DNA of 64,000 nucleotides from Diaminobutyricimonas sp. LJ205 (GTDB lineage Bacteria > Actinomycetota > Actinomycetes > Actinomycetales > Microbacteriaceae), in assembly GCF_009755725.1 (NCBI RefSeq), contig NZ_CP046619.1, forward strand, positions 620,001-684,000, given 5' to 3'. A program made the position numbers and the translations under genes. Below, piece by piece: positions 1 to 64,000 of this stretch. Under the pieces are notes generated by a model. It saw only the letters and a program-made list of their open reading frames with translations. It did no database searches and was not told the DNA's origin. Numbering within the stretch: position 1 is the stretch's first letter; every line of letters starts with the position of its first letter.

Positions 1-123
1 GCCTATGACAACGTCTGGTTCCTGCGGTTCGACGAGTCCGGACGGTGTTCTGAGTTCCATGAGTGGTACGCGGGCCGCCCGGAAGACGAACCAGATCGAG
101 CAGTACCCGTCCGCCAAGGCTAG
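1..123 (+). CDS. NTF2/SnoaL-like protein, C-terminal fragment
   Basis: Open from the first base; 40 codons to a TAG at 121-123. The peptide begins AYDNVWFLRFDESGRC and continues with SEFHEWYAGRPE. A WxLRFxxxGRxxxFHEWY pattern is the last beta strand and tail of the SnoaL/NTF2-like fold (small cone-shaped ligand-binding or isomerase-like proteins of many functions). The start and most of the protein lie outside the window, so no specific role can be given. It ends only 25 bp before the 3' end of the opposite-strand tRNA gene. Confidence 0.6.
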   Translation, partial: AYDNVWFLRFDESGRCSEFHEWYAGRPEDEPDRAVPVRQG

Positions 124-147
124 CGACACGATCCGTCAGTTAATAAG

Positions 148-229
148 TGCGGAAGGTGGGACTTGAACCCACACGCCCGAAAGCACAGGAACCTAAATCC
201 TGCGTGTCTGCCAATTTCACCACTCCCGC
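148..229 (-). tRNA. tRNA-Leu (anticodon UAG)
   Basis: Read on the minus strand this folds as a class II tRNA of 82 nt. The acceptor arms GCGGGAG and CTTCCGC pair with one G-U. The D-arm region is TGGTGAAATTGGCAGACAC. The anticodon loop TTTAGGT carries TAG, and a short variable arm (TGCTTTCGGGCG) and T-loop GGTTCAAGTCC follow. The A73 discriminator is present and CCA is not encoded. UAG reads CUA leucine codons, which are rare in a genome this GC-rich. Confidence 0.95.
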
Positions 230-361
230 GGGCGAGACCAGTGTAGCGGCGAGCGAAGCGCGGTTTCCCTAGCGCAGCGTCGGGCGGACCAGTAATGTTC
301 GGGGCGATGGCCGGTCGTGATCGACGCCCGAAGCGGCATCCCGGCCCGGAATCGAGGCGAC

Positions 362-1504
362 ATGTCAACGCTGACTGAGCAGAGTGCCGAGATCATCGAC
401 GCGGTGCGCTCGTTCACCGAGAAGGAACTTGCGCCGAACGCCCGCGATTGGGATGACCGGGCACACTTCCCGGCCGATGTGTTGCGCCGCGCGGGCACGC
501 TCAAACTCGGCGGGCTTTATGTGCCGACGGATCTCGGCGGCGCCGGCCTGACGCGCAACGATGCGGTCACCATCTTCGAGGAGCTCGCCAAGGGCGACAC
601 CGCCGTGGCCGCCTACACCTCGATCCACAACATGGTGGCCTGGACCATCGGCGAGTACGGCACTCCCGAGCAGCGCCAGCAGTTCGTGCCCAAGCTGGTC
701 ACGCTTGAGCACTTCGGCAGTTACTGCCTGACCGAACCCGGGGGAGGGTCGGATGCTGCGGCCCTCACCACTGAGGCGAGGCGCGACGGCGACGAATACG
801 TGTTGAACGGGGTGAAGCAGTTCATCTCCGGAGCCGGCGAATCCTCGGTCTACCTGGTGATGGCCCGCACCGGCGGACCGGGCGCGGGAGGAATCAGCGC
901 GATCATCGTGCCCGCCGGAGCCGAGGGACTCAGCTTCGGTCCGGTTGAGAAGAAGATGGGCTGGCACGCGCAGCCCACCCGCCAGGTGATCATGAAGGAC
1001 GTGCGGGTGCCGGTGAGCAATCGCCTCGGCGCCGAGAACGAGGGGTTCGCGATCGCGCTCGCCGCGATCAACAACGGCCGGATCATGCTGTCGTCCTGCT
1101 CGGTCGGCGGTGGCCAGTGGGCCCTCGACAAGGCGCTGGATTACGTGCAGAAGCGCGAGGCGTTCGGCAAGCCGCTGGCGGCTAATCAGGGGCTGGTCTT
1201 CATGCTCGCCGACATGGCCACCGAGCTCGAGGCTGCGCGCGGCCTGCTCCAGCGAGCCGCCACCGCGCTCGACACGAAGGCGCCGGATGCCACCAAGCTC
1301 TGCGCGATGGCCAAGCGGTTCGCCACCGATGCCGGGTTCAACGCGGCGAACTCCGCCCTTCAGATGCACGGCGGTAACGGCTACTTTCAGGAGTACGGCA
1401 TCGAGCGGGTCGTCCGTGACCTGCGGGTGCACCAGATCGCTGAGGGGGCCAACGAGATCATGCGCGTCATCGTCGGACGGGAACTACTGGGACACGCTCG
1501 ATGA
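362..1504 (+). CDS. acyl-CoA dehydrogenase, probably isobutyryl-CoA dehydrogenase
   Basis: 380 aa from ATG 362; an in-frame GTG at 317 would add 15 residues that do not look like family sequence. FAD-dependent dehydrogenase introducing the alpha-beta double bond into a short or branched acyl-CoA. Visible family signatures are YCLTEPGGGSDAAAL in the middle domain, the helix QKREAFGKPLAANQGL, and the C-terminal block RDLRVHQIAEGANEIMR, which holds the glutamate expected as catalytic base. Its stop overlaps the start of a 3-hydroxyisobutyryl-CoA hydrolase gene, followed by mmsB and an enoyl-CoA hydratase. That order is the valine breakdown route, so isobutyryl-CoA is the best guess for the substrate; the sequence alone does not exclude another branched acyl-CoA. 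Confidence 0.85.
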   Translation: MSTLTEQSAEIIDAVRSFTEKELAPNARDWDDRAHFPADVLRRAGTLKLGGLYVPTDLGGAGLTRNDAVTIFEELAKGDTAVAAYTSIHNMVAWTIGEYGTPEQRQQFVPKLVTLEHFGSYCLTEPGGGSDAAALTTEARRDGDEYVLNGVKQFISGAGESSVYLVMARTGGPGAGGISAIIVPAGAEGLSFGPVEKKMGWHAQPTRQVIMKDVRVPVSNRLGAENEGFAIALAAINNGRIMLSSCSVGGGQWALDKALDYVQKREAFGKPLAANQGLVFMLADMATELEAARGLLQRAATALDTKAPDATKLCAMAKRFATDAGFNAANSALQMHGGNGYFQEYGIERVVRDLRVHQIAEGANEIMRVIVGRELLGHAR

Positions 1505-2607
1505 CCGACGCCGAGATGTCCGGCGGCCAGATTTCCGACGCCGAGGTGCTCTTCGACAAACGTGGCCGGCTCGGCCTGATCACCCTCAACCGTCCCCAGG
1601 CGATCAACGCCCTCACGCACTCGATGGTGCGCCAGATCCTCGCCGCGCTGGACGGCTGGGAGCACGACCCGCAGGTGGCCGCCGTGGCGATCACCGGCGC
1701 CGGCGAGCGTGGCCTGTGCGCGGGCGGTGACATCGTCTCCCTCTATCGCGACGCCACCGAGGGCGACGGCCATGCATCCGCGGCGTTCTGGCGCGACGAG
1801 TACACGCTGAACCTGCGCATCGCCAACTACCCGAAGCCCTACGTCGCGATTCAGGATGGCATCGTTCTCGGCGGCGGCATCGGCCTGTCCGCGCACGGCT
1901 CGCACCGAATCGTCACCGAACGCTCGAAACTCGGTCTACCCGAGGTCGGCATCGGCTTCATCCCCGACATCGGCGCCACCTGGCTGCTCGCGCACGCGCC
2001 CGGCGAACTCGGCACCTACCTGGCGCTGACCGGCGGCTCGGTCGGCGCCGCCGACGCCATCCACCTCGGCCTCGCCGACTTCTGCGTGCCGTCCGACCGG
2101 CTCGGTGAGCTGCTGACCGCGCTCGAGACTGAGGCTCCGGATGTCGCGATCTCCCAGGTCTCGGCTGGTGCCGGCCGGGCCGCACTCGCCGAGCAGGCCG
2201 AGTGGATCGACCCGGCATTCGCGGGGTCGACCGTCCGCGGCATCCTGAACCGGCTGCGCGCCATCACGCTCGCCGACGCCCGCGCGACCGCCGACACGAT
2301 GGAGGCGAAGTCACCGATCGCGCTCGCCGTGGCCCTCGAGTCGCTGCGCCGGGCGCGGGCGCTGCCATCCCTCGCGGCGGTGCTCGATCAGGAGTACCGG
2401 GTGTCGCTGCACGCGCTCGCCTCGCACGACTTCGCAGAAGGCATCCGTGCGCAGGTCGTCGACAAGGACCGTCAGCCGCGTTGGCAACCAGCCGCCCTGA
2501 ACGCCGTCGACGAGGGTGCCGTCGAGGCGTACTTCGCGCCGGTCGACCACGAACTGGGCCTGTCCGCCACCGCGGACGCCAGCCCGACGATGAGGAGACA
2601 GTCATGA
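1501..2607 (+). CDS. 3-hydroxyisobutyryl-CoA hydrolase
   Basis: 368 aa crotonase-superfamily protein. It hydrolyses 3-hydroxyisobutyryl-CoA to free 3-hydroxyisobutyrate in valine catabolism. The N-terminal crotonase fold shows [17 protein letters not shown], the oxyanion-hole segment [27 protein letters not shown], and the hydrolase-type [18 protein letters not shown]. The long C-terminal extension is typical of the hydrolase rather than of 260-residue hydratases. The start ATG overlaps the preceding TGA (ATGA), and its own stop overlaps mmsB the same way, so translation of the four genes is probably coupled. The product is the substrate of the next enzyme. Confidence 0.85.
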
Positions 2608-3527
2608 CGAAGACCATCGCGTTCCTCGGCCTCGGCCACATGGGTGGGCCAATGGCGGCCAACCTGGTCAAAGCCGGATACACCGTCACCGGCTACGACA
2701 TCATGCCCGCCGCGGTCGAGGCGGCCGCCGGCAACGGGATCACCGTCGCGGCGAGCGGCATCGACACCGTGGCCGGTGCGGATGTCGTGATCACCATGTT
2801 CCAAAGCGGCAAGGACGTCATCGACGCCTACACCGGCGGTGGCGACGGACGCGATGGGCTGCTGGATGTCGCGCGGCCGGGCACCCTGTTCATCGACTCG
2901 TCCACGATCGCGGTCGACGAGGCCCGCGCCGCGCATCAACTGGCAGTGAACGCCGGGCATCGGCACATCGATGCGCCAGTCTCCGGCGGGGTAGTCGGCG
3001 CCGAGAACGCCACCCTCGCGTTCATGGTCGGCGGGCCGGCCGAGGACTTCGAGAACGCCAGGCCGATCCTCGAGCACATGGGAAAGCGCATCGTGCACTG
3101 CGGCGAGTCCGGACTCGGCCAGGCCGCCAAGGTCTGCAACAACCTGATCCTCGCGGTCAGCCAGATCGCGGTGGCCGAGGCCTTCGTGCTCGGCGAGCGG
3201 CTCGGGCTCACCGACCAGACCCTGTTCGATGTCGCGTCCAACGCGTCCGGGCAGTGCTGGGCGCTGACCACCAACTGCCCGGTGCCGGGTCCGGTGCCGA
3301 CCAGTCCGGCCAACCGCGACTACGAGCCGGGATTCGCCAGTGCGCTGATGGCCAAGGACCTTGGTCTTGCCGAGCAGGCGCTCGCCTCCACCGGTGTGAG
3401 TGCGCCGATGGGTACGCTCGCGAGCGAGCTCTACCACGACTTCGCCAGCGGCGAGGGAGCCCGCAAGGACTTCTCCGCCATCATCACCGTGATCCGCGCG
3501 CAGAGCGCCGAGGGGGAAACCGCATGA
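2604..3527 (+). CDS. mmsB: 3-hydroxyisobutyrate dehydrogenase
   Basis: 307 aa. Oxidises 3-hydroxyisobutyrate to methylmalonate semialdehyde with NAD(P). The N-terminal Rossmann fold starts [17 protein letters not shown]; the substrate loop is [24 protein letters not shown]; the catalytic lysine sits in [12 protein letters not shown], the GxGxxxKxxxN pattern of beta-hydroxyacid dehydrogenases. The start ATG at 2604 overlaps the upstream TGA. The methylmalonate semialdehyde dehydrogenase that would finish the route is not in this operon; a candidate lies 34 kb away at 38184-39683. Confidence 0.92.
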
Positions 3528-4300
3528 CCGACTACCGCACCATCCTTGTCGAACGCCAAGACCGGGTCGGGCTGATCACCCTGCACCGGCCGGATGCGCT
3601 GAACGCGCTCAGCCAGGAACTGATGGGTGAGGTGGTCGACGCGGCAACCCGGTTCGACCGGGATGCCGGCATCGGTGCGATCGTGCTGACCGGGTCGGAG
3701 CGGGCCTTCGCCGCCGGTGCGGACATCAAGGAGATGGCCGAGCAGGGCTACGCGGACATGCACCTGGCCGACTGGTTCGGGCCATGGGACACCTTCGCCG
3801 CGATCCGCACCCCGGTGATCGCCGCGGTCGCCGGCCACGCGCTCGGCGGCGGCTGTGAGCTCGCGCTGATGTGCGACATCGTCATCGCGGCCGAGACGGC
3901 AAAGTTCGGCCAGCCCGAGGTCGGCATCGGCGTGATGCCGGGCATGGGCGGCAGCCAGCGGCTGACCCGGGCGATCGGCCAGTACAAGGCGATGGACATG
4001 ATCCTCACCGGGCGGACGATGGGCGCTCACGAGGCAGAACGCGCCGGCCTGGTATCGCGGATCGTTGCGGCGGATGCCCTGCTTGATGAGGCGTTGGAGG
4101 TGGCATCCGGGATCGCGGCGAAGTCGCTGCCGGTGCTCTACTCCGCAAAGGAGGCTGTGCGGGTCGCCTCCGAAACGACGCTGGCCGAGGGTGTCCGCTT
4201 CGAGCGCCGGGCCTTCCACGCGCTGTTCGCCCTTGATGACCAGGCTGAGGGGATGGCGGCGTTCCGCGAGAAGCGCGCGCCGGAGTTCCGCGGGCAGTAG
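3524..4300 (+). CDS. enoyl-CoA hydratase
   Basis: 258 aa, the usual length for a crotonase-fold hydratase. It would hydrate methacrylyl-CoA (or another enoyl-CoA) to the 3-hydroxyacyl-CoA used by the hydrolase two genes upstream. Motifs: [27 protein letters not shown] (oxyanion hole), [16 protein letters not shown] with the first catalytic Glu region, and [20 protein letters not shown] with the second. The ATG start overlaps the mmsB stop by 4 nt. It is the last gene of the operon; the next gene faces it from the other strand. Confidence 0.88.
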
Positions 4301-4332
4301 AGGTCGGGCTCCGCGCTCAGGCTTATGCCGGT

Positions 4333-4983
4333 CTAGTCGCGACCCGTCCAGGTGGCCACGTCGGCCTCATTGCCTTCGGCATCGGCGAGGGTCCACCACG
4401 CCGGCGCGAACTTGTCGCTGACCAGGTGACCGCCGGCTTCGAGGGCGGCAGCGATGCGCGCCTCGGCCTGGTCGTGCGGCACCGAGACGTCGACGTGGAT
4501 GCGGTTTCGCTGCGGGCGGGGTGCGTCCATCTGCTGGAACCAGATCGACGGGCCGCGACCGGCGGGATCGACCAGATCCTCGTCGCCGGATTCGCGGTAG
4601 TTGAGCACCGCCCGCCAGAACGGTTTGACCTTCTCGATGTCAAGGGCATCGATCGTGAGCTGCACCGTCTGCACGACGGCGGGCTGCGCCGAGATACCGA
4701 GTGCCGCCGCGGCGGCCGAAATGTTCTGGGCGAGGTCGACATCCTTCGAGCTCAGGCCGTCGACATCATGGGTCATCACCCGCACGGTGACGCTGCCGTA
4801 GCGCAGGTCGACGTCGGGGTGGTGGTTCGCGGCGTCAGCGATCTCGCCGATCACGTTCACGAGCTTGACCCCGGTCGCGAACGACTTCGTCCGGAACTGC
4901 GCGGCCGCCCCGCCGAACACCGACCGCCAATCGTCGACACCGCTGGACTCGTGGAACTGCTGGGACGTGATCCGCTCAGTCAT
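4333..4983 (-). CDS. pterin-4a-carbinolamine dehydratase fused to a VOC/glyoxalase-like domain
   Basis: 216 aa, two domains. Residues about 1-95 are a DCoH/PCD domain: the HHPDVDLRYGSVTVRVMTHDVDGLSSKD block holds the paired histidines and downstream Thr/His pattern of the active site, which dehydrates 4a-hydroxytetrahydropterin. Residues about 105-215 form a vicinal-oxygen-chelate (glyoxalase-like) half: VQLTIDALDIEKVKPFWRAVL, IWFQQMD, RNRIHVDVSVP. No aromatic amino acid hydroxylase is visible nearby, so the pterin-recycling partner is unknown. Convergent with the valine operon, 32 bp apart. Confidence 0.85.
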   Translation of the reverse strand: MTERITSQQFHESSGVDDWRSVFGGAAAQFRTKSFATGVKLVNVIGEIADAANHHPDVDLRYGSVTVRVMTHDVDGLSSKDVDLAQNISAAAAALGISAQPAVVQTVQLTIDALDIEKVKPFWRAVLNYRESGDEDLVDPAGRGPSIWFQQMDAPRPQRNRIHVDVSVPHDQAEARIAAALEAGGHLVSDKFAPAWWTLADAEGNEADVATWTGRD

Positions 4984-5026
4984 GGCGCCACCCTACGGCC
5001 GGGTTGCTCGCGTGTGAATCGGACCG

Positions 5027-5638
5027 CTACGGGGCGCCGAACCGCTGGGAGGTGACGTGCTCCTGCGCCGCGCGGCGCAGACCCGACAGCAACGCGTCGC
5101 CGACCGGGATGCCGACGACGACCGTCTCCACCCTCGAGGTGCGGTTTGGTCGTTCCGCGATCTCGTCGAGGTCCGCTTCGGCGACGGCCAGCGCGGCCTC
5201 GGCGTATCGGTTCACCCAACCGCGCGCATCCGTCTGTCCCGCGGCGGTGAAGGCCTCGAGCGCTCGCGCGGCCTGCAAGCGGCCGGGGTTGTCGGCGGAG
5301 ACATGCCAGCCCGCGGTTGCATCATCGATCGCGCGCAAAGCCTCCGGCTCGGGTTCCCCCGCCACAGACTCCGACACCGAGTGCTGCGCGATCTCGAATG
5401 CCTCGGCGATCGGCATGTCCGAATCGATCGCCGCCGTGACCGCCCGGGCGGCGCTCAGATTGAGGCCTCCCACGGTGACCAGCGCGCGGACCAGGCGGAG
5501 CCGCTTGAGGTGCACATCGCCATAGACGGCCTGGTTCGGTCCGTGCTTCTCGCCGGCCGGGAGCAGCCCCTCCCGCAAGTACATCTTGATCGTCGCGACC
5601 GAGACGCCGCTCACTCGACTGAATTCCGCCATTCTCAT
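5027..5638 (-). CDS. MerR-family transcriptional regulator
   Basis: 203 aa. The N-terminal winged helix-turn-helix is MAEFSRVSGVSVATIKMYLREGLL followed by YGDVHLKRLRLVRALVTVGGLNL, the standard MerR DNA-binding and dimer-linker pattern. The C-terminal 110 residues are helical, Ala/Glu-rich and carry no metal-binding cysteines, so an organic-ligand or stress sensor is more likely than a metal sensor. It is divergent from the epimerase-like gene with a 56-bp shared promoter region holding an AT-rich imperfect palindrome, which makes that gene and itself the likely targets. Confidence 0.85.
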   Translation of the reverse strand: MRMAEFSRVSGVSVATIKMYLREGLLPAGEKHGPNQAVYGDVHLKRLRLVRALVTVGGLNLSAARAVTAAIDSDMPIAEAFEIAQHSVSESVAGEPEPEALRAIDDATAGWHVSADNPGRLQAARALEAFTAAGQTDARGWVNRYAEAALAVAEADLDEIAERPNRTSRVETVVVGIPVGDALLSGLRRAAQEHVTSQRFGAP

Positions 5639-5640
5639 AC

Positions 5641-5673
5641 GGATATCTTACATATCTGATATCGTGCATATCC
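5641..5673. promoter_or_regulatory. probable MerR operator between divergent genes
   Basis: AT-rich island in GC-rich surroundings. Outer arms GGATAT (5641-5646) and ATATCC (5668-5673) are inverted repeats; GATATC and ATATCT half-sites recur inside. It fills the short gap between the divergent MerR and epimerase-like genes, where MerR proteins usually bind a long -35/-10 spacer. Confidence 0.5.
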
Positions 5674-5694
5674 ATAACAAGGACGGAGAGTCGG

Positions 5695-6642
5695 ATGTCT
5701 GAATCATTGGTTGTCGGCGCAGGGGCCATCGGCTCCGGCGTCGCGGGTGAACTCATCGCTCGAGGCGATGCGGTGACGGTGGCGAGCCGTTCCGCGACAG
5801 CGGTGGACGGCGCCACCGCGGTCGCCCTGGATGCCTCGGATGCCGCGGCCTTCGCTGCCGCCGCAGCCGGTCACGACACGATCTTCCTCACCCCGAACCC
5901 GACGTACCACAAGTGGCCCGAGCTCTGGCCGCCGCTGTACCGGGCGGCGATCGAGGCGGCGTCGCGCAGCGGTGCCCGGCTGATCGTGATGAGCAACCTG
6001 TACGCCTACGGTGAGGGAGCGTCGATGCCGATGACCGAGTCGTCGCCGCTGCACGCGACCGCGCCGAACGGGAAGGCTCGGCAACAGGGCTGGGAACTGG
6101 TCAAGGCAGCACACGATCGCGGCGAGATCCGTGCCGTCGAGGTGCGCGCAAGCGACTACTTCGGCCCCGGAGTCGGCGGCACCTCGCAGATGGGCTCGAT
6201 GTTCTTCGAACCGGTAGTCGCCGGGAAGACGGCGCGGGTGGTGGGCAGCGCGACCCAGCCGCACACATTCAGCTACCTGCCCGACATCGTGCGAACCCTG
6301 GTCGCCGCGGCAGACAGCGAGCTCGTCGGTCGCGTGTGGCATGTGCCGAGCCCGGAACCGCTGACCCGGCTGCAGCTCTCGGAGCAAATCAACGCCCTCA
6401 CCGGTAGGCAGGGGAAGGTGCGCAGGTACCCGGCTTGGGAGATGACAGCGCTCGGTGTGTTCGTGCCGTTCCTCAAGGCGGTGAACTCGGTCGCGTACCA
6501 ATTCGACAAGCCGTTCGTGATGGATTCCACCGAAACCGAGCAGCTGCTCGGGCTCACATCGACGCCCTGGGATGACGCGCTCGCGGCGACCGTCGACTGG
6601 TATCAATCACGGGTCGCGCATACCGCGAAGGCGCATCAATGA
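5695..6642 (+). CDS. NAD(P)-dependent epimerase/dehydratase-family protein
   Basis: 315 aa extended-SDR type protein. The nucleotide-binding loop reads VVGAGAIGSGVAGEL near the N-terminus, a variant of GxxGxxG. SNLYAYGEG around residue 105 supplies a YxxG rather than the full YxxxK active-site pattern. ASDYFGPGVGG and the C-terminal substrate region resemble NAD-dependent epimerases annotated as nucleoside-sugar enzymes. The substrate is unknown. A good Shine-Dalgarno (GGACGGAGAG) precedes ATG 5695. Divergent from a MerR gene, which suggests inducible expression in response to a small molecule. Confidence 0.7.
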   Translation: MSESLVVGAGAIGSGVAGELIARGDAVTVASRSATAVDGATAVALDASDAAAFAAAAAGHDTIFLTPNPTYHKWPELWPPLYRAAIEAASRSGARLIVMSNLYAYGEGASMPMTESSPLHATAPNGKARQQGWELVKAAHDRGEIRAVEVRASDYFGPGVGGTSQMGSMFFEPVVAGKTARVVGSATQPHTFSYLPDIVRTLVAAADSELVGRVWHVPSPEPLTRLQLSEQINALTGRQGKVRRYPAWEMTALGVFVPFLKAVNSVAYQFDKPFVMDSTETEQLLGLTSTPWDDALAATVDWYQSRVAHTAKAHQ

Positions 6643-6658
6643 GCGCCGGCGCAGACGG

Positions 6659-8032
6659 CTAGGCGCTCAGGCTCGCCGTTCGCCCACTCGCGACCCGCAG
6701 TTCAAGCTGGCTCATCACCAGGGCGGCCAGGTCTTCGAGAGTGGCCAGTTCGCCATCCGTGATCGTGCGCGGTTCGGTATCGATGACGCAGAGGGTGCCC
6801 AGGTTGTAACCGTCGGCGGTGCGCAACGGCACCCCGGCATAGAACTGGTATCCGGCGTCTCCTGACACGAGCGGGTTCGCCAGGGCGCGCGGATCCTGCC
6901 GTGCATCCTCAATGATCCACGGACCGTCCTGCAGGATCGCCGAGGCGCAGAAGCCGGGGTCCCGGCTGATCTGGTCCAGCTCGACGCCATGATGGGACTT
7001 GAACCAGATCCGGTCGTGGTCGACCACGCTGATGATCGCGATCGGCACCGAGAGCACCCGGGCAGCAATCGCGGTAATGCGATCGAAGGCCTCATCCGGC
7101 GGAGTGTCCAGGATGTCGTAACGGCGCACCGCCTCGATGCGCTCGCGTTCGTTGGTGGGCAGGACCGCGACATCCGCCTCGGCCCGGTGCTTGCTCCGCT
7201 CCATCTGCTCGAGCGCCAGGGTCACCTCGCGGGCGTCGGGTCGGGCCTCGGGGTCGCGTGCCGTCATCGCCTGAACGAGTTCTCGCCATTCGCTGGGCAG
7301 GTGATCCGGGATGTCTGGATCGTTGGTCAGTCTCGCGAGTGCCGAGGGCACCAGTTCGCCGGGGAAGGCCACGGTGCCGGTCAAGCTTTCCAGCAGGACA
7401 AGCCCGAAGGAGTAGATGTCGGTCGCCGGGCCGATGGTTGCGCCGCGCGCCTGCTCGGGGCTCAGGTATGCGGCGGTGCCGACTGTCGCGTTGTCGGAGG
7501 TGTGGCGCTCGCGGCCTTCGATCAGCGCGATTCCGAAGTCGGTGAGGCGCGCCCGCGCGAACCGCTCGTCCTGCCCGTAATCGACCATCAACACGTTCGC
7601 CGGCTTGATGTCCCGGTGCACGATGCCGCGGTGGTGGATGTAGTCCAGCGCGTCCGCGACATCCAACCCGATCTGCGCAACCTGGCGCGGCAGGAGCACG
7701 CCCTCCTTGAGCCGTGCCTTCAGATCTGGTCCAGGCACGAACTCCATCACCAGATAGAGATGGTTCTCACCCAGGCTGTTGGTGCCGACACCGGCATCGA
7801 AGAAGGGGACGAGGCTGTGGTGGCTGAGCCCGGCGAGCAGTTGCAATTCAGCGTTCTGCCGCACCGAACTCTCGGGGTCGTTCATGGTCGCGGAGAAGAT
7901 CTTGACGGCAACGTCGCGATCGAGGACCTGGTCGTGCGCTCGGTAGACGGTAGCCATGGCGCCGTGGCCAACCGCTTCAAGGAGGCGGTATCGGTTCTGA
8001 AGTGGTCCTAGCTCGGTTCTAGTCAGGATCAC
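6659..8032 (-). CDS. serine/threonine protein kinase with C-terminal GAF domain
   Basis: 457 aa, no membrane segment. Residues about 14-275 form a complete Hanks-type kinase: glycine loop VGHGAMATVYRAHD, catalytic lysine in DVAVKIF, HRDIKPANVL, DFGIA, and activation/P+1 segment GTAAYLSPEQARG. Residues about 295-450 are a GAF domain beginning ERIEAVRRYDILDTPPDEAFDRI, with DRIWFKSHHG and LGTLCVIDTEPR typical of free-standing GAF sensors. Well-known actinobacterial Pkn kinases end in a transmembrane helix and PASTA or other extracellular parts; here a cytosolic ligand-sensing domain replaces them. Ligand and targets are unknown. Divergent from tadA 80 bp away, so a link to pilus control is possible but unproven. 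Confidence 0.88.
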   Translation of the reverse strand: MILTRTELGPLQNRYRLLEAVGHGAMATVYRAHDQVLDRDVAVKIFSATMNDPESSVRQNAELQLLAGLSHHSLVPFFDAGVGTNSLGENHLYLVMEFVPGPDLKARLKEGVLLPRQVAQIGLDVADALDYIHHRGIVHRDIKPANVLMVDYGQDERFARARLTDFGIALIEGRERHTSDNATVGTAAYLSPEQARGATIGPATDIYSFGLVLLESLTGTVAFPGELVPSALARLTNDPDIPDHLPSEWRELVQAMTARDPEARPDAREVTLALEQMERSKHRAEADVAVLPTNERERIEAVRRYDILDTPPDEAFDRITAIAARVLSVPIAIISVVDHDRIWFKSHHGVELDQISRDPGFCASAILQDGPWIIEDARQDPRALANPLVSGDAGYQFYAGVPLRTADGYNLGTLCVIDTEPRTITDGELATLEDLAALVMSQLELRVASGRTASLSA

Positions 8033-8064
8033 AGATGGTTCCTCATTGGCTTCACCCTACCGGC

Positions 8065-8115
8065 TGTGGATAACTTCGGCAGGGGCATCCGTCGCCCGTC
8101 CATGATGTGCCGGTG
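8065..8115 (+). promoter_or_regulatory. tadA upstream motif (TGTGGATAACTT-N24-CATGATGTG) with leaderless start
   Basis: TGTGGATAACTT at 8065-8076, exactly 24 nt, then CATGATGTG at 8101-8109 and GTGAG at 8113. The same elements with identical spacing occur before tadC at 10623-10675. CATGAT could be a -10 box 6 nt before GTG 8113, which would give a leaderless transcript. The left part contains a perfect TTATCCACA DnaA-box sequence on the minus strand. Confidence 0.45.
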
Positions 8116-9342
8116 AGCAGTGCCGTTGCGATCATCGCCGATGAGGTGCGCGCCCGCGTGCGCCGCGACGGCGTCGACCTGGGCCGAGACCGCCATCTGG
8201 CCGACCGCTACGTCACCGACGAGGTGCGCCGCTACAGCGAACGGGCGCTGGGCGGTTCGCTGCCACTGATCGCCGACGAGCACGAGACCACCCGCCAGAT
8301 TCTGGCAACGCTCACCGGCTACGGTCCGCTGCAGCCCTACTTCGACGACGCCGAGGTCGAGGAGATCTGGATCAACGGCCCGAGCGCGGTGTTCATTGCG
8401 CGCAACGGCGTCTCCGAGCTGACCGGGCTAACCTTCACCGACCAGGAGGTGCGCGACCTGGTCGAGCGGATGCTGCACAGCACCGGCCGTCGGGTCGATG
8501 TTTCGTCGCCCTTCGTGGATGCCTCATTACCGGACGGGTCCCGGCTGCACGTCGCCATCCCCGACGTGACTCGGGCGCACTGGGCCGTCAACGTGCGCAA
8601 GTTCAGCCAGCGCATCCGCGACCTGCACCGTCTGGTCGAACTCGGTTCGCTCACCCGGCAGGCCGCCGAATTCCTGCGCATGTGCGTGCTCAGCGGACAG
8701 AACATCCTCGTCTCCGGCGCGACGCAGAGCGGCAAGACGACGCTGCTCGGCGCGCTGCTGTCGGCGGCCCGGCCGAGCGAACGGCTGGTCACGGTCGAGG
8801 AGACCTTCGAACTCGACCCGGCGACCCGGGACGTGGTCGCCCTGCAGTGCCGGGCGCCAAGCCTCGAGGGAACTGGCGAGATCAGCCTGCGCCGACTGAT
8901 CAAGGAATCGCTCCGGATGCGCCCGGACCGGCTCGTAGTGGGCGAGGTACGCGAGGCTGAGTCCCTCGACCTGCTGATCGCGTTGAACAGCGGCCTTCCC
9001 GGCATGTGTTCGATCCACGCCAACAGCGCCCGCGATGCGCTCGCCAAGCTGTGCACCCTGCCGCTGCTCGCCGGCCGGAACATCGACGGCGGCTTCGTCA
9101 TTCCGACCGTCGCCGGCTGCATCGACATCGTGGTGCACTGCGAACTGGTGCGCGACGGGCGTCGCCGGGTCACCGAGATCCTTGCGCCGAGCGGACAGGT
9201 CACCGGCTCGGTCATCGAAGCGGGAACCATCTTCGCCCTCGACCGTGGCGTGCTCACCGCCACCGGCTCGTACCCGATGAAGCGGCAGCGGTTCGAGGCC
9301 GCCGGGTATGACCTCACCGCCGTGCTCGGTGAGGCGCTGTGA
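8113..9342 (+). CDS. tadA: TadA/CpaF-family pilus assembly ATPase
   Basis: 409 aa from GTG 8113; GTG 8107 would add two residues. Secretion ATPase powering assembly of a type IVc (Tad/Flp) pilus at the inner face of the membrane. Seen: the N-terminal domain with GYGPLQPYFDDAEVEEIWINGP, Walker A in SGATQSGKTTLLGAL, acidic Walker B region RMRPDRLVVGEVREAE, and the His-box GMCSIHANSARDAL. The start at 8113 is favoured by the conserved upstream motif and its -10-like CATGAT. Its last 4 nt overlap tadB. No TadZ/Ssd-like gene or prepilin peptidase gene is adjacent. Confidence 0.9.
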   Translation: MSSAVAIIADEVRARVRRDGVDLGRDRHLADRYVTDEVRRYSERALGGSLPLIADEHETTRQILATLTGYGPLQPYFDDAEVEEIWINGPSAVFIARNGVSELTGLTFTDQEVRDLVERMLHSTGRRVDVSSPFVDASLPDGSRLHVAIPDVTRAHWAVNVRKFSQRIRDLHRLVELGSLTRQAAEFLRMCVLSGQNILVSGATQSGKTTLLGALLSAARPSERLVTVEETFELDPATRDVVALQCRAPSLEGTGEISLRRLIKESLRMRPDRLVVGEVREAESLDLLIALNSGLPGMCSIHANSARDALAKLCTLPLLAGRNIDGGFVIPTVAGCIDIVVHCELVRDGRRRVTEILAPSGQVTGSVIEAGTIFALDRGVLTATGSYPMKRQRFEAAGYDLTAVLGEAL

Positions 9343-10202
9343 CGGCCGCGGCGCTCGGTGTGCTCGCCGGCGTCGGACTGCTGCTGGTGGCATCCCCGTT
9401 CCTCTGGCCGAACCGCGCCGGGAACCGGATGCCCCGCCCTGCGGTTCGCGCGTTCCGCGCTCGGCTGGCACTCGCCGGCCTGCCGCAGGTCGGTGTGCCC
9501 GTGTTCCTCGTGGTCTCCGCGATCGTCGGCCTCGCCGTCGCTGCGGGCGTTTTCGCCGTCGTGCCGGTACTGGTGCTGGCAGTCGCGGCCGGATTGGTCG
9601 GATGCTGCGTGCCTGCGCTGGTCGTGAACTGGCGAGCCCGCGCCGCTCGCCGCGCCACCCGAGTGGTGTGGCCGGATGTGGTGGACCAACTCGTCTCCGC
9701 GGTGCGATCCGGGATGCCACTGCCGGAAGCGCTCGCCACGCTGGCGACCGCGGGGCCGACGCTCACCCGCCCCGCGTTCGCCGCGTTCGAAGCGGATCAT
9801 CGCGCCACCGGCGACTACGCCGGCTGCATCAATCGGCTCAAGGATCGCCTCGCCGACCCGATCGCCGACCGCATCCTTGAAACCCTGCGGATGTCGCGCG
9901 AGGTCGGCGGCACCGAACTGGTGTCGGTGCTGCGCGGCCTGTCCGGCTACCTGCGCGAGGAGACGGCCATTCGCGCCGAGGTGGAGGCTCGGCAGTCCTG
10001 GATCCGGAATGCTGCCCGGCTCGGAGTCGCCGCGCCGTGGGTCGTGCTCGTATTGTTGTCCACCCGGCCGGAGGCGGCGGCCGCGTACAACAGCACCGCG
10101 GGGGTGCTCCTCGTGATCGGCGGTCTGGGCCTGACGGTCGTCGCGTACCGGATCATGCTCGGGCTCGGCCAACTTCCCGAGGAGCGCCGCTGGTTCGGCT
10201 GA
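9339..10202 (+). CDS. tadB: TadB-like type II secretion F-domain membrane protein
   Basis: 287 aa, GTG start overlapping the tadA TGA. Inner-membrane platform protein of the Tad pilus. Two hydrophobic segments lie near residues 5-20 and 55-95. The cytoplasmic T2SSF core VVDQLVSAVRSGMPLPEALATLAT ... RILETLRMSREVGGTELVSVL follows, and two C-terminal helices end before EERRWFG. Normally tadC follows at once, but here an opposite-strand YCII gene begins 10 bp downstream of the stop. Confidence 0.85.
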   Translation: MTAAALGVLAGVGLLLVASPFLWPNRAGNRMPRPAVRAFRARLALAGLPQVGVPVFLVVSAIVGLAVAAGVFAVVPVLVLAVAAGLVGCCVPALVVNWRARAARRATRVVWPDVVDQLVSAVRSGMPLPEALATLATAGPTLTRPAFAAFEADHRATGDYAGCINRLKDRLADPIADRILETLRMSREVGGTELVSVLRGLSGYLREETAIRAEVEARQSWIRNAARLGVAAPWVVLVLLSTRPEAAAAYNSTAGVLLVIGGLGLTVVAYRIMLGLGQLPEERRWFG

Positions 10203-10211
10203 GCGGTCGCT

Positions 10212-10550
10212 CTAGCTTTGAGGGTCGTAACCGAACTCGCGGAGTTCCTGCGAGCAACGGCAGGCGACCGCGATCTTCCTTGCCCACTCGATCGCGTCCT
10301 CGCGCGTCGGAAGCTCCAGCACAGTGAACCCGCCCTTGATCTCCACACCGGGGTAGGTCTCGGTGGTCACCGACCCGTCGGCGGACACGAGCACGGGATC
10401 GACTCGCTCCTCGATTCCGCCCCCGAACACGTACACGCCAGCGGCCTTCGTCTCCTCGATCACGGCGTGGGATTCGGCGACGACGATCGGGAATTCCTCG
10501 TCAGTGAGCACCATGGCTTCGCTCGGGAAAGAGATCAGGTACTTGGTCAT
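10212..10550 (-). CDS. YCII-domain protein
   Basis: 112 aa from ATG 10550 (MTKYLISFPSEAM). The YCII/DGPF fold is recognised from MTKYLISF, FGGGIEERVDPVLVSADGSVTTE, and the C-terminal KGGFTVLELPTREDAIEWARKIA. YCII proteins are small ferredoxin-like proteins, some proposed as dehydratases or chlorohydrolases; for this subgroup the role is unknown. It lies inside the Tad locus on the opposite strand and has no functional link that can be read from sequence, so it looks like an insertion. Confidence 0.8.
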   Translation of the reverse strand: MTKYLISFPSEAMVLTDEEFPIVVAESHAVIEETKAAGVYVFGGGIEERVDPVLVSADGSVTTETYPGVEIKGGFTVLELPTREDAIEWARKIAVACRCSQELREFGYDPQS

Positions 10551-10622
10551 TTCTCGATGCTGCCGCGCTCGCATGGCGGTTGGCAACGAATTCTTCGCAA
10601 AACCACTGCTGGTTCGCGAGCA

Positions 10623-10737
10623 TGTGGATAACTTTCACGGTCAGTCGCCGTTCTCGTTCATGATGTGCGCGTGAGTGCGGCGCCCGAGGTACCCGGCAGG
10701 TTCCGATGAGGGCTGCCTGGTGAGGGGCGCGCAATGA
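10623..10737 (+). promoter_or_regulatory. tadC upstream motif with chain of overlapping mini-ORFs
   Basis: Repeats the tadA motif: TGTGGATAACTT 10623-10634, N24, CATGATGTG 10659-10667, GTGAG at 10671. From GTG 10671 a 12-codon ORF ends TGA 10707-10709. ATG 10706 overlaps it and runs five codons to TGA 10721-10723. GTG 10720 overlaps that and runs five codons to TGA 10735-10737, which overlaps tadC ATG 10734. Each junction is a 4-nt NTGA overlap, so ribosomes could be handed on into tadC. Mechanism inferred, geometry seen. Confidence 0.45.
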
Positions 10738-11669
10738 GCGGCATGTACGGCTGGGCGCTGCTCTGCGGACTCGGCTTGGGCCTTGGCCTCTGGTTGGTGG
10801 TGTCGGTGATGCCGCGGATCGGCCGGCCGCGGCTGATCGACCGTGTCGCGCCATACCTCGTCGACGTCTCCGAGGGAGCGCGGCAGCGAGTGATCCGCCG
10901 CACCGCAGACCCGTTGCCCGTGTTCGGGATGCTGCTCGCCCCGGTCGCCAGCGCGGGACGCCGTCTGCTGTCCTCGGTCCTCGGCGGAACCGAACTGATC
11001 GAGACGCGGCTGCGGCAATCCGCCTCGCCACTCAGCGTCGAGGGATACCGCTCGCGGCAACTGGCCTGGTTGGTCGGCGGTGCCGGAAGTGGCATCGCGC
11101 TCGCCGCCCTGGCCGCCCAGACGCATGTCGCGCCGCCAGTCTCGGCGGCGATCATCGCTCTGGCCGCCGCTAGCGGGGTGCTCACCCGCGACCAGCTGCT
11201 GCGCCGAGCAGCGGACCGGCGGCTCGCGAGGCTCCGCAGTGAATTGCCGACAACCCTCGAGTTCCTGACCCTGAGCCTGTCGGCGGGGGAGGGCGTGCTC
11301 GATGCCCTGCACAGGGTCGCCCGGGTGAGTCGCGGCGAACTGGCCGCCGAGTTCGGTCGGGTGCTCGCGGAGGTGAACACCGGTGTGCCGATAGCCGAAG
11401 CGCTGCGCACCATGGGCGACCAGTTGCGCTTCCCGCCGCTGATCCGGGTCGTCGAACAGATGACCGGGGCGCTCGACCGGGGCACTCCGCTGGCCGAAGT
11501 GCTCCGCGCGCAAGCCCGCGACGCCCGGGACGAATCGAAGCGCGAGCTGCTGGAAACCGCGGGCAAGAAGGAGGTGGCGATGCTCGTCCCGGTCGTGTTC
11601 CTCATCCTGCCGGTCACCGTGGCGTTTGCCATTTATCCGGGAATCGCCGTGCTGCAACTGGGATTCTGA
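10734..11669 (+). CDS. tadC: TadC-like type II secretion F-domain membrane protein
   Basis: 311 aa. Second platform protein of the Tad pilus, paired with TadB. N-terminal helix GWALLCGLGLGLGLWLVVSVM, a middle hydrophobic pair around residues 105-150, then the T2SSF core LPTTLEFLTLSLSAGEGVLDALHRVAR ... RVVEQMTGALDRGTPLAEVLRAQARD, and a C-terminal helix EVAMLVPVVFLILPVTVAFAI. The ATG overlaps the stop of the last mini-ORF. It restarts the pilus operon after the YCII insertion. Confidence 0.85.
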   Translation: MSGMYGWALLCGLGLGLGLWLVVSVMPRIGRPRLIDRVAPYLVDVSEGARQRVIRRTADPLPVFGMLLAPVASAGRRLLSSVLGGTELIETRLRQSASPLSVEGYRSRQLAWLVGGAGSGIALAALAAQTHVAPPVSAAIIALAAASGVLTRDQLLRRAADRRLARLRSELPTTLEFLTLSLSAGEGVLDALHRVARVSRGELAAEFGRVLAEVNTGVPIAEALRTMGDQLRFPPLIRVVEQMTGALDRGTPLAEVLRAQARDARDESKRELLETAGKKEVAMLVPVVFLILPVTVAFAIYPGIAVLQLGF

Positions 11670-11685
11670 CCGATTGGAGACATCC

Positions 11686-11841
11686 ATGATCCGCCCCCTG
11701 AGCGACGAACGCGGTGATGTGCCCGGCTGGGTGCTGATCACCTTGATGACTGCCGGGCTCGTGATCGTGATCTGGGCGCTCGCCGGCCCGGCGCTTGCCA
11801 GCGTGTTCGAGCAGGCGATCGAACGCGTCACCGGATTCTGA
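11686..11841 (+). CDS. Flp-like pilin candidate
   Basis: 51 aa, ATG 11686 with Shine-Dalgarno TTGGAGA. A short charged start (MIRPLSDERGD) is followed by one hydrophobic helix, WVLITLMTAGLVIVIWALAGPALASVF, and a short tail. Size, single helix and position between tadC and the TadE-like genes fit the major Flp pilin, although the cleavage motif (G/xxxxE) is not clean: a conserved Glu is not found five residues into the helix. It could instead be a pilin-like assembly peptide. Confidence 0.6.
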   Translation: MIRPLSDERGDVPGWVLITLMTAGLVIVIWALAGPALASVFEQAIERVTGF

Positions 11842-11845
11842 GCGA

Positions 11846-12256
11846 ATGTCTCGGCCCGACCGGCGGGTTGAGCCCGACTGGCGCGACGCCCGCGGGTCGA
11901 CGCCCGCAGAGTTCGCCATGGTGGCCGCGCTGCTCACCGTGCTGACGCTCTCGGTCATCCAGCTCGGCCTCGCATTGCACGTGCGGAACACGGTGCTCGA
12001 CGCCGCCGCCGAGGGGGCGCGGTATGCGGCGCTCGCCGACACCGCATTGGGAGACGGCGCCGACCGCACCCGGGACCTGATCGATACGGCGCTCGGGGCC
12101 GGCTACGCGGTCGACATCAGTGCCAGCGAGGGTCGCTACCTCGGTCATCCGGCCGCGATTGTCACCGTGCGCGCACCGTTGCCGCTCATCGGCCTGGTCG
12201 GCATCGACGGCGCCCTGGAGGTGACCGGGCATGCGGCGATTGAAGCCGTGGACTGA
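11846..12256 (+). CDS. TadE-like pseudopilin
   Basis: 136 aa from ATG 11846. The TadE signature is ARGSTPAEFAMVAALLTVLTLSVIQLGLALHVRNTVLDAAAEGARYAAL: a Glu-Phe at the head of the hydrophobic helix and an Ala-rich continuation. Minor pilin of the Tad apparatus, exported and probably cleaved by a prepilin peptidase encoded elsewhere. Its last 26 nt overlap the next gene. Confidence 0.82.
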   Translation: MSRPDRRVEPDWRDARGSTPAEFAMVAALLTVLTLSVIQLGLALHVRNTVLDAAAEGARYAALADTALGDGADRTRDLIDTALGAGYAVDISASEGRYLGHPAAIVTVRAPLPLIGLVGIDGALEVTGHAAIEAVD

Positions 12257-12683
12257 CGAGCGCGGGTCCGCCTCGCTCGAGTTCATCACCGTGGGCGTGC
12301 TGCTGCTGGTGCCGCTCGTCTATCTCGTGATCACCCTCGCCGCGCTGCAGGCCGGGGCGCTCGCCGCCGAGGGCGCTGCCCGGCACGCCGCGCGGGTGTA
12401 CGTGCAATCGACAACGCCGGCGGATGCCGAGGCCGCAGCCGAACGGGCGGTGCTGTTCGCGCTGGCCGACCACGGCATTGAACGCGAACAGGCGAGCGTG
12501 CAGATCGGCTGTTCGCCGAAGCCCGCCGAATGCCTGACCCGGCGGGGAAGCGTCACTGTGTCGGTCTCGGTGTCCGTACCGCTCCCGCTGGTGCCTGCCG
12601 CGATCGATGCCCATGTGCCGCTGCGGGTGCCGGTGGACGCGGCCGCCACCCAGCAGGTGTCCCGATTCTGGAGTGGGCGATGA
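12231..12683 (+). CDS. TadE/TadF-like pseudopilin
   Basis: 150 aa. DERGSASLEFITVGVLLLVPLVYLVITLAALQAGALAAEGAARHAARVY is again a pilin-type helix with Leu-Glu-Phe at its head. The rest is a small extracytoplasmic domain with two cysteines (IGCSPKPAECL) that could form a disulfide. The start lies 26 nt inside the preceding gene and the stop overlaps the next ATG, so the three minor pilin genes are translated as a unit. Confidence 0.8.
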   Translation: MRRLKPWTDERGSASLEFITVGVLLLVPLVYLVITLAALQAGALAAEGAARHAARVYVQSTTPADAEAAAERAVLFALADHGIEREQASVQIGCSPKPAECLTRRGSVTVSVSVSVPLPLVPAAIDAHVPLRVPVDAAATQQVSRFWSGR

Positions 12684-13093
12684 TCCGCGACGAGCGAGGC
12701 TCCACCCTGCCGCTGATCATCTTCTACGCGGTGCTCGCGCTGATCCTGGTGCTGCTGGTGACCGCAGCGACCGCCCTGTACCTGGAACGCAAACGCCTGT
12801 TCACCCTGGCCGACGGCGCGGCGCTGGCCGGTGCCGAGGCGTTCCCGCTCACCGACCTGGCCGAGGGCCGACCGCAGCTGCAAGGTCCGGATGTCGCGGC
12901 GGCAGTCTCGGGGTTCCTCGCGTCCGCGCCATCCGATCTCACCGGCTTGGCGGTCGAGAATGCGGACAGTCCGGATGGAGTGAGCGCGCGGGTGACGCTG
13001 TCGTCCTACTGGCGGCCGCCGGTGCTGACCGTGTTCGTCCCAGACGGCCTGCGCATCGAGGTGACCGCGACCGCCCGTTCGGTGTTCGGGTAA
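12680..13093 (+). CDS. TadG-like pilus assembly protein
   Basis: 137 aa. Starts MIRDERGSTLPLIIFYAVLALILVLLVTAATALYLERKRLFTLADGAALAGAEAF, which matches the N-terminal TadG/RseC-like helix and the DGAALAGA segment seen in Flp pilus assembly proteins; the long von Willebrand part of larger TadG proteins is absent. Last gene of the locus; 54 bp then separates it from an unrelated reductase. Confidence 0.75.
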   Translation: MIRDERGSTLPLIIFYAVLALILVLLVTAATALYLERKRLFTLADGAALAGAEAFPLTDLAEGRPQLQGPDVAAAVSGFLASAPSDLTGLAVENADSPDGVSARVTLSSYWRPPVLTVFVPDGLRIEVTATARSVFG

Positions 13094-13147
13094 CCGGGTA
13101 GGGATGCCGCCTGATAATTGTGATTGCACGTCCGACGAGGAGGACAG

Positions 13148-13708
13148 ATGGGCAAGGTCGCCTGGGGATTCACATGCTCGATCGACGGTTTCATCGCCGG
13201 GCCGGGTCACGACATGAGCTGGATGTCCGCCGCGGAACCGCTGGCCGCGGGCACCGTGGAACGAATGGCTGGAGATGTCGCGGTGATCATCTCCGGGCGG
13301 GCCGGTTACGACGCCGCAAAGGCGCAGCAGGGGCAGCGTGACGAGACGACCGCCGAGGCATACGGCGGCGCCTGGTCCGGGGTCGAATTCATCCTGACTC
13401 ACCGACCGGAAGAGATTGCTGACGACCCGACCATCGTCGCGCTGAACTGCGACATCGTGGAGGCAATCCGTCGCGCTCAGGATCTTGCTGGGGACAGGGA
13501 CGTGCAGATCATCAGCGCTGACATCGCCCGACAGGCGCTCGAACATGACCTGATCGACGAACTGCAGGTCTTCGTCGCCCCGGTGTTCCTCGGCGACGGG
13601 ATCCGCATCTTCGATGTCCCCGGCGGGCGACGGGTCGACTGGGAGTTGGTTGAGATCTACGAGGACAGTCCACGTAGCTTCGGGCGGACCTACCGCCCGA
13701 AACGATGA
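13148..13708 (+). CDS. dihydrofolate reductase/RibD C-terminal-family protein
   Basis: 186 aa from ATG 13148, Shine-Dalgarno GAGGAGGAC. MGKVAWGFTCSIDGFIAGPGHDMSWM is the family N-terminus; GRAGYD and VQIISADIARQALEHDLIDELQVFVAPVFLGDGIRIF give the NADPH-binding and C-terminal parts. Proteins of this group are predicted NADPH-dependent reductases, but they are not folate enzymes by default and the substrate is unknown. A paralog follows 29 bp downstream. Confidence 0.8.
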   Translation: MGKVAWGFTCSIDGFIAGPGHDMSWMSAAEPLAAGTVERMAGDVAVIISGRAGYDAAKAQQGQRDETTAEAYGGAWSGVEFILTHRPEEIADDPTIVALNCDIVEAIRRAQDLAGDRDVQIISADIARQALEHDLIDELQVFVAPVFLGDGIRIFDVPGGRRVDWELVEIYEDSPRSFGRTYRPKR

Positions 13709-13737
13709 ATGTCGTACCTCCTGATTAACGTGACCGG

Positions 13738-14268
13738 ATGGGCATAACGCAGTACTACGTGGCGTCCTCGATCGATGGCTTCATCGCCGATGAAGCTGAC
13801 CGGCTCGACTGGCTGCTGCAGTTCGGCTTCGACCTGTACCAGGCACGCTACGACGAGTTCTACGCCGAAGTCGGCGCGATCGTCATGGGTTCCTCCACTT
13901 ACGAGTACCTCCTGCGCGAGGGGGAGTGGGGCTACAGCCTGCCGGTCTGGGTGCTGACGAGTCGGGAGCTGCCCGTGGCGCCCGGCGCGGACATCCGATT
14001 CCACTCCGGTGACGTTGGAGAGGTAGCCGCTGAGGCTGCGGCCGGCGACAGGAACGTCTGGCTGATGGGTGGCGGCAAGGTCGCCGCGCAGTTTGCCGAG
14101 CGTGGCCTTCTCGACGAGCTGCTGCTGACGGTGGTTCCGGTGCTGATCGGATCCGGGAAGAGCCTCTTGCCGCTGACCCGACCGACCGCACCCGTCACGC
14201 TGACCGGCACGACGACGTTCGAGAACGGGTCAATCGAGCTGCGGTATCAGTTGGCTCCGGTCGTCTGA
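13738..14268 (+). CDS. dihydrofolate reductase/RibD C-terminal-family protein
   Basis: 176 aa paralog of the upstream reductase: MGITQYYVASSIDGFIADEADRLDWL, IVMGSSTYEYLL, VWLMGGGKVAAQFAERGLLDELLLTVVPVLIGSGKSLLPL. The GGGK phosphate-binding turn and the DE(L/I)xL(T/H)xxPVLLGxG motif are well kept. Same strand and close spacing suggest co-expression with the preceding gene. Substrate unknown. Confidence 0.82.
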   Translation: MGITQYYVASSIDGFIADEADRLDWLLQFGFDLYQARYDEFYAEVGAIVMGSSTYEYLLREGEWGYSLPVWVLTSRELPVAPGADIRFHSGDVGEVAAEAAAGDRNVWLMGGGKVAAQFAERGLLDELLLTVVPVLIGSGKSLLPLTRPTAPVTLTGTTTFENGSIELRYQLAPVV

Positions 14269-14275
14269 CCGCCGG

Positions 14276-14956
14276 TCATGCCGACACCAGGTTGTTCTCG
14301 TAGGCGAAGACGACCACCTGCACTCGGCTGCGCAGATCGAGCTTGTGCAGGATCGCCCTCACGTGGGTCTTCACGGTCGCCTCGCTCAAGTACGTGGCAT
14401 CCGCGATCTCCGCGTTGCTCAGCCCGCTGGCGATGAGTAAGCAGACCTCGCGCTCACGCGGAGTGAGCCGGCGGAGGAGCTCCTCCGGATCCTCACCCGT
14501 GCTGCCGGTGAAATCGTGGATGAGGCCCAGAGTGGCCGAAGCGTCCGGCACCAGTTGCCCGGCGTGGGCCTCGCGGATCGTGGTGAGCACCCTGTTCGGC
14601 GTCGCGTCTTTGGTCAGGAAGGCGCTGGCCCCCGCCTGCAGCGCCCGGTAGACCACCTCGTCGCGGCTGATGGTGGTCAGCACGATCACGCGCGGCGCTG
14701 ACTCCACGTCGGCATCCTGGTCGGACGCATCCCGAAGTAGTGCGCGGGTGGCATCCAGCCCGTTCATCACCGGCATCCGCAGATCCATCAGCACAATGTC
14801 GGGCTTGACGCGTCTGCTGAGCGCGATGGCCTGGTTCCCGTCGGTCGCCGTACCGACGCAGACCATGTCAGCCTGCGCTTCGATCAGCATTTCGAGGCCC
14901 GCCGAGAACAGCGGCTGGTCGTCGACGATCGCGACGCGGATCATCGGCTCAGACAT
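14276..14956 (-). CDS. NarL/LuxR-family response regulator
   Basis: 226 aa from ATG 14956 (MSEPMIRVAIVDDQPLFSAGLEML); it starts inside the last 8 nt of the kinase gene. Receiver domain residues 1-125 with acidic pair DD, phospho-acceptor Asp in IVLMDLRMP, Thr/Ser in IVLTTIS and Lys in FLTKDA. The C-terminal LuxR helix-turn-helix is LTPREREVCLLIASGLSNAEIADATYLSEATVKTHVRAIL. It acts with the adjacent sensor; the regulon is unknown. Confidence 0.92.
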   Translation of the reverse strand: MSEPMIRVAIVDDQPLFSAGLEMLIEAQADMVCVGTATDGNQAIALSRRVKPDIVLMDLRMPVMNGLDATRALLRDASDQDADVESAPRVIVLTTISRDEVVYRALQAGASAFLTKDATPNRVLTTIREAHAGQLVPDASATLGLIHDFTGSTGEDPEELLRRLTPREREVCLLIASGLSNAEIADATYLSEATVKTHVRAILHKLDLRSRVQVVVFAYENNLVSA

Positions 14957-16268
14957 TGGCGAGCTCCTCTGTTTCGTCGGTCGCACGGGTCGCGGTGGTC
15001 GCGCCGGGCGCTGCGGGCGCTGTCGGTGCTTCGGATGCGGGCGCGGTGGCGTCGCGCGTGGGGATGAAGGCGCTGACGATGAACGCGCCATCGTCGGATG
15101 CCTCGGCAGTCAGCCAGCCGCCGGCGAGCCGGGCGCGCTCTTTCATGCCGTCTACACCCACGCCGCGCACGTCGCCCTGCTCGACCAACGGCTCCTCACC
15201 GCGGGAGGTCACCAGGATGGCGAGTCCGGGTCCGCGCCAATCCAGCACGGTGGTCGCCTCGCTGGTCGGTCCCGCATGCTTGAGCGCGTTGGTCAGGCTC
15301 TCTTGCACCAGGCGGTAGACGGTCAGCTCCTGGGACGGGTCGATCGGGCGCGGTTCACCAAGCGTGCGGAGTGTCACGTCCATGCCGGTGTCGCGGAGTT
15401 CGGCCACGATCGCATCGAGTTCGGCGATGGTCGCGGTCGGTTCGGTGACATCCGAATCATCCTGAATCCGCTCGACCAGGCGCCTGACATCGATCAGCGC
15501 CGACCGGCCGACCGAGGCGATGTTCTCCAGCGCTCTGCCGGCCACTTCCGGGCGGGCGTCCTGCAGGGCGACCGCGCCCTGCGCCTGGGAGACGATGACC
15601 GCGAGCGAATGTGCCAGCGCGTCGTGGACATCCCGGGAGATCCGGGCTCGATCCTGGGCCAGGCGCAGCTCGAAGTCGGTTTCGTCGAAGCGCTGGGTCG
15701 TCGAGGCCAGCGCCTGACCGAGCTGGGACCGTCGCCAGACCTCGGCGCAGGCCACTCCGATCGCCCAGGCCGCGACGTACAGGCCGAACGCGGCGATGCC
15801 GAGCGTCATCACGTCGCGCAAACGAATATCCGGGGCACCTGGTTGGTTCGTCCACGAAGACCAGCTACTCGCGGACCACGGGGTGGGAACGGTCATGCAG
15901 AGTGCGATGAGCAAGGAGGCAATGGCGCCAAGGGGCAACGCGAGGTAGCGGACAACACCCCGACACTTGAGACCGACGCCGAGGGCGACGAATCCGGCAG
16001 CAAAATAGGTTGGCCACGTGGTCGAGTAGGGCGGCTCAAGTACGTCGATCAACTGCAGCGCGGGGATTGCCACGACCAGCGCAAGCGACAGCAGTGGCAG
16101 GCGGAAGACGAGTGCAAGGGCAATGGCAAAGCCGGCGAAGACCACAGAGTGGGCAACCAAATCGTTCAGCTGCCATCTGCCGTGCTCGGCATTGATCCAC
16201 AGCATTAGATACAGCCCCGCACCGATGGGGGCGATCCACGGCTCCACCTGCTTCAGCGTGATCTGCAT
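14949..16268 (-). CDS. NarL-type sensor histidine kinase
   Basis: 439 aa. Residues 1-180 contain about five or six hydrophobic helices and no large extracellular domain, so the signal is probably membrane-linked. HisKA_3 domain: LRLAQDRARISRDVHDALAHSLAVIVSQAQG, phospho-acceptor His in RDVHD. ATPase domain: LTVYRLVQESLTNALKHAG (N box) and GVGVDGMKERARLAGG (G box). An Ala/Pro/Thr-rich tail closes the protein. Its cognate regulator overlaps its 3' end by 8 nt. Confidence 0.9.
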   Translation of the reverse strand: MQITLKQVEPWIAPIGAGLYLMLWINAEHGRWQLNDLVAHSVVFAGFAIALALVFRLPLLSLALVVAIPALQLIDVLEPPYSTTWPTYFAAGFVALGVGLKCRGVVRYLALPLGAIASLLIALCMTVPTPWSASSWSSWTNQPGAPDIRLRDVMTLGIAAFGLYVAAWAIGVACAEVWRRSQLGQALASTTQRFDETDFELRLAQDRARISRDVHDALAHSLAVIVSQAQGAVALQDARPEVAGRALENIASVGRSALIDVRRLVERIQDDSDVTEPTATIAELDAIVAELRDTGMDVTLRTLGEPRPIDPSQELTVYRLVQESLTNALKHAGPTSEATTVLDWRGPGLAILVTSRGEEPLVEQGDVRGVGVDGMKERARLAGGWLTAEASDDGAFIVSAFIPTRDATAPASEAPTAPAAPGATTATRATDETEELANV

Positions 16269-16286
16269 GCGGCCACCCTAGGTGGC
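16269..16286 (-). promoter_or_regulatory. leaderless promoter with inverted repeat before the sensor kinase
   Basis: On the minus strand TAGGGT (16280-16275) lies 6 nt before ATG 16268, as expected for a leaderless -10 box. A perfect GCCACC-CTA-GGTGGC inverted repeat at 16272-16286 overlaps it, so binding there would block transcription; autoregulation by the response regulator is possible. Confidence 0.45.
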
Positions 16287-16343
16287 GGGCTGGTCGATCA
16301 GGCGGCGTGTTCGGCCGATTTCATTCAAAGGGATGAGAGCCGC

Positions 16344-17573
16344 TCACCGCTTTCGGGGCACGTACCTCGGGATGTAGCGACCCAGGATTCCTGCGCCGAC
16401 CAGGCCGAGCACGCCCATCACGGCAGCGGCGACCGGCAGCGAGATCAGGGCGGTGATGCCGGCAATGAGCAGGGGAGCGGCGGCGCCACCGGTCTCGGTG
16501 GTTAACCGCCAGGCGCCGAGGAACGGGGCGGGGAATTCCGGCGGAGCCAGGTCGGCGCCGAGGGTCATGACGATGCCGCTGCCGATTCCGTTGGCCAGCG
16601 CCAGCACGATCGCCACGACCACGAACCAGATGCTGTTCGCCGACAGGTCGTGGGTGAAGGCGAGCACCAGGTGGCCGACGCCGAGGCCGATCATCGACGG
16701 CACCGCCGTCCAGGTGCGGCCAAAACGGTCCATGATCTGCCCGCCGGAATAGAACAGCGCGAAGTCCACCGCTCCCGCTATGCCGATGATGACCGCGGTG
16801 GTCGCCGGTTCGAGGCCGATGCTCACCGCCCACAGCGGCAGAATCACCTGCCGGCTCGCCCGCAGTCCTGCGATCAGTGCCGAACCGGAGCCGAGCTTGA
16901 ACAGCACGCCGCGTCGCTGCCATATCGTGCGGAACACCCCATGACTCTCGGCGATCGCCTCTTCGGTGCCGCGGTGAACGATGGCGCTGCCAAAGGTCGA
17001 CTCCGGGTCTGGCAGAAAGACCAGCATGAGTGCCGCCGCAACGCTCGCGATCAGGTGCAGCCAGAACGCCGATTGGCTGTCACCGGTGAGCAGAATGAGG
17101 CCGGCGCTGAGGAACGGGCCGATGAAGAACCCGAGCCGGAAGGTTCCGCCCAGCGTCGACAACGCGCGCGCCCGGAAGTGCATGGGCACGTAGCTCGTCA
17201 TGAACGCGTGCCGGGCCAGTCCGAACACCGCGGCGGAGACGCCGACCAGGGCGACGCCGAGTCCGAGCACCACGGGGTTGGGTGCAAGTGCCGCAAGAAC
17301 GGCACCGACCGCGGAGAGCAACGCGGCGCCGATCATCGACGCCCGCTCACCGATCCGGCCGACCACCCAACCGCCCGGAATGGTGCCTGTGAGTGCCCCG
17401 ACCGTGATGAGTGAGGCCACCAGACCGGCACCAGCCAGGCCGGCGCCAAGCGACTCGGCCACGATCGGGATCAGCGGCAGGATCGCACCCTCGCCAATCG
17501 AGAAGACGAGTGTCGGCAGAAGGGCAGACAGCAGCACACCGCGCCAGCGGAAGGATGAGGCGTCAGCGGTCAT
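16344..17573 (-). CDS. MFS transporter
   Basis: 409 aa with about 12 hydrophobic helices. The MFS loop 2-3 signature appears as GGWVVGRIGERASMIGAALLSAVGAVLAAL after LPLIPIVAESLGAG; RARALSTLGGTFRLGFFIGPFLSAGLIL is motif C-like, common in proton-driven exporters. Substrate cannot be predicted. On the minus strand a TAGGCT -10 box lies 9 nt before ATG 17573, so the mRNA may be nearly leaderless. Divergent from prfB. Confidence 0.82.
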   Translation of the reverse strand: MTADASSFRWRGVLLSALLPTLVFSIGEGAILPLIPIVAESLGAGLAGAGLVASLITVGALTGTIPGGWVVGRIGERASMIGAALLSAVGAVLAALAPNPVVLGLGVALVGVSAAVFGLARHAFMTSYVPMHFRARALSTLGGTFRLGFFIGPFLSAGLILLTGDSQSAFWLHLIASVAAALMLVFLPDPESTFGSAIVHRGTEEAIAESHGVFRTIWQRRGVLFKLGSGSALIAGLRASRQVILPLWAVSIGLEPATTAVIIGIAGAVDFALFYSGGQIMDRFGRTWTAVPSMIGLGVGHLVLAFTHDLSANSIWFVVVAIVLALANGIGSGIVMTLGADLAPPEFPAPFLGAWRLTTETGGAAAPLLIAGITALISLPVAAAVMGVLGLVGAGILGRYIPRYVPRKR

Positions 17574-17642
17574 AGCGAATCGAGCCTAGTCAGCGGGAAG
17601 GTCTCGATCGGGAGTTGGCCGCACGAGTAGGCTTAGCCGGTC

Positions 17643-18749
17643 ATGATTGACCTTGATATCTCCGACCAGATCGCCCAGTTGCGTTCCACCTTCACCGACA
17701 TCCGTGCGGTGATCGATGTGCCGCGTCTCGAGGCAGAGATCGCCGACCTCAGTGAGAAGGCCGGCGCCCCCGACCTGTGGGACGACCCCGAGGCGGCGCA
17801 GAAGGTCACCAGTGCCCTGAGCCACCGCCAGTCCGACCTCGCCCGGATTATCGGCATCGAGCGCCGACTCGATGACCTCGAGGTGCTCGTCGAGATGGCC
17901 AACGAAGCCGGCGACGAGGACTCCGCGAAGGAGGCGCAGGACGAACTGACTGCCCTGCAGAAGACCCTCGGCGACCTCGAAGTGCAGACCCTGCTCGACG
18001 GCGAGTACGACGCCCGGCCCGCCGTGGTCACCATCCGCGCCGGCGCCGGTGGGGTGGATGCCGCAGACTTCGCCGAAATGCTGCTGCGGATGTACCTGCG
18101 CTGGGCCGAACAGCACAATTACCCGGCGACGGTGATGGACACCAGCTACGCCGAAGAAGCCGGCATCAAGAGCGCCACCTTCGAGGTGGATGCCCCATAC
18201 GCGTTCGGCACCCTCAGCGTCGAAGCCGGCACCCACCGCCTGGTGCGGATGTCACCGTTCGGCGCCGCCGGCAAGCGGCAGACCAGCTTCGCCGCGGTCG
18301 AGGTCATTCCGCTCATGGAGGAGGCCGAGCAGACCGACATTCCCGACTCCGACATCCGGGTCGACGTGTTCCGGTCATCCGGCCCCGGCGGCCAGTCGGT
18401 GAACACCACCGACTCCGCGGTGCGCCTCACCCACCTGCCGACCGGCATTGTCGTGTCGATGCAGAACGAGAAGAGCCAGATCCAGAACCGCGCCGCCGCG
18501 ATGCGGGTGCTGCAGTCCCGCCTGCTGCTGTTGCAGAAAGAGCAGGAGGCGGCGACCAAGAAGGAACTCGCCGGCACCATCACCGCCAGCTGGGGCGACC
18601 AGATGCGCAGCTACGTGCTCGCGCCGTACCAGATGGTCAAGGACCTGCGCACGAACCACGAGGTCGGCAACCCCAGCCACGTCTTCGATGGTGACATCGA
18701 TGGGTTCATCGCCGCGGGCATCCGCTGGCGCAAGCAGGACAAGGACTAA
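17643..18749 (+). CDS. prfB: peptide chain release factor 2
   Basis: 368 aa. Reads UGA and UAA stop codons and triggers peptide release at the ribosome. The stop-codon recognition tripeptide appears in [15 protein letters not shown] and the catalytic GGQ in [20 protein letters not shown]. There is no in-frame TGA or shift site: the frame is continuous from ATG 17643, so the autoregulatory +1 frameshift of many bacteria is absent. TAGGCT lies 9 nt before the start. ftsE and ftsX follow, the usual actinobacterial order. Confidence 0.97.
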
Positions 18750-18799
18750 CGCGAGTCGCTAGCGCTGATTCGCGGATGCCTCTTTAGGCTCGATACGTC

Positions 18800-19615
18800 A
18801 TGATTCGGTTTGATCAGGTAACCAAGCTCTATAAGGGCAACCCTCGGCCGGCGTTGAACGACGTGAGCCTTGAGATCCTCAAGGGCGAGTTCGTCTTCCT
18901 CGTCGGAGCATCCGGATCTGGCAAGTCCAGCTTCCTGCGCCTCGTGCTCAAGGAGGAGAAACCCACCAAGGGGCAGATCCATGTGCTCGGGCAGCGGCTG
19001 AACACCATCGCCAACCGCAAGGTGCCCTACTTCCGCCGCAGTCTCGGCGTGGTGTTCCAGGACTTCCGGCTGCTGCCGAACAAGACCGTCTTCGACAACG
19101 TGGCCTTCAGCCTGCAGGTGATCGGCAAGAGCAAGGGCTTCATCCAGGAAGCCGTCCCCGACGTGCTCAAGATGGTGGGCCTGGCCGGCAAGGCCAGCCG
19201 CCTGCCGCACGAACTCTCCGGCGGTGAGCAGCAGCGCGTCGCGATCGCCCGGGCGATCGTCAACAGGCCGGCGATCCTGCTTGCGGATGAGCCGACGGGA
19301 AACCTTGACCCGTCGACATCCGCCGGCATCATGACCCTGCTCGACCGCATCAACCAGAACGGCACCACCATCATCATGGCCACCCACGACGCCGGCATTG
19401 TCGACCAGATGCAGCGCCGCGTCATCGAACTGGTCGGTGGTCAGGTCGTGCGCGACGAGCGTCGCGGCGGCTACCAGACGCAAGCGGTGCCGGTGCAGAG
19501 CTTCGGGATGGATGCCGCGGGCAGCGACATCCGTTCCCCGTACCCGCCCACCGGGTACCCGCCGAACGGGTACGCACCCAACGGGTACACGCCGAACGGG
19601 GATGCGACCCGATGA
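18800..19615 (+). CDS. ftsE: cell division ATP-binding protein FtsE
   Basis: 271 aa. ATPase of the FtsEX complex, which controls peptidoglycan hydrolases during division. Walker [15 protein letters not shown]-loop region [15 protein letters not shown], signature [15 protein letters not shown], Walker [15 protein letters not shown]-loop IIMATHDAG. The core ends near residue 225; about 45 residues follow, ending in four tandem pentapeptides of the type YxPNG encoded by 15-bp DNA repeats. TAGGCT lies 9 nt before ATG 18800. The 3' end overlaps ftsX by 4 nt. Confidence 0.96.
19541..19600 (+). repeat. four 15-bp tandem repeats in ftsE
   Basis: Four copies of a TACxCxCCxAxCGGG-like 15-mer at 19541, 19556, 19571 and 19586. 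They encode [15 protein letters not shown] and YTPNG at the FtsE C-terminus. Copies differ at a few positions, so the repeat is not brand new, but a 15-bp unit could expand or contract by slippage without breaking the frame. Confidence 0.9.
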
Positions 19616-20529
19616 GGCTCGGACTCGTTCTCGGCGAGGTCGGCCAGGGCCTGCGCCGCAACATCTCCATGGTGATCTCGATCGTGCTGGTCACCTTCAT
19701 CTCACTCACCTTCGTCGGTGCGGCGATCCTGCTGCAGGTGCAGATCAACGAGATGAAGGGCTACTGGTACGACCGCGCCGAGGTGGCGGTCTACCTCTGC
19801 ACCGAAGTGTCGAATGCCGGCAGCTGTACGCTCACCGAGGCGACGCCCGAGCAGGTCGCGGCGGTCGAGGCCGCGCTCGAATCCGACACCCTCGCGCCCT
19901 ACATCGAACGCTTCGAGTTCGAGAACCGCGACCAGGCGTTCGCGAACTTCCAGGACCAGTTCGCCGGCAGCCCGGTGGTCGACCTCGTCGAGCCCGCATT
20001 CTTCAACGAGACGTTCTGGGTGAACCTGATCGACCCGACGCAATCCGACATTCTCGTCGAGAGCCTCTCCAGCATGCCCGGCGTCGAAAGCGTCGAGGAC
20101 CAGCGCTCCTACCTCGACGGCATCTTCGCGATCCTGAACGCGGCGTCGATCACCGCGGTCGGAATCGCCGCGCTGATGCTGGTCGCAGCCGTGCTGCTGA
20201 TCGCCACCACCATCCGCTTGAGCGCCTTCTCCCGTCGCCGTGAGCTCGGCATCATGCGCCTGGTCGGTGCCTCGAACGGCTTCATCCAGACCCCGTTCGT
20301 GCTCGAGGGAGTGTTCGCCGCGCTGGTCGGCTCGATCCTCGCCAGTGGGGCGATCGTCGTGATCGTGCAGGTGTTCGTGCAGGGCTACCTCGGAGGCTCG
20401 CTGTCGACGACGACCTCGTTCGTCGGACTCAGCGATGCGCTGCTCGTGGTTCCGGTGCTGCTCGGCCTCGGCATCCTGCTGGCCGCGCTGTCGTCGAGCT
20501 TTGCCATCCGGCGCTACCTCAAGGTCTAG
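19612..20529 (+). CDS. ftsX: cell division permease FtsX
   Basis: 305 aa. Membrane partner of FtsE. Starts [41 protein letters not shown] (cytoplasmic start and helix 1), then an extracellular domain of about 130 residues (two Cys in [14 protein letters not shown]), then three helices in the FtsX/MacB arrangement, ending [26 protein letters not shown] is the conserved cytoplasmic coupling loop. The last 11 bp overlap the 3' end of the convergent zwf-like gene. Confidence 0.95.
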
Positions 20530-21889
20530 GCCAGTCCGCCGGGCCGTGAGACCCGGCCGGGTACGTCTCGAGCGGCACCTGGTTCTGCCGCCAGGCGTCA
20601 AGAACCGGTTCGACTATTCGCCAGCACTGCTCGGCGGTGTCGCCGCGCACCGACAGTGACGCGTCCGAGTCGAGGATGCCGGCGAGCACTTCGCCGTAGG
20701 CGGGCAGTCGTCCCGCCCCGAACTTGGCGGTCAGCGGCACGCGGTCCAGCACGGTCGGGTCGCCCGGCCCGTTCATGGTCAGTTCCAGCGACAACTCGTC
20801 CGGCGCGAGGAAGATCCGCAGCACCGTCGGCTTCGGGTCTCCGCGCAGCCCCGCGGGCACTCTCGCCGCCGGTTTGAAGGTCACCACGATCTCCCGTCGC
20901 CGGGCCGCGAGGGCCTTGCCCGATCGCAGCGTGAACGGCACGCCCGCCCAGCGCCAGGTGTCCACCTGCACGGTCAGCGCGGCGAGGGTCTCGGTGTCGT
21001 TCTCCGGGTTCACGCCGTGCTCGTCGACGTAGTTCGGGATGTCGCGGTCGGCGATGCTGCCCGCGGTGTAGCGCGCGCGGCGGCTGGCGTTGCCGGGATC
21101 GTCGTCCCAGACGCGGGTCGCTCGCAGCACCAGGCCTTTCGCGTCGCGCAGGTCTGCGGCATCCGTAGTCGACGGCGGTTCCATCGCGAACAGGGCGAGC
21201 ACCTGCAACAGGTGACTCTGGATCATGTCGACCAGTGCTCCGGCGCGGTCGTAGTAGCTGGCGCGACCCTCGAGGCTGAGCTGTTCGTCGTAGACCAGAT
21301 CGACTCGTTCGATGTGCTCCGCGTTCCAGACCGGCTCGAGGATCCGGTTCGCGAAGCGCAGCCCGAGCAGGTTCTGCACCGTCGACCGGCCGAGGAAGTG
21401 ATCGATTCGGTGCACCTGGTCTTCGGGCACGAGTCGTAGGGCAAGGGCGTTCAGCCGTCTCGCGCCGCGTGCATCCACTCCGAAGGGCTTCTCCAGGGCG
21501 AGCACCGTGCCTTCGGGCAGGGTCACGCCGTGGAGGGCTTCCACCGCCTTCTCGGTCACGGCGGGTGGCACCGCGAAATAGATCGCGGGCGTTCCATCGC
21601 AGGCGTCGAGTGCGGCCTGCAAACCCTCGGCGGTCGTCGCGTCGGCGGCAACCCAGCTGGTGCTCTCGAGTAGTTCGTGCACGGCCGGGCCCGAGGCATC
21701 CACACTCTGGAATGCCTGCCGGACGGCACCCTGCCACTCCTCATCCGACCGATCATCGGTGCCCGCGCCGACCAGCCGCACGCGGCGCTGGTCTTCGATG
21801 GTGAGCAGCTCGCCCAAGGCGGGCAGCAGCAGGCGGGACGTGAGGTCGCCGCTCGCTCCAAGAATCAGAATCGTCGACACGTCGGCCAT
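20519..21889 (-). CDS. zwf: glucose-6-phosphate dehydrogenase family protein
   Basis: 456 aa from ATG 21889. Converts glucose-6-phosphate to 6-phosphogluconolactone with NADP. Dinucleotide-binding loop LILGASGDLTSRLLLPAL; active-site segment RIDHFLGRSTVQNLLGLRFAN corresponds to the RIDHYLGKE region of classical enzymes, but Lys-Glu is replaced by Arg-Ser, so catalytic activity should not be taken for granted. The protein is about 50 residues shorter than the main Zwf of most actinobacteria, so it is more likely the second, short paralog. TACGGT lies 7 nt before the start. Next to a GH15 gene transcribed divergently. Confidence 0.8.
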   Translation of the reverse strand: MADVSTILILGASGDLTSRLLLPALGELLTIEDQRRVRLVGAGTDDRSDEEWQGAVRQAFQSVDASGPAVHELLESTSWVAADATTAEGLQAALDACDGTPAIYFAVPPAVTEKAVEALHGVTLPEGTVLALEKPFGVDARGARRLNALALRLVPEDQVHRIDHFLGRSTVQNLLGLRFANRILEPVWNAEHIERVDLVYDEQLSLEGRASYYDRAGALVDMIQSHLLQVLALFAMEPPSTTDAADLRDAKGLVLRATRVWDDDPGNASRRARYTAGSIADRDIPNYVDEHGVNPENDTETLAALTVQVDTWRWAGVPFTLRSGKALAARRREIVVTFKPAARVPAGLRGDPKPTVLRIFLAPDELSLELTMNGPGDPTVLDRVPLTAKFGAGRLPAYGEVLAGILDSDASLSVRGDTAEQCWRIVEPVLDAWRQNQVPLETYPAGSHGPADWPRP

Positions 21890-21925
21890 GTTGCCCACCG
21901 TACGCCCGCGGCGGAGGATGAGCCC

Positions 21926-23728
21926 ATGAGCCTTCCGATCGAGCAGTACGCGCTGGTCAGCGATTGCCACACCGGGGCGCTCATCGGCAGCGACGGCAGC
22001 ATCGACTGGCTGTGCCTGCCGCGCTATGACTCCGCGTCAACGTTCGGTGCGCTGCTCGGCACCGAGGAGCATGGCCGGTGGCTGCTGAGACCGGATGACG
22101 CGCAGGCCTTCTTCGAGCGCCGTTATGTCGACCGGACCTTCGTTCTGGTCACCCGCTGGTTCACCGACACTGGTGAGGTGGAGGTCACCGACTTCATGCC
22201 GCATGGTGACAACCGGGCGGACATCGTGCGTCGGGTGCGCGGAGTGCGCGGCACCGTCCTGATGCGGCAGGAACTGCGCATCCGGTTCGGCTACGCGACC
22301 GCGATGCCCTGGGTGCGCCAGGTCGCGGACGATCACGGCACCGCCCTGATCGCCGTCGCCGGTCCGGATGCCGTGGTGCTGCGGGGGCCACGGCTTACCG
22401 CCACCGGGCACCAGCACTCCGGTACCTTCACGATATCCGCGGGCGAGACTGTTGACATCGAGCTGACCTGGTTCCCGTCGCACCTGCCCGACCCCGGCCC
22501 GGTCGACCTGGACCAGTCGCTGGCGCAGACCATCGACTGGTGGCAGAGCTGGGCGGACATGTACCAGCACGAGGGGCCGTACCAGAAGGAGGTCATCCGG
22601 TCGCTGCTGGTGCTGCGTGCGCTGACCCACGAGCAGACCGGCGGTATCGTCGCCGCGGTCACCACGAGTTTGCCCGAGCAGTTCGGCGGCCCGCGCAACT
22701 GGGACTACCGCTACGTCTGGTTACGGGACGCGGCGCTCACCCTGAGTGCTTTTCTTGGGCACTCCTATGTCAGCGAAGCCGAGAACTGGCGCAACTGGCT
22801 GCTGCGGGCGATCGCCGGTGATCCGAACGATGTGCAGATCATGTACGGACTCGCGGGGGAGCGGTACCTTGCCGAACGCGAGCTGACCAGCCTGCCCGGC
22901 TACCAGGGGTCGGCTCCGGTCAGGGTGGGCAACGCCGCGGTCAGCCAGTTCCAGCAGGATGTCGTCGGCGAGGTCATGATCGCCCTGCACGAGGCGCGGG
23001 AGGCGGGCGTGCAGGAGGATGTCTTCTCCTGGCCGCTGCAGCGGGCGTTGATCGGGTTCGTGGAGGAGAACTGTCACCGGCCGGACACCGGCATCTGGGA
23101 GGTTCGTGGGCCGGAGAGACACTTCACCCACTCCCGGGTGATGATGTGGGCGGCGCTGGATCGCGCCATCCGCGGCTCTCTCGAATTCGGACTTCCGGGC
23201 GCGGTCGATCGCTGGACCGATTTGCGCGATCGCCTCCGAGAGGAGATCGAGACGGACGGCTTCGACCAGAAACGCGGCTGCTACACCCAGTACTACGGGA
23301 CCGACGCTGTCGATGCCTCGCTGCTGCAGCTCCCGCAGGTCGGGTACTGCGAAGCGGACGATCCGCGGATGCTGGGGACCGTCGCCGCGATCGAGAAAGA
23401 CCTGCTCCGCAACGGCCTGCTCATGCGTTACCGACCGGACCCGGAGCTCGACGACTTCCCGCCGGGGGAGCACCCGTTCCTTGCCTGCTCGTTCTGGCTG
23501 GTCGAGCAGTATGCGCGGTCGGGGCGTCTGCAGGACGCGCGCGAACTCATGGACCGGCTGGTGGGGATCTGCAACGACGTCGGCCTGCTCGCCGAGGAGT
23601 ACGACACCGTGAACAACCGGCACGCCGGCAACTATCCGCAGGCGCTGTCGCACCTTGCGCTGGTGCAGGCCGCGGACTGGATCGCGAAAGCGGAAGGCGC
23701 GCCCGGGAAGGCCCCAACCCGCGTCTGA
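21926..23728 (+). CDS. GH15 glucoamylase/trehalase-like hydrolase
   Basis: 600 aa. N-terminal beta-rich domain IEQYALVSDCHTGALIGSDGSIDWLCLPRYDSAS..., then the (alpha/alpha)6 barrel: PEQFGGPRNWDYRYVWLRDAALTLSAFLG, GIWEVRGPERHFTHSRVMMWAALDRAI, and LLAEEYDTVNNRHAGNYPQALSHLALV, which carries the Glu and GNxPQAxSH features of the family. Cytosolic: no signal peptide. In mycobacteria members of this clade act on trehalose, so trehalase is the leading alternative to glucoamylase. Shares a 36-bp divergent promoter region with the zwf-like gene, hinting at joint supply of glucose and its oxidation. Confidence 0.85.
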   Translation: MSLPIEQYALVSDCHTGALIGSDGSIDWLCLPRYDSASTFGALLGTEEHGRWLLRPDDAQAFFERRYVDRTFVLVTRWFTDTGEVEVTDFMPHGDNRADIVRRVRGVRGTVLMRQELRIRFGYATAMPWVRQVADDHGTALIAVAGPDAVVLRGPRLTATGHQHSGTFTISAGETVDIELTWFPSHLPDPGPVDLDQSLAQTIDWWQSWADMYQHEGPYQKEVIRSLLVLRALTHEQTGGIVAAVTTSLPEQFGGPRNWDYRYVWLRDAALTLSAFLGHSYVSEAENWRNWLLRAIAGDPNDVQIMYGLAGERYLAERELTSLPGYQGSAPVRVGNAAVSQFQQDVVGEVMIALHEAREAGVQEDVFSWPLQRALIGFVEENCHRPDTGIWEVRGPERHFTHSRVMMWAALDRAIRGSLEFGLPGAVDRWTDLRDRLREEIETDGFDQKRGCYTQYYGTDAVDASLLQLPQVGYCEADDPRMLGTVAAIEKDLLRNGLLMRYRPDPELDDFPPGEHPFLACSFWLVEQYARSGRLQDARELMDRLVGICNDVGLLAEEYDTVNNRHAGNYPQALSHLALVQAADWIAKAEGAPGKAPTRV

Positions 23729-23800
23729 CGCACAACCGTCCGACGCGCTAGACTGGTGGGCTGCTCGGCACGGGGTCGGGCATTTCGTCTGGAGTGGGCC

Positions 23801-24277
23801 GTGGTCAAGGAACGTGGAGAGAAGGTCGTCGCGACCAACCGCAAGGCTCGCCACGATTACCTGATTGAGGACACCTACGAGGCCGGGATCGTGCTCAGCG
23901 GCACCGAGGTGAAGTCGCTGCGGCAGGGCCGCGCGTCACTGGTCGACGGTTACGCGTTCATCGAACGCGGCGAGGCCTGGCTGGATGCCGTGCATATCCC
24001 CGAGTACAACCAGGGCACCTGGAACAACCATGCCCCGCGTCGCAAGCGCAAGCTGCTGATGCACAAGCAGGAGATCCTGAAGATCGAGGCGAAGGTGAAG
24101 CAGGGCGGGTACACGCTCGTGCCGCTGAAGCTGTACTTCAACGACGGCCGAGCCAAGGTGGAACTGGCTGTCGCCAAGGGCAAGAAGGAATACGACAAGC
24201 GTCAGACGCTGCGCGAACGGCAGGACAAGCGCGAGGCCGACCGGGCAATGTCCTTGAGGCGGCACCTGGGCGAGTAG
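23801..24277 (+). CDS. smpB: SsrA-binding protein SmpB
   Basis: 158 aa from GTG 23801 with GGAGTGG upstream. Binds tmRNA and brings it to stalled ribosomes. [34 protein letters not shown] and the C-terminal tail [23 protein letters not shown] match the OB-fold and the basic tail that mimics an mRNA decoding stretch. A TAGACT -10 box at 23749-23754 gives a leader of about 40 nt. The tmRNA gene follows after one opposite-strand gene. Confidence 0.96.
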
Positions 24278-24280
24278 CCC

Positions 24281-24943
24281 TCAGCTCGCCACGAAGCGCG
24301 CGTCAACCTCCGCGATCACCTCGATGTCCTCGGGCCGGAACTGCAGTTCGCCGCCGGCGCCGGTCATTCGAAGCATGTCGGCCTCGAAGCGCGCCGTCGT
24401 GGCAAGGGTCTGGTCGCCGAGCATCCCCGGGTCGGCGATCGCGATCGCCCGCACCGATGCCAGGCCGATGCTCTGCGCGTACACACTGGCCTTGGCGACG
24501 GCATCCTTGACCGCACGGGAGCGCACCTCCGCGGTCACCGCGGTGCGACGGGCATCCGTCAGCGTCCAATCGATCGCACCGACCGTGACTCCATCGATCA
24601 CCGCGACCCGTTCGATGAACCGGGCGAGGGCCTCGAAATCGTTGAACGTGGCGGAGAAGGCCATCGCGGCGTGGAACACCGGGTTCAGCCGGCGGCCCTC
24701 CTCACTCCACGGCCGGTGACTCCAGACGTGCACGCTGTCGCTGGTCCAGGCGGTGACCGGGCCGTGGGTGTGGTCGTGCAGGTCGGTGATCTCGTCGCGC
24801 ACGAGGTCAGCGGCGACGGTGGTGCCTTCGAAGACCGAGTCCCGGTCGCTGCCCTCGAAGCTGACGCTGAGTTCGACGCGAGCGCGTTCGGGAGGGTAGG
24901 CAGATGAGAACCGGCCCTTCACGGTGATGATCGTTTCGGTCAC
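24281..24943 (-). CDS. SIMPL-domain (DUF541) protein
   Basis: 220 aa from GTG 24943, chosen because an AAGGAGG Shine-Dalgarno lies 5 nt upstream. TETIITVKGRFSSAYPPERARVELSVSFEG and the later block VGAIDWTLTDARRTAVTAEVRSRAVKDAVAKASVYAQSIGL match the SIMPL/DUF541 fold (BP26/OMP28 relatives), where KDAxxKAxxYAxxxGL is conserved. No signal peptide, so it stays in the cytosol, unlike secreted relatives. Function unknown. It separates smpB from ssrA and ends 3 bp after the smpB stop on the other strand. Confidence 0.78.
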   Translation of the reverse strand: MTETIITVKGRFSSAYPPERARVELSVSFEGSDRDSVFEGTTVAADLVRDEITDLHDHTHGPVTAWTSDSVHVWSHRPWSEEGRRLNPVFHAAMAFSATFNDFEALARFIERVAVIDGVTVGAIDWTLTDARRTAVTAEVRSRAVKDAVAKASVYAQSIGLASVRAIAIADPGMLGDQTLATTARFEADMLRMTGAGGELQFRPEDIEVIAEVDARFVAS

Positions 24944-24993
24944 GCGGTCCTCCTTGTGATGGAACGGGCATGGAAATCGAGCCGATCGTGTTC

Positions 24994-24999
24994 TACACT
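24994..24999 (+). promoter_or_regulatory. -10 box for the tmRNA precursor
   Basis: TACACT at 24994-24999, with a weak -35 (TGGAAA at 24971-24976, spacing 17). It lies 64 bp before the mature tmRNA 5' end, leaving a short 5' leader for RNase P to remove. Confidence 0.4.
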
Positions 25000-25062
25000 G
25001 TAGGGCCGTGCTCTTCTGGGCACGATCTTGGAAACTCAACAGCGTGTGACAACGACCCGCAT

Positions 25063-25433
25063 GGGGATGATCGGTTTCGACATTGCCTGAATGACTGCGA
25101 GAAGCGGGTCGAGGATGCAGGGTTATCTCGTTAACGATCTCTGCAAAATATAAGTGCCAATTCAAAGCGCACTGACTTCTCCCTCGCTGCATAAGCGAGC
25201 CTGAAGTCCGTCAGCCCGTGGGTCCGTTCCCGCCCCGGTGCCTGGCGTCATTAAGGGAGCTTGCTGCGACATTACGCCTTGGGGTGCCGCGGGACTTTAA
25301 CTAGGGCTGGGCTCGTCGACCTAGAGGCCTGCAGCAAAGGTCGGAGCCGAGTAGAACGTCTGAGCAGGCTACGCCCGTAGAAGGCGCAGGATTACAGCAG
25401 TGGACCGGGGTTCGATTCCCCGCATCTCCACCA
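25063..25433 (+). ncRNA. ssrA: transfer-messenger RNA
   Basis: One-piece tmRNA of 371 nt. The 5' end GGGGATGATCGGTTTCGACA and the 3' end GGTTCGATTCCCCGCATCTCCACCA form the tRNA-like domain: acceptor arms GGGGATG/CATCTCC pair with one G-U and CCA is encoded. The tag frame starts GCC at 25156 and ends TAA 25192-25194, giving ANSKRTDFSLAA, with the LAA degradation end. Rescues stalled ribosomes together with SmpB. Confidence 0.97.
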
Positions 25434-25474
25434 TCGTCGTTGTCACACGTTGTTTGAGTCTGTTCGAGGTATGC

Positions 25475-25532
25475 GTGCCCGTTCGGTACGTTCGTGCCTG
25501 CTCGAGCGAACACGGATGTACCGAGCGGGCAC
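25475..25532 (+). other. long stem-loop downstream of ssrA
   Basis: GTGCCCGTTCGGTAC at 25475-25489 pairs with GTACCGAGCGGGCAC at 25518-25532 (15 bp, one G-U). The 28-nt loop contains a further GTTCG/CGAAC stem. No U-run follows, so it may be a 3' processing or stability element or a non-canonical terminator for the tmRNA precursor. The remainder of 25434-25664 contains no gene, only the promoter below. Confidence 0.5.
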
Positions 25533-25585
25533 AGACGGCTTCCGCAGGCGTTCCTCGTCTACAGATCGGGCATATTTTCACCCGG

Positions 25586-25613
25586 TTGACATGGGAATAC
25601 GCGAGCGTAACGT
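25586..25613 (+). promoter_or_regulatory. sigma-70-type promoter for the secreted protein gene
   Basis: TTGACA at 25586-25591, 16 nt, TAACGT at 25608-25613. A Shine-Dalgarno CAGGAGG follows at 25651 before ATG 25665, so this gene is transcribed with a normal leader. Confidence 0.5.
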
Positions 25614-25664
25614 TGCCCCGGGCCTCAGCGGCGAGCGACGCCACGAGGCGTAGCAGGAGGCATC

Positions 25665-26237
25665 ATGTCCAGGCGCATTCATCGCGGGTTGGTGGCCGCT
25701 GCCGCGGTCGCATTCGTATCCTTCGTCGCGGTCGGCCCCGCGGCCGCGGCCCCACCAGAGCGCTTTCTCGACCAGAGCGACGAAGTCATCGAGAACTTCT
25801 GCGGCGATCTCACCGTGCGCAGAGTTGTCGATATCGACGTGCGTGCCTCAGAGCAGGCACGGGGGTCCGAGGGATTGATCTACTTTGCCGAACACTTCCA
25901 TGGCAGCGTCAGCTGGACCAACGTCGACAACGGGTTGACCCTCACCGACGTCTTCAGAGTTAACAGCAAAGACCTCAGGGTGACCGACAACGGCGACGGA
26001 ACTCTGACGATCATTGCGTTCGCCACCGGCGGCGCAAAGACCTACGGGCCAGACGGGAAGCTGCTGTTCCGCGATCCGGGCCAGATCCGCTTCGAAGTGG
26101 TCGTCAACCATGCGGGTACCCCGACCGACCCGAGTGATGACATCTTCATCTCGGAACGCGTTGTGAAGGAGTCCACAGGTCTCAATGAGACCGAAGATCG
26201 TGATTTCTGCGACGACATTCACGAGTTCATCGGCTGA
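25665..26237 (+). CDS. secreted protein of unknown function
   Basis: 190 aa. Sec signal peptide: basic MSRRIHRG, hydrophobic LVAAAAVAFVSFVAVG, cleavage likely after PAAAA. The mature part has two cysteines far apart (NFCGDL and DFCDDI), fitting one disulfide, and predicted beta structure (VSWTNVDNGLTLTDVFRV, DLRVTDNGDGTLTIIAFATGG). Similar small exported beta proteins are common in actinobacteria without known role. Own promoter and Shine-Dalgarno; no operon partner. Confidence 0.7.
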   Translation: MSRRIHRGLVAAAAVAFVSFVAVGPAAAAPPERFLDQSDEVIENFCGDLTVRRVVDIDVRASEQARGSEGLIYFAEHFHGSVSWTNVDNGLTLTDVFRVNSKDLRVTDNGDGTLTIIAFATGGAKTYGPDGKLLFRDPGQIRFEVVVNHAGTPTDPSDDIFISERVVKESTGLNETEDRDFCDDIHEFIG

Positions 26238-26283
26238 CCGTAGCCACCGCGGAATCATCCGGGCCACATCGTAGGCTCGAATG

Positions 26284-26799
26284 ATGGACCCGTACGATGC
26301 CTCAACCCGTTCCACGCCCAGCGGACGCCCGTCCGTGGCCGATACGAAGGCGGGCACGGCAATCGCAAGGGGCATTGCCGTCTTCCTCGCCGGAGTCGCG
26401 CTCGCCCTCTGGATCGTGTTCGGGCGGTTCCTGTTCGGCGTCGGCGGCGAGCTCACCCCGATCTACCTGCTGATCGGCATCGTGATCGTCTTTCTGTACG
26501 CGTTCATCGGCCAGGCGATGGCCCGCGCCGCGACGCGCGGCTACCTGACGAGACGGGCAACGCTGGTCACGCTGATCGCGGCGTGGGGTTGCGGCATCCT
26601 GCTCGGGCTGACGATCCCGGATGTCACCCCCGACGGTCTGCAGACGGTGATCTCCGGCACGGCCGAACCGTGGCGCGGCATCGCGATCGGTCTCGCCAAC
26701 CCTGCGGGCATCATCACCGTCGCGCTCAGCATCGCGGCGCTGGTGCTGGCGAATCAGGATGCCCGCGGCCCCCGACCGTCGGATGACGAAACTCCCTAG
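26284..26799 (+). CDS. four-helix membrane protein of unknown function
   Basis: 171 aa from ATG 26284 (ATG 26281 adds one Met). A hydrophilic N-terminal 25 residues is followed by four hydrophobic helices, near IAVFLAGVALALWIVFG, IYLLIGIVIVFLYAFIG, LVTLIAAWGCGILLGLTI and AGIITVALSIAALVLA, with a charged tail. TAGGCT at 26272-26277 lies 6 nt before 26284, so a leaderless start is likely. No recognised family. Confidence 0.6.
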   Translation: MDPYDASTRSTPSGRPSVADTKAGTAIARGIAVFLAGVALALWIVFGRFLFGVGGELTPIYLLIGIVIVFLYAFIGQAMARAATRGYLTRRATLVTLIAAWGCGILLGLTIPDVTPDGLQTVISGTAEPWRGIAIGLANPAGIITVALSIAALVLANQDARGPRPSDDETP

Positions 26800-26828
26800 A
26801 GGCGACCGAGGCCGATGCTTCTGGCCCA

Positions 26829-26881
26829 TTGACATTGCGCGCGCCGATTCCATATTGTCGGTATATTCAAAATGCTTAATA
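26829..26881 (+). promoter_or_regulatory. promoter and operator of the first DoxX gene
   Basis: TTGACA 26829-26834, 18-nt spacer, TATTGT 26853-26858, then after 5 nt TATTCAAAATGCTTAATA (26864-26881), an imperfect inverted repeat sitting over the expected +1. The second DoxX gene has the same layout at the same spacing. Confidence 0.6.
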
Positions 26882-26915
26882 GCATCGTGCTCTACTCACC
26901 AGCAACGGAGTTGAG

Positions 26916-27443
26916 ATGGACATTGGCATCCTGCTACTGCGCCTGATTCTGGCCTTCATCCTTTTTGCGCACTCCACCCAGAAGTTGTTCGGCTGGTTCC
27001 AGGGGCCCGGTCTGCCGGGCGCGACCGCATTGTTCGAGAAGCTGGGCCAGCGGCCCGCCCGCCAGCTGGTCCTGTTCGCCTCCCTGTGTGAGGCGACTGC
27101 CGCTGCGTCGCTGCTGGTGGGTTTTCTAACGCCGCTGGGCGTTGCGATCGGTGTCGGGGCGATGCTGGTGGCGGGGATGACGCTCATCATGTTCGCTAAG
27201 ACGTTCTGGAACGTGGCGGGCGGGGGCGAGTATCCCATCGTGCTGGCGGCGGCGATCGCAATCGTCGGTTTCACCGGGCCGGGCGCCTACTCGGCCGACG
27301 TGTTCCTGAACCTGCCATGGACCAATCTTGCTGCCGAGTGGCAGTTCCTCATCGGTGCCGGCGCGGTGCTGCTCGCCGTGCTGGCCGCCACCGGGCCACT
27401 GATGAATGCCCGGTCGCACCTCAGCACCAAGACCTCCACCTAA
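26916..27443 (+). CDS. DoxX-family membrane protein, copy 1
   Basis: 175 aa with four hydrophobic helices; MDIGILLLRLILAFILFAHSTQKLFGWFQGPGLPGATALFEKLG is the typical DoxX start (RLxxGxxFxxHGxxKLFG variant). DoxX proteins are small integral membrane proteins that can act as quinone-linked oxidoreductase subunits; in Bacillus subtilis a DoxX protein (CatD) is paired with the catechol dioxygenase CatE against quinone stress. The next gene is an almost identical copy: 490 bp (26923-27412) match 27702-28191 without a difference, while N- and C-terminal codons and flanks differ. An extradiol dioxygenase gene lies 5 kb downstream. Confidence 0.88.
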   Translation: MDIGILLLRLILAFILFAHSTQKLFGWFQGPGLPGATALFEKLGQRPARQLVLFASLCEATAAASLLVGFLTPLGVAIGVGAMLVAGMTLIMFAKTFWNVAGGGEYPIVLAAAIAIVGFTGPGAYSADVFLNLPWTNLAAEWQFLIGAGAVLLAVLAATGPLMNARSHLSTKTST

Positions 27444-27529
27444 CTATCGTCCAGTCGCTCAGTCGATCCTCGTTCACCTGGTAGAGGGCGCCGCCCGGCA
27501 TCGGTTGCTCTCCCGGCGGTATTCGCGTG

Positions 27530-27572
27530 GGATCGCTTGACCGGCGTCGCCGGATCGCTTGACCGCCGTCGC
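27530..27572. repeat. 21-bp tandem direct repeat between the DoxX genes
   Basis: GGATCGCTTGACCG(G/C)CGTCGC occurs at 27530-27550 and 27552-27572, period 22, one mismatch. It lies in the 251-bp gap between the two DoxX genes, which otherwise holds only the second promoter. Confidence 0.8.
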
Positions 27573-27607
27573 AGGCAGAAAGATCCCTTCGTCCCTTTAC
27601 GTACCTA

Positions 27608-27660
27608 TTGACATGGGGAGCGGCAATTCGCTACACTCAATATATTCATTACGCTCAGTA
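27608..27660 (+). promoter_or_regulatory. promoter and operator of the second DoxX gene
   Basis: TTGACA 27608-27613, 18-nt spacer, TACACT 27632-27637, 5 nt, TATTCATTACGCTCAGTA (27643-27660). Architecture is identical to the copy-1 promoter although the spacer sequence is different, so the promoter elements look selected rather than simply copied. Confidence 0.6.
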
Positions 27661-27694
27661 GTTTTGGGCAACCCGAGACAACAATGGAGTTGCA

Positions 27695-28222
27695 ATGGAT
27701 GTTGGCATCCTGCTACTGCGCCTGATTCTGGCCTTCATCCTTTTTGCGCACTCCACCCAGAAGTTGTTCGGCTGGTTCCAGGGGCCCGGTCTGCCGGGCG
27801 CGACCGCATTGTTCGAGAAGCTGGGCCAGCGGCCCGCCCGCCAGCTGGTCCTGTTCGCCTCCCTGTGTGAGGCGACTGCCGCTGCGTCGCTGCTGGTGGG
27901 TTTTCTAACGCCGCTGGGCGTTGCGATCGGTGTCGGGGCGATGCTGGTGGCGGGGATGACGCTCATCATGTTCGCTAAGACGTTCTGGAACGTGGCGGGC
28001 GGGGGCGAGTATCCCATCGTGCTGGCGGCGGCGATCGCAATCGTCGGTTTCACCGGGCCGGGCGCCTACTCGGCCGACGTGTTCCTGAACCTGCCATGGA
28101 CCAATCTTGCTGCCGAGTGGCAGTTCCTCATCGGTGCCGGCGCGGTGCTGCTCGCCGTGCTGGCCGCCACCGGGCCACTGATGAATGCCCGCTCGCACCT
28201 CGGCACCAAGGCGTCCTCGTAG
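27695..28222 (+). CDS. DoxX-family membrane protein, copy 2
   Basis: 175 aa; differs from copy 1 only at residue 3 (V for I) and in the last seven residues (LGTKASS versus LSTKTST). All synonymous positions over 490 bp are also identical. Four hydrophobic helices. It ends 45 bp before the Liv transporter genes with no promoter visible between, so it may be co-transcribed with the transporter. Role as for copy 1: probable membrane redox or quinone-related function within the catabolic island. Confidence 0.88.
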   Translation: MDVGILLLRLILAFILFAHSTQKLFGWFQGPGLPGATALFEKLGQRPARQLVLFASLCEATAAASLLVGFLTPLGVAIGVGAMLVAGMTLIMFAKTFWNVAGGGEYPIVLAAAIAIVGFTGPGAYSADVFLNLPWTNLAAEWQFLIGAGAVLLAVLAATGPLMNARSHLGTKASS

Positions 28223-28267
28223 CCATCCATTAATTCGGCCATTAGAGACGGGACCGGAAAATAGCGG

Positions 28268-29134
28268 ATGGACCTCAATTTGATCGCCCAGCTCACCTTG
28301 AATGGGCTGAGCTTTGGCGCCTTGCTCTTCCTCGTTGCCAGCGGGTTCACGCTGGTGTTCGGGCTCATGCGAATTTCGAATCTCGCGCACGGCGGGTTCT
28401 ACCTGATCGGGGCATACATCGCCGTGATCACGGTGGCGACGACAGGCAATTTCCTGCTCGGCGCCCTGGCCGGCGCGATTGCGAGCGCTGGGGTTGGACT
28501 GATAGTCGAGCGGGGCCTTCTTCGTCGACTGCGAGGCGAAGAGATGCCAGAGGTTCTCGTGACCATCGGTGTCGCGTTCGTGATCGCCGACCTTGTCCTG
28601 GCGACCTTCGGTGGGGACCCGAAATCCATTGGCCGCGCATCCCTCTGGCCCTCCGGAACTCTCGTTCTTGAAGGGTTCAGCTACCCGATCTACCGACTGT
28701 TCATCATTGCAGTGACGGTTGTCATCGGAGCGGCGATGCTCTACTTCCAGCGGCGGACTCGAGTCGGCGCGATCGTGCGGGCCGGGGTCGACAATCGCGA
28801 GATGGCGTCAGCCATCGGAATCAACATCGATCGCGTCTTCGCTGGCGTCTTCATCCTCGGGGCCGCACTCGCCGGCTTCGCGGGCGCGATCGGATCCGGA
28901 CTGCTGAGCCACGTGCCTTCAACGGGCACGGAGATATTGCTGTTCGCGATGGTGGTGGTCATCGTGGGTGGTCTTGGCAGCGTCACGGGCGCGGCAGTCG
29001 GCGCGGCACTCATCGGGCTCATCGATGCGTTCGCGAAGGTCTGGCTGCCCGAGTTCTCGTACTTCACGGTCTTCGCCCCGATGGCCCTGGTCCTTGTGTT
29101 TCGACCGAATGGTCTATTCGGAGGGAAGGCATGA
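28268..29134 (+). CDS. livH: branched-chain amino acid-type ABC transporter permease (LivH-like)
   Basis: 288 aa, eight or so hydrophobic helices. GFTLVFGLMRISNLAHGGFYLIGAYIAV is the LivH N-terminal signature, and the EAA-like loop appears as GAIVRAGVDNREMASAIGINIDRVFAGVF. Inner-membrane channel subunit. This transporter family also carries aromatic acids, amides and urea, so the name does not fix the substrate. ATGA overlap with livM. Confidence 0.9.
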   Translation: MDLNLIAQLTLNGLSFGALLFLVASGFTLVFGLMRISNLAHGGFYLIGAYIAVITVATTGNFLLGALAGAIASAGVGLIVERGLLRRLRGEEMPEVLVTIGVAFVIADLVLATFGGDPKSIGRASLWPSGTLVLEGFSYPIYRLFIIAVTVVIGAAMLYFQRRTRVGAIVRAGVDNREMASAIGINIDRVFAGVFILGAALAGFAGAIGSGLLSHVPSTGTEILLFAMVVVIVGGLGSVTGAAVGAALIGLIDAFAKVWLPEFSYFTVFAPMALVLVFRPNGLFGGKA

Positions 29135-30099
29135 CACGCACCCGTCTGGTGAAAGTCACGGCGATCCTGGTGGCGCTGACTGCGGCCATCGCCTTGCCAT
29201 ACGTGGTGGGCAATTACTACGTCACGCTCGCATCTCTCGTGCTGGCGACGGCCTTACTTGCGTCCAGTGTGAACATGCTCGCGGGCGATGGCGGGCTCTT
29301 CTCGCTGGGCCACGCAGGCATCGCAGCGGCAGCCGCGTACGGCATGGCCTGGGCGTCGCGGCAGGGGTTCGACTTCGCGCTCCAACTGCTGATCGCCGCT
29401 GCATTGACCGTGTTCGCGAGCGTCATCTATGCGCTGATCTCGATGCGAACAGGCGGCGTCTTTTTCCTCATGGTCACGCTGGCCGCCGGAATGGTGTGTT
29501 ACGGCATGGCCTATCGGTGGTCATCGGTGACCGGAGGGGCCAACGGCTTATCTGGGATTCGGCGACCCGAGCAATTCTCTGAGTACTGGCAGTACTACTT
29601 CCTGGTTCTCGTCGTCTATGGGCTCGTTGTCGCCGCGCTGATGGTGTACTCGCGTTCACCGTTCGCGCTGACGATTCGCGGCATCCGTGAGAGCCCGAGC
29701 CGAATGCGAAGCCTCGGGTACAACGTCGTGGCGTACAAGTTCACGGCGATCTTGCTGTCAGGCCTGGTGGCCGGTCTCGCAGGAGTTCTGCTCGTGTGGC
29801 AGGCCGAGTTCATCAGCCCGTCCTTCTCGGGATTCGAGGCGTCGGCGCTGGCGTTGGTCATGGTCATCCTCGGCGGCACTGGGACCGCTTTTGGGCCCCT
29901 GGTCGGTGCAGTCATCGTCGTGCTGACCCAGCAGGTCCTTAGTACATACGTGGATCGTTGGCCAACGGTGCTTGGTCTGCTGTTCATCGTGACGCTCATG
30001 GTGGCACGTCAGGGGATCCTAGGCACGCTCAGCGCACGCAGACGTCGTCGACCGCAGCGGTCGATGCCGAAGTTAGCCCCGCAAACAGGAGGGAAATAA
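29131..30099 (+). CDS. livM: branched-chain amino acid-type ABC transporter permease (LivM-like)
   Basis: 322 aa, about nine helices. SSVNMLAGDGGLFSLGHAGIAAAAAYGMA and IRESPSRMRSLGYNVVAYKFTAILLSGLVAGLAGVLLVWQAEFISP are the LivM hallmarks. Starts inside the livH stop and ends 4 nt before the binding-protein gene. Confidence 0.9.
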   Translation: MTRTRLVKVTAILVALTAAIALPYVVGNYYVTLASLVLATALLASSVNMLAGDGGLFSLGHAGIAAAAAYGMAWASRQGFDFALQLLIAAALTVFASVIYALISMRTGGVFFLMVTLAAGMVCYGMAYRWSSVTGGANGLSGIRRPEQFSEYWQYYFLVLVVYGLVVAALMVYSRSPFALTIRGIRESPSRMRSLGYNVVAYKFTAILLSGLVAGLAGVLLVWQAEFISPSFSGFEASALALVMVILGGTGTAFGPLVGAVIVVLTQQVLSTYVDRWPTVLGLLFIVTLMVARQGILGTLSARRRRRPQRSMPKLAPQTGGK

Positions 30100-30103
30100 G
30101 AGT

Positions 30104-31378
30104 ATGCAATCATCCATTCGTCGACGGAGACGCCTGGTTTCTGTTGCCACAGCAGCCGCAGTCGCTCTCGTCATTGCTGGCTGTGCGCCCGCTGGTTCTT
30201 CATCGAACAACGAGCAGGACCCGGCGACCGGGCAGACGTTCAAGGTGGGTGTGCTCGCCTCGCTCACCGGCTTCGCCTCCGCGCTTGGGGTGGACCTTGA
30301 GCGCGGCTGGAATCTCTACTGGGAAGAGAACGGCAACACGGCAGGCAACTTCACGGTCGAGACGGTCGTGGAAGACGACGCGAGCAGTGTCGACACCGCG
30401 ATCAGCAAGACGACCCGACTGGTCAATGACGAGCAAGTGGATGTCGTCGTCGGACCGGTGCTGGCGAGCCAGGCCCTCGCCGTCGCCGACTTTCTCGAGC
30501 AGGAGGGCGTTGCGAACATCTCCCAGTCCTCGGCGGACGACTTGACACAGCGCGAGTCCAGCCCGCTCCTGCTGCGAGTCGGGGCGTACGGCGGAAGTCA
30601 GGCCACGTTCCCCGGTGGGCAGTGGGCGTACGAAGAAGGACACCGCACGGCCGCAACCCTGTGCGCCGACTACGGGTTCGGTTGGGAAGGCTGCGGTGGA
30701 TTTGTCACAGCGTTCACCGAGGCTGGTGGTGCCGTGACCGACCAGCTCTGGTATCCAGCCGATGCCAGCGACCTGAGCTCGTACGTGACGCAGTTGATGA
30801 ACATGGATGTCGATCTCATCTTCGTCGCGAACTCCGGAGGAACGGACAGCTCCAACTTCCTTCGCTCCGCGGCTGACTTCGGACTCCTGGATCGCACGCC
30901 GGTGTTGTCGAACTGCTGCACGACCGATCAGGCGATCTTGGAGGATGTCGGGGATATCGCCCTCGGGATCAACTCGGTGAGCTTCTTCGCGGAGAGCGCT
31001 CCTCAAGCCGAAGAATTTGTCGCGCTGTATGAGGAACGCTACGGCGTCATCCCGTCGAGCTACGCACTTGGTGCCTACGCCACGGCCGAGTTGATCGCGA
31101 CGGCCCTGGCCAGCGCCGACTCGAAGCTTGAGGGCGAGGAGCTGATCGCCGCCATCACAGCCGGCGATGTCACGGGAACACCGTGGGGCGACATCAGCTT
31201 CGATGAGTACAACAACATCACCGGACCGATCATGATCCGGACGGTCGAGGAGCGCGCTGACGGCAAGCTGTGGAACGCGGTCGTGAAGCAGTATGACGAT
31301 GTAAGCCAGTTCTGGCACTTCGATCCGAAGGAGTTCTTGAAGAACCCTCCGTATTCCCCCACCTATACCGGCCGATGA
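30104..31378 (+). CDS. livK: ABC transporter substrate-binding lipoprotein (LivK-like)
   Basis: 424 aa. Lipoprotein signal: MQSSIRRRRRLVSVATAAAVALVIAGC with a lipobox IAGC, acylated Cys at about residue 27. The periplasmic-binding fold type I begins FKVGVLASLTGFASALGVDLERGWNLYWEENG. EDDASSVDTAISKTTRLVNDEQVDVVVGPVLASQA matches the LivJ/AmiC-type hinge region. The pocket composition cannot be translated to a ligand by eye. Its neighbours (dioxygenase, flavin oxidase, amidohydrolase) argue for a nitrogen-containing aromatic rather than an amino acid. A strong hairpin begins 17 nt after its stop. Confidence 0.88.
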   Translation: MQSSIRRRRRLVSVATAAAVALVIAGCAPAGSSSNNEQDPATGQTFKVGVLASLTGFASALGVDLERGWNLYWEENGNTAGNFTVETVVEDDASSVDTAISKTTRLVNDEQVDVVVGPVLASQALAVADFLEQEGVANISQSSADDLTQRESSPLLLRVGAYGGSQATFPGGQWAYEEGHRTAATLCADYGFGWEGCGGFVTAFTEAGGAVTDQLWYPADASDLSSYVTQLMNMDVDLIFVANSGGTDSSNFLRSAADFGLLDRTPVLSNCCTTDQAILEDVGDIALGINSVSFFAESAPQAEEFVALYEERYGVIPSSYALGAYATAELIATALASADSKLEGEELIAAITAGDVTGTPWGDISFDEYNNITGPIMIRTVEERADGKLWNAVVKQYDDVSQFWHFDPKEFLKNPPYSPTYTGR

Positions 31379-32175
31379 TCGCTGCCTCAACGGGGACACC
31401 TCCTCTCCCCGCGGGGGGAGGAGGTGTCGGCAGCATCCTTGAACTCGAAGGTGTGACGAAACGCTTCGGAGGTATCGCCGCGGTCAACGGGGTCTCCTTC
31501 GCCCTGCCGCCCGGTGGACGAATGGCGGTAATCGGGCCGAATGGTGCAGGGAAGTCCACCCTGTTCCGTTTGATCGCGGGTGAGTACGCGCCCACCTCCG
31601 GCCGCGTTCTCCTCTTCGGCGAAGACGCGACACACCTCAGCGAGCGGACGCGCGCAAATCGCGGCGTGTCCCGTACGTTCCAGGTGTCGAATCTCTTCGC
31701 GGAGCTGAGCGTCGAAGACAACGTTCGTGTTGCAGTCCAGGCCGCCTCCGGTGAGAGTCAACGATTCTGGCGTCCGGTGCGACGCGGCGTCGGCGAGGTT
31801 GGAAAGCGGGTTGACGCCGCCTTGAGTCAGGTGGGTCTCCGTGCCCGCTCGCAGCGTTTGGTGAAGGAACTCTCACACGGTGAGCATCGGCAGCTGGAAA
31901 TCGCGATGGCTCTCGTGAGGCAGCCCAAACTGCTGCTTTTGGACGAACCGGCCGCGGGTCTTTCCGCGAACGAACGAGGGATGCTACGGCAGCTGCTAGC
32001 GGACATCGCTGACGATGTCAGCTTCGTGCTGATCGAGCACGACATGTCACTCGCGCTCGAGTTGGTCGACCGCGTTCTTTGCCTCGACAACGGATCGCCG
32101 ATCGCCTACGCCGATCCTGACGGTATCCGCGCGGACCCAACGGTTCAAGCGGTGTATCTCGGCAGAAGGAGGTAG
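31375..32175 (+). CDS. livG: ABC transporter ATP-binding protein (LivG-like)
   Basis: 266 aa from ATG 31375, which overlaps the livK stop. Walker A GPNGAGKSTLFRLI, RTFQVSNLFAELSVEDNV (Q-loop), signature LSHGEHRQLEIAMAL, Walker B LLLLDEPAAGLS, FVLIEHDMSLALEL (H-loop). The first 22 residues (Thr/Pro/Gly-rich) are encoded by a perfect 15-bp hairpin and lie before the family start ILELEGVTKRFGG, so they may be an accidental extension; no better ATG or GTG start is present. Confidence 0.9.
   Translation: MIAASTGTPPLPAGGGGVGSILELEGVTKRFGGIAAVNGVSFALPPGGRMAVIGPNGAGKSTLFRLIAGEYAPTSGRVLLFGEDATHLSERTRANRGVSRTFQVSNLFAELSVEDNVRVAVQAASGESQRFWRPVRRGVGEVGKRVDAALSQVGLRARSQRLVKELSHGEHRQLEIAMALVRQPKLLLLDEPAAGLSANERGMLRQLLADIADDVSFVLIEHDMSLALELVDRVLCLDNGSPIAYADPDGIRADPTVQAVYLGRRR
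31395..31428 (+). other. 15-bp hairpin at the livK-livG junction
   Basis: GACACCTCCTCTCCC (31395-31409) pairs with GGGGGAGGAGGTGTC (31414-31428) around a CGCG loop, with one G-U pair. The right arm contains GGAGGAGGT, a perfect Shine-Dalgarno, and the left arm is its anti-Shine-Dalgarno. It could stabilise the livK mRNA 3' end or lower livG expression relative to the binding protein. Confidence 0.6.
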
Positions 32176-32177
32176 TG

Positions 32178-32882
32178 ATGCTCAAGATCAGCGACCTCCA
32201 CGTCGGCTACGGGAAAGCGCAAGTCTTGACCGGGATCGAACTTGAGATTGCCCGCGGTGAATCCGTGGCGCTCATGGGACGAAACGGAATGGGCAAGACG
32301 ACCCTGATTCGCGCAATCAGCGGCCTCAGGCCGCCCGAGGTCAGCAGCGGTCGAATTGAGCTCGACGGTAAGAATTTGCTCGCGCTGAGTCCGCATGCGA
32401 TCGCTCGGGCAGGAGTCGGCCTGGTTCCTCAGGGCAGGCACGTGTTCGGCAGCCTGACCGTGCTGGAGAACCTGTCGATCGTGCCCGGTTCGCGCGAGCG
32501 CGATGAGTGGACCATCGAGCGGGTGTTCGATTTCTTCCCGCGTCTTCGAGAGCGTTCGAAGATGTACGCGGCAACACTGTCCGGGGGAGAACAGCAGATG
32601 CTCGCGATCGGACGGGCGCTCTTGACCGGACCCCAGCTCCTGCTCATGGACGAGCCGTCCGAAGGATTGGCACCGGCAGTGCTCGACACGATCGAGGATC
32701 GTCTGCAGGAACTTCGACGGTCGGGACTCTCCGTGCTTGTCGCAGAGCAGAACGTCGACTTCGCTCTCAGCCTGAGCGACCGAGTCGTCATTCTTGGCGA
32801 GGACGGGAAGGTTGCCTGGGACGGGACGCCCTCAGTGCTCGCCTCGGACGCGTCGCCGATCCACGAGCACCTCGGACTTTGA
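32178..32882 (+). CDS. livF: ABC transporter ATP-binding protein (LivF-like)
   Basis: 234 aa from ATG 32178 (AAGGAGG 4-5 nt upstream; GTG 32175 adds one residue). Second ATPase of the transporter. Walker A GRNGMGKTTLIRAISG, LVPQGRHVFGSLTVLENL, signature LSGGEQQMLAIGRAL, Walker B LLLMDEPSEGLAP, and LSVLVAEQNVDFALSL, all typical of LivF. Last gene of the transport operon; 105 bp follow before the dioxygenase gene. Confidence 0.92.
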   Translation: MLKISDLHVGYGKAQVLTGIELEIARGESVALMGRNGMGKTTLIRAISGLRPPEVSSGRIELDGKNLLALSPHAIARAGVGLVPQGRHVFGSLTVLENLSIVPGSRERDEWTIERVFDFFPRLRERSKMYAATLSGGEQQMLAIGRALLTGPQLLLMDEPSEGLAPAVLDTIEDRLQELRRSGLSVLVAEQNVDFALSLSDRVVILGEDGKVAWDGTPSVLASDASPIHEHLGL

Positions 32883-32895
32883 TCACGCCCTCGCA

Positions 32896-32944
32896 TTAAA
32901 GCTATTCAATCTATTAGAATGATGGGTATCGCACGGAGTGCGAT
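32896..32944 (+). promoter_or_regulatory. regulatory region before the dioxygenase gene
   Basis: Contains TATTCAATCTATTAGAAT (32903-32920), which resembles the DoxX operators in its TATTCA half and ends in a TAGAAT -10-like box, and a perfect ATCGCAC-GGA-GTGCGAT inverted repeat at 32928-32944 in the expected leader. The dioxygenase unit may therefore have its own promoter. Confidence 0.4.
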
Positions 32945-32987
32945 GCGCCATTGAAGCGACATTGACGTCGGAAGAGATGAGGCAATA

Positions 32988-33929
32988 ATGAGGCCACTTG
33001 TTCAGCGGTTGGGGTACGTCGCGGTTGACGCAACTGATCCCGTTCGTCTTGCTGAAGACACCGCAAATATCGTGGGAGCGCGAGTCGTCGGACGAGACGG
33101 TGGAAGAATCCTGATGTCGTCCAACCGGCGGCACGCTGAGCTCGTGATTCACGAGGGAGCGAGTGACTCCTACCGGAGTTGCGGGCTTGAAGCGGTGAGT
33201 GAGTCGGCCGTCGATGAGGTCGCTGAGCGATGCAAGCGGGCCGGCATCGAGGTGCTCTCTCGCACGCCATCCCTGGCTGCGATCGACAAGTCGGTCACGT
33301 TCCAGACCTCGGAAGGCCTCGTTTTCGAAGTGCACACACCGATGCCGGAAGATCGTGCCTCGAAATATCACGGCCCGGGGGTTCGGCCGAAGACCCTCGA
33401 CCACATCAACTTCACAGCCGTGGACCCCGAGCAGTGGTCCAAGGAGATGGCGGACTCGTGCGGCTTCCTGCTGAGCGAGCGGACGACCGGTTTCGAGATC
33501 TCGTGGATGCGCGCCGCTGACCGGCGGCACCACACCGTGGCCGCCGTCAAGAGTCACGCGGGCGGGGTCCATCACCTCAGCTGGGAGTTCAATAGCTTCC
33601 AAGACATGAAGACGATCAGCGACAGTCTCATCCCGGAGGAGCGCCGCCTCATTTGGGGTCCGGGTCGTCATGGGGCTGGAGACAACCTCTTCCTCTACTT
33701 CCGCGACAGCGCAGACTTCCTGGTCGAGTGCATCGCCGAGATGGAACTCATGCAGGACGACGCGCCTGTTCGGATTTCGGACCCGGGAGAGGGCCTGTCC
33801 AACTGGAAGGTCGTGAACCAGTGGGGTGCGCTGCCCCCGATCGAATGGGTCGAGTCGTTCACGCCGATCAGCGCGGCGGCAGGAAACCCTGGCGATCCCA
33901 CGCATGCCGCTGCAGCGGTCACGCTCTAG
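32988..33929 (+). CDS. type I extradiol dioxygenase-like VOC protein
   Basis: 313 aa, two VOC domains. Domain 2 keeps all three metal ligands of extradiol dioxygenases: His in LDHINF (about residue 138), His in GVHHLSWEF, and Glu in the segment GRHGAGDNLFLYFRDSADFLVE. That last segment follows the extradiol signature GxH...Y...D...E except that the usual Pro after Asp is Ser. The conserved His and Tyr of the active site are therefore present. Expected reaction: O2-dependent meta-cleavage of a catechol-like or hydroxylated heteroaromatic ring. Starts the second half of the island, with Rid, flavin oxidase and amidohydrolase genes following on the same strand. Confidence 0.78.
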   Translation: MRPLVQRLGYVAVDATDPVRLAEDTANIVGARVVGRDGGRILMSSNRRHAELVIHEGASDSYRSCGLEAVSESAVDEVAERCKRAGIEVLSRTPSLAAIDKSVTFQTSEGLVFEVHTPMPEDRASKYHGPGVRPKTLDHINFTAVDPEQWSKEMADSCGFLLSERTTGFEISWMRAADRRHHTVAAVKSHAGGVHHLSWEFNSFQDMKTISDSLIPEERRLIWGPGRHGAGDNLFLYFRDSADFLVECIAEMELMQDDAPVRISDPGEGLSNWKVVNQWGALPPIEWVESFTPISAAAGNPGDPTHAAAAVTL

Positions 33930-33976
33930 AGAAACACACACTGACACACCGAAGCGTTACGAAAGGGATCCTGATT

Positions 33977-34381
33977 ATGCCTCGAACGGTCATGAATCCA
34001 GAGAGCGTGCATTCCGCTCCGGGCTACAGCCACATTGCGGTCGCGGAGGGGGAGAAGCTCGTGTTCTTTGCCGGGCAGGTGTCTCTCGACGACGACCTGA
34101 ATATCGTCGGGGAGGATGATCTGAGGCTTCAGGTGATCACGGCGATGAGCAATCTTGCGAAGGTGATGGAGGCCGCGGGTGCGAGCTGGGATGACATCGT
34201 TCGCCGGACCGTGTACACGACGCAACCATTTGAACTGGCGGCAATCGGTGAATCGATTGCTCAGGTGACGGGTGATGCGGCCGATCCGCCGCAGACGATC
34301 GTGGGAGTGACCGGACTCGCGCTCCCTGGGCTGCTCGTGGAGATCGAATGCACCGCTTCGCTGCGTTCGTCGACACTATAG
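33977..34381 (+). CDS. Rid-family (YjgF/YER057c/UK114) protein lacking the deaminase arginine
   Basis: 134 aa from ATG 33977, Shine-Dalgarno AAAGGGA. YSHIAVAEGEKLVFFAGQVSLDDDLNIVGEDDLRLQVITAMSNLAKVMEAAGASWDDIVRRTVYT and the end VEIECTASL are Rid-family. The position matching Arg105 of Escherichia coli RidA falls in TGLALPGLLVEIE, which has no Arg. RidA proper needs that residue to hydrolyse enamines/imines, so this belongs with the Rid groups of other or unknown activity that often sit in catabolic operons. 12 bp from the flavin oxidase gene. Confidence 0.82.
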   Translation: MPRTVMNPESVHSAPGYSHIAVAEGEKLVFFAGQVSLDDDLNIVGEDDLRLQVITAMSNLAKVMEAAGASWDDIVRRTVYTTQPFELAAIGESIAQVTGDAADPPQTIVGVTGLALPGLLVEIECTASLRSSTL

Positions 34382-34393
34382 GACGGCGCGACG

Positions 34394-35788
34394 ATGGCAA
34401 CCGACCCGCGACGCGAAGGAGCGCACGCATTGACGCCACATGACTTCGAGAGCCGGCTCGTACGCGATCCGGAGCTGCTCGCACAGATGAGCGGCTACAA
34501 CCAGGCATGGGATGTCGCGCCTTCGGTGGCGCTGCGCCCTCACGGCGACGGCGATGTCGCTGCCGCGATCGACTACGCGAGTGAGCGCGGACTCGGAGTC
34601 GCAGTTCAGTCGACCGGTCACGGGCGGGTGGATGCAACGACGGATGCGTTCTTGCTCGATACCAGCGGCCTGCGCTCACTCGAGGTCGACCCCGATCAGC
34701 GCACGGCGCGTGTCGATGCGGGTGTCCGGTGGACGGAGGTCATCGAGTCGGCAGCCCGTTTCGGGCTCGCGCCCCCGTCAGGTTCGTACCCCGGCGTCGG
34801 CGTCATGGGTTACAGCCTGGGCGGAGGTCTTGGACCACTCGGCCGCAAGTATGGATACGCCGCGGATCACGTGCGCGAAGTGACCGTGGTGGCTGCCGAC
34901 GGGCAGACCTACGTCGCAAGCCCGACTCGCAATCCCGAGCTCTTCTGGGGCATCCGCGGCGGAAAGGGGAACTTCGGCATCGTCACCTCCATGGTGATGG
35001 ATCTGCTCCCCGTCTCGGAGCTGTTCGGTGGCGGCATCTACTTTGCCGGAGATGCGACCGCAGACATTCTTCACAACTACTTCCCCTGGGCGCAGTCCCT
35101 CCCTGAGGAGGCGACCAGCTCAATCGCTCTGATTCGGATGCCGGATGTGCCGGAGGTGCCCGAGGCGATCCGCGGCAAGTTCGTGGTACATCTAAGGATG
35201 GCTCACCTGGGTAGCGCGGACGAAGGGGCTGCGTTGCTCGCCCCTATGCGCCGGCTGGGGCCGACGTTGCTGGAGAACATGCGCACGATGCCCTACACGG
35301 ATGTCGCCAGCATCCACAACGACCCGCCCGAGCCGACTCCGTTCTGGGATCGTAGCGCCTTGCTTCGGGATGTCACCGATGAAGCCATCGACCGGTTGGT
35401 CGAGGTCGCTGGGCCGAGCGCGGATCTTCCGTTGGCGATGGTCGAGGTGCGCCACCTCGGCGGAGCGCTTGCGCGACAGCCTGAGACGCCGAACGCAGTA
35501 GGCGGGCGCGATGCCGAGTTCAACATGCTGATGCTCGGAGTGTCGACAGAGAGCGGTTTCTCCACCGTCAAGGACGCTGGTGCTGCGGTTGTCGGCGCCG
35601 TCCAGGATTCCTGGACCGGGAATTCAATCCTGAATTTCCTTGGGCCCGACCAGACACCCGACCAAATTGCACGAGCATTCAAAGCGGATGACTACGTCCG
35701 TCTACAGGAGCTGAAGAAGCACTGGGACCCGGACAACCTGTTCCGGTTCGGGCACGTTATCCCGACCGCCGACATTCGGATCGGGTGA
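34394..35788 (+). CDS. BBE-family FAD-linked oxidase
   Basis: 464 aa. PCMH-type FAD domain: LGVAVQSTGHGRVDATTDAFLLDTSGL, where the His in GHG is the usual covalent FAD site, and YPGVGVMGYSLGGGLGPLGRKYGYAADHV. The berberine-bridge C-terminal end appears as KKHWDPDNLFRFGHVI. The second attachment cysteine of bicovalent members is absent, so FAD is probably tied through His alone, as in 6-hydroxy-D-nicotine oxidase. That enzyme oxidises a C-N bond in a heterocycle; by analogy this one may make an imine that a downstream hydrolase opens. Substrate unknown. No signal peptide. Confidence 0.82.
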   Translation: MATDPRREGAHALTPHDFESRLVRDPELLAQMSGYNQAWDVAPSVALRPHGDGDVAAAIDYASERGLGVAVQSTGHGRVDATTDAFLLDTSGLRSLEVDPDQRTARVDAGVRWTEVIESAARFGLAPPSGSYPGVGVMGYSLGGGLGPLGRKYGYAADHVREVTVVAADGQTYVASPTRNPELFWGIRGGKGNFGIVTSMVMDLLPVSELFGGGIYFAGDATADILHNYFPWAQSLPEEATSSIALIRMPDVPEVPEAIRGKFVVHLRMAHLGSADEGAALLAPMRRLGPTLLENMRTMPYTDVASIHNDPPEPTPFWDRSALLRDVTDEAIDRLVEVAGPSADLPLAMVEVRHLGGALARQPETPNAVGGRDAEFNMLMLGVSTESGFSTVKDAGAAVVGAVQDSWTGNSILNFLGPDQTPDQIARAFKADDYVRLQELKKHWDPDNLFRFGHVIPTADIRIG

Positions 35789-35845
35789 CCTGCAAGCCCC
35801 TTCGTTCCTTCGGGAGCACCGCAACACATGAGCATAGGAGAAATG

Positions 35846-37189
35846 ATGTCTGGAAGTTCCACACCCCCGAGAGGGTCATACCTCATCCGCGGTGGCGCAG
35901 TGATTTCCGTAGACCCGGAGATCGGGAACCTGCCCCAGGGGGACGTCCTGGTCAAGGACGGCGTGATCGTGGATGTCGGTAGCGACATCCAGGCTAATGA
36001 TGCCGAGGTGGTGGACGCGAGCGGGATGATCGTGATGCCGGGCCTGATCGAAACGCACCACCACATGTGGAGTTCGCTCGGCCGCAACTTCGTCGCTCAG
36101 GACCATGAGTACTTTCCCGCGAAATGGGCCACTTCCGCGCACTACGAGCCGGAGGACTTCTACCGGAGCGTGCTCCTCGGCCTTGTGGATGCGGCGAATG
36201 CCGGGATCACCACGATGCACAACTGGTCGCACAACACCCGGACGCCCGAGCATGCCGACGCAGAACTCAGGGCGCACCGCGACGGTCTTATCCGAGCGCG
36301 GTACTCGTACGGTCACCGCGATCTCCTCCCCGAGGACGAGGCACTCGACTTCACCGATATCGATCGAGTCGCGAACGAGTGGTTCCACACGGACTCGGAG
36401 CTCGCCAAGGTGGTCCACCTCGGGGTGAACCTGCGGGGACCCGACCTCGGTGATTCGGACGTGTTCTACAGAGAAGCGGAAGAGGCGCGGGCGCGGAAGC
36501 TTCCGGTGTCCGTTCACACGATGCAAGGTGCGGAGACGAAAGTTTCAGCGCGCGAGCTCGAGGAAAAGGGGCTGTTGGGGCCGGACTTCCTCATCTGCCA
36601 CTTCCTGGCGGCCACGGAAGAGGACCGCCAGGCCATGGTGAGGACGGGCACTCCGTTGAGCTTCTCCGTGCACTCGGAGCTCCGGCTCGGCGATGCGGGC
36701 GACCCGAGAGCTGCCCTGCTGAAGATGGTCGCCGCCGGCGTAACGGTGTCGCTGTCGATCGACGCGACGTCGTTGGCTCCCGTCAACTTGTTCGAGGCGA
36801 TGCACATCGCCTGGAACATGGGGATCCCGTGGCAGGGCACAGATACGGAGTCCTTCGATCGACTGAACTTCGCCGACGCCATTCGGTTCGCAACCATCAA
36901 CGGTGCGCAGGCGCTGGGCCTCGGGGATGTCACCGGTTCGCTCACGCCCGGAAAGCGCGCCGACCTAATCCTGATCCGGAAGCATGACCTCAACGTCGCG
37001 CCGGTGGGGGACCTGGAATCGACCGTGGTGCGTTCGGTCACCCCTGCGAATGTCGACACCGTCCTCAGCGACGGCCGCATCATCAAGCGGAAGGGCGAGC
37101 TCGTGGCCTTCGACGTGGAGCGAATTGTCCGAGAGGCAGAGGCCTCGGCCGCGGCCGTGCTCGATCGTGCGGGCGCCCGCGTCGGATAG
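35846..37189 (+). CDS. ATZ/TRZ-type amidohydrolase
   Basis: 447 aa from ATG 35846 (AGGAG 5 nt upstream; ATG 35828 and 35843 also in frame). Metal-dependent amidohydrolase barrel: IVMPGLIETHHHMW has the HxH, LPVSVHTMQGAE the third His, LICHFLAATEED the fourth and SLSIDATSLAP the Asp. The catalytic Glu normally three residues after the third His is Gln here (HTMQ). The C-terminal SLTPGKRADLILI is family-typical. Relatives deaminate or dechlorinate purines, pyrimidines and s-triazines, consistent with a nitrogen heterocycle substrate for the island. Convergent with the GntR gene. Confidence 0.85.
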   Translation: MSGSSTPPRGSYLIRGGAVISVDPEIGNLPQGDVLVKDGVIVDVGSDIQANDAEVVDASGMIVMPGLIETHHHMWSSLGRNFVAQDHEYFPAKWATSAHYEPEDFYRSVLLGLVDAANAGITTMHNWSHNTRTPEHADAELRAHRDGLIRARYSYGHRDLLPEDEALDFTDIDRVANEWFHTDSELAKVVHLGVNLRGPDLGDSDVFYREAEEARARKLPVSVHTMQGAETKVSARELEEKGLLGPDFLICHFLAATEEDRQAMVRTGTPLSFSVHSELRLGDAGDPRAALLKMVAAGVTVSLSIDATSLAPVNLFEAMHIAWNMGIPWQGTDTESFDRLNFADAIRFATINGAQALGLGDVTGSLTPGKRADLILIRKHDLNVAPVGDLESTVVRSVTPANVDTVLSDGRIIKRKGELVAFDVERIVREAEASAAAVLDRAGARVG

Positions 37190-37214
37190 TAGCCGCGCAG
37201 TCGCGAGGTCCGCG

Positions 37215-37251
37215 CGCGGAGTGCTGATGGGTCCACCATCAGTACTCCGCG
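37215..37251. terminator. bidirectional stem-loop terminator
   Basis: CGCGGAGTGCTGATGG (37215-37230), loop GTCCA, CCATCAGTACTCCGCG (37236-37251): 16 bp with one G-U. It lies between the convergent amidohydrolase and GntR genes; no long U-run on either side. Confidence 0.7.
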
Positions 37252-37323
37252 TTCTGCGTCAGCCCGGATCCAGCCTCGAGGTCCTGCTGAGTGCCTCTAC
37301 CGGATGGGCAGAGTTTGCATCAA

Positions 37324-38013
37324 TCAGCGAGCGAGGTTCGCCTCGAGAGAGTGTTCGATGGAGGCTCGACGACAGGCTTCCTCGTCGCCGGACTCGATCG
37401 CGTCGACGATTGCCTCGTGCACGCGTACACGCTCCTGCTTCTGCGGCATACGCTTCGAACCGGGCACGACATTCACAGTGTTCGAAGAGATGATCTCAAG
37501 CAAGCCGAGGGCTACGTTCTTCAGGATCTCGTTCCTGCCGATCCCGATGACCAGCTCATGGAAGGCCCAGTTGCTGCGAACGAAGAGCAGATCATCATCG
37601 ATCGCGTCGCGCATGCGCTGTACCTGCGCGCGGAGTGCTCGAATATCCTTGGCGGTTCGGTACCGACTGGCTTCGACAACCGTCAGCGGATCGACCACCG
37701 CGCGGAGCGCCACGGCATCCATGACAGTCTCCGGCTTTGCACGGACGGCGATGAGGGCGTCGCTGATCCGGACAAGGGGATCCGGTGAAGCGACGAAGAC
37801 ACCACCACGGGGTCCGGTGCGCAATGAGATCACATGTCGGGACTGGAGGAGCCGAATGGCTTCATTCATCGTCCCGGCAGCGACCCCGGCCTGAAGGCGC
37901 AGCTCGTCTTTAGTGCCAAGGCGATCGCCGGGTTGCATCTTCTCGATGGTCGACAACAGACGATCCGCAACATCCTGGGCACGCGAAGGACGGACATGCA
38001 AATCGAATGACAT
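37324..38013 (-). CDS. GntR/FadR-family transcriptional regulator
   Basis: 229 aa from ATG 38013; ATG 38040 would add nine residues and neither has a clear Shine-Dalgarno. Winged helix: RAQDVADRLLSTIEKMQPGDRLGTKDELRLQAGVAAGTMNEAIRLLQSRHVISLRTGPRGGVFV. C-terminal FCD-like helical domain with DDLLFVRSNWAFHELVIGIGRNEI and ERVRVHEAIVDAIESGDEEAC, where Asp/His residues usually bind a metal that helps hold an organic acid. Divergent from the semialdehyde dehydrogenase, whose -10 box lies in a perfect palindrome; probable repressor of that gene and perhaps of the island. Confidence 0.87.
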   Translation of the reverse strand: MSFDLHVRPSRAQDVADRLLSTIEKMQPGDRLGTKDELRLQAGVAAGTMNEAIRLLQSRHVISLRTGPRGGVFVASPDPLVRISDALIAVRAKPETVMDAVALRAVVDPLTVVEASRYRTAKDIRALRAQVQRMRDAIDDDLLFVRSNWAFHELVIGIGRNEILKNVALGLLEIISSNTVNVVPGSKRMPQKQERVRVHEAIVDAIESGDEEACRRASIEHSLEANLAR

Positions 38014-38128
38014 GTGTTCATAGTACTGGATTTGGGCCATCGTCAACGGGCGGATCGGCTTCGGCGGGAAGCAGGAGGTAGCCACAGCGGTGCATGTTGT
38101 GCAGAAATGCGGCGACTCGGAACAATGC

Positions 38129-38145
38129 CCTATAATGATTATAGG
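38129..38145 (+). promoter_or_regulatory. palindromic operator over the dehydrogenase -10 box
   Basis: CCTATAATGATTATAGG, a perfect palindrome with arms CCTATAA and TTATAGG around TGA. It contains a consensus TATAAT -10 at 38131-38136, so a bound GntR dimer would directly block RNA polymerase. It lies 39 bp before the dehydrogenase start and 116 bp before the GntR start. Confidence 0.7.
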
Positions 38146-38183
38146 TAATCGTGCCACGGTGGCGCGACGGGAGGATGCGAGCA

Positions 38184-39683
38184 ATGACGCGTGAACTGAC
38201 TCACTTCATCGGCGGCGCCAGGGTTGCTGGCACTTCTGGACGCTTCAGTGATGTGTTCAACCCGAGCACAGGAGAAGTGCAGGCGCGCGTCCCCTTGGCC
38301 AGCGTCGAAGAAGTCTCGAACGCTATCGCGAACGCGGCCGCCGCTCAGGAGGAGTGGGGCGCGACGAATCCGCAGCGCCGTGCCCGCGTCCTGCAGAAGT
38401 TCCTCGAGCTGATCGCCAAGGACACGCCGTCGCTGGCTCGCATGCTCTCGAGCGAGCATGGCAAGACCATCGACGACTCGAAGGGTGACATCCTGCGCGG
38501 GGTTGAGGTCATCGAGTTCGCGCTCGGCGCTCCTCACCTGCTGAAGGGGGAGTACACGACTGGTGCCGGGGCCGGCATCGATGTGTACTCGATGCGTCAG
38601 CCGCTTGGTGTGGTGGCCGGTATCACGCCGTTCAACTTCCCCGCGATGATTCCACTGTGGAAGGCAGGCCCGGCGATCGCTGCCGGTAACTCCTTCATCT
38701 TGAAGCCTTCCGAGCGTGACCCCTCGGTGCCGCTGCGTATCGCAGAGCTGTTCATCGAAGCGGGCCTGCCTGCTGGAGTGTTCAACGTCGTCAACGGTGA
38801 CAAGGAAGCCGTCGATGCGATCCTCACCGACGATCGGATCAAGGCTGTCGGATTTGTGGGTTCGACGCCGATTGCGCAGTACATCTACTCCACGGCCGCG
38901 GCGCACGGCAAGCGCGCACAATGCTTCGGTGGCGCAAAGAACCACCTCATCGTGATGCCGGACGCTGACCTTGACCAGGTCGCCGATGCGCTGATCGGCG
39001 CAGGGTACGGTTCGGCCGGTGAACGGTGCATGGCGATCTCGGTCGCCGTTCCGGTCGGGGCGGAGACGGCAGACGCCCTCGCTGCGACGCTGGCCGAGCG
39101 TGTCAAGCACCTCAAGGTCGGCCCGGCTTTGGAAGAAGGCTACGACTATGGCCCGCTGGTGACAGCTCAGGCCAAGACGCGCGCGGAGGATTACATCCAA
39201 GGCGCCATCGATGAGGGAGCAACGCTTCTGGCCGACGGCCGCGGCATTACCGTGCCAGGGCATGAGAGCGGCTTCTACCTGGGGCCGACCCTCTTCGACC
39301 ACGTCACGCCGGACATGACGATCTACAAGGAAGAGGTCTTCGGGCCCGTCCTGATCATCACCCGGGCGGACAGCTATGAGGAAGCGTTGCGTCTGCCCAG
39401 CGAGCACGAATACGGCAACGGTGTTTCGATCTTCACCCGCGATGGCGACGCGGCGCGTGACTTCGCCGCCCGAGTGAACACCGGCATGGTCGGTGTGAAC
39501 GTGCCGATCCCGGTGCCGATCGCCTACCACTCATTCGGCGGCTGGAAGCGCTCCGGCTTCGGGGACCTCAACCAGTATGGAACCGACTCCTTCCGCTTCT
39601 ACACGAAGACGAAGACGGTGACCAGCCGCTGGCCCTCCGGAATCAAAGAGGGTGCCAGCTTCGTAATGCCGATGATGCATTGA
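38184..39683 (+). CDS. mmsA: CoA-acylating methylmalonate-semialdehyde dehydrogenase
   Basis: 499 aa from ATG 38184 (GGGAGG 9 nt upstream; GTG 38151 and ATG 38175 rejected). Aldehyde dehydrogenase of the MmsA/IolA class: VAGITPFNFPAMIPLWKAGPAIAAGNSFILKPSERDPSVPL, VGFVGSTPIAQYIY, and the nucleophile in GSAGERCMAISVAV. It oxidises malonic or methylmalonic semialdehyde to acetyl-CoA or propionyl-CoA with NAD and CoA. It could complete the valine operon at 0.4-4.3 kb, or finish the island's own pathway; its placement beside the island's GntR favours the second, but both are possible. Confidence 0.9.
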   Translation: MTRELTHFIGGARVAGTSGRFSDVFNPSTGEVQARVPLASVEEVSNAIANAAAAQEEWGATNPQRRARVLQKFLELIAKDTPSLARMLSSEHGKTIDDSKGDILRGVEVIEFALGAPHLLKGEYTTGAGAGIDVYSMRQPLGVVAGITPFNFPAMIPLWKAGPAIAAGNSFILKPSERDPSVPLRIAELFIEAGLPAGVFNVVNGDKEAVDAILTDDRIKAVGFVGSTPIAQYIYSTAAAHGKRAQCFGGAKNHLIVMPDADLDQVADALIGAGYGSAGERCMAISVAVPVGAETADALAATLAERVKHLKVGPALEEGYDYGPLVTAQAKTRAEDYIQGAIDEGATLLADGRGITVPGHESGFYLGPTLFDHVTPDMTIYKEEVFGPVLIITRADSYEEALRLPSEHEYGNGVSIFTRDGDAARDFAARVNTGMVGVNVPIPVPIAYHSFGGWKRSGFGDLNQYGTDSFRFYTKTKTVTSRWPSGIKEGASFVMPMMH

Positions 39684-39728
39684 CCGGTATTTGATAGCCA
39701 CAGAAGAGAACGTCACACCTGAGTCGCG

Positions 39729-40382
39729 TCAACGCATCGTCAGGCCGCGGTCGCGTGCGACAGCGACCGCGGCTGCCCGATCCCGCAGGTGCAGCTTCGC
39801 GAGGATCGTGGCGACGTTGTTCCGCACCGTCTTCTCGGAGAGCAGGAGCGCAGCGGCAATCTCGTGATTGCTGCGCCCGGCGGCGACCTGCCCGAGAACT
39901 TCGGCCTCCCGCGCCGTGAGTTCGGGAAACACCGCGGCCGGAGCCGGCTGCGATCCGCGGGTTGCGTAGTCGGCCAGGCGCCGGCCGATCTCACCGCCGT
40001 ACACGGTTCCGCCCGATGCGACGGCGAGCACCGCCCGGGTGATCTCCTCGCGCTCGGCGCCCTTGAGCAGGTAGCCGCTCGCCCCGGCGCTGACCGCGGC
40101 GAGCACGGGTCCATCGTCGGCGTGCATGGTCAGCACGATGACCCCGATCTCGGGATGGTTCCTAGCGAGTTCGGCGACGGCGCCTGCCCCGGTCACTCCC
40201 GGCATCTCGAGATCGGTCAACACCACGGCCGGACGAAGCTCTCGGGTGAGCCGCAGCAGTTCGGGGCCGTCGGCGGCCGCGCCGACCACCTCCAGCTCGG
40301 GAACCGCGACGAGAGCCGCCTCCAGTCCGAACCTGAACATTGGATGATCGTCGGCAATCACGACCCGCACCGGGGCGGTCAC
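39729..40382 (-). CDS. NarL/LuxR-family response regulator
   Basis: 217 aa, GTG 40382, overlapping the kinase stop by one base. Receiver: VRVVIADDHPMFRFGLEAAL, VVLTDLEMPGVTGA (phospho-Asp), VIVLTMHADDG, GYLLKGAEREEI. HTH: LTAREAEVLGQVAAGRSNHEIAAALLLSEKTVRNNVATILAKL. Output of the adjacent sensor. Confidence 0.92.
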   Translation of the reverse strand: MTAPVRVVIADDHPMFRFGLEAALVAVPELEVVGAAADGPELLRLTRELRPAVVLTDLEMPGVTGAGAVAELARNHPEIGVIVLTMHADDGPVLAAVSAGASGYLLKGAEREEITRAVLAVASGGTVYGGEIGRRLADYATRGSQPAPAAVFPELTAREAEVLGQVAAGRSNHEIAAALLLSEKTVRNNVATILAKLHLRDRAAAVAVARDRGLTMR

Positions 40383-42205
40383 TACACAACCGCCAAGGTC
40401 GGCAGGGGCACGGGCACAGGCAACGGCACGGTGAAGGTGACCGCGGTTCCGGCGGGCGATGAGTCGACTTGTAGTGAGCCGTCGAGCGCCTCAGCCCGTG
40501 TGCGCATGGACGCGAGCCCGATGCCCCCAGCGGCAGCCTCCGTCGAGAACCCTGCGCCGTCGTCGCGCACGTTCACCACGAGACATCCCGAGTCGATCGC
40601 CAGCGTGACCGTGGCGTTCTGCGCTCCCGCGTGCCGGAGCACGTTCGCGATGGCCTCATTCACCACACGGTACGCGGCCTCCTCGATCGGGCCGGGCAGC
40701 ACCGGCAGGTCAGCGGCGTGCACGCTGATCGAGACCGGTGCGGTGATGGATGCCACCCGCTCGCGCACCGCGTCGGCCAAGCCGTGCGTCACCAATGCGA
40801 CCGGCCGCAGTTCGTCGAGGATCCGGCGCACGTCGGTGACTGTCCCGGTCAGCTCGGCGCTCAGGATGTCGGCGATCTCCAGCGCCCGATCGACCGACCC
40901 GGCCGCAATCGCATCGCGCAACCCCTGCACACCCAGGGTGACCCCGGTCAGCGACGGGCCGAGCCCGTCGTGGATCTCCCGGCGCAACCGGTCACGCTCG
41001 GTATCCCGAGCGCGCACGACGGCGTCACGCTCCGATTCGAGCTCGTCGGCCAGCCGCACCGCCAGCACGACGGCGGCCAGCTGCGACGCCATCGTCTGCA
41101 GCATCCGCTGGTCGCGGAGCGTGTACCGGCGGCCACTCTCCCTCTCGCCGAGTTCGAGACGACCGACCGGGGTGGCGCCCACCGACAGCACGGCGGTGAA
41201 CGCCGGCGAAAGGGCGGCAGGGGAGTCACCGAACGCGGCGAGTACGCTGCCGCTCGCGTCAATGGCCCGCCCAGCGGATGCCCGCACCGCGCCGCCGATC
41301 CCGGCGAGCACCGCATCGAGCAGCTCATGCTGCTCAGTACCCGAGACCCGCTGCCCGAGCTCGGACAGTGCCTTCACCGGGTCGACGCGGGCTGGAGCTT
41401 CGATTCCGAGCAGCCGATAGCGCAGGATGCCGACCGCGATCGCCGCCGGGAACAGGTACAGCGTCACCAGCTGCGCCCACTGCGCCACGATGTTCGCGCC
41501 GGCGATGTTGGCGATGACGAGCGCGGCCACTGCGGCCAGCAGCCACGCCAGCTGCTGGCGCTCGGGTGATGTTGAGCGGACGAGACGCACCAGGCACAGC
41601 GCCCACACCCCGAGCACCCCGGCGGCATAGATGCCCAGCGGAATCCAGATCTCGGGGCCGGATGTCCCGGCCGGTGTCGGATCGGCGGGCCACGTCCAGT
41701 CGGCGCTCAACTGGGCGAGCAGCCACTGCACCTGCATGGCGACGGCGCCCACGAGCACGGCGATCGTCAGCCAGGTCCAGGACCGAGCGGGCCGAATCCG
41801 CCCGCTCGGGTAGAGCACGGGCAACAGGCCGATGAGCAGGTAGATCACCAGGCCACCGAGCAGGGTCAGCGTGAGTCCGACCAGTCGGGATGCATAGGGT
41901 GAACCGGGATCGATGGCACCCAGGACGCCGGCGGCGGCGAGCGATGCCTCACCGATGGACAGCTGGGTCACCGTGCCGACGGACAGCAGCAGCCAGCCCA
42001 GCGCGTTCACCGGACGCAGCCACGCCAGGACGCCGCCGACGACCGACCAGCTGAGACCCGCGCCGATGCTGGCGAGCGCGATGACGATCGGGTCGGTCGT
42101 CGCAGGTGTGGTGCTACGGGCGGCGCCCTCGGCCCAGGCTGCGGCGCCGGTCGCGCCGACACTCACGACGAGCAACGCGATCGCGACCACCCGGCGCAGC
42201 AACAT
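40382..42205 (-). CDS. NarL-type sensor histidine kinase with membrane and GAF-like regions
   Basis: 607 aa from ATG 42205, chosen because GAGAAG lies 9 nt upstream; ATG 42214 and GTG 42229 are also in frame. About nine hydrophobic helices in residues 1-265 resemble the 7TM/DICT-type sensor parts of actinobacterial kinases. A GAF-like stretch covers about residues 285-400. The HisKA_3 block TERDRLRREIHDGLGPSLTGVTLGVQGL has the phospho-His in REIHD. ATPase: AAYRVVNEAIANVLRHAG and VNVRDDGAGFSTEAAAGGIGLASMRTRAEAL. Divergent from a membrane protein gene across a repeat-rich operator region. Confidence 0.88.
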   Translation of the reverse strand: MLLRRVVAIALLVVSVGATGAAAWAEGAARSTTPATTDPIVIALASIGAGLSWSVVGGVLAWLRPVNALGWLLLSVGTVTQLSIGEASLAAAGVLGAIDPGSPYASRLVGLTLTLLGGLVIYLLIGLLPVLYPSGRIRPARSWTWLTIAVLVGAVAMQVQWLLAQLSADWTWPADPTPAGTSGPEIWIPLGIYAAGVLGVWALCLVRLVRSTSPERQQLAWLLAAVAALVIANIAGANIVAQWAQLVTLYLFPAAIAVGILRYRLLGIEAPARVDPVKALSELGQRVSGTEQHELLDAVLAGIGGAVRASAGRAIDASGSVLAAFGDSPAALSPAFTAVLSVGATPVGRLELGERESGRRYTLRDQRMLQTMASQLAAVVLAVRLADELESERDAVVRARDTERDRLRREIHDGLGPSLTGVTLGVQGLRDAIAAGSVDRALEIADILSAELTGTVTDVRRILDELRPVALVTHGLADAVRERVASITAPVSISVHAADLPVLPGPIEEAAYRVVNEAIANVLRHAGAQNATVTLAIDSGCLVVNVRDDGAGFSTEAAAGGIGLASMRTRAEALDGSLQVDSSPAGTAVTFTVPLPVPVPLPTLAVV

Positions 42206-42234
42206 GGGTCTCATCTTCTCGGTGAGCACCTCGC

Positions 42235-42350
42235 TCGGGCAAGGGCAGATCGCCCGGGTGGTCGGGCACTTTGCCCGAACGGTCGGGGCGACCGACTCTG
42301 CCCTCAGGCAGGACCTCTCGCCGACGATGGTCGCGCCCGAACGTCGGGCG
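42235..42350. promoter_or_regulatory. cluster of inverted repeats with TCGGGC half-sites
   Basis: Perfect repeats TCGGGCA-CTT-TGCCCGA at 42262-42278, CGGTCG-GGG-CGACCG at 42280-42294 and CGCCCGA-ACG-TCGGGCG at 42334-42350, plus a looser TCGGGCA/TCGCCCG pair at 42235-42257. They fill the 165-bp gap between the divergent kinase and membrane-protein genes. Multiple dyads with a shared half-site suggest cooperative binding of one regulator, most simply the adjacent response regulator. Confidence 0.6.
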
Positions 42351-42370
42351 ACCGTCGCAAGGAGACCACA

Positions 42371-43162
42371 ATGTCAACCGAGTCCCGCTCGAGCACCGCC
42401 ACTACACCGGGCAGCAGTCCGGCCACCGCCCCCGCCTCCCGTCGGCGCAGGTACGTGACTTTCCGCATCGCGGCGGTCGTCGCAGCACTGACCTTCCTAG
42501 TGCTGTTCAACGCGCTGCCGGCGTTGCTCACCCCGTGGGTTGACTTCGCCGACACGACGGATCACGGCTGGGCGCGCACCCCCGAACTGCACAGGGTGGC
42601 CGACAGCGGAGCTGCCCTGTTGATGACTGCGGTTGCCGCAGCATCCGTGATCCTGGCCGTGCGTCCGACCCGGAACGCGGCAACGACCATGTGGCTGATC
42701 TCGACTCTGACGATGATCTTCCTGATGAGCATCGGCTCATCCGCGATCCAGGGTCACGATCTGATGGTCGCGGTGATCACCGCCGCGATCCTCCTGGGCG
42801 TCTTCGTTGTCCCGCTGGCCCTGCTGTCGCCCGACCGCCGTAGCCTCCTGCGCGCCGGTGTGACCCAGGCCGTCGGCTCGGCCGCGCCTCGGCCGAGCCG
42901 GTTAGTCCTGCTCGGTCTCAGCTGCCTCATGGCGGCGGGCCCGCTTCTGGGGGTCGGCGTCATCGCCTGGCGCCTCAGCGGTGGTGTCTTCGAGGCTCCG
43001 CAGGAGGACGACGTGATCGGCCTGGCGATGCTCGGCGCTTCGGTCGCGCTCGGAGCCTGGCTCTGCCTGCGTGCGCACGAGGGGTGGCGTGCACTCGCGA
43101 TCCTGCTGCTGGCGATGACCGCCTACGCTGTGGCCGCGGGCGTCAGCCTCGCTCTCGCGTGA
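42371..43162 (+). CDS. multi-helix membrane protein of unknown function
   Basis: 263 aa. A Ser/Thr/Pro-rich 25-residue start and an Arg cluster (SRRRRY) lead into about seven hydrophobic helices, with a short outside loop ALLTPWVDFADTTDHGWARTPELHRVAD between helices 1 and 2. Shine-Dalgarno AAGGAGA 5 nt upstream of ATG 42371. Shares an operator-rich region with the two-component system, so it is a plausible target of it. No recognised family. Confidence 0.62.
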   Translation: MSTESRSSTATTPGSSPATAPASRRRRYVTFRIAAVVAALTFLVLFNALPALLTPWVDFADTTDHGWARTPELHRVADSGAALLMTAVAAASVILAVRPTRNAATTMWLISTLTMIFLMSIGSSAIQGHDLMVAVITAAILLGVFVVPLALLSPDRRSLLRAGVTQAVGSAAPRPSRLVLLGLSCLMAAGPLLGVGVIAWRLSGGVFEAPQEDDVIGLAMLGASVALGAWLCLRAHEGWRALAILLLAMTAYAVAAGVSLALA

Positions 43163-43183
43163 CGACGCCCGCGGCGGGTGGTG

Positions 43184-43705
43184 CTAGCGGGCAGTGCCCG
43201 CGAAGGAGCTCGTGGCCTGGACCGTCGCGGTGTAGTCCGCGTTCGGTTCGTAGATGAAACAAATCACCTCGCGGTCGCCCTCAGCCCAGGTCACCTCGGT
43301 CGGGATGAGTGGCCACACATCGAGCACCGACTCCTGGTAGGAGATACCGACGAACTTGTCGAATTCGGACACGCACCGGTCGCCGGCTTCGGCCAGGACG
43401 GCGTCATTTCCGGGGAACTTTTCGGCCTTGATGTCGTAGGCGAAGTACGCCTCGTTGTCGTGGGGTTCGCTGCACGGCACCGTCGGCACCGAAGCGATCT
43501 CTTCGGTGTCCACGTCGTTCGTGCAGTCGCCGACGCGGATGGAGAAGATGTCCGTGTTTTCATTGCCCGCCGTGATCTGCCCGCTCTCATCACGCTCTGC
43601 CTCGGCCGGGAACAGCCCGCCGATAGCACTGCAGCCAGACAGTGCCAGGGCGGCGGCGCCGACAGTGAGGAGCAAAACGGTCTTCTTCAGTGCAGGAGTA
43701 ATCAC
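43184..43705 (-). CDS. septum formation family lipoprotein
   Basis: 173 aa. Lipoprotein signal MITPALKKTVLLLTVGAAALALSGC (lipobox LSGC). The outer domain matches the actinobacterial Septum_form family: FSIRVGDCTND, VPTVPCSEPHDNEAYFAYDI, AGDRCVSEFDKFVGISYQESVLDVWPLIPTEVTWAEGDREVICFIYE, with four conserved Cys able to form two disulfides. The name comes from a Streptomyces/Mycobacterium septation link; direct function is unknown. Confidence 0.82.
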   Translation of the reverse strand: MITPALKKTVLLLTVGAAALALSGCSAIGGLFPAEAERDESGQITAGNENTDIFSIRVGDCTNDVDTEEIASVPTVPCSEPHDNEAYFAYDIKAEKFPGNDAVLAEAGDRCVSEFDKFVGISYQESVLDVWPLIPTEVTWAEGDREVICFIYEPNADYTATVQATSSFAGTAR

Positions 43706-43810
43706 AACGCGCTTTCTGTGTATTGGCTGGATTCAGCGTTTTGAGCCTATCTCGGGGGTCTGCTTCCCGGGGAAGGGGCCGCTCGTGTCCGGCATTAGAC
43801 TCGGCACCGT

Positions 43811-45265
43811 ATGGCTGATTCCTCCGCACCTCAGGCCCATTCAGATCGTGTCCGGTGGGAGGCGTTCGCCATCTGCGTCGCCGTGGCAGCGCTGACGATC
43901 CTCGACATCTCCAAGATCAACGTCGGTCTGCCCACCATTGAGCATTCACTGCACGGCGGATCGACCGAGTTGCAGCTCATTGTCGCCGGCTATGCCCTCG
44001 CTTTCGGACTGCTGCTGGTGCCCTCAGGGCGACTGGGAGACATCCATTCGCGCAAGATGATGTTCGTGATCGGCCTCAGCGCGTTCACCCTCGCGAGCCT
44101 GCTCTGCGCGCTCGCCCCGAACATCGAGACCCTAGTGATCGGTCGCCTGCTGCAGGGTGCCGCTGCCGGAATTCAGATGCCCCAGGTGCTCGGGCTCATC
44201 CAGCAACTGTTCCAGGGTCCCGCTCGCGGTCGCGCGTTCGGCATGTTCGGCGCGATCATCGGCATCTCCACGGCCATCGGCCCGACACTCGGTGGCGTGC
44301 TGATCGCGATCGGCGGTGAGACGGATGGCTGGCGCCTGCTGTTCTGGATGAACGTACCGCTCGGCGTGCTCGCGTTGATCTTCGCCCTGCGACTGCTGCC
44401 CGCCCAGCAGACGCATGAGGGTACCCGCACCCAGCTTGACCTCGTCGGCATCCTGCTGATCGCGATTGCCACGTTCTGCCTGATGCTGCCGTTCGTGCTG
44501 ACCACCGGCGGGCCGGACGACAACCCCAACCGCTGGTACTGGCTGATCGGGTTCGTGCTTGGCTCAGCCGTGTTCGTCTGGTGGGAACGGCGCTATCTCG
44601 CCCAGGGCAAGTCACCGGTTGTGCAGTTCGCCCTGTTCAAGCTGTCGTCCTACCGCAACGGCCTTCTGATCGGCCTGGCCTACTTCGCAGGCGCGCCCGC
44701 GATGTTCCTGCTCATCGTGCTGTTCGTGCAGGACGGCCTTGGCTTCTCGCCGGTCATCGCGGGTATGGTGAGCATCCCGTTCGCGCTGGCCTCGGCCGTG
44801 GCATCCTGGCTCGGCGGGCGTCTCGTGAACCGTTTCGGACGCAGCCTGGTGCTCCTCGGCGCCTTGCTTGCCGCCGGCGGATTCGCGCTCTGCCTGCCGA
44901 TTGCCGAGTACGCGCCGAAGGACGCGGTGCCCTTGCTCATCGCCGCGGCGATGCTCTTCGCCGGTTTCGGCGGCGGCCTCATCATCTCGCCGAACCAGAC
45001 CATCACGCTGTCCGAGGTCCCGGTCACGCAGGGTGGCGTCGCCGGCTCGGTGGCACAGGTCGCGCAACGGGTCGGTACGGCGATCGGAGTGGCTGCCGGA
45101 TCATCGATCTTTTTCTCGACGATCTTCCGCGAGCGGGATGCTGCGGATCAGGCGGGCGTATACAGCGACGCGTTCCGCAGTGGACTGCTGGTCGGCATCG
45201 CCCTGCTGCTGATGGCGGCGGTGTTCGCCGCGCTTGATCTCAGGAGCGTGCGGCGAGCGCGTTGA
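43811..45265 (+). CDS. MFS multidrug-type exporter (DHA2/14-TMS)
   Basis: 484 aa with about 14 helices. INVGLPTIEHSLHGGSTELQLIVAGYALAFGLLLVPSGRLGDIHSRKMMFVIGLSAF contains the motif D1/A arrangement of DHA2 exporters, and GIIGISTAIGPTLGGVLI-like AIIGISTAIGPTLGGVLI is motif C of proton antiporters. Likely drug or metabolite efflux; substrate unknown. TAGACT lies 9 nt before the start. The 3' end overlaps hisN by 26 bp on the other strand. Confidence 0.85.
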   Translation: MADSSAPQAHSDRVRWEAFAICVAVAALTILDISKINVGLPTIEHSLHGGSTELQLIVAGYALAFGLLLVPSGRLGDIHSRKMMFVIGLSAFTLASLLCALAPNIETLVIGRLLQGAAAGIQMPQVLGLIQQLFQGPARGRAFGMFGAIIGISTAIGPTLGGVLIAIGGETDGWRLLFWMNVPLGVLALIFALRLLPAQQTHEGTRTQLDLVGILLIAIATFCLMLPFVLTTGGPDDNPNRWYWLIGFVLGSAVFVWWERRYLAQGKSPVVQFALFKLSSYRNGLLIGLAYFAGAPAMFLLIVLFVQDGLGFSPVIAGMVSIPFALASAVASWLGGRLVNRFGRSLVLLGALLAAGGFALCLPIAEYAPKDAVPLLIAAAMLFAGFGGGLIISPNQTITLSEVPVTQGGVAGSVAQVAQRVGTAIGVAAGSSIFFSTIFRERDAADQAGVYSDAFRSGLLVGIALLLMAAVFAALDLRSVRRAR

Positions 45266-46040
45266 GCGCAGCCTCGTGCAGCAGGCCGTTGGTGGCCAGG
45301 GCGCTGCCGTGCCAGGGTCCGGGCTCGCCGTCGATGGATGTGAACCGGCCACCGGCTTCTTCGATGATCGGAATCAGCGCCGCCATGTCGTAGGGCTTCA
45401 GATCCGGTTCGCTGACCAGGTCGATCGCCCCCTCGGCGAGCAGCATGTATGACCACATGTCGCCGATGCCCCGCTCGCGCCAAACCGTGCGAGTGAGTTC
45501 GATCACCTGGTCCAGCCGGCCGAACTCATCCCAGCCTTGAAGCCGGTTGAAGCTGATGTTGGCGTTGGCCAGCGTTTCGACGTCGCTCACGCGCAGCCGT
45601 CGCGGTTGGCTGTCGCCGTTGGTCTTGACCCACGCGCCGTCGCCGCGAGCCGCCCACCAGCGCTTGCCAAGTGCGGGGCTGCTGACCACGCCGAGGACCG
45701 GCTCACCGTCGACGGCGAGTGCGATGAGGGTGCCCCAGATCGGCACCCCGCGCAAGAAGTTCGCCGTGCCATCGATCGGATCGATGATCCACTGTCGTGA
45801 GGATTCCCCTTCGACTCCGTACTCCTCGCCGAGGATGCCGTCGCCATGCCGGGACTCGGCAATATGCTCGCGCAGCAGCTTCTCCACGCGCGTATCGGCG
45901 TCGGTGACGTGGGTGTTGTCGGCCTTGAGCCGTACGTCGAGGTTGGCTGCGAGGAAGCGGTCGAGGCTGATGAGGTCGGCTTCGCCCGCCATCGCAAGTG
46001 CAAACGCGAGGTCGTCGCTGAGGGAGTACTGGGTCACCAA
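45240..46040 (-). CDS. hisN: inositol monophosphatase-family histidinol-phosphatase
   Basis: 266 aa. Mg-dependent phosphatase fold: THVTDADTRVEKLLREHIAESRHGDGILGEEYG (Glu ligands), WIIDPIDGTANFLRGVP (DPIDGT metal motif) and SEPDLKPYDMAALIPIIEEAGG (second signature, WDxAA here PYDMAA). Actinobacterial members of this clade act as histidinol-phosphate phosphatase; another inositol-phosphatase-like substrate cannot be excluded. Downstream of rsgA on the same strand with a 33-bp gap. Confidence 0.8.
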   Translation of the reverse strand: MVTQYSLSDDLAFALAMAGEADLISLDRFLAANLDVRLKADNTHVTDADTRVEKLLREHIAESRHGDGILGEEYGVEGESSRQWIIDPIDGTANFLRGVPIWGTLIALAVDGEPVLGVVSSPALGKRWWAARGDGAWVKTNGDSQPRRLRVSDVETLANANISFNRLQGWDEFGRLDQVIELTRTVWRERGIGDMWSYMLLAEGAIDLVSEPDLKPYDMAALIPIIEEAGGRFTSIDGEPGPWHGSALATNGLLHEAALNALAARS

Positions 46041-46073
46041 GCCAGCGTAGTTGCGCGGGCGGCCCCGGCGCTT

Positions 46074-47099
46074 CTAGGCGAGGGTGGTGAGCAGCCGTTG
46101 TGCGGAGTCGTACCGCTCACGGCTGGCCTTGCCTGCCTCGACCGCTTCGGCGATCGCGCAGTCCGGGGCATCCGGCAGATGCGTGCAGCCGCGCGGGCAG
46201 TCCTCGGCAATCTCAGCCAGGTCGGTGAAGGCGCGCAGGATGTTGTCGGGGTTGATGTGCCCGAGGCCGAACGAGCGAACGCCGGGCGTGTCGATGATCC
46301 AACCGCCGGTCGGAACCTTGAGCGACACCGTCGACGACGAGGTGTGACGCCCCCGTCCGGTGACCACGTTCACATGCCCGATTGCCCGGTCAGCGCCGGG
46401 AACCAGGGCGTTCACGAGCGTCGACTTGCCGACCCCGGAATGACCGACCGCGACGGTGCGGTGCCCGTCGAGGGCTCGGGCGATCTCGTCCAGCGGCGGG
46501 TCGCCGAGGTTGCTGGTGAACACGGTGAGACCGAGTCCGGCGAAGTTCGCCAGGAAGGATGTCGGGTCGGCGATATCCGTCTTCGTCACCACCAGCAGCG
46601 GGGTGATCCCCGCGTCGTAGGCGGCCACCAGGTAACGGTCCACCAGCCGGGGGCGCGGTTCGGGGTTCGCCGCGGCGACGACGATGAGCATCTGGTCGGC
46701 GTTCGCGACGATCACCCGCTCGACCGCGTCGGTGTCGTCGGCGCTTCGGCGCAGCAGCGTGGAGCGCTCCTGCAGGCGAACGATCCGGGCGAGGCTGCCC
46801 TCGGCCCCGCTGGTGTCGCCGACCAGGTCGACCACATCGCCGGTCACCACTGACTTCTTGCCCAGTTCGCGAGCGCGGGCGGCGGTCAGGGCGTGTTCGT
46901 CGGCGCCGCCCTCATCGACGAGAACGCCGTAGCGGCCACGGTCGACGGTGAGCACCCGACCGGCCACGGCATTGCCGTGCTCCGGTCGTGTTTTCGTGCG
47001 CGGCCGGTTTGCCTTGGGGTTCGGCCTGGCCTTGTAGCTCGTCTCGTCGTACTCGGAGTACGGTTCGTCCGCGTCATCGTCGTCGGTGAGCCAGCTCAT
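46074..47099 (-). CDS. rsgA: ribosome small subunit-dependent GTPase RsgA
   Basis: 341 aa from ATG 47099 (overlapping the aroA stop). Circularly permuted GTPase for 30S maturation. OB-fold N-terminal part GRVLTVDRGRYGVLVDEG; permuted G motifs VVTKTDIAD (G4) before GHSGVGKSTLVNAL (G1) and DTPGVRSFGL (G3). The C-terminal zinc site is CPRGCTHLPDAPDCAI. An acidic, basic-patch N-terminal 45 residues is typical of actinobacterial versions. Confidence 0.95.
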   Translation of the reverse strand: MSWLTDDDDADEPYSEYDETSYKARPNPKANRPRTKTRPEHGNAVAGRVLTVDRGRYGVLVDEGGADEHALTAARARELGKKSVVTGDVVDLVGDTSGAEGSLARIVRLQERSTLLRRSADDTDAVERVIVANADQMLIVVAAANPEPRPRLVDRYLVAAYDAGITPLLVVTKTDIADPTSFLANFAGLGLTVFTSNLGDPPLDEIARALDGHRTVAVGHSGVGKSTLVNALVPGADRAIGHVNVVTGRGRHTSSSTVSLKVPTGGWIIDTPGVRSFGLGHINPDNILRAFTDLAEIAEDCPRGCTHLPDAPDCAIAEAVEAGKASRERYDSAQRLLTTLA

Positions 47100-48481
47100 G
47101 GCAGAGGCGACTCCCGCAGGCCGCGCCACAGTTCGGGGAACTGCGGCAGCGTCTTGCCGGTTGAGGCGATGTCGTCGATGTCGACCCCGTCCACTGCGAG
47201 ACCGATGATCGCGCCAGCGGTCGCCATCCGGTGATCGGCGTAGGCGTGCCAGAGTCCGCCGCGCAGCGGCTGCGGCTCGATCACGAGCCCGTCGTCGAGT
47301 TCGGTGACCCGCCCGCCGAGGGCGTTGATCTCGGCAGTCAGCGCCGCCAGCCGGTCGGTCTCGTGGCCGCGCAGATGCCCGATCCCGGTGATGCTGCTGC
47401 GGCCGTCGGCCAGGGCCGCGAGAGCGACCAGTGCGGGGGCCAGTTCACCGCCGGTGGAGAGGTCGAGGTCGACCGCGCGGATCGGCTTGCCGCCGACCAG
47501 GCCGGCTCCGCCGTCGATGGTGAGGTCGTCGCCATTGCGGGTGACGGATGCGCCGAACTGTGGCAGCAGATGCTCGAGGTCAGCACCGACCTGGGTGGTG
47601 GCATCCGGCCAGCCCTGAATCGTGACGGTTCCCCCGGCGACGAGCGCGGCGGCAAGGAATGGTGCCGCATTGGACAGGTCGGGTTCGATGGTGAGATCCA
47701 GGGCGGCGATCGGCCCAGGCTCGACGACCCAGACACCCGGCTCCGGGCTCGCGGCGCTGATGCCACGGGCGCGCAGGCAGTGCAGGGTCATCTCGATGTG
47801 CGGCAGGCTCGGCAGCCGCTCGCCGGTGTGCCGCAGCGTGAGCCCATGGGTGAACCGCGGGGCCGCGAGCAGCAGGCCGGAGACGAACTGGCTGGACGCA
47901 CTGGCGTCGATGGCCAACTCGCCACCGTCGACCGTCCCCATGCCGTACAGGCTGAATGGCAGGGCACCGCGGCCGTCGTCGTTCACGTCGACGCCCAGGT
48001 CGCGCAGCGCGTTCAGCACCGGGCGCATCGGCCGCTTGCGGGCGTGCTCGTCACCGTCGAAGGACACCGGGCCGAGCGCAAGCGCAGCCAGCGGCGGCAT
48101 GAACCGCATGACCGTACCGGCGAGGCCGCAGTCGATGGAAACCCCGCCCTGCATCTCCTCGGCTGGGGTGATCCGCAGGTTCGGGCCGTAGGCGCCGTCG
48201 CCATCGACCTCATCGATCTGGGTGCCCAGGGCCTTGAGCGCCTGCACCATCAGCGCACTGTCGCGTGAATGGAGGGGCCAGCGCAGGGTCGACGGGCCAT
48301 CGGCGATCGCCGCGAGCACGAGTTCCCGGTTGGTCAGGCTCTTCGATCCGGGCAGTTGGAGGGACGCCGACAGGGGACCGGTGGCCGTGGGCGCGCGCCA
48401 AGGACCCGGGGCGGTGGCATCTGTTGGAACGTCGTCCCCGTACGGATTGAATTCGGGGTTGGAATACCTGAACACGTGCAT
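47096..48481 (-). CDS. aroA: 3-phosphoshikimate 1-carboxyvinyltransferase (EPSP synthase)
   Basis: 461 aa. Joins shikimate-3-phosphate and PEP in aromatic amino acid synthesis. LPGSKSLTNRELVLAAIADGPSTL (the LPGSKS start), DCGLAGTVMRFMPPLAAL (variant of LGNAGTAMR with Leu-Ala instead of Asn-Ala), KRPMRPVLNALRDLGV, and GHETDRLAALTAEINALGG (R-x-KE-DR segment). The Gly-Leu-Ala-Gly-Thr loop differs from the glyphosate-sensitive class I form; many actinobacteria share it. Heads aroA-rsgA-hisN; its start codon lies inside the divergent sigH promoter. Confidence 0.93.
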   Translation of the reverse strand: MHVFRYSNPEFNPYGDDVPTDATAPGPWRAPTATGPLSASLQLPGSKSLTNRELVLAAIADGPSTLRWPLHSRDSALMVQALKALGTQIDEVDGDGAYGPNLRITPAEEMQGGVSIDCGLAGTVMRFMPPLAALALGPVSFDGDEHARKRPMRPVLNALRDLGVDVNDDGRGALPFSLYGMGTVDGGELAIDASASSQFVSGLLLAAPRFTHGLTLRHTGERLPSLPHIEMTLHCLRARGISAASPEPGVWVVEPGPIAALDLTIEPDLSNAAPFLAAALVAGGTVTIQGWPDATTQVGADLEHLLPQFGASVTRNGDDLTIDGGAGLVGGKPIRAVDLDLSTGGELAPALVALAALADGRSSITGIGHLRGHETDRLAALTAEINALGGRVTELDDGLVIEPQPLRGGLWHAYADHRMATAGAIIGLAVDGVDIDDIASTGKTLPQFPELWRGLRESPLP

Positions 48482-48486
48482 TGGTT
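48461..48486 (+). promoter_or_regulatory. SigH/SigR-type autoregulatory promoter
   Basis: GGAAT at 48461-48465, exactly 18 nt, GTT at 48484-48486: the GGAAT-N18-GTT pattern recognised by SigR/SigH sigma factors. It lies 42 nt before the sigH start and overlaps the first codons of divergent aroA. Confidence 0.75.
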
Positions 48487-48530
48487 ACCAATGTATCGGC
48501 ACTTGCTCGGCGAACGGAGATCCTTAGGTG

Positions 48531-49193
48531 ATGGCCTCACATGCACCGGTTCTAGACTGGCCGCTGATGGACGAAACACCGGACGAGATCGTCCAAGCCC
48601 CCAGCATCGAACCCTCCGCCAGTGAGACGAGAGACCTGTTCGAAGAGCAGGCTTTGCCGTTCATGGACCAGCTGTACGCAGCGGCCATGCGCATGACGAA
48701 GAACCCGGCCGACGCCGCGGATCTTGTCCAGGAGACCTTCGTCAAGGCATTTGCCGCGTTCAGCCAGTTCAAGCAGGGCACGAACCTGAAGGCCTGGCTG
48801 TACCGGATCCTGACGAACACGTTCATCAACACCTACCGCAAGAAGCAGCGTGACCCGTATCGGGGCACGATCGACGAGCTCGAGGATTGGCAGATCGGCG
48901 GTGCCGAGTCAGCCACGGCGACCTCGTCGCGTTCTGCCGAGGCCGAGGCGATCGACCGGATGCCGTCCGGTGCGGTCAAGGATGCCTTGCAAGACATACC
49001 CGAAGACTTCCGTCTGGCCGTCTACCTGGCCGACGTCGAGGGCTTCTCCTACCAGGAGATAGCCGACATTATGAAGACGCCCACTGGAACCGTCATGAGC
49101 CGCCTGCACCGCGGCCGACGGATGCTGCGTGAGCGATTGGCAGACTACGCGGCCGAGCGAGGGATCGCCGCGAGCGGCAGGAGCAGGAAATGA
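48531..49193 (+). CDS. sigH: ECF sigma factor SigH/SigR type
   Basis: 220 aa from ATG 48531 (GTG 48528 also possible; GGAGA 7-10 nt upstream). Thiol-oxidative and heat stress sigma factor. Region 2: [57 protein letters not shown]. Region 4: [50 protein letters not shown] third in-frame ATG at 48567 lies 8 nt after a TAGACT box and could give a shorter form. Followed by its zinc anti-sigma factor with a 4-nt overlap. Confidence 0.93.
48553..48558 (+). promoter_or_regulatory. possible internal leaderless promoter of sigH
   Basis: TAGACT at 48553-48558, 8 nt before ATG 48567. The -35 region is weak (TGATGG at 48529-48534). It would produce a protein lacking the first 12 residues of the long form. 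Confidence 0.35.
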
Positions 49194-49432
49194 CTGATTG
49201 CGGATGTGAAAAGGCTCGCGCAGAGCTCGAAGAGTACCTGCACCGCGAGTTGAGCGACGAGGACTTCCGGGATGTCTCGGAGCACCTCGCTCACTGCGAG
49301 AACTGCTCGTATGAACACCTGGTCGGGATGACACTCACCCGCAAGGTTCGCGAGGTGTGCCAGGAGAAGGCGCCTGAAGAGTTGCGCGCCGCGGTGCATG
49401 CTCGACTGCTGGAACTTCAGATCTCGAAATAG
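49190..49432 (+). CDS. rsrA: zinc-binding anti-sigma factor (RsrA/RshA type)
   Basis: 80 aa. HLAHCENC is the HxxxCxxC core of zinc-associated anti-sigma factors; the N-terminal Cys pair in MTDCGCEKA supplies further thiols. It holds SigH inactive until oxidation forms a disulfide and releases zinc. Overlaps the sigma gene by 4 nt, so both are made together. A terminator follows 43 bp downstream. Confidence 0.93.
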
Positions 49433-49474
49433 GCTGCCGACCGGTTCGCTGAGTTTGCGGACCTAATAGACGCA

Positions 49475-49510
49475 AAACGGCGGCGCCCTCCAAGGAGGAC
49501 GCCGCCGTTT
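49475..49510. terminator. bidirectional intrinsic terminator
   Basis: AAACGGCGGCG (49475-49485) pairs perfectly with CGCCGCCGTTT (49500-49510), with an inner CCTCC/GGAGG stem and a two-base AA loop. It serves the convergent rsrA and reductase genes; the paired A/T ends give short U-runs on both strands. Confidence 0.9.
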
Positions 49511-49524
49511 CTGTTGCCAGCGGG

Positions 49525-50151
49525 CTACGCGACCTTGTCGAGCAGCACGATCGCCGACTGGAATTCGGTGCCGCGCGAGAACTGCAGCTGGATGTGCATC
49601 CAGGCGAGTCCTTCGAGCACCGCGGACTGGGCGAGCGCACCGGTGTCGATGACGCGGAAGCCGGTGGCTTCGCCGAACGCGGTGACCGCGGCCTTCGCCT
49701 CGGCGTCGTCACCTGCGACGAACAGGTCGAGCTGGTACTCGCCGCCGGCGGCGACGTTGCCCGCGAAGATCGTGTTGAAGGCCTTCACGACCGCTGCGCC
49801 GGGCACGCTGGCCGCAATCGTCTCGGCGCCGGAGGTGCCGGGCGCGACCGCGACACCGCTGAAGTCATCCTTGATCGGGTTCGACGCGTCGACGACGATC
49901 TTTCCCTCGAGCGAGCCGAGGCCGGCCAGGGCGTCGGCGATGGCGCTGTAGGGGAGAGCGATGAAGACCAGGTCGCCGGTTGCGGGACCGGTGAGCGGCG
50001 ACACGGTGACGGTGCCGTTCAGGTCACTCGCGAGCGCCTGGCCCTTGCTCTCGTCGCGGACGAGGAGCTGGACGTCGTAACCGGCGGCGACGGCGCGGGT
50101 GGCGATTCCACGGGCGACGTTGCCGGCGCCAAGGATGCTGATCGAGGTCAT
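49525..50151 (-). CDS. NADPH-dependent F420 reductase-like oxidoreductase
   Basis: 208 aa from ATG 50151 (AAGGAAC upstream). The NAD(P)-binding start SISILGAGNVARGIATRAVAAGYDVQLLVRD and DLVFIALPYSAI, KIVVDASNPI, VVKAFNTIFAGN, DLFVAGDD, GFRVIDTGALAQ match F420:NADPH oxidoreductases and their relatives. Some members use other coenzymes, so F420 use is not certain. Divergent from a MarR gene with shared operators: probably induced when the MarR ligand binds. Confidence 0.75.
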   Translation of the reverse strand: MTSISILGAGNVARGIATRAVAAGYDVQLLVRDESKGQALASDLNGTVTVSPLTGPATGDLVFIALPYSAIADALAGLGSLEGKIVVDASNPIKDDFSGVAVAPGTSGAETIAASVPGAAVVKAFNTIFAGNVAAGGEYQLDLFVAGDDAEAKAAVTAFGEATGFRVIDTGALAQSAVLEGLAWMHIQLQFSRGTEFQSAIVLLDKVA

Positions 50152-50169
50152 AGTGTTCCTTCGATTTAG

Positions 50170-50234
50170 TTGAATGTTCAAAGGTTGAACGTTGAACTAA
50201 GTAGAACTATACGGGCATTCAACTGAATGTTCAA
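50170..50234. promoter_or_regulatory. MarR operators between divergent genes
   Basis: TGAATGTTCAA occurs at 50171-50181 and again at 50224-50234; each is an imperfect TTGAA/TTCAA dyad. A tandem GTTGAACGTTGAAC lies at 50184-50197. The second copy lies between -35 and the TAGACT -10 (50244-50249) of the MarR gene; the first is just before the reductase start. Repression of both genes fits. Confidence 0.7.
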
Positions 50235-50256
50235 GTACTTTGCTAGACTGGTCGAC

Positions 50257-50763
50257 ATGACCGATTCCGAGCGCCCGTTCCGCTGGCTGACCGACGATGA
50301 GCAGCGCGCCTGGCGCGCGTACCTCGTGGCGTCCGCGCGCCTGCAGGAAGAGCTCGACCGGCAGTTGCAGCGCGATTCCGGGATGCCGCACGCGTACTAC
50401 ATGATTCTCGCGATGCTCTCGGAGTCACCCGAGGGCGGTGTTCGGATGACCGAGCTTGCCGACGTGCTGAAAATCTCGTCCAGCCGTCTCTCGCACGCGG
50501 TGACCAAGCTCGAGGGTCTGGGCTGGCTGCGGCGCGACGCCGACCCGAAGGACAAGCGAGTGAGTTACGCCTGCCTCACCGATGAGGGCCGCGGCGCCCT
50601 GGTCGAGGCGGCTCCCGGCCATGTCACGACCGTGGTGGAGAACCTGTTCGACCGGCTTTCAGCCGAGCAGATCACTCAGCTGTACGAGATCAGTGCCGCG
50701 ATGCTCGAGGTGCTGGCCCCCGACGAGATTCCCGGCCAGATCCTGCGCCCAGGCTCCCGCTGA
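50257..50763 (+). CDS. MarR-family transcriptional regulator
   Basis: 168 aa from ATG 50257, 7 nt after a TAGACT -10 box (leaderless); ATG 50227 lies inside the operator. MarR core: LQEELDRQLQRDSGMPHAYYMILAMLSESPEGGVRMTELADVLKISSSRLSHAVTKLEGLGWLRRDADPKDKRVSYACLTDEG, with recognition helix and the DxRxxxxxLT wing. Probable autorepressor also controlling the divergent reductase. Confidence 0.9.
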   Translation: MTDSERPFRWLTDDEQRAWRAYLVASARLQEELDRQLQRDSGMPHAYYMILAMLSESPEGGVRMTELADVLKISSSRLSHAVTKLEGLGWLRRDADPKDKRVSYACLTDEGRGALVEAAPGHVTTVVENLFDRLSAEQITQLYEISAAMLEVLAPDEIPGQILRPGSR

Positions 50764-50832
50764 CCGGATCGTTCCGATTGTTGGCAGTTTGCTGCCTTCC
50801 CTGGGCATGAAGTGCGCCGCCATGATGAATTC

Positions 50833-51411
50833 ATGACAGACCCAACCGACACAGCCCTGCTCGTGATCGATGCCCAAGAGTCCTTCCGCCAGCGATCGGA
50901 TGACTGGGCGCAAACGGCGAATCCGCAGGTGCTGGCCAACATCTCCCGGCTGGTGGCTCACGCGCGCTCCGTCGGTGACCAGATCGTGTGGGTCACCCAC
51001 GCGGAACCCGGGACAGGTGGCGTGTTCGATCCGGACCTCGGTTTCGTTCGGGTGGTGTCCGAACTTGAGCCTCTCGAGAGTGAGGCTCAGCTGACGAAGA
51101 CCTCGGTCAGCGCGTTCACAACGACCAATCTGCAGGAGCGGTTGACGCAGCACGGCATCCGTCGAGTCGTGATTTGTGGCATCCGCACCGAGCAGTGTTG
51201 CGAGACGACTGCTCGGATGGCGAGTGACCTCGGCTTCGACGTCGAATTCGTCACCGATGCCACCACGACATCCGGCATCGCGTCGGGAGAGACATACGCG
51301 GCGGTATCGGGCGAGGAATTGATGCGCCGGACCGAGAGCATCCTCGGCGCACGCGGTTTCGCCACGATCGTCACCACGGCGCAGCGGGCGAGCACGTCGG
51401 CAGCAGCGTGA
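50833..51411 (+). CDS. isochorismatase-like cysteine hydrolase
   Basis: 192 aa from ATG 50833. Catalytic triad of the family is visible: Asp in ALLVIDAQESF, Lys in LTKTSVSAF, Cys in GIRTEQCCETTARMASDLGF. Such enzymes hydrolyse amides, N-carbamoyl compounds or vinyl ethers; relatives of nicotinamidase belong here too. No metal-binding DxHxxH set of nicotinamidase is seen, so the substrate remains open. 69 bp after the MarR gene, possibly co-regulated. Confidence 0.82.
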   Translation: MTDPTDTALLVIDAQESFRQRSDDWAQTANPQVLANISRLVAHARSVGDQIVWVTHAEPGTGGVFDPDLGFVRVVSELEPLESEAQLTKTSVSAFTTTNLQERLTQHGIRRVVICGIRTEQCCETTARMASDLGFDVEFVTDATTTSGIASGETYAAVSGEELMRRTESILGARGFATIVTTAQRASTSAAA

Positions 51412-51434
51412 CGCAAGGATCTCGGTGAGGGCCG

Positions 51435-51917
51435 CTACTTCAGCTTCTTCTTTTCGGCGACCAGCGGCAGCATCTTCTCGATTCGCGACTCACGGGTCTC
51501 GGCCCGCTTGGCCTCGCTGATCCAGAGGTGGTACTCACGCTGATGCGAGTACGGCATGCTGCGGAAGGCGTCGAGCAGTCCGGCATCCGTCAGCGCCGTG
51601 GTCTCGTCTGGATCGAGGTCGACGATCCGTTCCGCCGTGTCGAGCTCAATCTCCACGTGCACCGAGTCGCCGGCGGCCTTGCCGATCGCGCGCTGCACGT
51701 CGCTGCGCACGAGGATGAGATGCGGTCCGCCGTAGTTGACCAGTGACCCGCGATACGGATGCCCATCGAATCGCGCGGTGACCGGCACCCGGCCCCTCAC
51801 CCCGAACAGGTCGGACACCGAGAACGGGAACTCCACGAACGCGGACGATCCCGAGACATCCGCTCGCTGGATCACCGCATCAAAGCTCAGCACGCCCGGG
51901 TTTCGGTAATTGACCAT
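51435..51917 (-). CDS. DUF1905/YdeI-OmpD-associated protein
   Basis: 160 aa. The N-terminal DUF1905 barrel is FDAVIQRADVSGSSAFVEFPFSVSDLFGVRGRVPVTARFDGHPYRGSLVNYGGPHLILVRSDVQRAIGKAAGDSVHVEIELD. The C-terminal YdeI/OmpD-associated helix repeat is LLDAFRSMPYSHQREYHLWISEAKRAETRESRIEKMLPLV. The latter is linked to bacteriocin resistance and osmotic stress in other bacteria; here function is unproven. Confidence 0.8.
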   Translation of the reverse strand: MVNYRNPGVLSFDAVIQRADVSGSSAFVEFPFSVSDLFGVRGRVPVTARFDGHPYRGSLVNYGGPHLILVRSDVQRAIGKAAGDSVHVEIELDTAERIVDLDPDETTALTDAGLLDAFRSMPYSHQREYHLWISEAKRAETRESRIEKMLPLVAEKKKLK

Positions 51918-51948
51918 GCCGAAATGCTAGCGAGGCGGCGAAAAGCAC

Positions 51949-51984
51949 GACGCCCGCCCTGGCCGTGAGGCGAGGACGGGCGTC
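51949..51984 (-). terminator. kgd terminator
   Basis: GACGCCCGCCCT (51949-51960) pairs with AGGACGGGCGTC (51973-51984), one mismatch, 12-nt loop. On the minus strand it lies 18 nt after the kgd stop and is followed by GTGCTTTT. Confidence 0.75.
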
Positions 51985-52001
51985 GAGCAGGTGGCGGATG
52001 C

Positions 52002-55000
52002 CTACAGGGTCAGGGCCTTCTCGATGAGAGCCGTCTGCTCCTGTGCGCTGCGCTTGTTGGAACCGGTCGCGGGCGACGCCGACGCCGGACGCGACGACAC
52101 CGACAGCGCACGGCCACCGAGGTGGCGCGGCAGTTCCAGACCGATGAACGGCCAGGCGCCCTGGTTCTCCGGCTCCTCCTGCACCCACATGACCTCAGCG
52201 TTCGGGTACTCATCGAGCACCGCGGTCAACTGGGCGGCGGGCAGCGGGTAGTACTGCTCGAGACGCACGAGGGCGACATCCGTCTGGCCGCGCTTCTCGA
52301 CCTCGGTCTTGAGGTCGTAGTGCAGCTTGCCGGCGTGCAGCAGCACGCGCTTCACAGCAGCCTTGTCGGTGACGAGGGCGTCGTCGATCACCGGCTCGAA
52401 GCGGCCCGACGTGAAGTCGGCGACCTCGCTGGTCGCGCCGCGCAGACGCAGCATCGCCTTCGGCGTGAATACCACCAGCGGGCGGCGCGGCCGGGCGTAA
52501 GCCTGACGGCGCAGCAGGTGGAAGTACGACGCCGGGGTCGACGGGCGGGCGATGGTCATGTTGTCCTCCGCCGCAAGCTGCAGGAAGCGCTCGATGCGGG
52601 CGGACGAGTGGTCCGGGCCCTGGCCTTCGTAGCCGTGGGGGAGCAGCAGCACCACGCTGGAGCGCTGGCCCCACTTCTGTTCGGCGCTCGAGATGAACTC
52701 GTCGATGACAGTCTGCGCGCCGTTGGCGAAGTCGCCGAACTGCGCCTCCCACAGCACGAGGGCGTCGGCGCGTTCGACCGAGTAGCCGTACTCGAAGCCC
52801 ATCGCCGCGTACTCGCTGAGCAGCGAGTCGTACACCCAGAACCGAGCCTGGTTGTCAGCGAGATTTCCAAGCGGCAGCCACTCCTGCCCGTTCACGCGGT
52901 CGTGCAGGATCGCGTGGCGCTGCACGAAGGTGCCGCGGCGGGCGTCCTGACCGGCCAGACGCACCGGAGTGCCTTCCAGCAGCAGCGAACCAAGCGCCAG
53001 CAACTCGCCGAAGCCCCAGTCGACGCCGCCGTTGCGGCTCATCTCGACGCGCTTCTTCAACATCTGCTGCAGCTTGTTGTGCACGGTGAACCCGGCGGGC
53101 GGGTTGTCGTGTGCGTCACCGATCAGCTGGATGACGCTCTCATCGACACCGGTGGTCTCCGGTTCGCCGGCGCTGTCATCCTGCTGCGACTCGGGCCGCT
53201 CCAGGTCGCCCACCGCGCCGGTGTCGCCGCTCACTACCGGGATCGAGCCGGTCTGAGCGGCGTGCGTCTCGGCGAAGGCGCGCTCCAGGCGGTCCTGGAA
53301 GTCGCGGTGCGCGGCCTCGTACTCCTCGGCGGTGATGTCACCGCGGCCGACGAGGGCCTCGGTGTACAGCGTCCGCACGGAGCGCTTGGCCTCGATCAGG
53401 TTGTACATCAGCGGCTGCGTCATCGAGGGGTCGTCGCCCTCGTTGTGGCCCCTACGGCGGTAGCAGACGAGATCGATGACGACGTCGCGCTTGAACTCCT
53501 GGCGGTACTTGAACGCCAGCTCGGCCACCCGCACCACGGACTCCGGGTCATCGCCGTTGACGTGGAAGATCGGTGCCTGGATGGTCTTCGCGACATCGGT
53601 CGAGTAGATCGAGCTGCGGCCCTCGCCGGGAGGGGTGGTGAAGCCGACCTGGTTGTTGATGACCAAGTGGATGGTGCCGCCGGTGCGGTAACCGCGCAGC
53701 TGCGACATCTGCAGGGTCTCGACCACGATGCCCTGACCGGCCATCGCGGCGTCGCCGTGCACCAGGATCGGCAGCACCGTGAACGAGCCGACCGGCTTGC
53801 GGTCCTGCTTGGCGCGGACGATGCCCTCGAGCACGCCGTCGACGGCTTCGAGGTGCGACGGGTTAGCGGCCAGGTAGACCGGGATCTCCTTGCCGGAGGC
53901 GGCCTTGAAGGTGCCCTCGGTGCCGAGGTGGTACTTCACATCGCCGGAGCCCTGCACGGTACGCGGGTCCTGGGTGCCTTCGAACTCGCGGAAGATCTGA
54001 CCGTAGGTCTTGCCGGCGATGTTGGTCAGCACGTTCAGACGGCCGCGGTGGGCCATGCCGATGGCGACCTCGTCGAGGCCGGCCTCGGCGGCACCCTGCA
54101 GGATCTCGTCGAGCAATGCGATGGTCGACTCGCCGCCCTCGAGGCTGAAGCGCTTCTGCCCGACGTACTTGGTCTGCAGGAAGGTCTCGAACGCCTCGGC
54201 TTCGTTGAGCTTGCCGAGCACACGCATCTGCTCGTCGTGCGTCGGCTTCTCGTACTTCTTCTCCAGCTGGTCCTGGAACCACTTGCGCTGGGTCGGGTCC
54301 TGGATGTGCATGTACTCGATGCCGATGGTGCGGCAGTACGAGTCGCGGAGCACGCCGAGGATGTCGCGCAGCGGCATGACCCGCTTGCCACCGAAACCGT
54401 TGGTGACGAACTCGCGGTCCAGGTCCCAGAAGGTGAGGCCGTGGCTGGCGATGTCGAGGTCGTGGTGAGTGCGCTGCTGGTACTCGAGCGGGTCGATGTC
54501 CGCCATCATGTGGCCGCGAACCCGGAACGAATTGATCAGCTCCTGCACGCGAGCGGTCTTGTCGATGCGCTCGGCAACGTCGACACGGATGTCGGCGGCC
54601 CAGTGGATCGGGGCGTACGGAATGCGCAGCGCGGCGAAGATGCCCTCGTAGAACCCGTTCTGGCCGATCAGCAGCTCGTGCACCTTCTTCAGGTACTCGC
54701 CGGAGCCGGCACCCTGGATGACGCGGTGGTCGTAGGTGCTGGTCAGGGTGATCGTCTTGCCGATGCCGAGTTCGGCGAGGGTCTGCGGCGAGGAGCCCTG
54801 GAACTCGGCCGGGTACTCCAGTGCACCGGCGCCGATGATGCACCCGGCGCCCTTCATCAGACGCGGCACCGAGTGCACGGTGCCGATGCCGCCCGGGTTG
54901 GTCAGCGAGATCGTGTTGCCCTTGTAGTCCTCAAGGGTCAGCTTGTTGTCGCGGGCGCGCTTGACGACATCCTCATAGGCGGCGAGGAACTCGCCGAAGC

Positions 55001-55766
55001 CCATGGTGTCGGCGCGCTTGATGCCAGGCACCACGAGGGTGCGCGAGCCATCCGGCTTGGGCAGGTCGATCGCGATGCCGAGGTTGATGTGCGCCGGCGT
55101 GACGACCGACGGCTTGCCGTCGACCTCGTCGTAGTAGACGTTCTGGCTGGGGAACTCCTTGAGCGCCTGCACCATCGCCCAGGCGATCAGGTGCGTGAAC
55201 GACACCTTGCCGCCGCGGGCACGCTTCATGTGGTTGTTGATGACGATCCGGTTGTCGATCATCAGCTTGGCCGGGATGGTGCGCACGCTGGTCGCCGTCG
55301 GAACGGTGAGGCTGGCGTCCATGTTGGTCGCGACGGTCTTGGCCACGCCACGGAGCGGGGCGACCACATCCTGCGGCTCTTCGGTGGGAGCGGCAGCCGC
55401 CGTCGGCGCCGCCTCCGGTGCCTGAGCCGGAATCGGCTGCGGCTTCGGCTGCACCGAGGTGGTCTTCGCGATCGGGGTGCTGCCGGTGGTGGTCGCGGGC
55501 TCAGCGGGCTCGGCCGGCGTGGCGGCTTCGGCGGTCACCTCGGCCGGAATCTGCGGCTCGCCGCCGGTGGCCTGTTCGGCGGCGGCATCCGTCTGATCGC
55601 CGGAAGCAGTGGGCCGATAATTCTCCAGAATTGGCCACCACTCCTTGTCCACGGAGTTCTTGTCTGCGACGTACTGTTCGTACATCGCATCAACGAGCCA
55701 TTCGTTCGCCCCGAACTCGCCCGAGGAACCGTCCCCGGGTACCAGTCCGGCCACTTGGCTTGACAC
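52002..55766 (-). CDS. kgd: multifunctional 2-oxoglutarate dehydrogenase E2-E1 fusion
   Basis: 1254 aa from GTG 55766 (MSSQVAGL); GTG 55793 would add nine unlikely residues. Actinobacterial Kgd/OdhA: an N-terminal helix ANEWLVDAMYEQYVADKNSVDKEWWPILENY, a Pro/Ala linker to about residue 135, an E2-type acyltransferase core with DHRVIQGAGSGEYL near residue 365, no lipoyl domain, then the thiamine-diphosphate E1: IGMAHRGRLNVLTN, ILVHGDAAMAGQGIV (GDG motif), HLVINNQVGFTTPP, DLVCYRRRGHNEGDDP. It converts 2-oxoglutarate to succinyl-CoA in the TCA cycle with a separate lipoylated E2 and E3. In relatives, FHA protein OdhI/GarA inhibits it. Single gene with its own terminator; divergent from guaB1. 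Confidence 0.96.
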   Translation of the reverse strand: MSSQVAGLVPGDGSSGEFGANEWLVDAMYEQYVADKNSVDKEWWPILENYRPTASGDQTDAAAEQATGGEPQIPAEVTAEAATPAEPAEPATTTGSTPIAKTTSVQPKPQPIPAQAPEAAPTAAAAPTEEPQDVVAPLRGVAKTVATNMDASLTVPTATSVRTIPAKLMIDNRIVINNHMKRARGGKVSFTHLIAWAMVQALKEFPSQNVYYDEVDGKPSVVTPAHINLGIAIDLPKPDGSRTLVVPGIKRADTMGFGEFLAAYEDVVKRARDNKLTLEDYKGNTISLTNPGGIGTVHSVPRLMKGAGCIIGAGALEYPAEFQGSSPQTLAELGIGKTITLTSTYDHRVIQGAGSGEYLKKVHELLIGQNGFYEGIFAALRIPYAPIHWAADIRVDVAERIDKTARVQELINSFRVRGHMMADIDPLEYQQRTHHDLDIASHGLTFWDLDREFVTNGFGGKRVMPLRDILGVLRDSYCRTIGIEYMHIQDPTQRKWFQDQLEKKYEKPTHDEQMRVLGKLNEAEAFETFLQTKYVGQKRFSLEGGESTIALLDEILQGAAEAGLDEVAIGMAHRGRLNVLTNIAGKTYGQIFREFEGTQDPRTVQGSGDVKYHLGTEGTFKAASGKEIPVYLAANPSHLEAVDGVLEGIVRAKQDRKPVGSFTVLPILVHGDAAMAGQGIVVETLQMSQLRGYRTGGTIHLVINNQVGFTTPPGEGRSSIYSTDVAKTIQAPIFHVNGDDPESVVRVAELAFKYRQEFKRDVVIDLVCYRRRGHNEGDDPSMTQPLMYNLIEAKRSVRTLYTEALVGRGDITAEEYEAAHRDFQDRLERAFAETHAAQTGSIPVVSGDTGAVGDLERPESQQDDSAGEPETTGVDESVIQLIGDAHDNPPAGFTVHNKLQQMLKKRVEMSRNGGVDWGFGELLALGSLLLEGTPVRLAGQDARRGTFVQRHAILHDRVNGQEWLPLGNLADNQARFWVYDSLLSEYAAMGFEYGYSVERADALVLWEAQFGDFANGAQTVIDEFISSAEQKWGQRSSVVLLLPHGYEGQGPDHSSARIERFLQLAAEDNMTIARPSTPASYFHLLRRQAYARPRRPLVVFTPKAMLRLRGATSEVADFTSGRFEPVIDDALVTDKAAVKRVLLHAGKLHYDLKTEVEKRGQTDVALVRLEQYYPLPAAQLTAVLDEYPNAEVMWVQEEPENQGAWPFIGLELPRHLGGRALSVSSRPASASPATGSNKRSAQEQTALIEKALTL

Positions 55767-55900
55767 AGCCGACCGCCCACTCTCACAATTCACGTCTTGC
55801 AGGATTCCGGGAGTGACCGACGATGGTCACACCGGTGATAAGCCTATTCGGTTCGGATCGCGGCTGCCGACCGGACGGATTGAGGGCTAGCGTTAATTTC

Positions 55901-57340
55901 ATGCAGTTTTACGGTGAAGAGCCGAGCTTTGATCTGACCTATTCCGATGTGTTCCTGGTGCCGAGCCGATCGGACGTCGCCAGTCGTCTTTCGGTCTCGC
56001 TCGCTCCCGATGACGGCACCGGGGCGACCATCCCGATCGTGTCGGCAAACATGAACTCGGTCACCGGCCCGCGCCTGGCCGCAACGCTCGCCCGTCGCGG
56101 TGGACTCGGCGTGCTGCCGCAGGACACTCCGCTGCAGGAGCTGGACGCCGCGATCCGCTGGGTCAAGGAGCAGCCCGTGTACTGCGACACCCCGCTGGTG
56201 TTCCGGCCGGAGGACACCGTCGAAGAGGCGTTGCGCTGGCTGCCGGCGATCGACGGACAGGGACTGGTGCTGCGTGACCAGCACGGCGAGTACGTCGGCT
56301 GCCTGCCGGCGGCGCAACTGGCGCATGCCGGATCGGACGCTCAGCTCGGCGACCTGGTGCGTGGCTCGCTCACCGCGATCGATGTCGAGGATGTCAGTGA
56401 CCCGCGCGCCGCGTTCGACCTCATGGTCGAGGCGGAGATCGACTTCGCCCCGGTCATGCGGCATGGCCAGGTGGTCGGCACGCTCAGCCGCACGAGCGCG
56501 CTGCGCGGAACGCTATACCGGCCGGTGGTCGACGGTGCCGGCCGACTCAAGGTGGCCGCCGCGATCGGTATCAACGGGGATGCCGCCGAGAAGGCGAAGG
56601 CGCTTGCCGCCGCGGGTGTCGACGTTCTCGTCATCGACACGGCGCACGGCCATCAGGAGGGGATGCTCCGCGCGCTGCGTGCCGTCGCCGAGCTCGATCT
56701 CGGCATCCCGCTGGTCGCCGGCAACATCGTCACCTCGGACGGGGTCGCCGATCTCGTCGACGCGGGGGCATCGATCCTCAAGGTGGGTGTCGGCCCGGGC
56801 GCGATGTGCACCACCCGGATGATGACCGCCGTCGGGCGTCCGCAGTTCTCGGCCGTCCTCGAAACGGCGGAGGCCGCCCGCGAGGTCGGTGCCCACGTCT
56901 GGGCGGACGGCGGGGTGCGCTACCCGCGCGACGTGGCACTCGCGCTGGCTGCGGGCGCGGCATCCGTGATGATCGGTTCCTGGTTTGCCGGCACCATCGA
57001 GGCGCCGGGCACCCTCGAGACCGACGGCGAGGGTCGCCTGTACAAGGAGAGCTGGGGGATGGCGTCCACTCGAGCGGTCAAGGAACGATTCGCCCGGCTG
57101 GATGCCTACGAGCTGGCCCGCAAGAAGCTGTTCGCCGAAGGCATCTCCAGCTCGCGGATCTACATCGACCCGTTGCGTCCGTCGGTGGAGGACCTGCTCG
57201 ACATGATCACCTCGGGAGTGCGCTCCTCCTTTACCTACGCCGGTGCCGCGACGCTGCCGGAGTTCCGCGAGCGGGCCCTGGTCGGGCTGCAGTCGGCGTC
57301 GGGCTATGAGGAGGGCAAGGCGCTGCCGGTCTCCTGGTAG
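55901..57340 (+). CDS. guaB1: GuaB1-family IMPDH/GMP reductase-like enzyme
   Basis: 479 aa from ATG 55901; TAGCGT lies 7 nt upstream. IMPDH/GMPR barrel with a CBS pair inserted (about residues 95-205): DLTYSDVFLVPSRS, IPIVSANMNSVTG, VDVLVIDTAHGHQEGMLRAL, IPLVAGNIVTSDGVADLVDAGASILKVGVGPGAMCTTRMMT with the catalytic Cys, and HVWADGGVRYPRDVALALAAGAASVMIGSWFAGT. The actinobacterial GuaB1 group has been shown in mycobacteria to be a GMP reductase; by homology this one returns GMP to IMP for purine balance. Confidence 0.88.
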   Translation: MQFYGEEPSFDLTYSDVFLVPSRSDVASRLSVSLAPDDGTGATIPIVSANMNSVTGPRLAATLARRGGLGVLPQDTPLQELDAAIRWVKEQPVYCDTPLVFRPEDTVEEALRWLPAIDGQGLVLRDQHGEYVGCLPAAQLAHAGSDAQLGDLVRGSLTAIDVEDVSDPRAAFDLMVEAEIDFAPVMRHGQVVGTLSRTSALRGTLYRPVVDGAGRLKVAAAIGINGDAAEKAKALAAAGVDVLVIDTAHGHQEGMLRALRAVAELDLGIPLVAGNIVTSDGVADLVDAGASILKVGVGPGAMCTTRMMTAVGRPQFSAVLETAEAAREVGAHVWADGGVRYPRDVALALAAGAASVMIGSWFAGTIEAPGTLETDGEGRLYKESWGMASTRAVKERFARLDAYELARKKLFAEGISSSRIYIDPLRPSVEDLLDMITSGVRSSFTYAGAATLPEFRERALVGLQSASGYEEGKALPVSW

Positions 57341-57417
57341 CGATCAACGTCATCGGCGGCGAGCTCAGCCAGGGTCTCGGGGGAGAAGTGCGGGTTATCG
57401 GTGTCGATCATCATTCC

Positions 57418-57486
57418 GCAGGACTTTCTACCGAAACGCTGCCACCGGATCGCATGACACGCCGGAGGCCTGTCAGAAAGTCCTGC
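57418..57486 (+). other. nested inverted repeat between guaB1 and the CBS genes
   Basis: GCAGGACTTTCT (57418-57429) and AGAAAGTCCTGC (57475-57486) are perfect 12-bp arms. Inside, GCCACCGG (57441-57448) pairs with CCGGAGGC (57462-57469) with one A-A mismatch. The 69-bp unit sits 78 bp after the guaB1 stop, without a U-run. The rest of 57341-57581 holds nothing recognisable. Confidence 0.6.
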
Positions 57487-57566
57487 TGAATGCAGCGGAA
57501 GCTGGCCGATCGTGCACGCCCCGGCCTCCTGCCCGCGCTCTCAGCAGCGCCCGGCCGTCGGCTGGC

Positions 57567-57572
57567 TATAAT
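57567..57572 (+). promoter_or_regulatory. -10 box of the small ORF and CBS genes
   Basis: TATAAT at 57567-57572, 9 nt before ATG 57582; consensus, and the strongest -10 in the area. Confidence 0.5.
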
Positions 57573-57581
57573 CGTCGGATC

Positions 57582-57695
57582 ATGGATGACCCTCCGTCTA
57601 GTACGCCAGCGCCCTCCCTTGAGCAGGAAGCCTCCGACGAGGCCGCACCCGCTCATCATCGCCAGCCGGTGAGCGGAGGTCGGCATGCCAACTGA
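57582..57695 (+). CDS. 37-residue small ORF overlapping the CBS gene start
   Basis: ATG 57582 to TGA 57693-57695: MDDPPSSTPAPSLEQEAS followed by [19 protein letters not shown]. Acidic, Pro/Ala-rich, no helix or known family. It begins 9 nt after a consensus TATAAT, so it would be read from a leaderless mRNA, and its end overlaps the next gene's ATG (57685) by 11 bp. It may act as a leader for translational coupling. Whether the peptide itself does anything is unknown. Confidence 0.45.
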   Translation: MDDPPSSTPAPSLEQEASDEAAPAHHRQPVSGGRHAN

Positions 57696-59004
57696 GCTGC
57701 TCCTGCTGCTCATCGGCACCGTGTTGACCATCGGCACCGGCTTGTTCGTCGCCTCCGAGTTCTCCTTGGTGAACCTCGACCGGGCGGACCTCGAAGCACG
57801 TCAGGCGCGCGGCGAAACGCGCCTCGGCATGACTATCGCCGCGCTCAAGATCACCTCGACGCACCTGTCGAGCGCACAGCTCGGCATCACCATCACCACG
57901 CTGCTCACCGGCTACACACTGGAACCGGCGTTCAGCAGCCTGCTGCGCGGCCCGCTCCTCGCGGTCGGCCTGCCCGAGTCGATCGTGCCCGGCGTAGGGG
58001 CGATCGTCGCGGTGACGATCGCGACGCTGCTCTCCATGATCATCGGCGAACTGGTGCCGAAGAACTTCGCGCTGGCGCTGCCGCTGGCCACGGCCAAGAT
58101 CGTCATCCCGTTCCAGGCGGCGTTCACCTTCGTCTTCAAACCGGCTGTGGCGTTGTTGAACAACACCGCGAACGGCATCCTCCGCGCGATGGGCGTTGAG
58201 CCGAAGGAAGAACTCAGCGGTGCCCGCACCGCCGAGGAACTCAGCTCACTGGTGCGCCGATCCGCGACCCAGGGCAGTCTTGAGGCGGACACGGCAACCC
58301 TGCTCGCGCGCACCCTGGCGTTCTCCGACCACACCGCGAGCGACGTGATGATCCCGCGGCCGCGGGTGCACAGTGTCCGCCGGGCGGACAGCGCCGAAAT
58401 GGTGATCGAGCTGACCCGCAAGACGGGTTTCTCCCGCTTCCCGGTCACCGACGACGGCATCGACGATGTGGTCGGGCTGGTGCACGTCAAGCAGGCGATC
58501 GCCGTTCCGCGTGAGAAGCGGGCGGATGTCCCGGTCTCCGCACTGCAGACCGACGCGTTGCGCGTGCCCGAGACCATCAAGCTCGACTCGCTGCTCGGTG
58601 AGGTCCGCGGCCGCGGCTACCAGATGGCCATCGTCGTCGACGAATATGGCGGCACCGCAGGCATCGTCACCCTCGAGGATCTGGTCGAGGAACTGGTCGG
58701 CGAGGTCTCCGACGAGCATGACCGGTCCCGACCGGACGTGGTGCGCAGCCGCGACTGGCTCACCTTCCCCGGCAGCCTGCGCCCGGATGAGTTGCGCGAG
58801 CGCGCCGGCGTCACCGTTCCCGAGGAGGGCCCGTACGAGACCGTCGCCGGCTTCATCATGAGTGAGCTCGGGCGCATCCCGATTGTCGGCGATACCGTCC
58901 AGATCGATGCCGGGATCCTCCGCGTCGAACGCATGGACGGCCGTCGTATCGACCGGCTGCGCTTCACGCCGACGCCGGCCGACGAGCAGGAGGAGAACCG
59001 ATGA
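57685..59004 (+). CDS. CNNM/CorC-HlyC family membrane protein with CBS domains
   Basis: 439 aa. Starts [43 protein letters not shown], the DUF21/CNNM membrane domain (about four helices, residues 1-190, with [20 protein letters not shown]). A CBS pair covers about residues 215-335 ([66 protein letters not shown]). A CorC_HlyC transporter-associated domain follows from about 345 ([19 protein letters not shown]). Such proteins are linked to Mg/Co or other cation efflux. Shine-Dalgarno GGAGG 9 nt upstream. Overlaps its paralog by 4 nt. Confidence 0.9.
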
Positions 59005-60044
59005 CCGCCGCCGACTGGTGGGGAATCGGATGGCTCGCCATCCTGCTGTTGGTGAACGCTTTCTTCGTCGGCGCCGAGTTCGCGGTGATCTCAGCCCGAC
59101 GCTCGCAGATCGAGCCCAAGGCCGAGGCCGGCTCCCGCGCGGCGAAGACCGCTCTCTGGGCGATGGAGCATGCGACGCTCATGCTGGCCACCAGTCAGCT
59201 CGGCATCACCGTGTGTTCCCTGCTGATCCTGAACGTCTCGGAACCGGCGATCCACCACCTGCTCGAGATTCCGTTCGCGTACACCGGCTGGTCACCCCAG
59301 GTGATCGGCACGGTCTCGTTCATCATCGCGCTGCTGCTGGTGTCGTACCTGCACGTGGTGTTCGGCGAGATGGTGCCGAAGAACCTGGCGTTCTCGTTGC
59401 CTGATCGTGCCGCGCTGCTGCTGGCCCCGCCGCTGGTCTTCATCGCCCGGGTGTTCAAGCCGGTCATCGTCAGCCTCAACGCGATCGCCAATGGCGTGCT
59501 GCGGCTGTTCCGCGTGCAGCCGAAGAGCGAGGCGACGAGCGCCTTCACCCTCGACGAGGTGGCGAGCATCGTCAAGACCTCGACGCGGGAGGGCGTGCTC
59601 AGCGACACCACTGGAGCGCTCACTGCCGCGTTCGAGTTCACCGAGAAGCAGGTGAAGGATGTCGCGCTCGGCATGGACAAGCTCGTCACGCTGCCCGAGG
59701 ATGCCACCCCGGCGGATGTCGAGCGTGCCGTCGCCCACCGCGGATTCAGCCGGTACGTCCTGGTTGACGACAGCGGCGAGCCGACCGGGTACCTGCACGT
59801 CAAGGACGTGATCGACCTCGAGGAGGACGAGTTCACCGAGCCGGTTCCGCCGAAACGCATCCGGCAACTGATCTCGGTCTACCGCGGCCAGGACCTCGAG
59901 GACGCGCTGGCGACCATGCGCCGCAACGGCGTGCACGTGGCCAGGGCATTCGACGAGGAGGGCTACACGCGCGGAGTGCTGTTCCTCGAGGACATCATCG
60001 AGGAACTCGTCGGCGAGGTGCAGGACGCCACCCGGCGCCGCTGA
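59001..60044 (+). CDS. CNNM/CorC-HlyC family membrane protein with CBS domains, second copy
   Basis: 347 aa. Same architecture as the preceding gene but without the C-terminal CorC_HlyC domain: membrane part [30 protein letters not shown] ... [25 protein letters not shown] pair from about residue 205 ([53 protein letters not shown]). The pair is probably a heteromeric transporter or two paralogs with joint control. ATGA overlap with the first. Confidence 0.9.
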
Positions 60045-60052
60045 CCCTTATC

Positions 60053-60077
60053 GCTGATCGAGCCTGTCGAGATCTCG
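60053..60077. repeat. dispersed intergenic repeat, copy 1
   Basis: GATCGRGCYTGYCGAGATC core (first copy GATCGAGCCTGTCGAGATC) then TCG. It lies between convergent genes, 9 bp past a stop. A related copy is at 62417-62441. Confidence 0.6.
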
Positions 60078-60106
60078 GCCAGCGGCCAGCGATCAGCGAT
60101 CAGCGG

Positions 60107-61171
60107 TTACCGCGCCCGCAGGTACTGGTCGGGCCAGTAGTCAATCTCGACTCCGAGGTCGATCGAGGCCTGCAGAGCAAAGTGCGGGTTTCGCAGCATC
60201 GCTCGGGCGAGCATCACGGCATCCGCCTTGCCGCTGGCGACGATTTCGTTTGCCTGCTGCGGATCGCTGATCAGCCCGACGGCGCTGACCGGCACGGATG
60301 CCGCCGACTTGACGTGCTCGGCGAACGGAACCTGGTAGCCGGGCTCCAGCGGGATGTTCGCCTGGGCGAGGATGCCGCCGGTTGAGACGTCGAAGAAATC
60401 GGCCCCGGCAGCCTGAGCCCAGCCGGCAACGATCGACGTCTGCTCCACATCCCAGCCGCCGTCCTCGGCCCAGTCGGTGGCTGACAGTCGCACGAACAGC
60501 GGAACCTTCTCGCCCGCCTCCGCGCGCACCGCGGCGACCACCTCGAGCAGCAGCCGGGCGCGGTTCTCGAGCGAGCCGCCGTATTCGTCGTTCCGGTCGT
60601 TCGCGAGTGGCGACAAGAACTGGTGAATCAGGTAACCATGCGCTCCGTGCACCTCGAGCACGTCGAAGCCGGCATCCAGCGCCCGCCTGGCCGCCCGGCG
60701 GAACGCCTCGACAACCTCGGCAACCTGGGCCTGGGTGAGCGGCGTCGGAGTGTCGTAGCGGCCGAACGGGACTGCCGATGGAGCCATCGCCGTCCAGCCG
60801 CCCTCGGCTGCTGGGACGGTTCCCCGCACCGGTGACCACGGCCGGTAACTGGATGCCTTCCGGCCCGCGTGGCCAAGCTGCATGCCGATGGTGCCACCCT
60901 GTGCATGCACAAAGTCCACGATCGGTGCCCAGGCGTCCCGGTGCGCGTCGCTCCAGATGCCGGCGTCCTCCGGGGCGATCCGCCCCTCGGGCAGCACCGC
61001 TGTGGCCTCGGTGAAGATCAGGCCCGCCCCACCCGTGGCGAACGAGCCCAGATGAACGAGGTGCCAGGTGTTCGGCATTCCGTCAACCGCCGAGTACTGG
61101 CACATCGGTGACACCCAGATTCGGTTGCGGAGGGTGGTCTGTCGGATGCTCAGGGGGCTGAACAGATGCAC
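60107..61171 (-). CDS. old yellow enzyme-family NADH:flavin oxidoreductase (YqjM-like)
   Basis: 354 aa. FMN-dependent TIM-barrel ene-reductase. IWVSPMCQYSAVDGMPNTWHLVHLGSFA has the Cys (SPMCQY) typical of YqjM/thermophilic-like OYEs, IGMQLGHAGRKASS the FMN/substrate His-Ala-Gly-Arg, DVLEVHGAHGYLIHQFLSPLANDRNDEYGGSLENRARLLLEVV the barrel core, and ADAVMLARAMLRNPHF the phosphate site. Reduces activated C=C bonds of enones or quinones; physiological substrate unknown. Confidence 0.9.
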   Translation of the reverse strand: MHLFSPLSIRQTTLRNRIWVSPMCQYSAVDGMPNTWHLVHLGSFATGGAGLIFTEATAVLPEGRIAPEDAGIWSDAHRDAWAPIVDFVHAQGGTIGMQLGHAGRKASSYRPWSPVRGTVPAAEGGWTAMAPSAVPFGRYDTPTPLTQAQVAEVVEAFRRAARRALDAGFDVLEVHGAHGYLIHQFLSPLANDRNDEYGGSLENRARLLLEVVAAVRAEAGEKVPLFVRLSATDWAEDGGWDVEQTSIVAGWAQAAGADFFDVSTGGILAQANIPLEPGYQVPFAEHVKSAASVPVSAVGLISDPQQANEIVASGKADAVMLARAMLRNPHFALQASIDLGVEIDYWPDQYLRAR

Positions 61172-61193
61172 GGCTTCAAACTATCGTGGATGA

Positions 61194-62021
61194 ATGGTCA
61201 CCTTGTTCACGGCCGTCGACGCCGCCGAGCTCATCGTCGTGCCGACCGAACAGGACGACAAGTATTCGCGCGGCGTCCTGGGAGTGCTGACCGGGTCCGT
61301 CACCTACCCCGGCGCCGCGGTGCTCTCGGTGGAGGCAGCGCTGCGCACCGGCGTCGGCATGGTGCGCTATCTCGGCCCGAGCCGGGCACGGCGCCTAGTG
61401 CTTGCCCGACGACCCGAGGTCGTCACCGTCGACGGCCGGGTGCAGGCGTGGCTGTGCGGCAGCGGCATGGATCAGACCGACCGGCACCGCGCGGTCACCG
61501 CCCGGCTGAGTGAGGCGATCGACACCGGCGTTCCGCTGGTCCTCGACGCCGGCGCGCTCGACCTGGTCCCGCAGTCGGTCGGCCCGACGGTGCTCACGCC
61601 GCACGCGGGGGAGCTGGCTCTGCTGCTCGGCGTGGACAGGGCGGATGTCACGGCCGACCCCGTGACGTTCGCCACCCGCGCGGCCGACGAATTCGCGGTC
61701 ACTGTGCTGCTGAAGGGGCACACCACCTACGTGGTGGGGGCCGGTGCGGCGTTCGAGGTGCGCTCGGCGCCGACCTGGCTGGCGACTGCGGGCGCAGGGG
61801 ATGCCCTCGGCGGGATCCTTGGCGCGCTGGTCGCCACGCACGCCGCCGCCATCCACGCGGACAAGGCGGTGCTTCCGCGGCTGGCGGCCACGGCATCCGT
61901 CATCCACGGCCTTGCCGCCACCCGGGCAAGCGGCGGCGGACCGTTCACGGTGCTCGACCTCGCCGAGGCCATTCCGGCCACGATCGTCGACCTGCTTGCG
62001 CTCCGGGACATCGCCGGCTGA
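61194..62021 (+). CDS. nnrD: NAD(P)H-hydrate dehydratase
   Basis: 275 aa, ATG 61194, 6 nt after TATCGT (leaderless). Repairs hydrated NAD(P)H. The carbohydrate-kinase-type fold shows KYSRGVLGVLTGSVTYPGAAVLSVEAALRTGVGMVRYL, VLDAGALDL, PTVLTPHAGELALLLG, VLLKGHTTYVVG and the ATP/ADP site WLATAGAGDALGGILGALVA. Shorter than bifunctional NnrDE, so the epimerase NnrE must be elsewhere. Confidence 0.9.
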   Translation: MVTLFTAVDAAELIVVPTEQDDKYSRGVLGVLTGSVTYPGAAVLSVEAALRTGVGMVRYLGPSRARRLVLARRPEVVTVDGRVQAWLCGSGMDQTDRHRAVTARLSEAIDTGVPLVLDAGALDLVPQSVGPTVLTPHAGELALLLGVDRADVTADPVTFATRAADEFAVTVLLKGHTTYVVGAGAAFEVRSAPTWLATAGAGDALGGILGALVATHAAAIHADKAVLPRLAATASVIHGLAATRASGGGPFTVLDLAEAIPATIVDLLALRDIAG

Positions 62022-62067
62022 GTGGGGTTGTGTCAGGCTGGAGGCATCCGAATCTAGGAGTGATCCC

Positions 62068-62406
62068 ATGCTTGTCGCCTTCTCTGTCGCCCCGAGCGGC
62101 GCCCCCTCCGCGGGAGACTCACTGCACGACGCAGTGGCCGCGGCCGTGAAGGTGGTGCGCGAATCCGGCCTGCCCAATCAGACCGACTCGATGTTCACCA
62201 CGATCGAGGGGGAGTGGGACGAGGTCTTCGACGTCATCAAGCGTGCGACCGAGGCCGCAGGCCGCTACGGCACCCGGGTTTCGCTGGTGCTTAAGGCCGA
62301 CATCCGTTCCGGACGCACCGGCGAGATGACCGCGAAGGTCGAGCGCCTGGAGGCGGCCCTGGACCGCCAGAACGACCCGCAGGCGCCGACCGGCGGCTCG
62401 GACTAA
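62068..62406 (+). CDS. MTH1187/YqgV-family thiamine-binding protein
   Basis: 112 aa from ATG 62068 with AGGAG upstream. MLVAFSVAPSGAPSAGDSLHDAVAAAVKVVRESGLPNQTDSMFTTIEGEWDEVFDVIKRATEAAGR is the ferredoxin-like MTH1187 fold; related domains (YkoF) bind thiamine. Cytosolic, function probably thiamine binding or storage. No TPP riboswitch was seen upstream. Confidence 0.8.
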   Translation: MLVAFSVAPSGAPSAGDSLHDAVAAAVKVVRESGLPNQTDSMFTTIEGEWDEVFDVIKRATEAAGRYGTRVSLVLKADIRSGRTGEMTAKVERLEAALDRQNDPQAPTGGSD

Positions 62407-62416
62407 ATTGCTCACC

Positions 62417-62441
62417 GTTGATCGGGCTTGCCGAGATCTCG
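62417..62441. repeat. dispersed intergenic repeat, copy 2
   Basis: GATCGGGCTTGCCGAGATC core then TCG, matching the element at 60053-60077 except at a few positions. Again just after a stop codon (11 bp). Confidence 0.6.
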
Positions 62442-62444
62442 ACC

Positions 62445-62496
62445 GGCTCGATCCGCGGGGAGGGCTCGATCCGCGGGGCAGGCTCGATCCGCGGTG
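62445..62496. repeat. three 18-bp tandem repeats
   Basis: GGCTCGATCCGCGGGG at 62445-62460 and 62463-62478, and GGCTCGATCCGCGGTG at 62481-62496. Period 18. Sits between the thiamine-binding gene and the convergent response regulator gene. CGATCCGCGG includes a CCGCGG palindrome. Confidence 0.85.
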
Positions 62497-62507
62497 GCGG
62501 CTAAACG

Positions 62508-63179
62508 CTAGAACGCGGCGGGACCGTCGGTCGGCGTGAGGATGCCGTCCTGGATCGCCCGCTTCCGCAGGGCGACCTTGGTGCCGACGTCTATTCCGGC
62601 GACGCGGTACTTCTCGCGGATCCGCTTCAGGTAGCTCTTGGCCGTCTCCTCGGAGATCGACAGCTGGTAGGCAACCGCCTTGACCGGCTCTCCACCACCG
62701 TAGAGCGCCATCACCCGGCGCTCCTGGGCACTCAGCCGCGGGGCACCGCCGATGGTGTTGGCGTTCAGGGCCAGGTCGAGCTCGGCTGACACGAATGACT
62801 CACCGGAGTATGCGGCACGGATCGCCTCGGCGATCATCGAGGCATCCTCGGTCTTCACCAGATAGCCGAGCGCACCGGCAGCCAGTGCCTCGCGCACCAG
62901 GTTCGGCTCGGAGTAGGTGCTCATCAGCACGACCTTCACGCCGGCGCCGCGCAGTGCGGAGATCTTCACCGACACCGGGATGTTGTCCTTGAGGTCGAGG
63001 TCGAGCAGCACGACATCGACCGGGAAGTCGGGGTGCGCGATCAGCTCAGGCCAGGTGGCGACGGCGGCGACCATCTCGATGTCGTTGGCCGCGTTCCGGA
63101 TCCACTCCGTGAGCGCACCGAGCAGCATGCGGTGATCATCGACAATGGCCAGACGGATGTTTGATCCGGGATCCGACAC
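62508..63179 (-). CDS. LuxR-family response regulator
   Basis: 223 aa from GTG 63179, chosen for its GAGGGGGA Shine-Dalgarno; ATG 63203 would add eight residues. Receiver: IRLAIVDDHRMLLGALTEWI, VDVVLLDLDLKDNI (phospho-Asp), VVLMSTYSEP, GYLVKTEDASMI. HTH: LSAQERRVMALYGGGEPVKAVAYQLSISEETAKSYLKRIREKYRVAG, a less common LuxR end with YLKRIREKY. Downstream of a sensor-like gene on the same strand. Confidence 0.9.
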   Translation of the reverse strand: MSDPGSNIRLAIVDDHRMLLGALTEWIRNAANDIEMVAAVATWPELIAHPDFPVDVVLLDLDLKDNIPVSVKISALRGAGVKVVLMSTYSEPNLVREALAAGALGYLVKTEDASMIAEAIRAAYSGESFVSAELDLALNANTIGGAPRLSAQERRVMALYGGGEPVKAVAYQLSISEETAKSYLKRIREKYRVAGIDVGTKVALRKRAIQDGILTPTDGPAAF

Positions 63180-63234
63180 GAGTTCCCCCTCTAGTTCCTG
63201 CATTAGGTTATCGGCTCAGCCGAGGTGCGCGTGC

Positions 63235-64000
63235 TCACTGGCTTGCCGGGTTCTCGACGAGGCATTCGATCTCGACGTCCAGCCCAGTGTTCTGGGACAC
63301 GGTGTAGTTGCCAACCCGACTGATCGCTCCCCAGGTCGATGGCTCGATCCGGTTGCGGCTGACGCCGGTGATCGTCATCCGGATCGGAACCACCAGGCGA
63401 TGTCCGACCGCGGTTTGGGTGGTGCGATTCACCGGACCCAGCTGCAGTTCGATTTTCCGATTGCCGGATGTCGCGGGGCTTTCGCTCAGCAGCATCCACA
63501 CTGCCGACAGCAGGCCGTCGCGTTGGACCGGGTCGAGCAGTCCGGCGAGGCTGCCCTGGTCGGTCAGGGTGACCGACCGGCCGAGCAGCTCCGACTCGGT
63601 GACGGCGTGGTGCAGCCAGGTTTCACGCCTGCCCTCGATCAGGTGCAATCGCAGTTCGGTCGCCAGTGAGGCCGCCTGCGAGGCGATAGCCGGCTCGAGG
63701 GGCAGCGTCACCCGTCCGGTCGCGACCGACTCGAGCAGTTTCTCGGCGGCGAGGTCGAGGCGGGCCAGCTCTTCCGAGGCGAGCATGCCGACCGCATACC
63801 TGGGTGCCGACACCGTGCTCTGCACGAGCACCCGGTCCAGCTCGACCTGCACCATCCGGCGGAACCCGCGGACCACGAGCACCCCGATCACGGCGGGCAG
63901 CACGACGAGGCTGACCACGGTGATCTGCCGGGGGAGCGACTCGGAGTCCAGGGGCGTGGTCAACACGATCGCGATGATGAAGGCGGCGCCGAAGATCGCG
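63235..64000 (-). CDS. sensor kinase-like membrane protein, N-terminus outside the window
   Basis: At least 254 residues; the frame stays open to the window edge, continuing upstream of GTG 63966 through a hydrophobic IFGAAFIIAIVLTTPL. Seen: two hydrophobic helices (the second QITVVSLVVLPAVIGVLVVRGF), a helical stretch EELARLDLAAEKLLESVATG where a HisKA_3 helix would sit but without a clear phospho-His, and a C-terminal domain (RDGLLSAVWMLLSES, IELQLGPVN, STWGAISRVGNY) that resembles an ATPase fold without N and G boxes. Its position before the response regulator suggests a partner sensor, perhaps a degenerate kinase. Confidence 0.6.
   Translation of the reverse strand, partial: AIFGAAFIIAIVLTTPLDSESLPRQITVVSLVVLPAVIGVLVVRGFRRMVQVELDRVLVQSTVSAPRYAVGMLASEELARLDLAAEKLLESVATGRVTLPLEPAIASQAASLATELRLHLIEGRRETWLHHAVTESELLGRSVTLTDQGSLAGLLDPVQRDGLLSAVWMLLSESPATSGNRKIELQLGPVNRTTQTAVGHRLVVPIRMTITGVSRNRIEPSTWGAISRVGNYTVSQNTGLDVEIECLVENPASQ

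Follow-up and report, generated by a model that had tools for sequence, protein, structure and literature searches.

Concerted evolution of duplicated coding sequences is on record in prokaryotes (PMC6053082), and in Salmonella the conversion between the duplicate tuf genes is processive and bounded by the gene ends (PMC5485169). The tandem doxX pair described here lies in a window (the whole 64 kb stretch of DNA that was analysed) covering bases 620001-684000 of the single-contig 3.22 Mb chromosome of Diaminobutyricimonas sp. LJ205. It resembles tufA/tufB of Salmonella and other bacteria in having two intact duplicates whose coding sequences were probably kept alike by recombination (PMC5485169, PMC6053082), and also in that the apparent conversion extends to the limits of the gene.

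The doxX genes and their identical tract

Copy 1 (26916-27443) and copy 2 (27695-28222) were both encoded on the forward strand as intact reading frames of 175 aa for DoxX-family membrane proteins. Both products exceeded the curated family cut-off of the Pfam model PF07681 (4e-12 and 47 bits versus a cut-off of 23.6), while none of the NCBIfam models named them. Positions 26923-27412 of copy 1 and 27702-28191 of copy 2 on the same strand were identical at 490/490 bases, the longest exact run at the offset of 779 and the sole long direct repeat within the window. The base-for-base identity claimed in an earlier note on this DNA was therefore exact and included the synonymous positions, as none of the approximately 140 synonymous sites in the tract (114 fourfold-degenerate codons) differed.

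Alignment of the two genes required no indels, and the coding sequences differed at 9/528 bases, comprising two at 26921-26922 and seven at 27413-27443. The earlier note had described both the first and the last codons as widely different. This was too strong at the 5' end, where the first codons were apart at only two bases (D-I versus D-V), and also at the 3' end, where 7/31 bases of the last ten codons plus stop differed and the remaining 24 (77%) matched. Divergence was 0 in the 490 bp tract versus 24% in the remaining coding sequence and 37.5% upstream. When nine differences were scattered randomly over the gene, a run of 490 was never obtained in 200,000 trials; at 5% divergence, the probability of 0/490 differences was approximately 1e-11; and the 95% upper bound on tract divergence was 0.6%. 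A two-rate likelihood-ratio statistic within the coding sequence was 49.5, with the tract limits having been chosen from the data. The genes hence displayed a tract of near-identity that began and ended abruptly within homologous sequence of greater divergence and that included synonymous sites, the pattern by which gene conversion is recognized.

Upstream regions and spacer

The 88 bp preceding the start codons, at 26828-26915 for copy 1 and 27607-27694 for copy 2 (both forward strand), matched without gaps and in exact register at 55/88 positions (62.5%), compared to a mean of 22.1 and a maximum of 39 in 100,000 shuffles. The next-best match to this segment in the window was also 39, such that nothing comparable occurred elsewhere in it. 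Beyond these limits the similarity fell to chance level, with 30% identity upstream of 26828 and 27% over the first 45 bp past the stop codons. The unique 163 bp spacer between the copies (27444-27606) had no detected homology to the sequence 3' of copy 2. The flanks had previously been said to differ widely and the promoters and gene ends do differ, but the 88 bp upstream are homologous in register.

A promoter scan identified TTGACA and a plausible -10 hexamer in both upstream regions, with TTGACA at 26829, CATATT at 26851-26856, and a ribosome-binding region for copy 1, and TTGACA at 27608 and TACACT ending at 27637 for copy 2. Pattern searches located a block common to both copies just 3' of the two -10 regions, which read TATATTCAAAATGCTTAATAG in the copy 1 promoter (26862-26882, forward strand) and TATATTCATTACGCTCAGTAG in that of copy 2 (27641-27661, forward strand), the shared form being TATATTCAnnAnGCTnAnTAG. 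The latter may represent a putative operator, for example for the FCD-domain regulator encoded at 37324-38184.

Genomic context and relatives

The pair was located at the left edge of an accessory catabolic cluster of approximately 12.95 kb (26790-39740), which was absent at the same point in the congener G002. In that genome, the homologues of 26421-26789 and 39741-39851 were positioned 18 bp apart, from which it follows that some 12.95 kb is missing there. At the G002 junction, just a short remnant of the neighboring LuxR/NarL-type response regulator gene was recognizable (L059 7928-8039). Following the two doxX genes, the cluster contained two branched-chain-type ABC permeases, a substrate-binding protein, two ABC ATPases, an extradiol-type dioxygenase, a Rid protein, an FAD oxidase, an amidohydrolase, the FCD-domain (GntR-type) regulator, and an aldehyde dehydrogenase. 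Its G+C content was 61-65% versus approximately 70% just to its right. A tmRNA gene was identified by ARAGORN at 25063-25433, approximately 1.4 kb from the left end of the cluster; genes of this type often serve as sites of integration. The chromosome also carried a second extradiol-type dioxygenase gene (C1:94313-95203; L038 10314-11300) with a product 75% identical to that of 32988-33929, in a different cluster that had homologues of the ABC transporter, Rid, and amidohydrolase genes and no DoxX.

No orthologue above approximately 56% identity was revealed by a pattern scan covering genomes of 84,980 species, or among plasmids or up to 400 genomes each at the family, class, phylum, and nearest-relative level. 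No orthologous doxX pair was found in another genome of those collections, the fetched loci holding one DoxX each, and plasmid DNA contained no match to the repeat region. In the collections searched, the closest DoxX proteins outside the genome were approximately 55% identical, including one in a matching cluster of Georgenia sp. SYP-B2076 (L003) that contained homologues of the permeases, binding protein, ATPases, dioxygenase, DoxX, regulator, and aldehyde dehydrogenase with 44-73% identity. The Georgenia cluster contained a single doxX after the dioxygenase gene, whereas here the gene is double and placed ahead of the permease genes. The ends of the Georgenia protein were too diverged for it to polarize the conversion. 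Its gene adjoined an open reading frame resembling fumarylacetoacetate hydrolase (named by this resemblance), and DoxX relatives with 50-56% identity from Rhodococcus and Streptomyces plasmids were found in clusters with fumarylacetoacetate-hydrolase genes. These contexts suggest a putative role of the DoxX subfamily in aromatic-compound breakdown.

Proposed history of the pair

The preferred reading, with a probability of roughly 0.83, is that promoter and gene were duplicated together in tandem at an old date and that the central 490 bp were homogenized by recombination in recent times. A unit of approximately 616 bp (26828-27443) would have been duplicated long ago and its copies would then have diverged, leaving noncoding flanks that are today approximately 62% alike. 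The 62.5% in-register likeness upstream, with chance identity beyond it, indicates that the duplicated unit was most likely promoter plus gene and that the duplication was old, and the lack of any indel in the 88 bp and the gene alike fits a unit that was ancestrally duplicated as a whole, rather than a bare coding stretch that was inserted. The earlier argument that flanks would have come along in a recent simple duplication was in this respect incomplete, as 88 bp of homologous, in-register flank does appear to have been copied, just at an older date.

Much later, homologous recombination between the copies would have replaced the central 490 bp in one copy by the sequence of the other, via gene conversion or two unequal crossovers of equivalent effect. 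The 37% divergence of the leaders and 23% of the 3' coding ends, compared to none in the 490 bp, points to such a recent exchange, recent in relative terms given the 0.6% upper bound on tract divergence. The exchange probably stopped where the copies were poorly homologous, immediately within the start of the gene on one side and 31 bp short of its end on the other, and each copy would thereby have retained its own promoter and extreme ends. Tract edges at poor homology are as predicted for recombination between duplicates, and since recombination ends where homology ends, no special rule of confinement to the coding sequence is needed. Gene conversion, as proposed earlier, or equivalent recombination is the best explanation, with its confinement to the coding region a probable by-product of where homology had survived. 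Gene conversion is the simplest mechanism; an identical pattern would result from two unequal crossovers or from incoming DNA that replaced the sequence. A doubtful addition to this history is that two DoxX copies on differently tuned promoters benefit the cell and that selection retains repeated conversion, giving a uniform protein with specializing promoters.

Under a quite unlikely alternative, the coding sequence alone was recently duplicated in tandem into or beside a second promoter, and the promoters are alike via binding of a common regulator. The upstream blocks most alike were indeed the -35 region and the block immediately following the -10, as expected of a shared operator, but the in-register likeness spanned the 88 bp and persisted outside these blocks (22/43 masked positions matching, shuffle p approximately 6e-5). 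Neither block recurred elsewhere in the window, and pattern searches detected no further convincing copy of the shared promoter block in the window, the Georgenia locus, or L038. The differing coding ends were also homologous (24/31). The promoter likeness is probably ancestral rather than convergent.

It is very improbable that one copy is an assembly artefact, either spurious or homogenized by consensus calling or polishing. The 490 bp exact repeat is longer than short reads, but the genome was assembled as one contig (99.6% complete, 0.05% contamination) and an assembler cannot invent distinct homologous promoters, distinct ends, and a spacer of 163 bp that is unique. By reasoning, a repeat graph of the form A-R-B-R-C can be traversed in a single way, and assembly would have kept apart any copies that truly differed by several percent. 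Strong purifying selection on the nucleotide sequence, offered earlier as the alternative to conversion, is compatible with the two intact reading frames but most unlikely, as it would have had to act on all of the approximately 140 synonymous sites and stop abruptly 31 bp before the gene end, with 37% divergence arising in the promoters linked to them, in a family that is itself not frozen according to its relatives in other genomes (at most approximately 56% identical).

Comparison with the tuf genes

The process proposed for the doxX pair is well known in bacteria from the tuf genes, and the pair is a new, rather ordinary place for it that leaves the general view unchanged. It offers a clean, compact case of recent homogenization in a bacterial tandem pair with limits readable on both sides, and could provide a small natural test of the point at which diverged duplicates cease to recombine. 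The tufA/tufB genes function in translation, are highly expressed, and undergo homogenization that is recurrent and long-lasting, whereas the doxX genes belong to an accessory cluster, have starts 779 bp apart, and had no counterpart pair in the collections searched.
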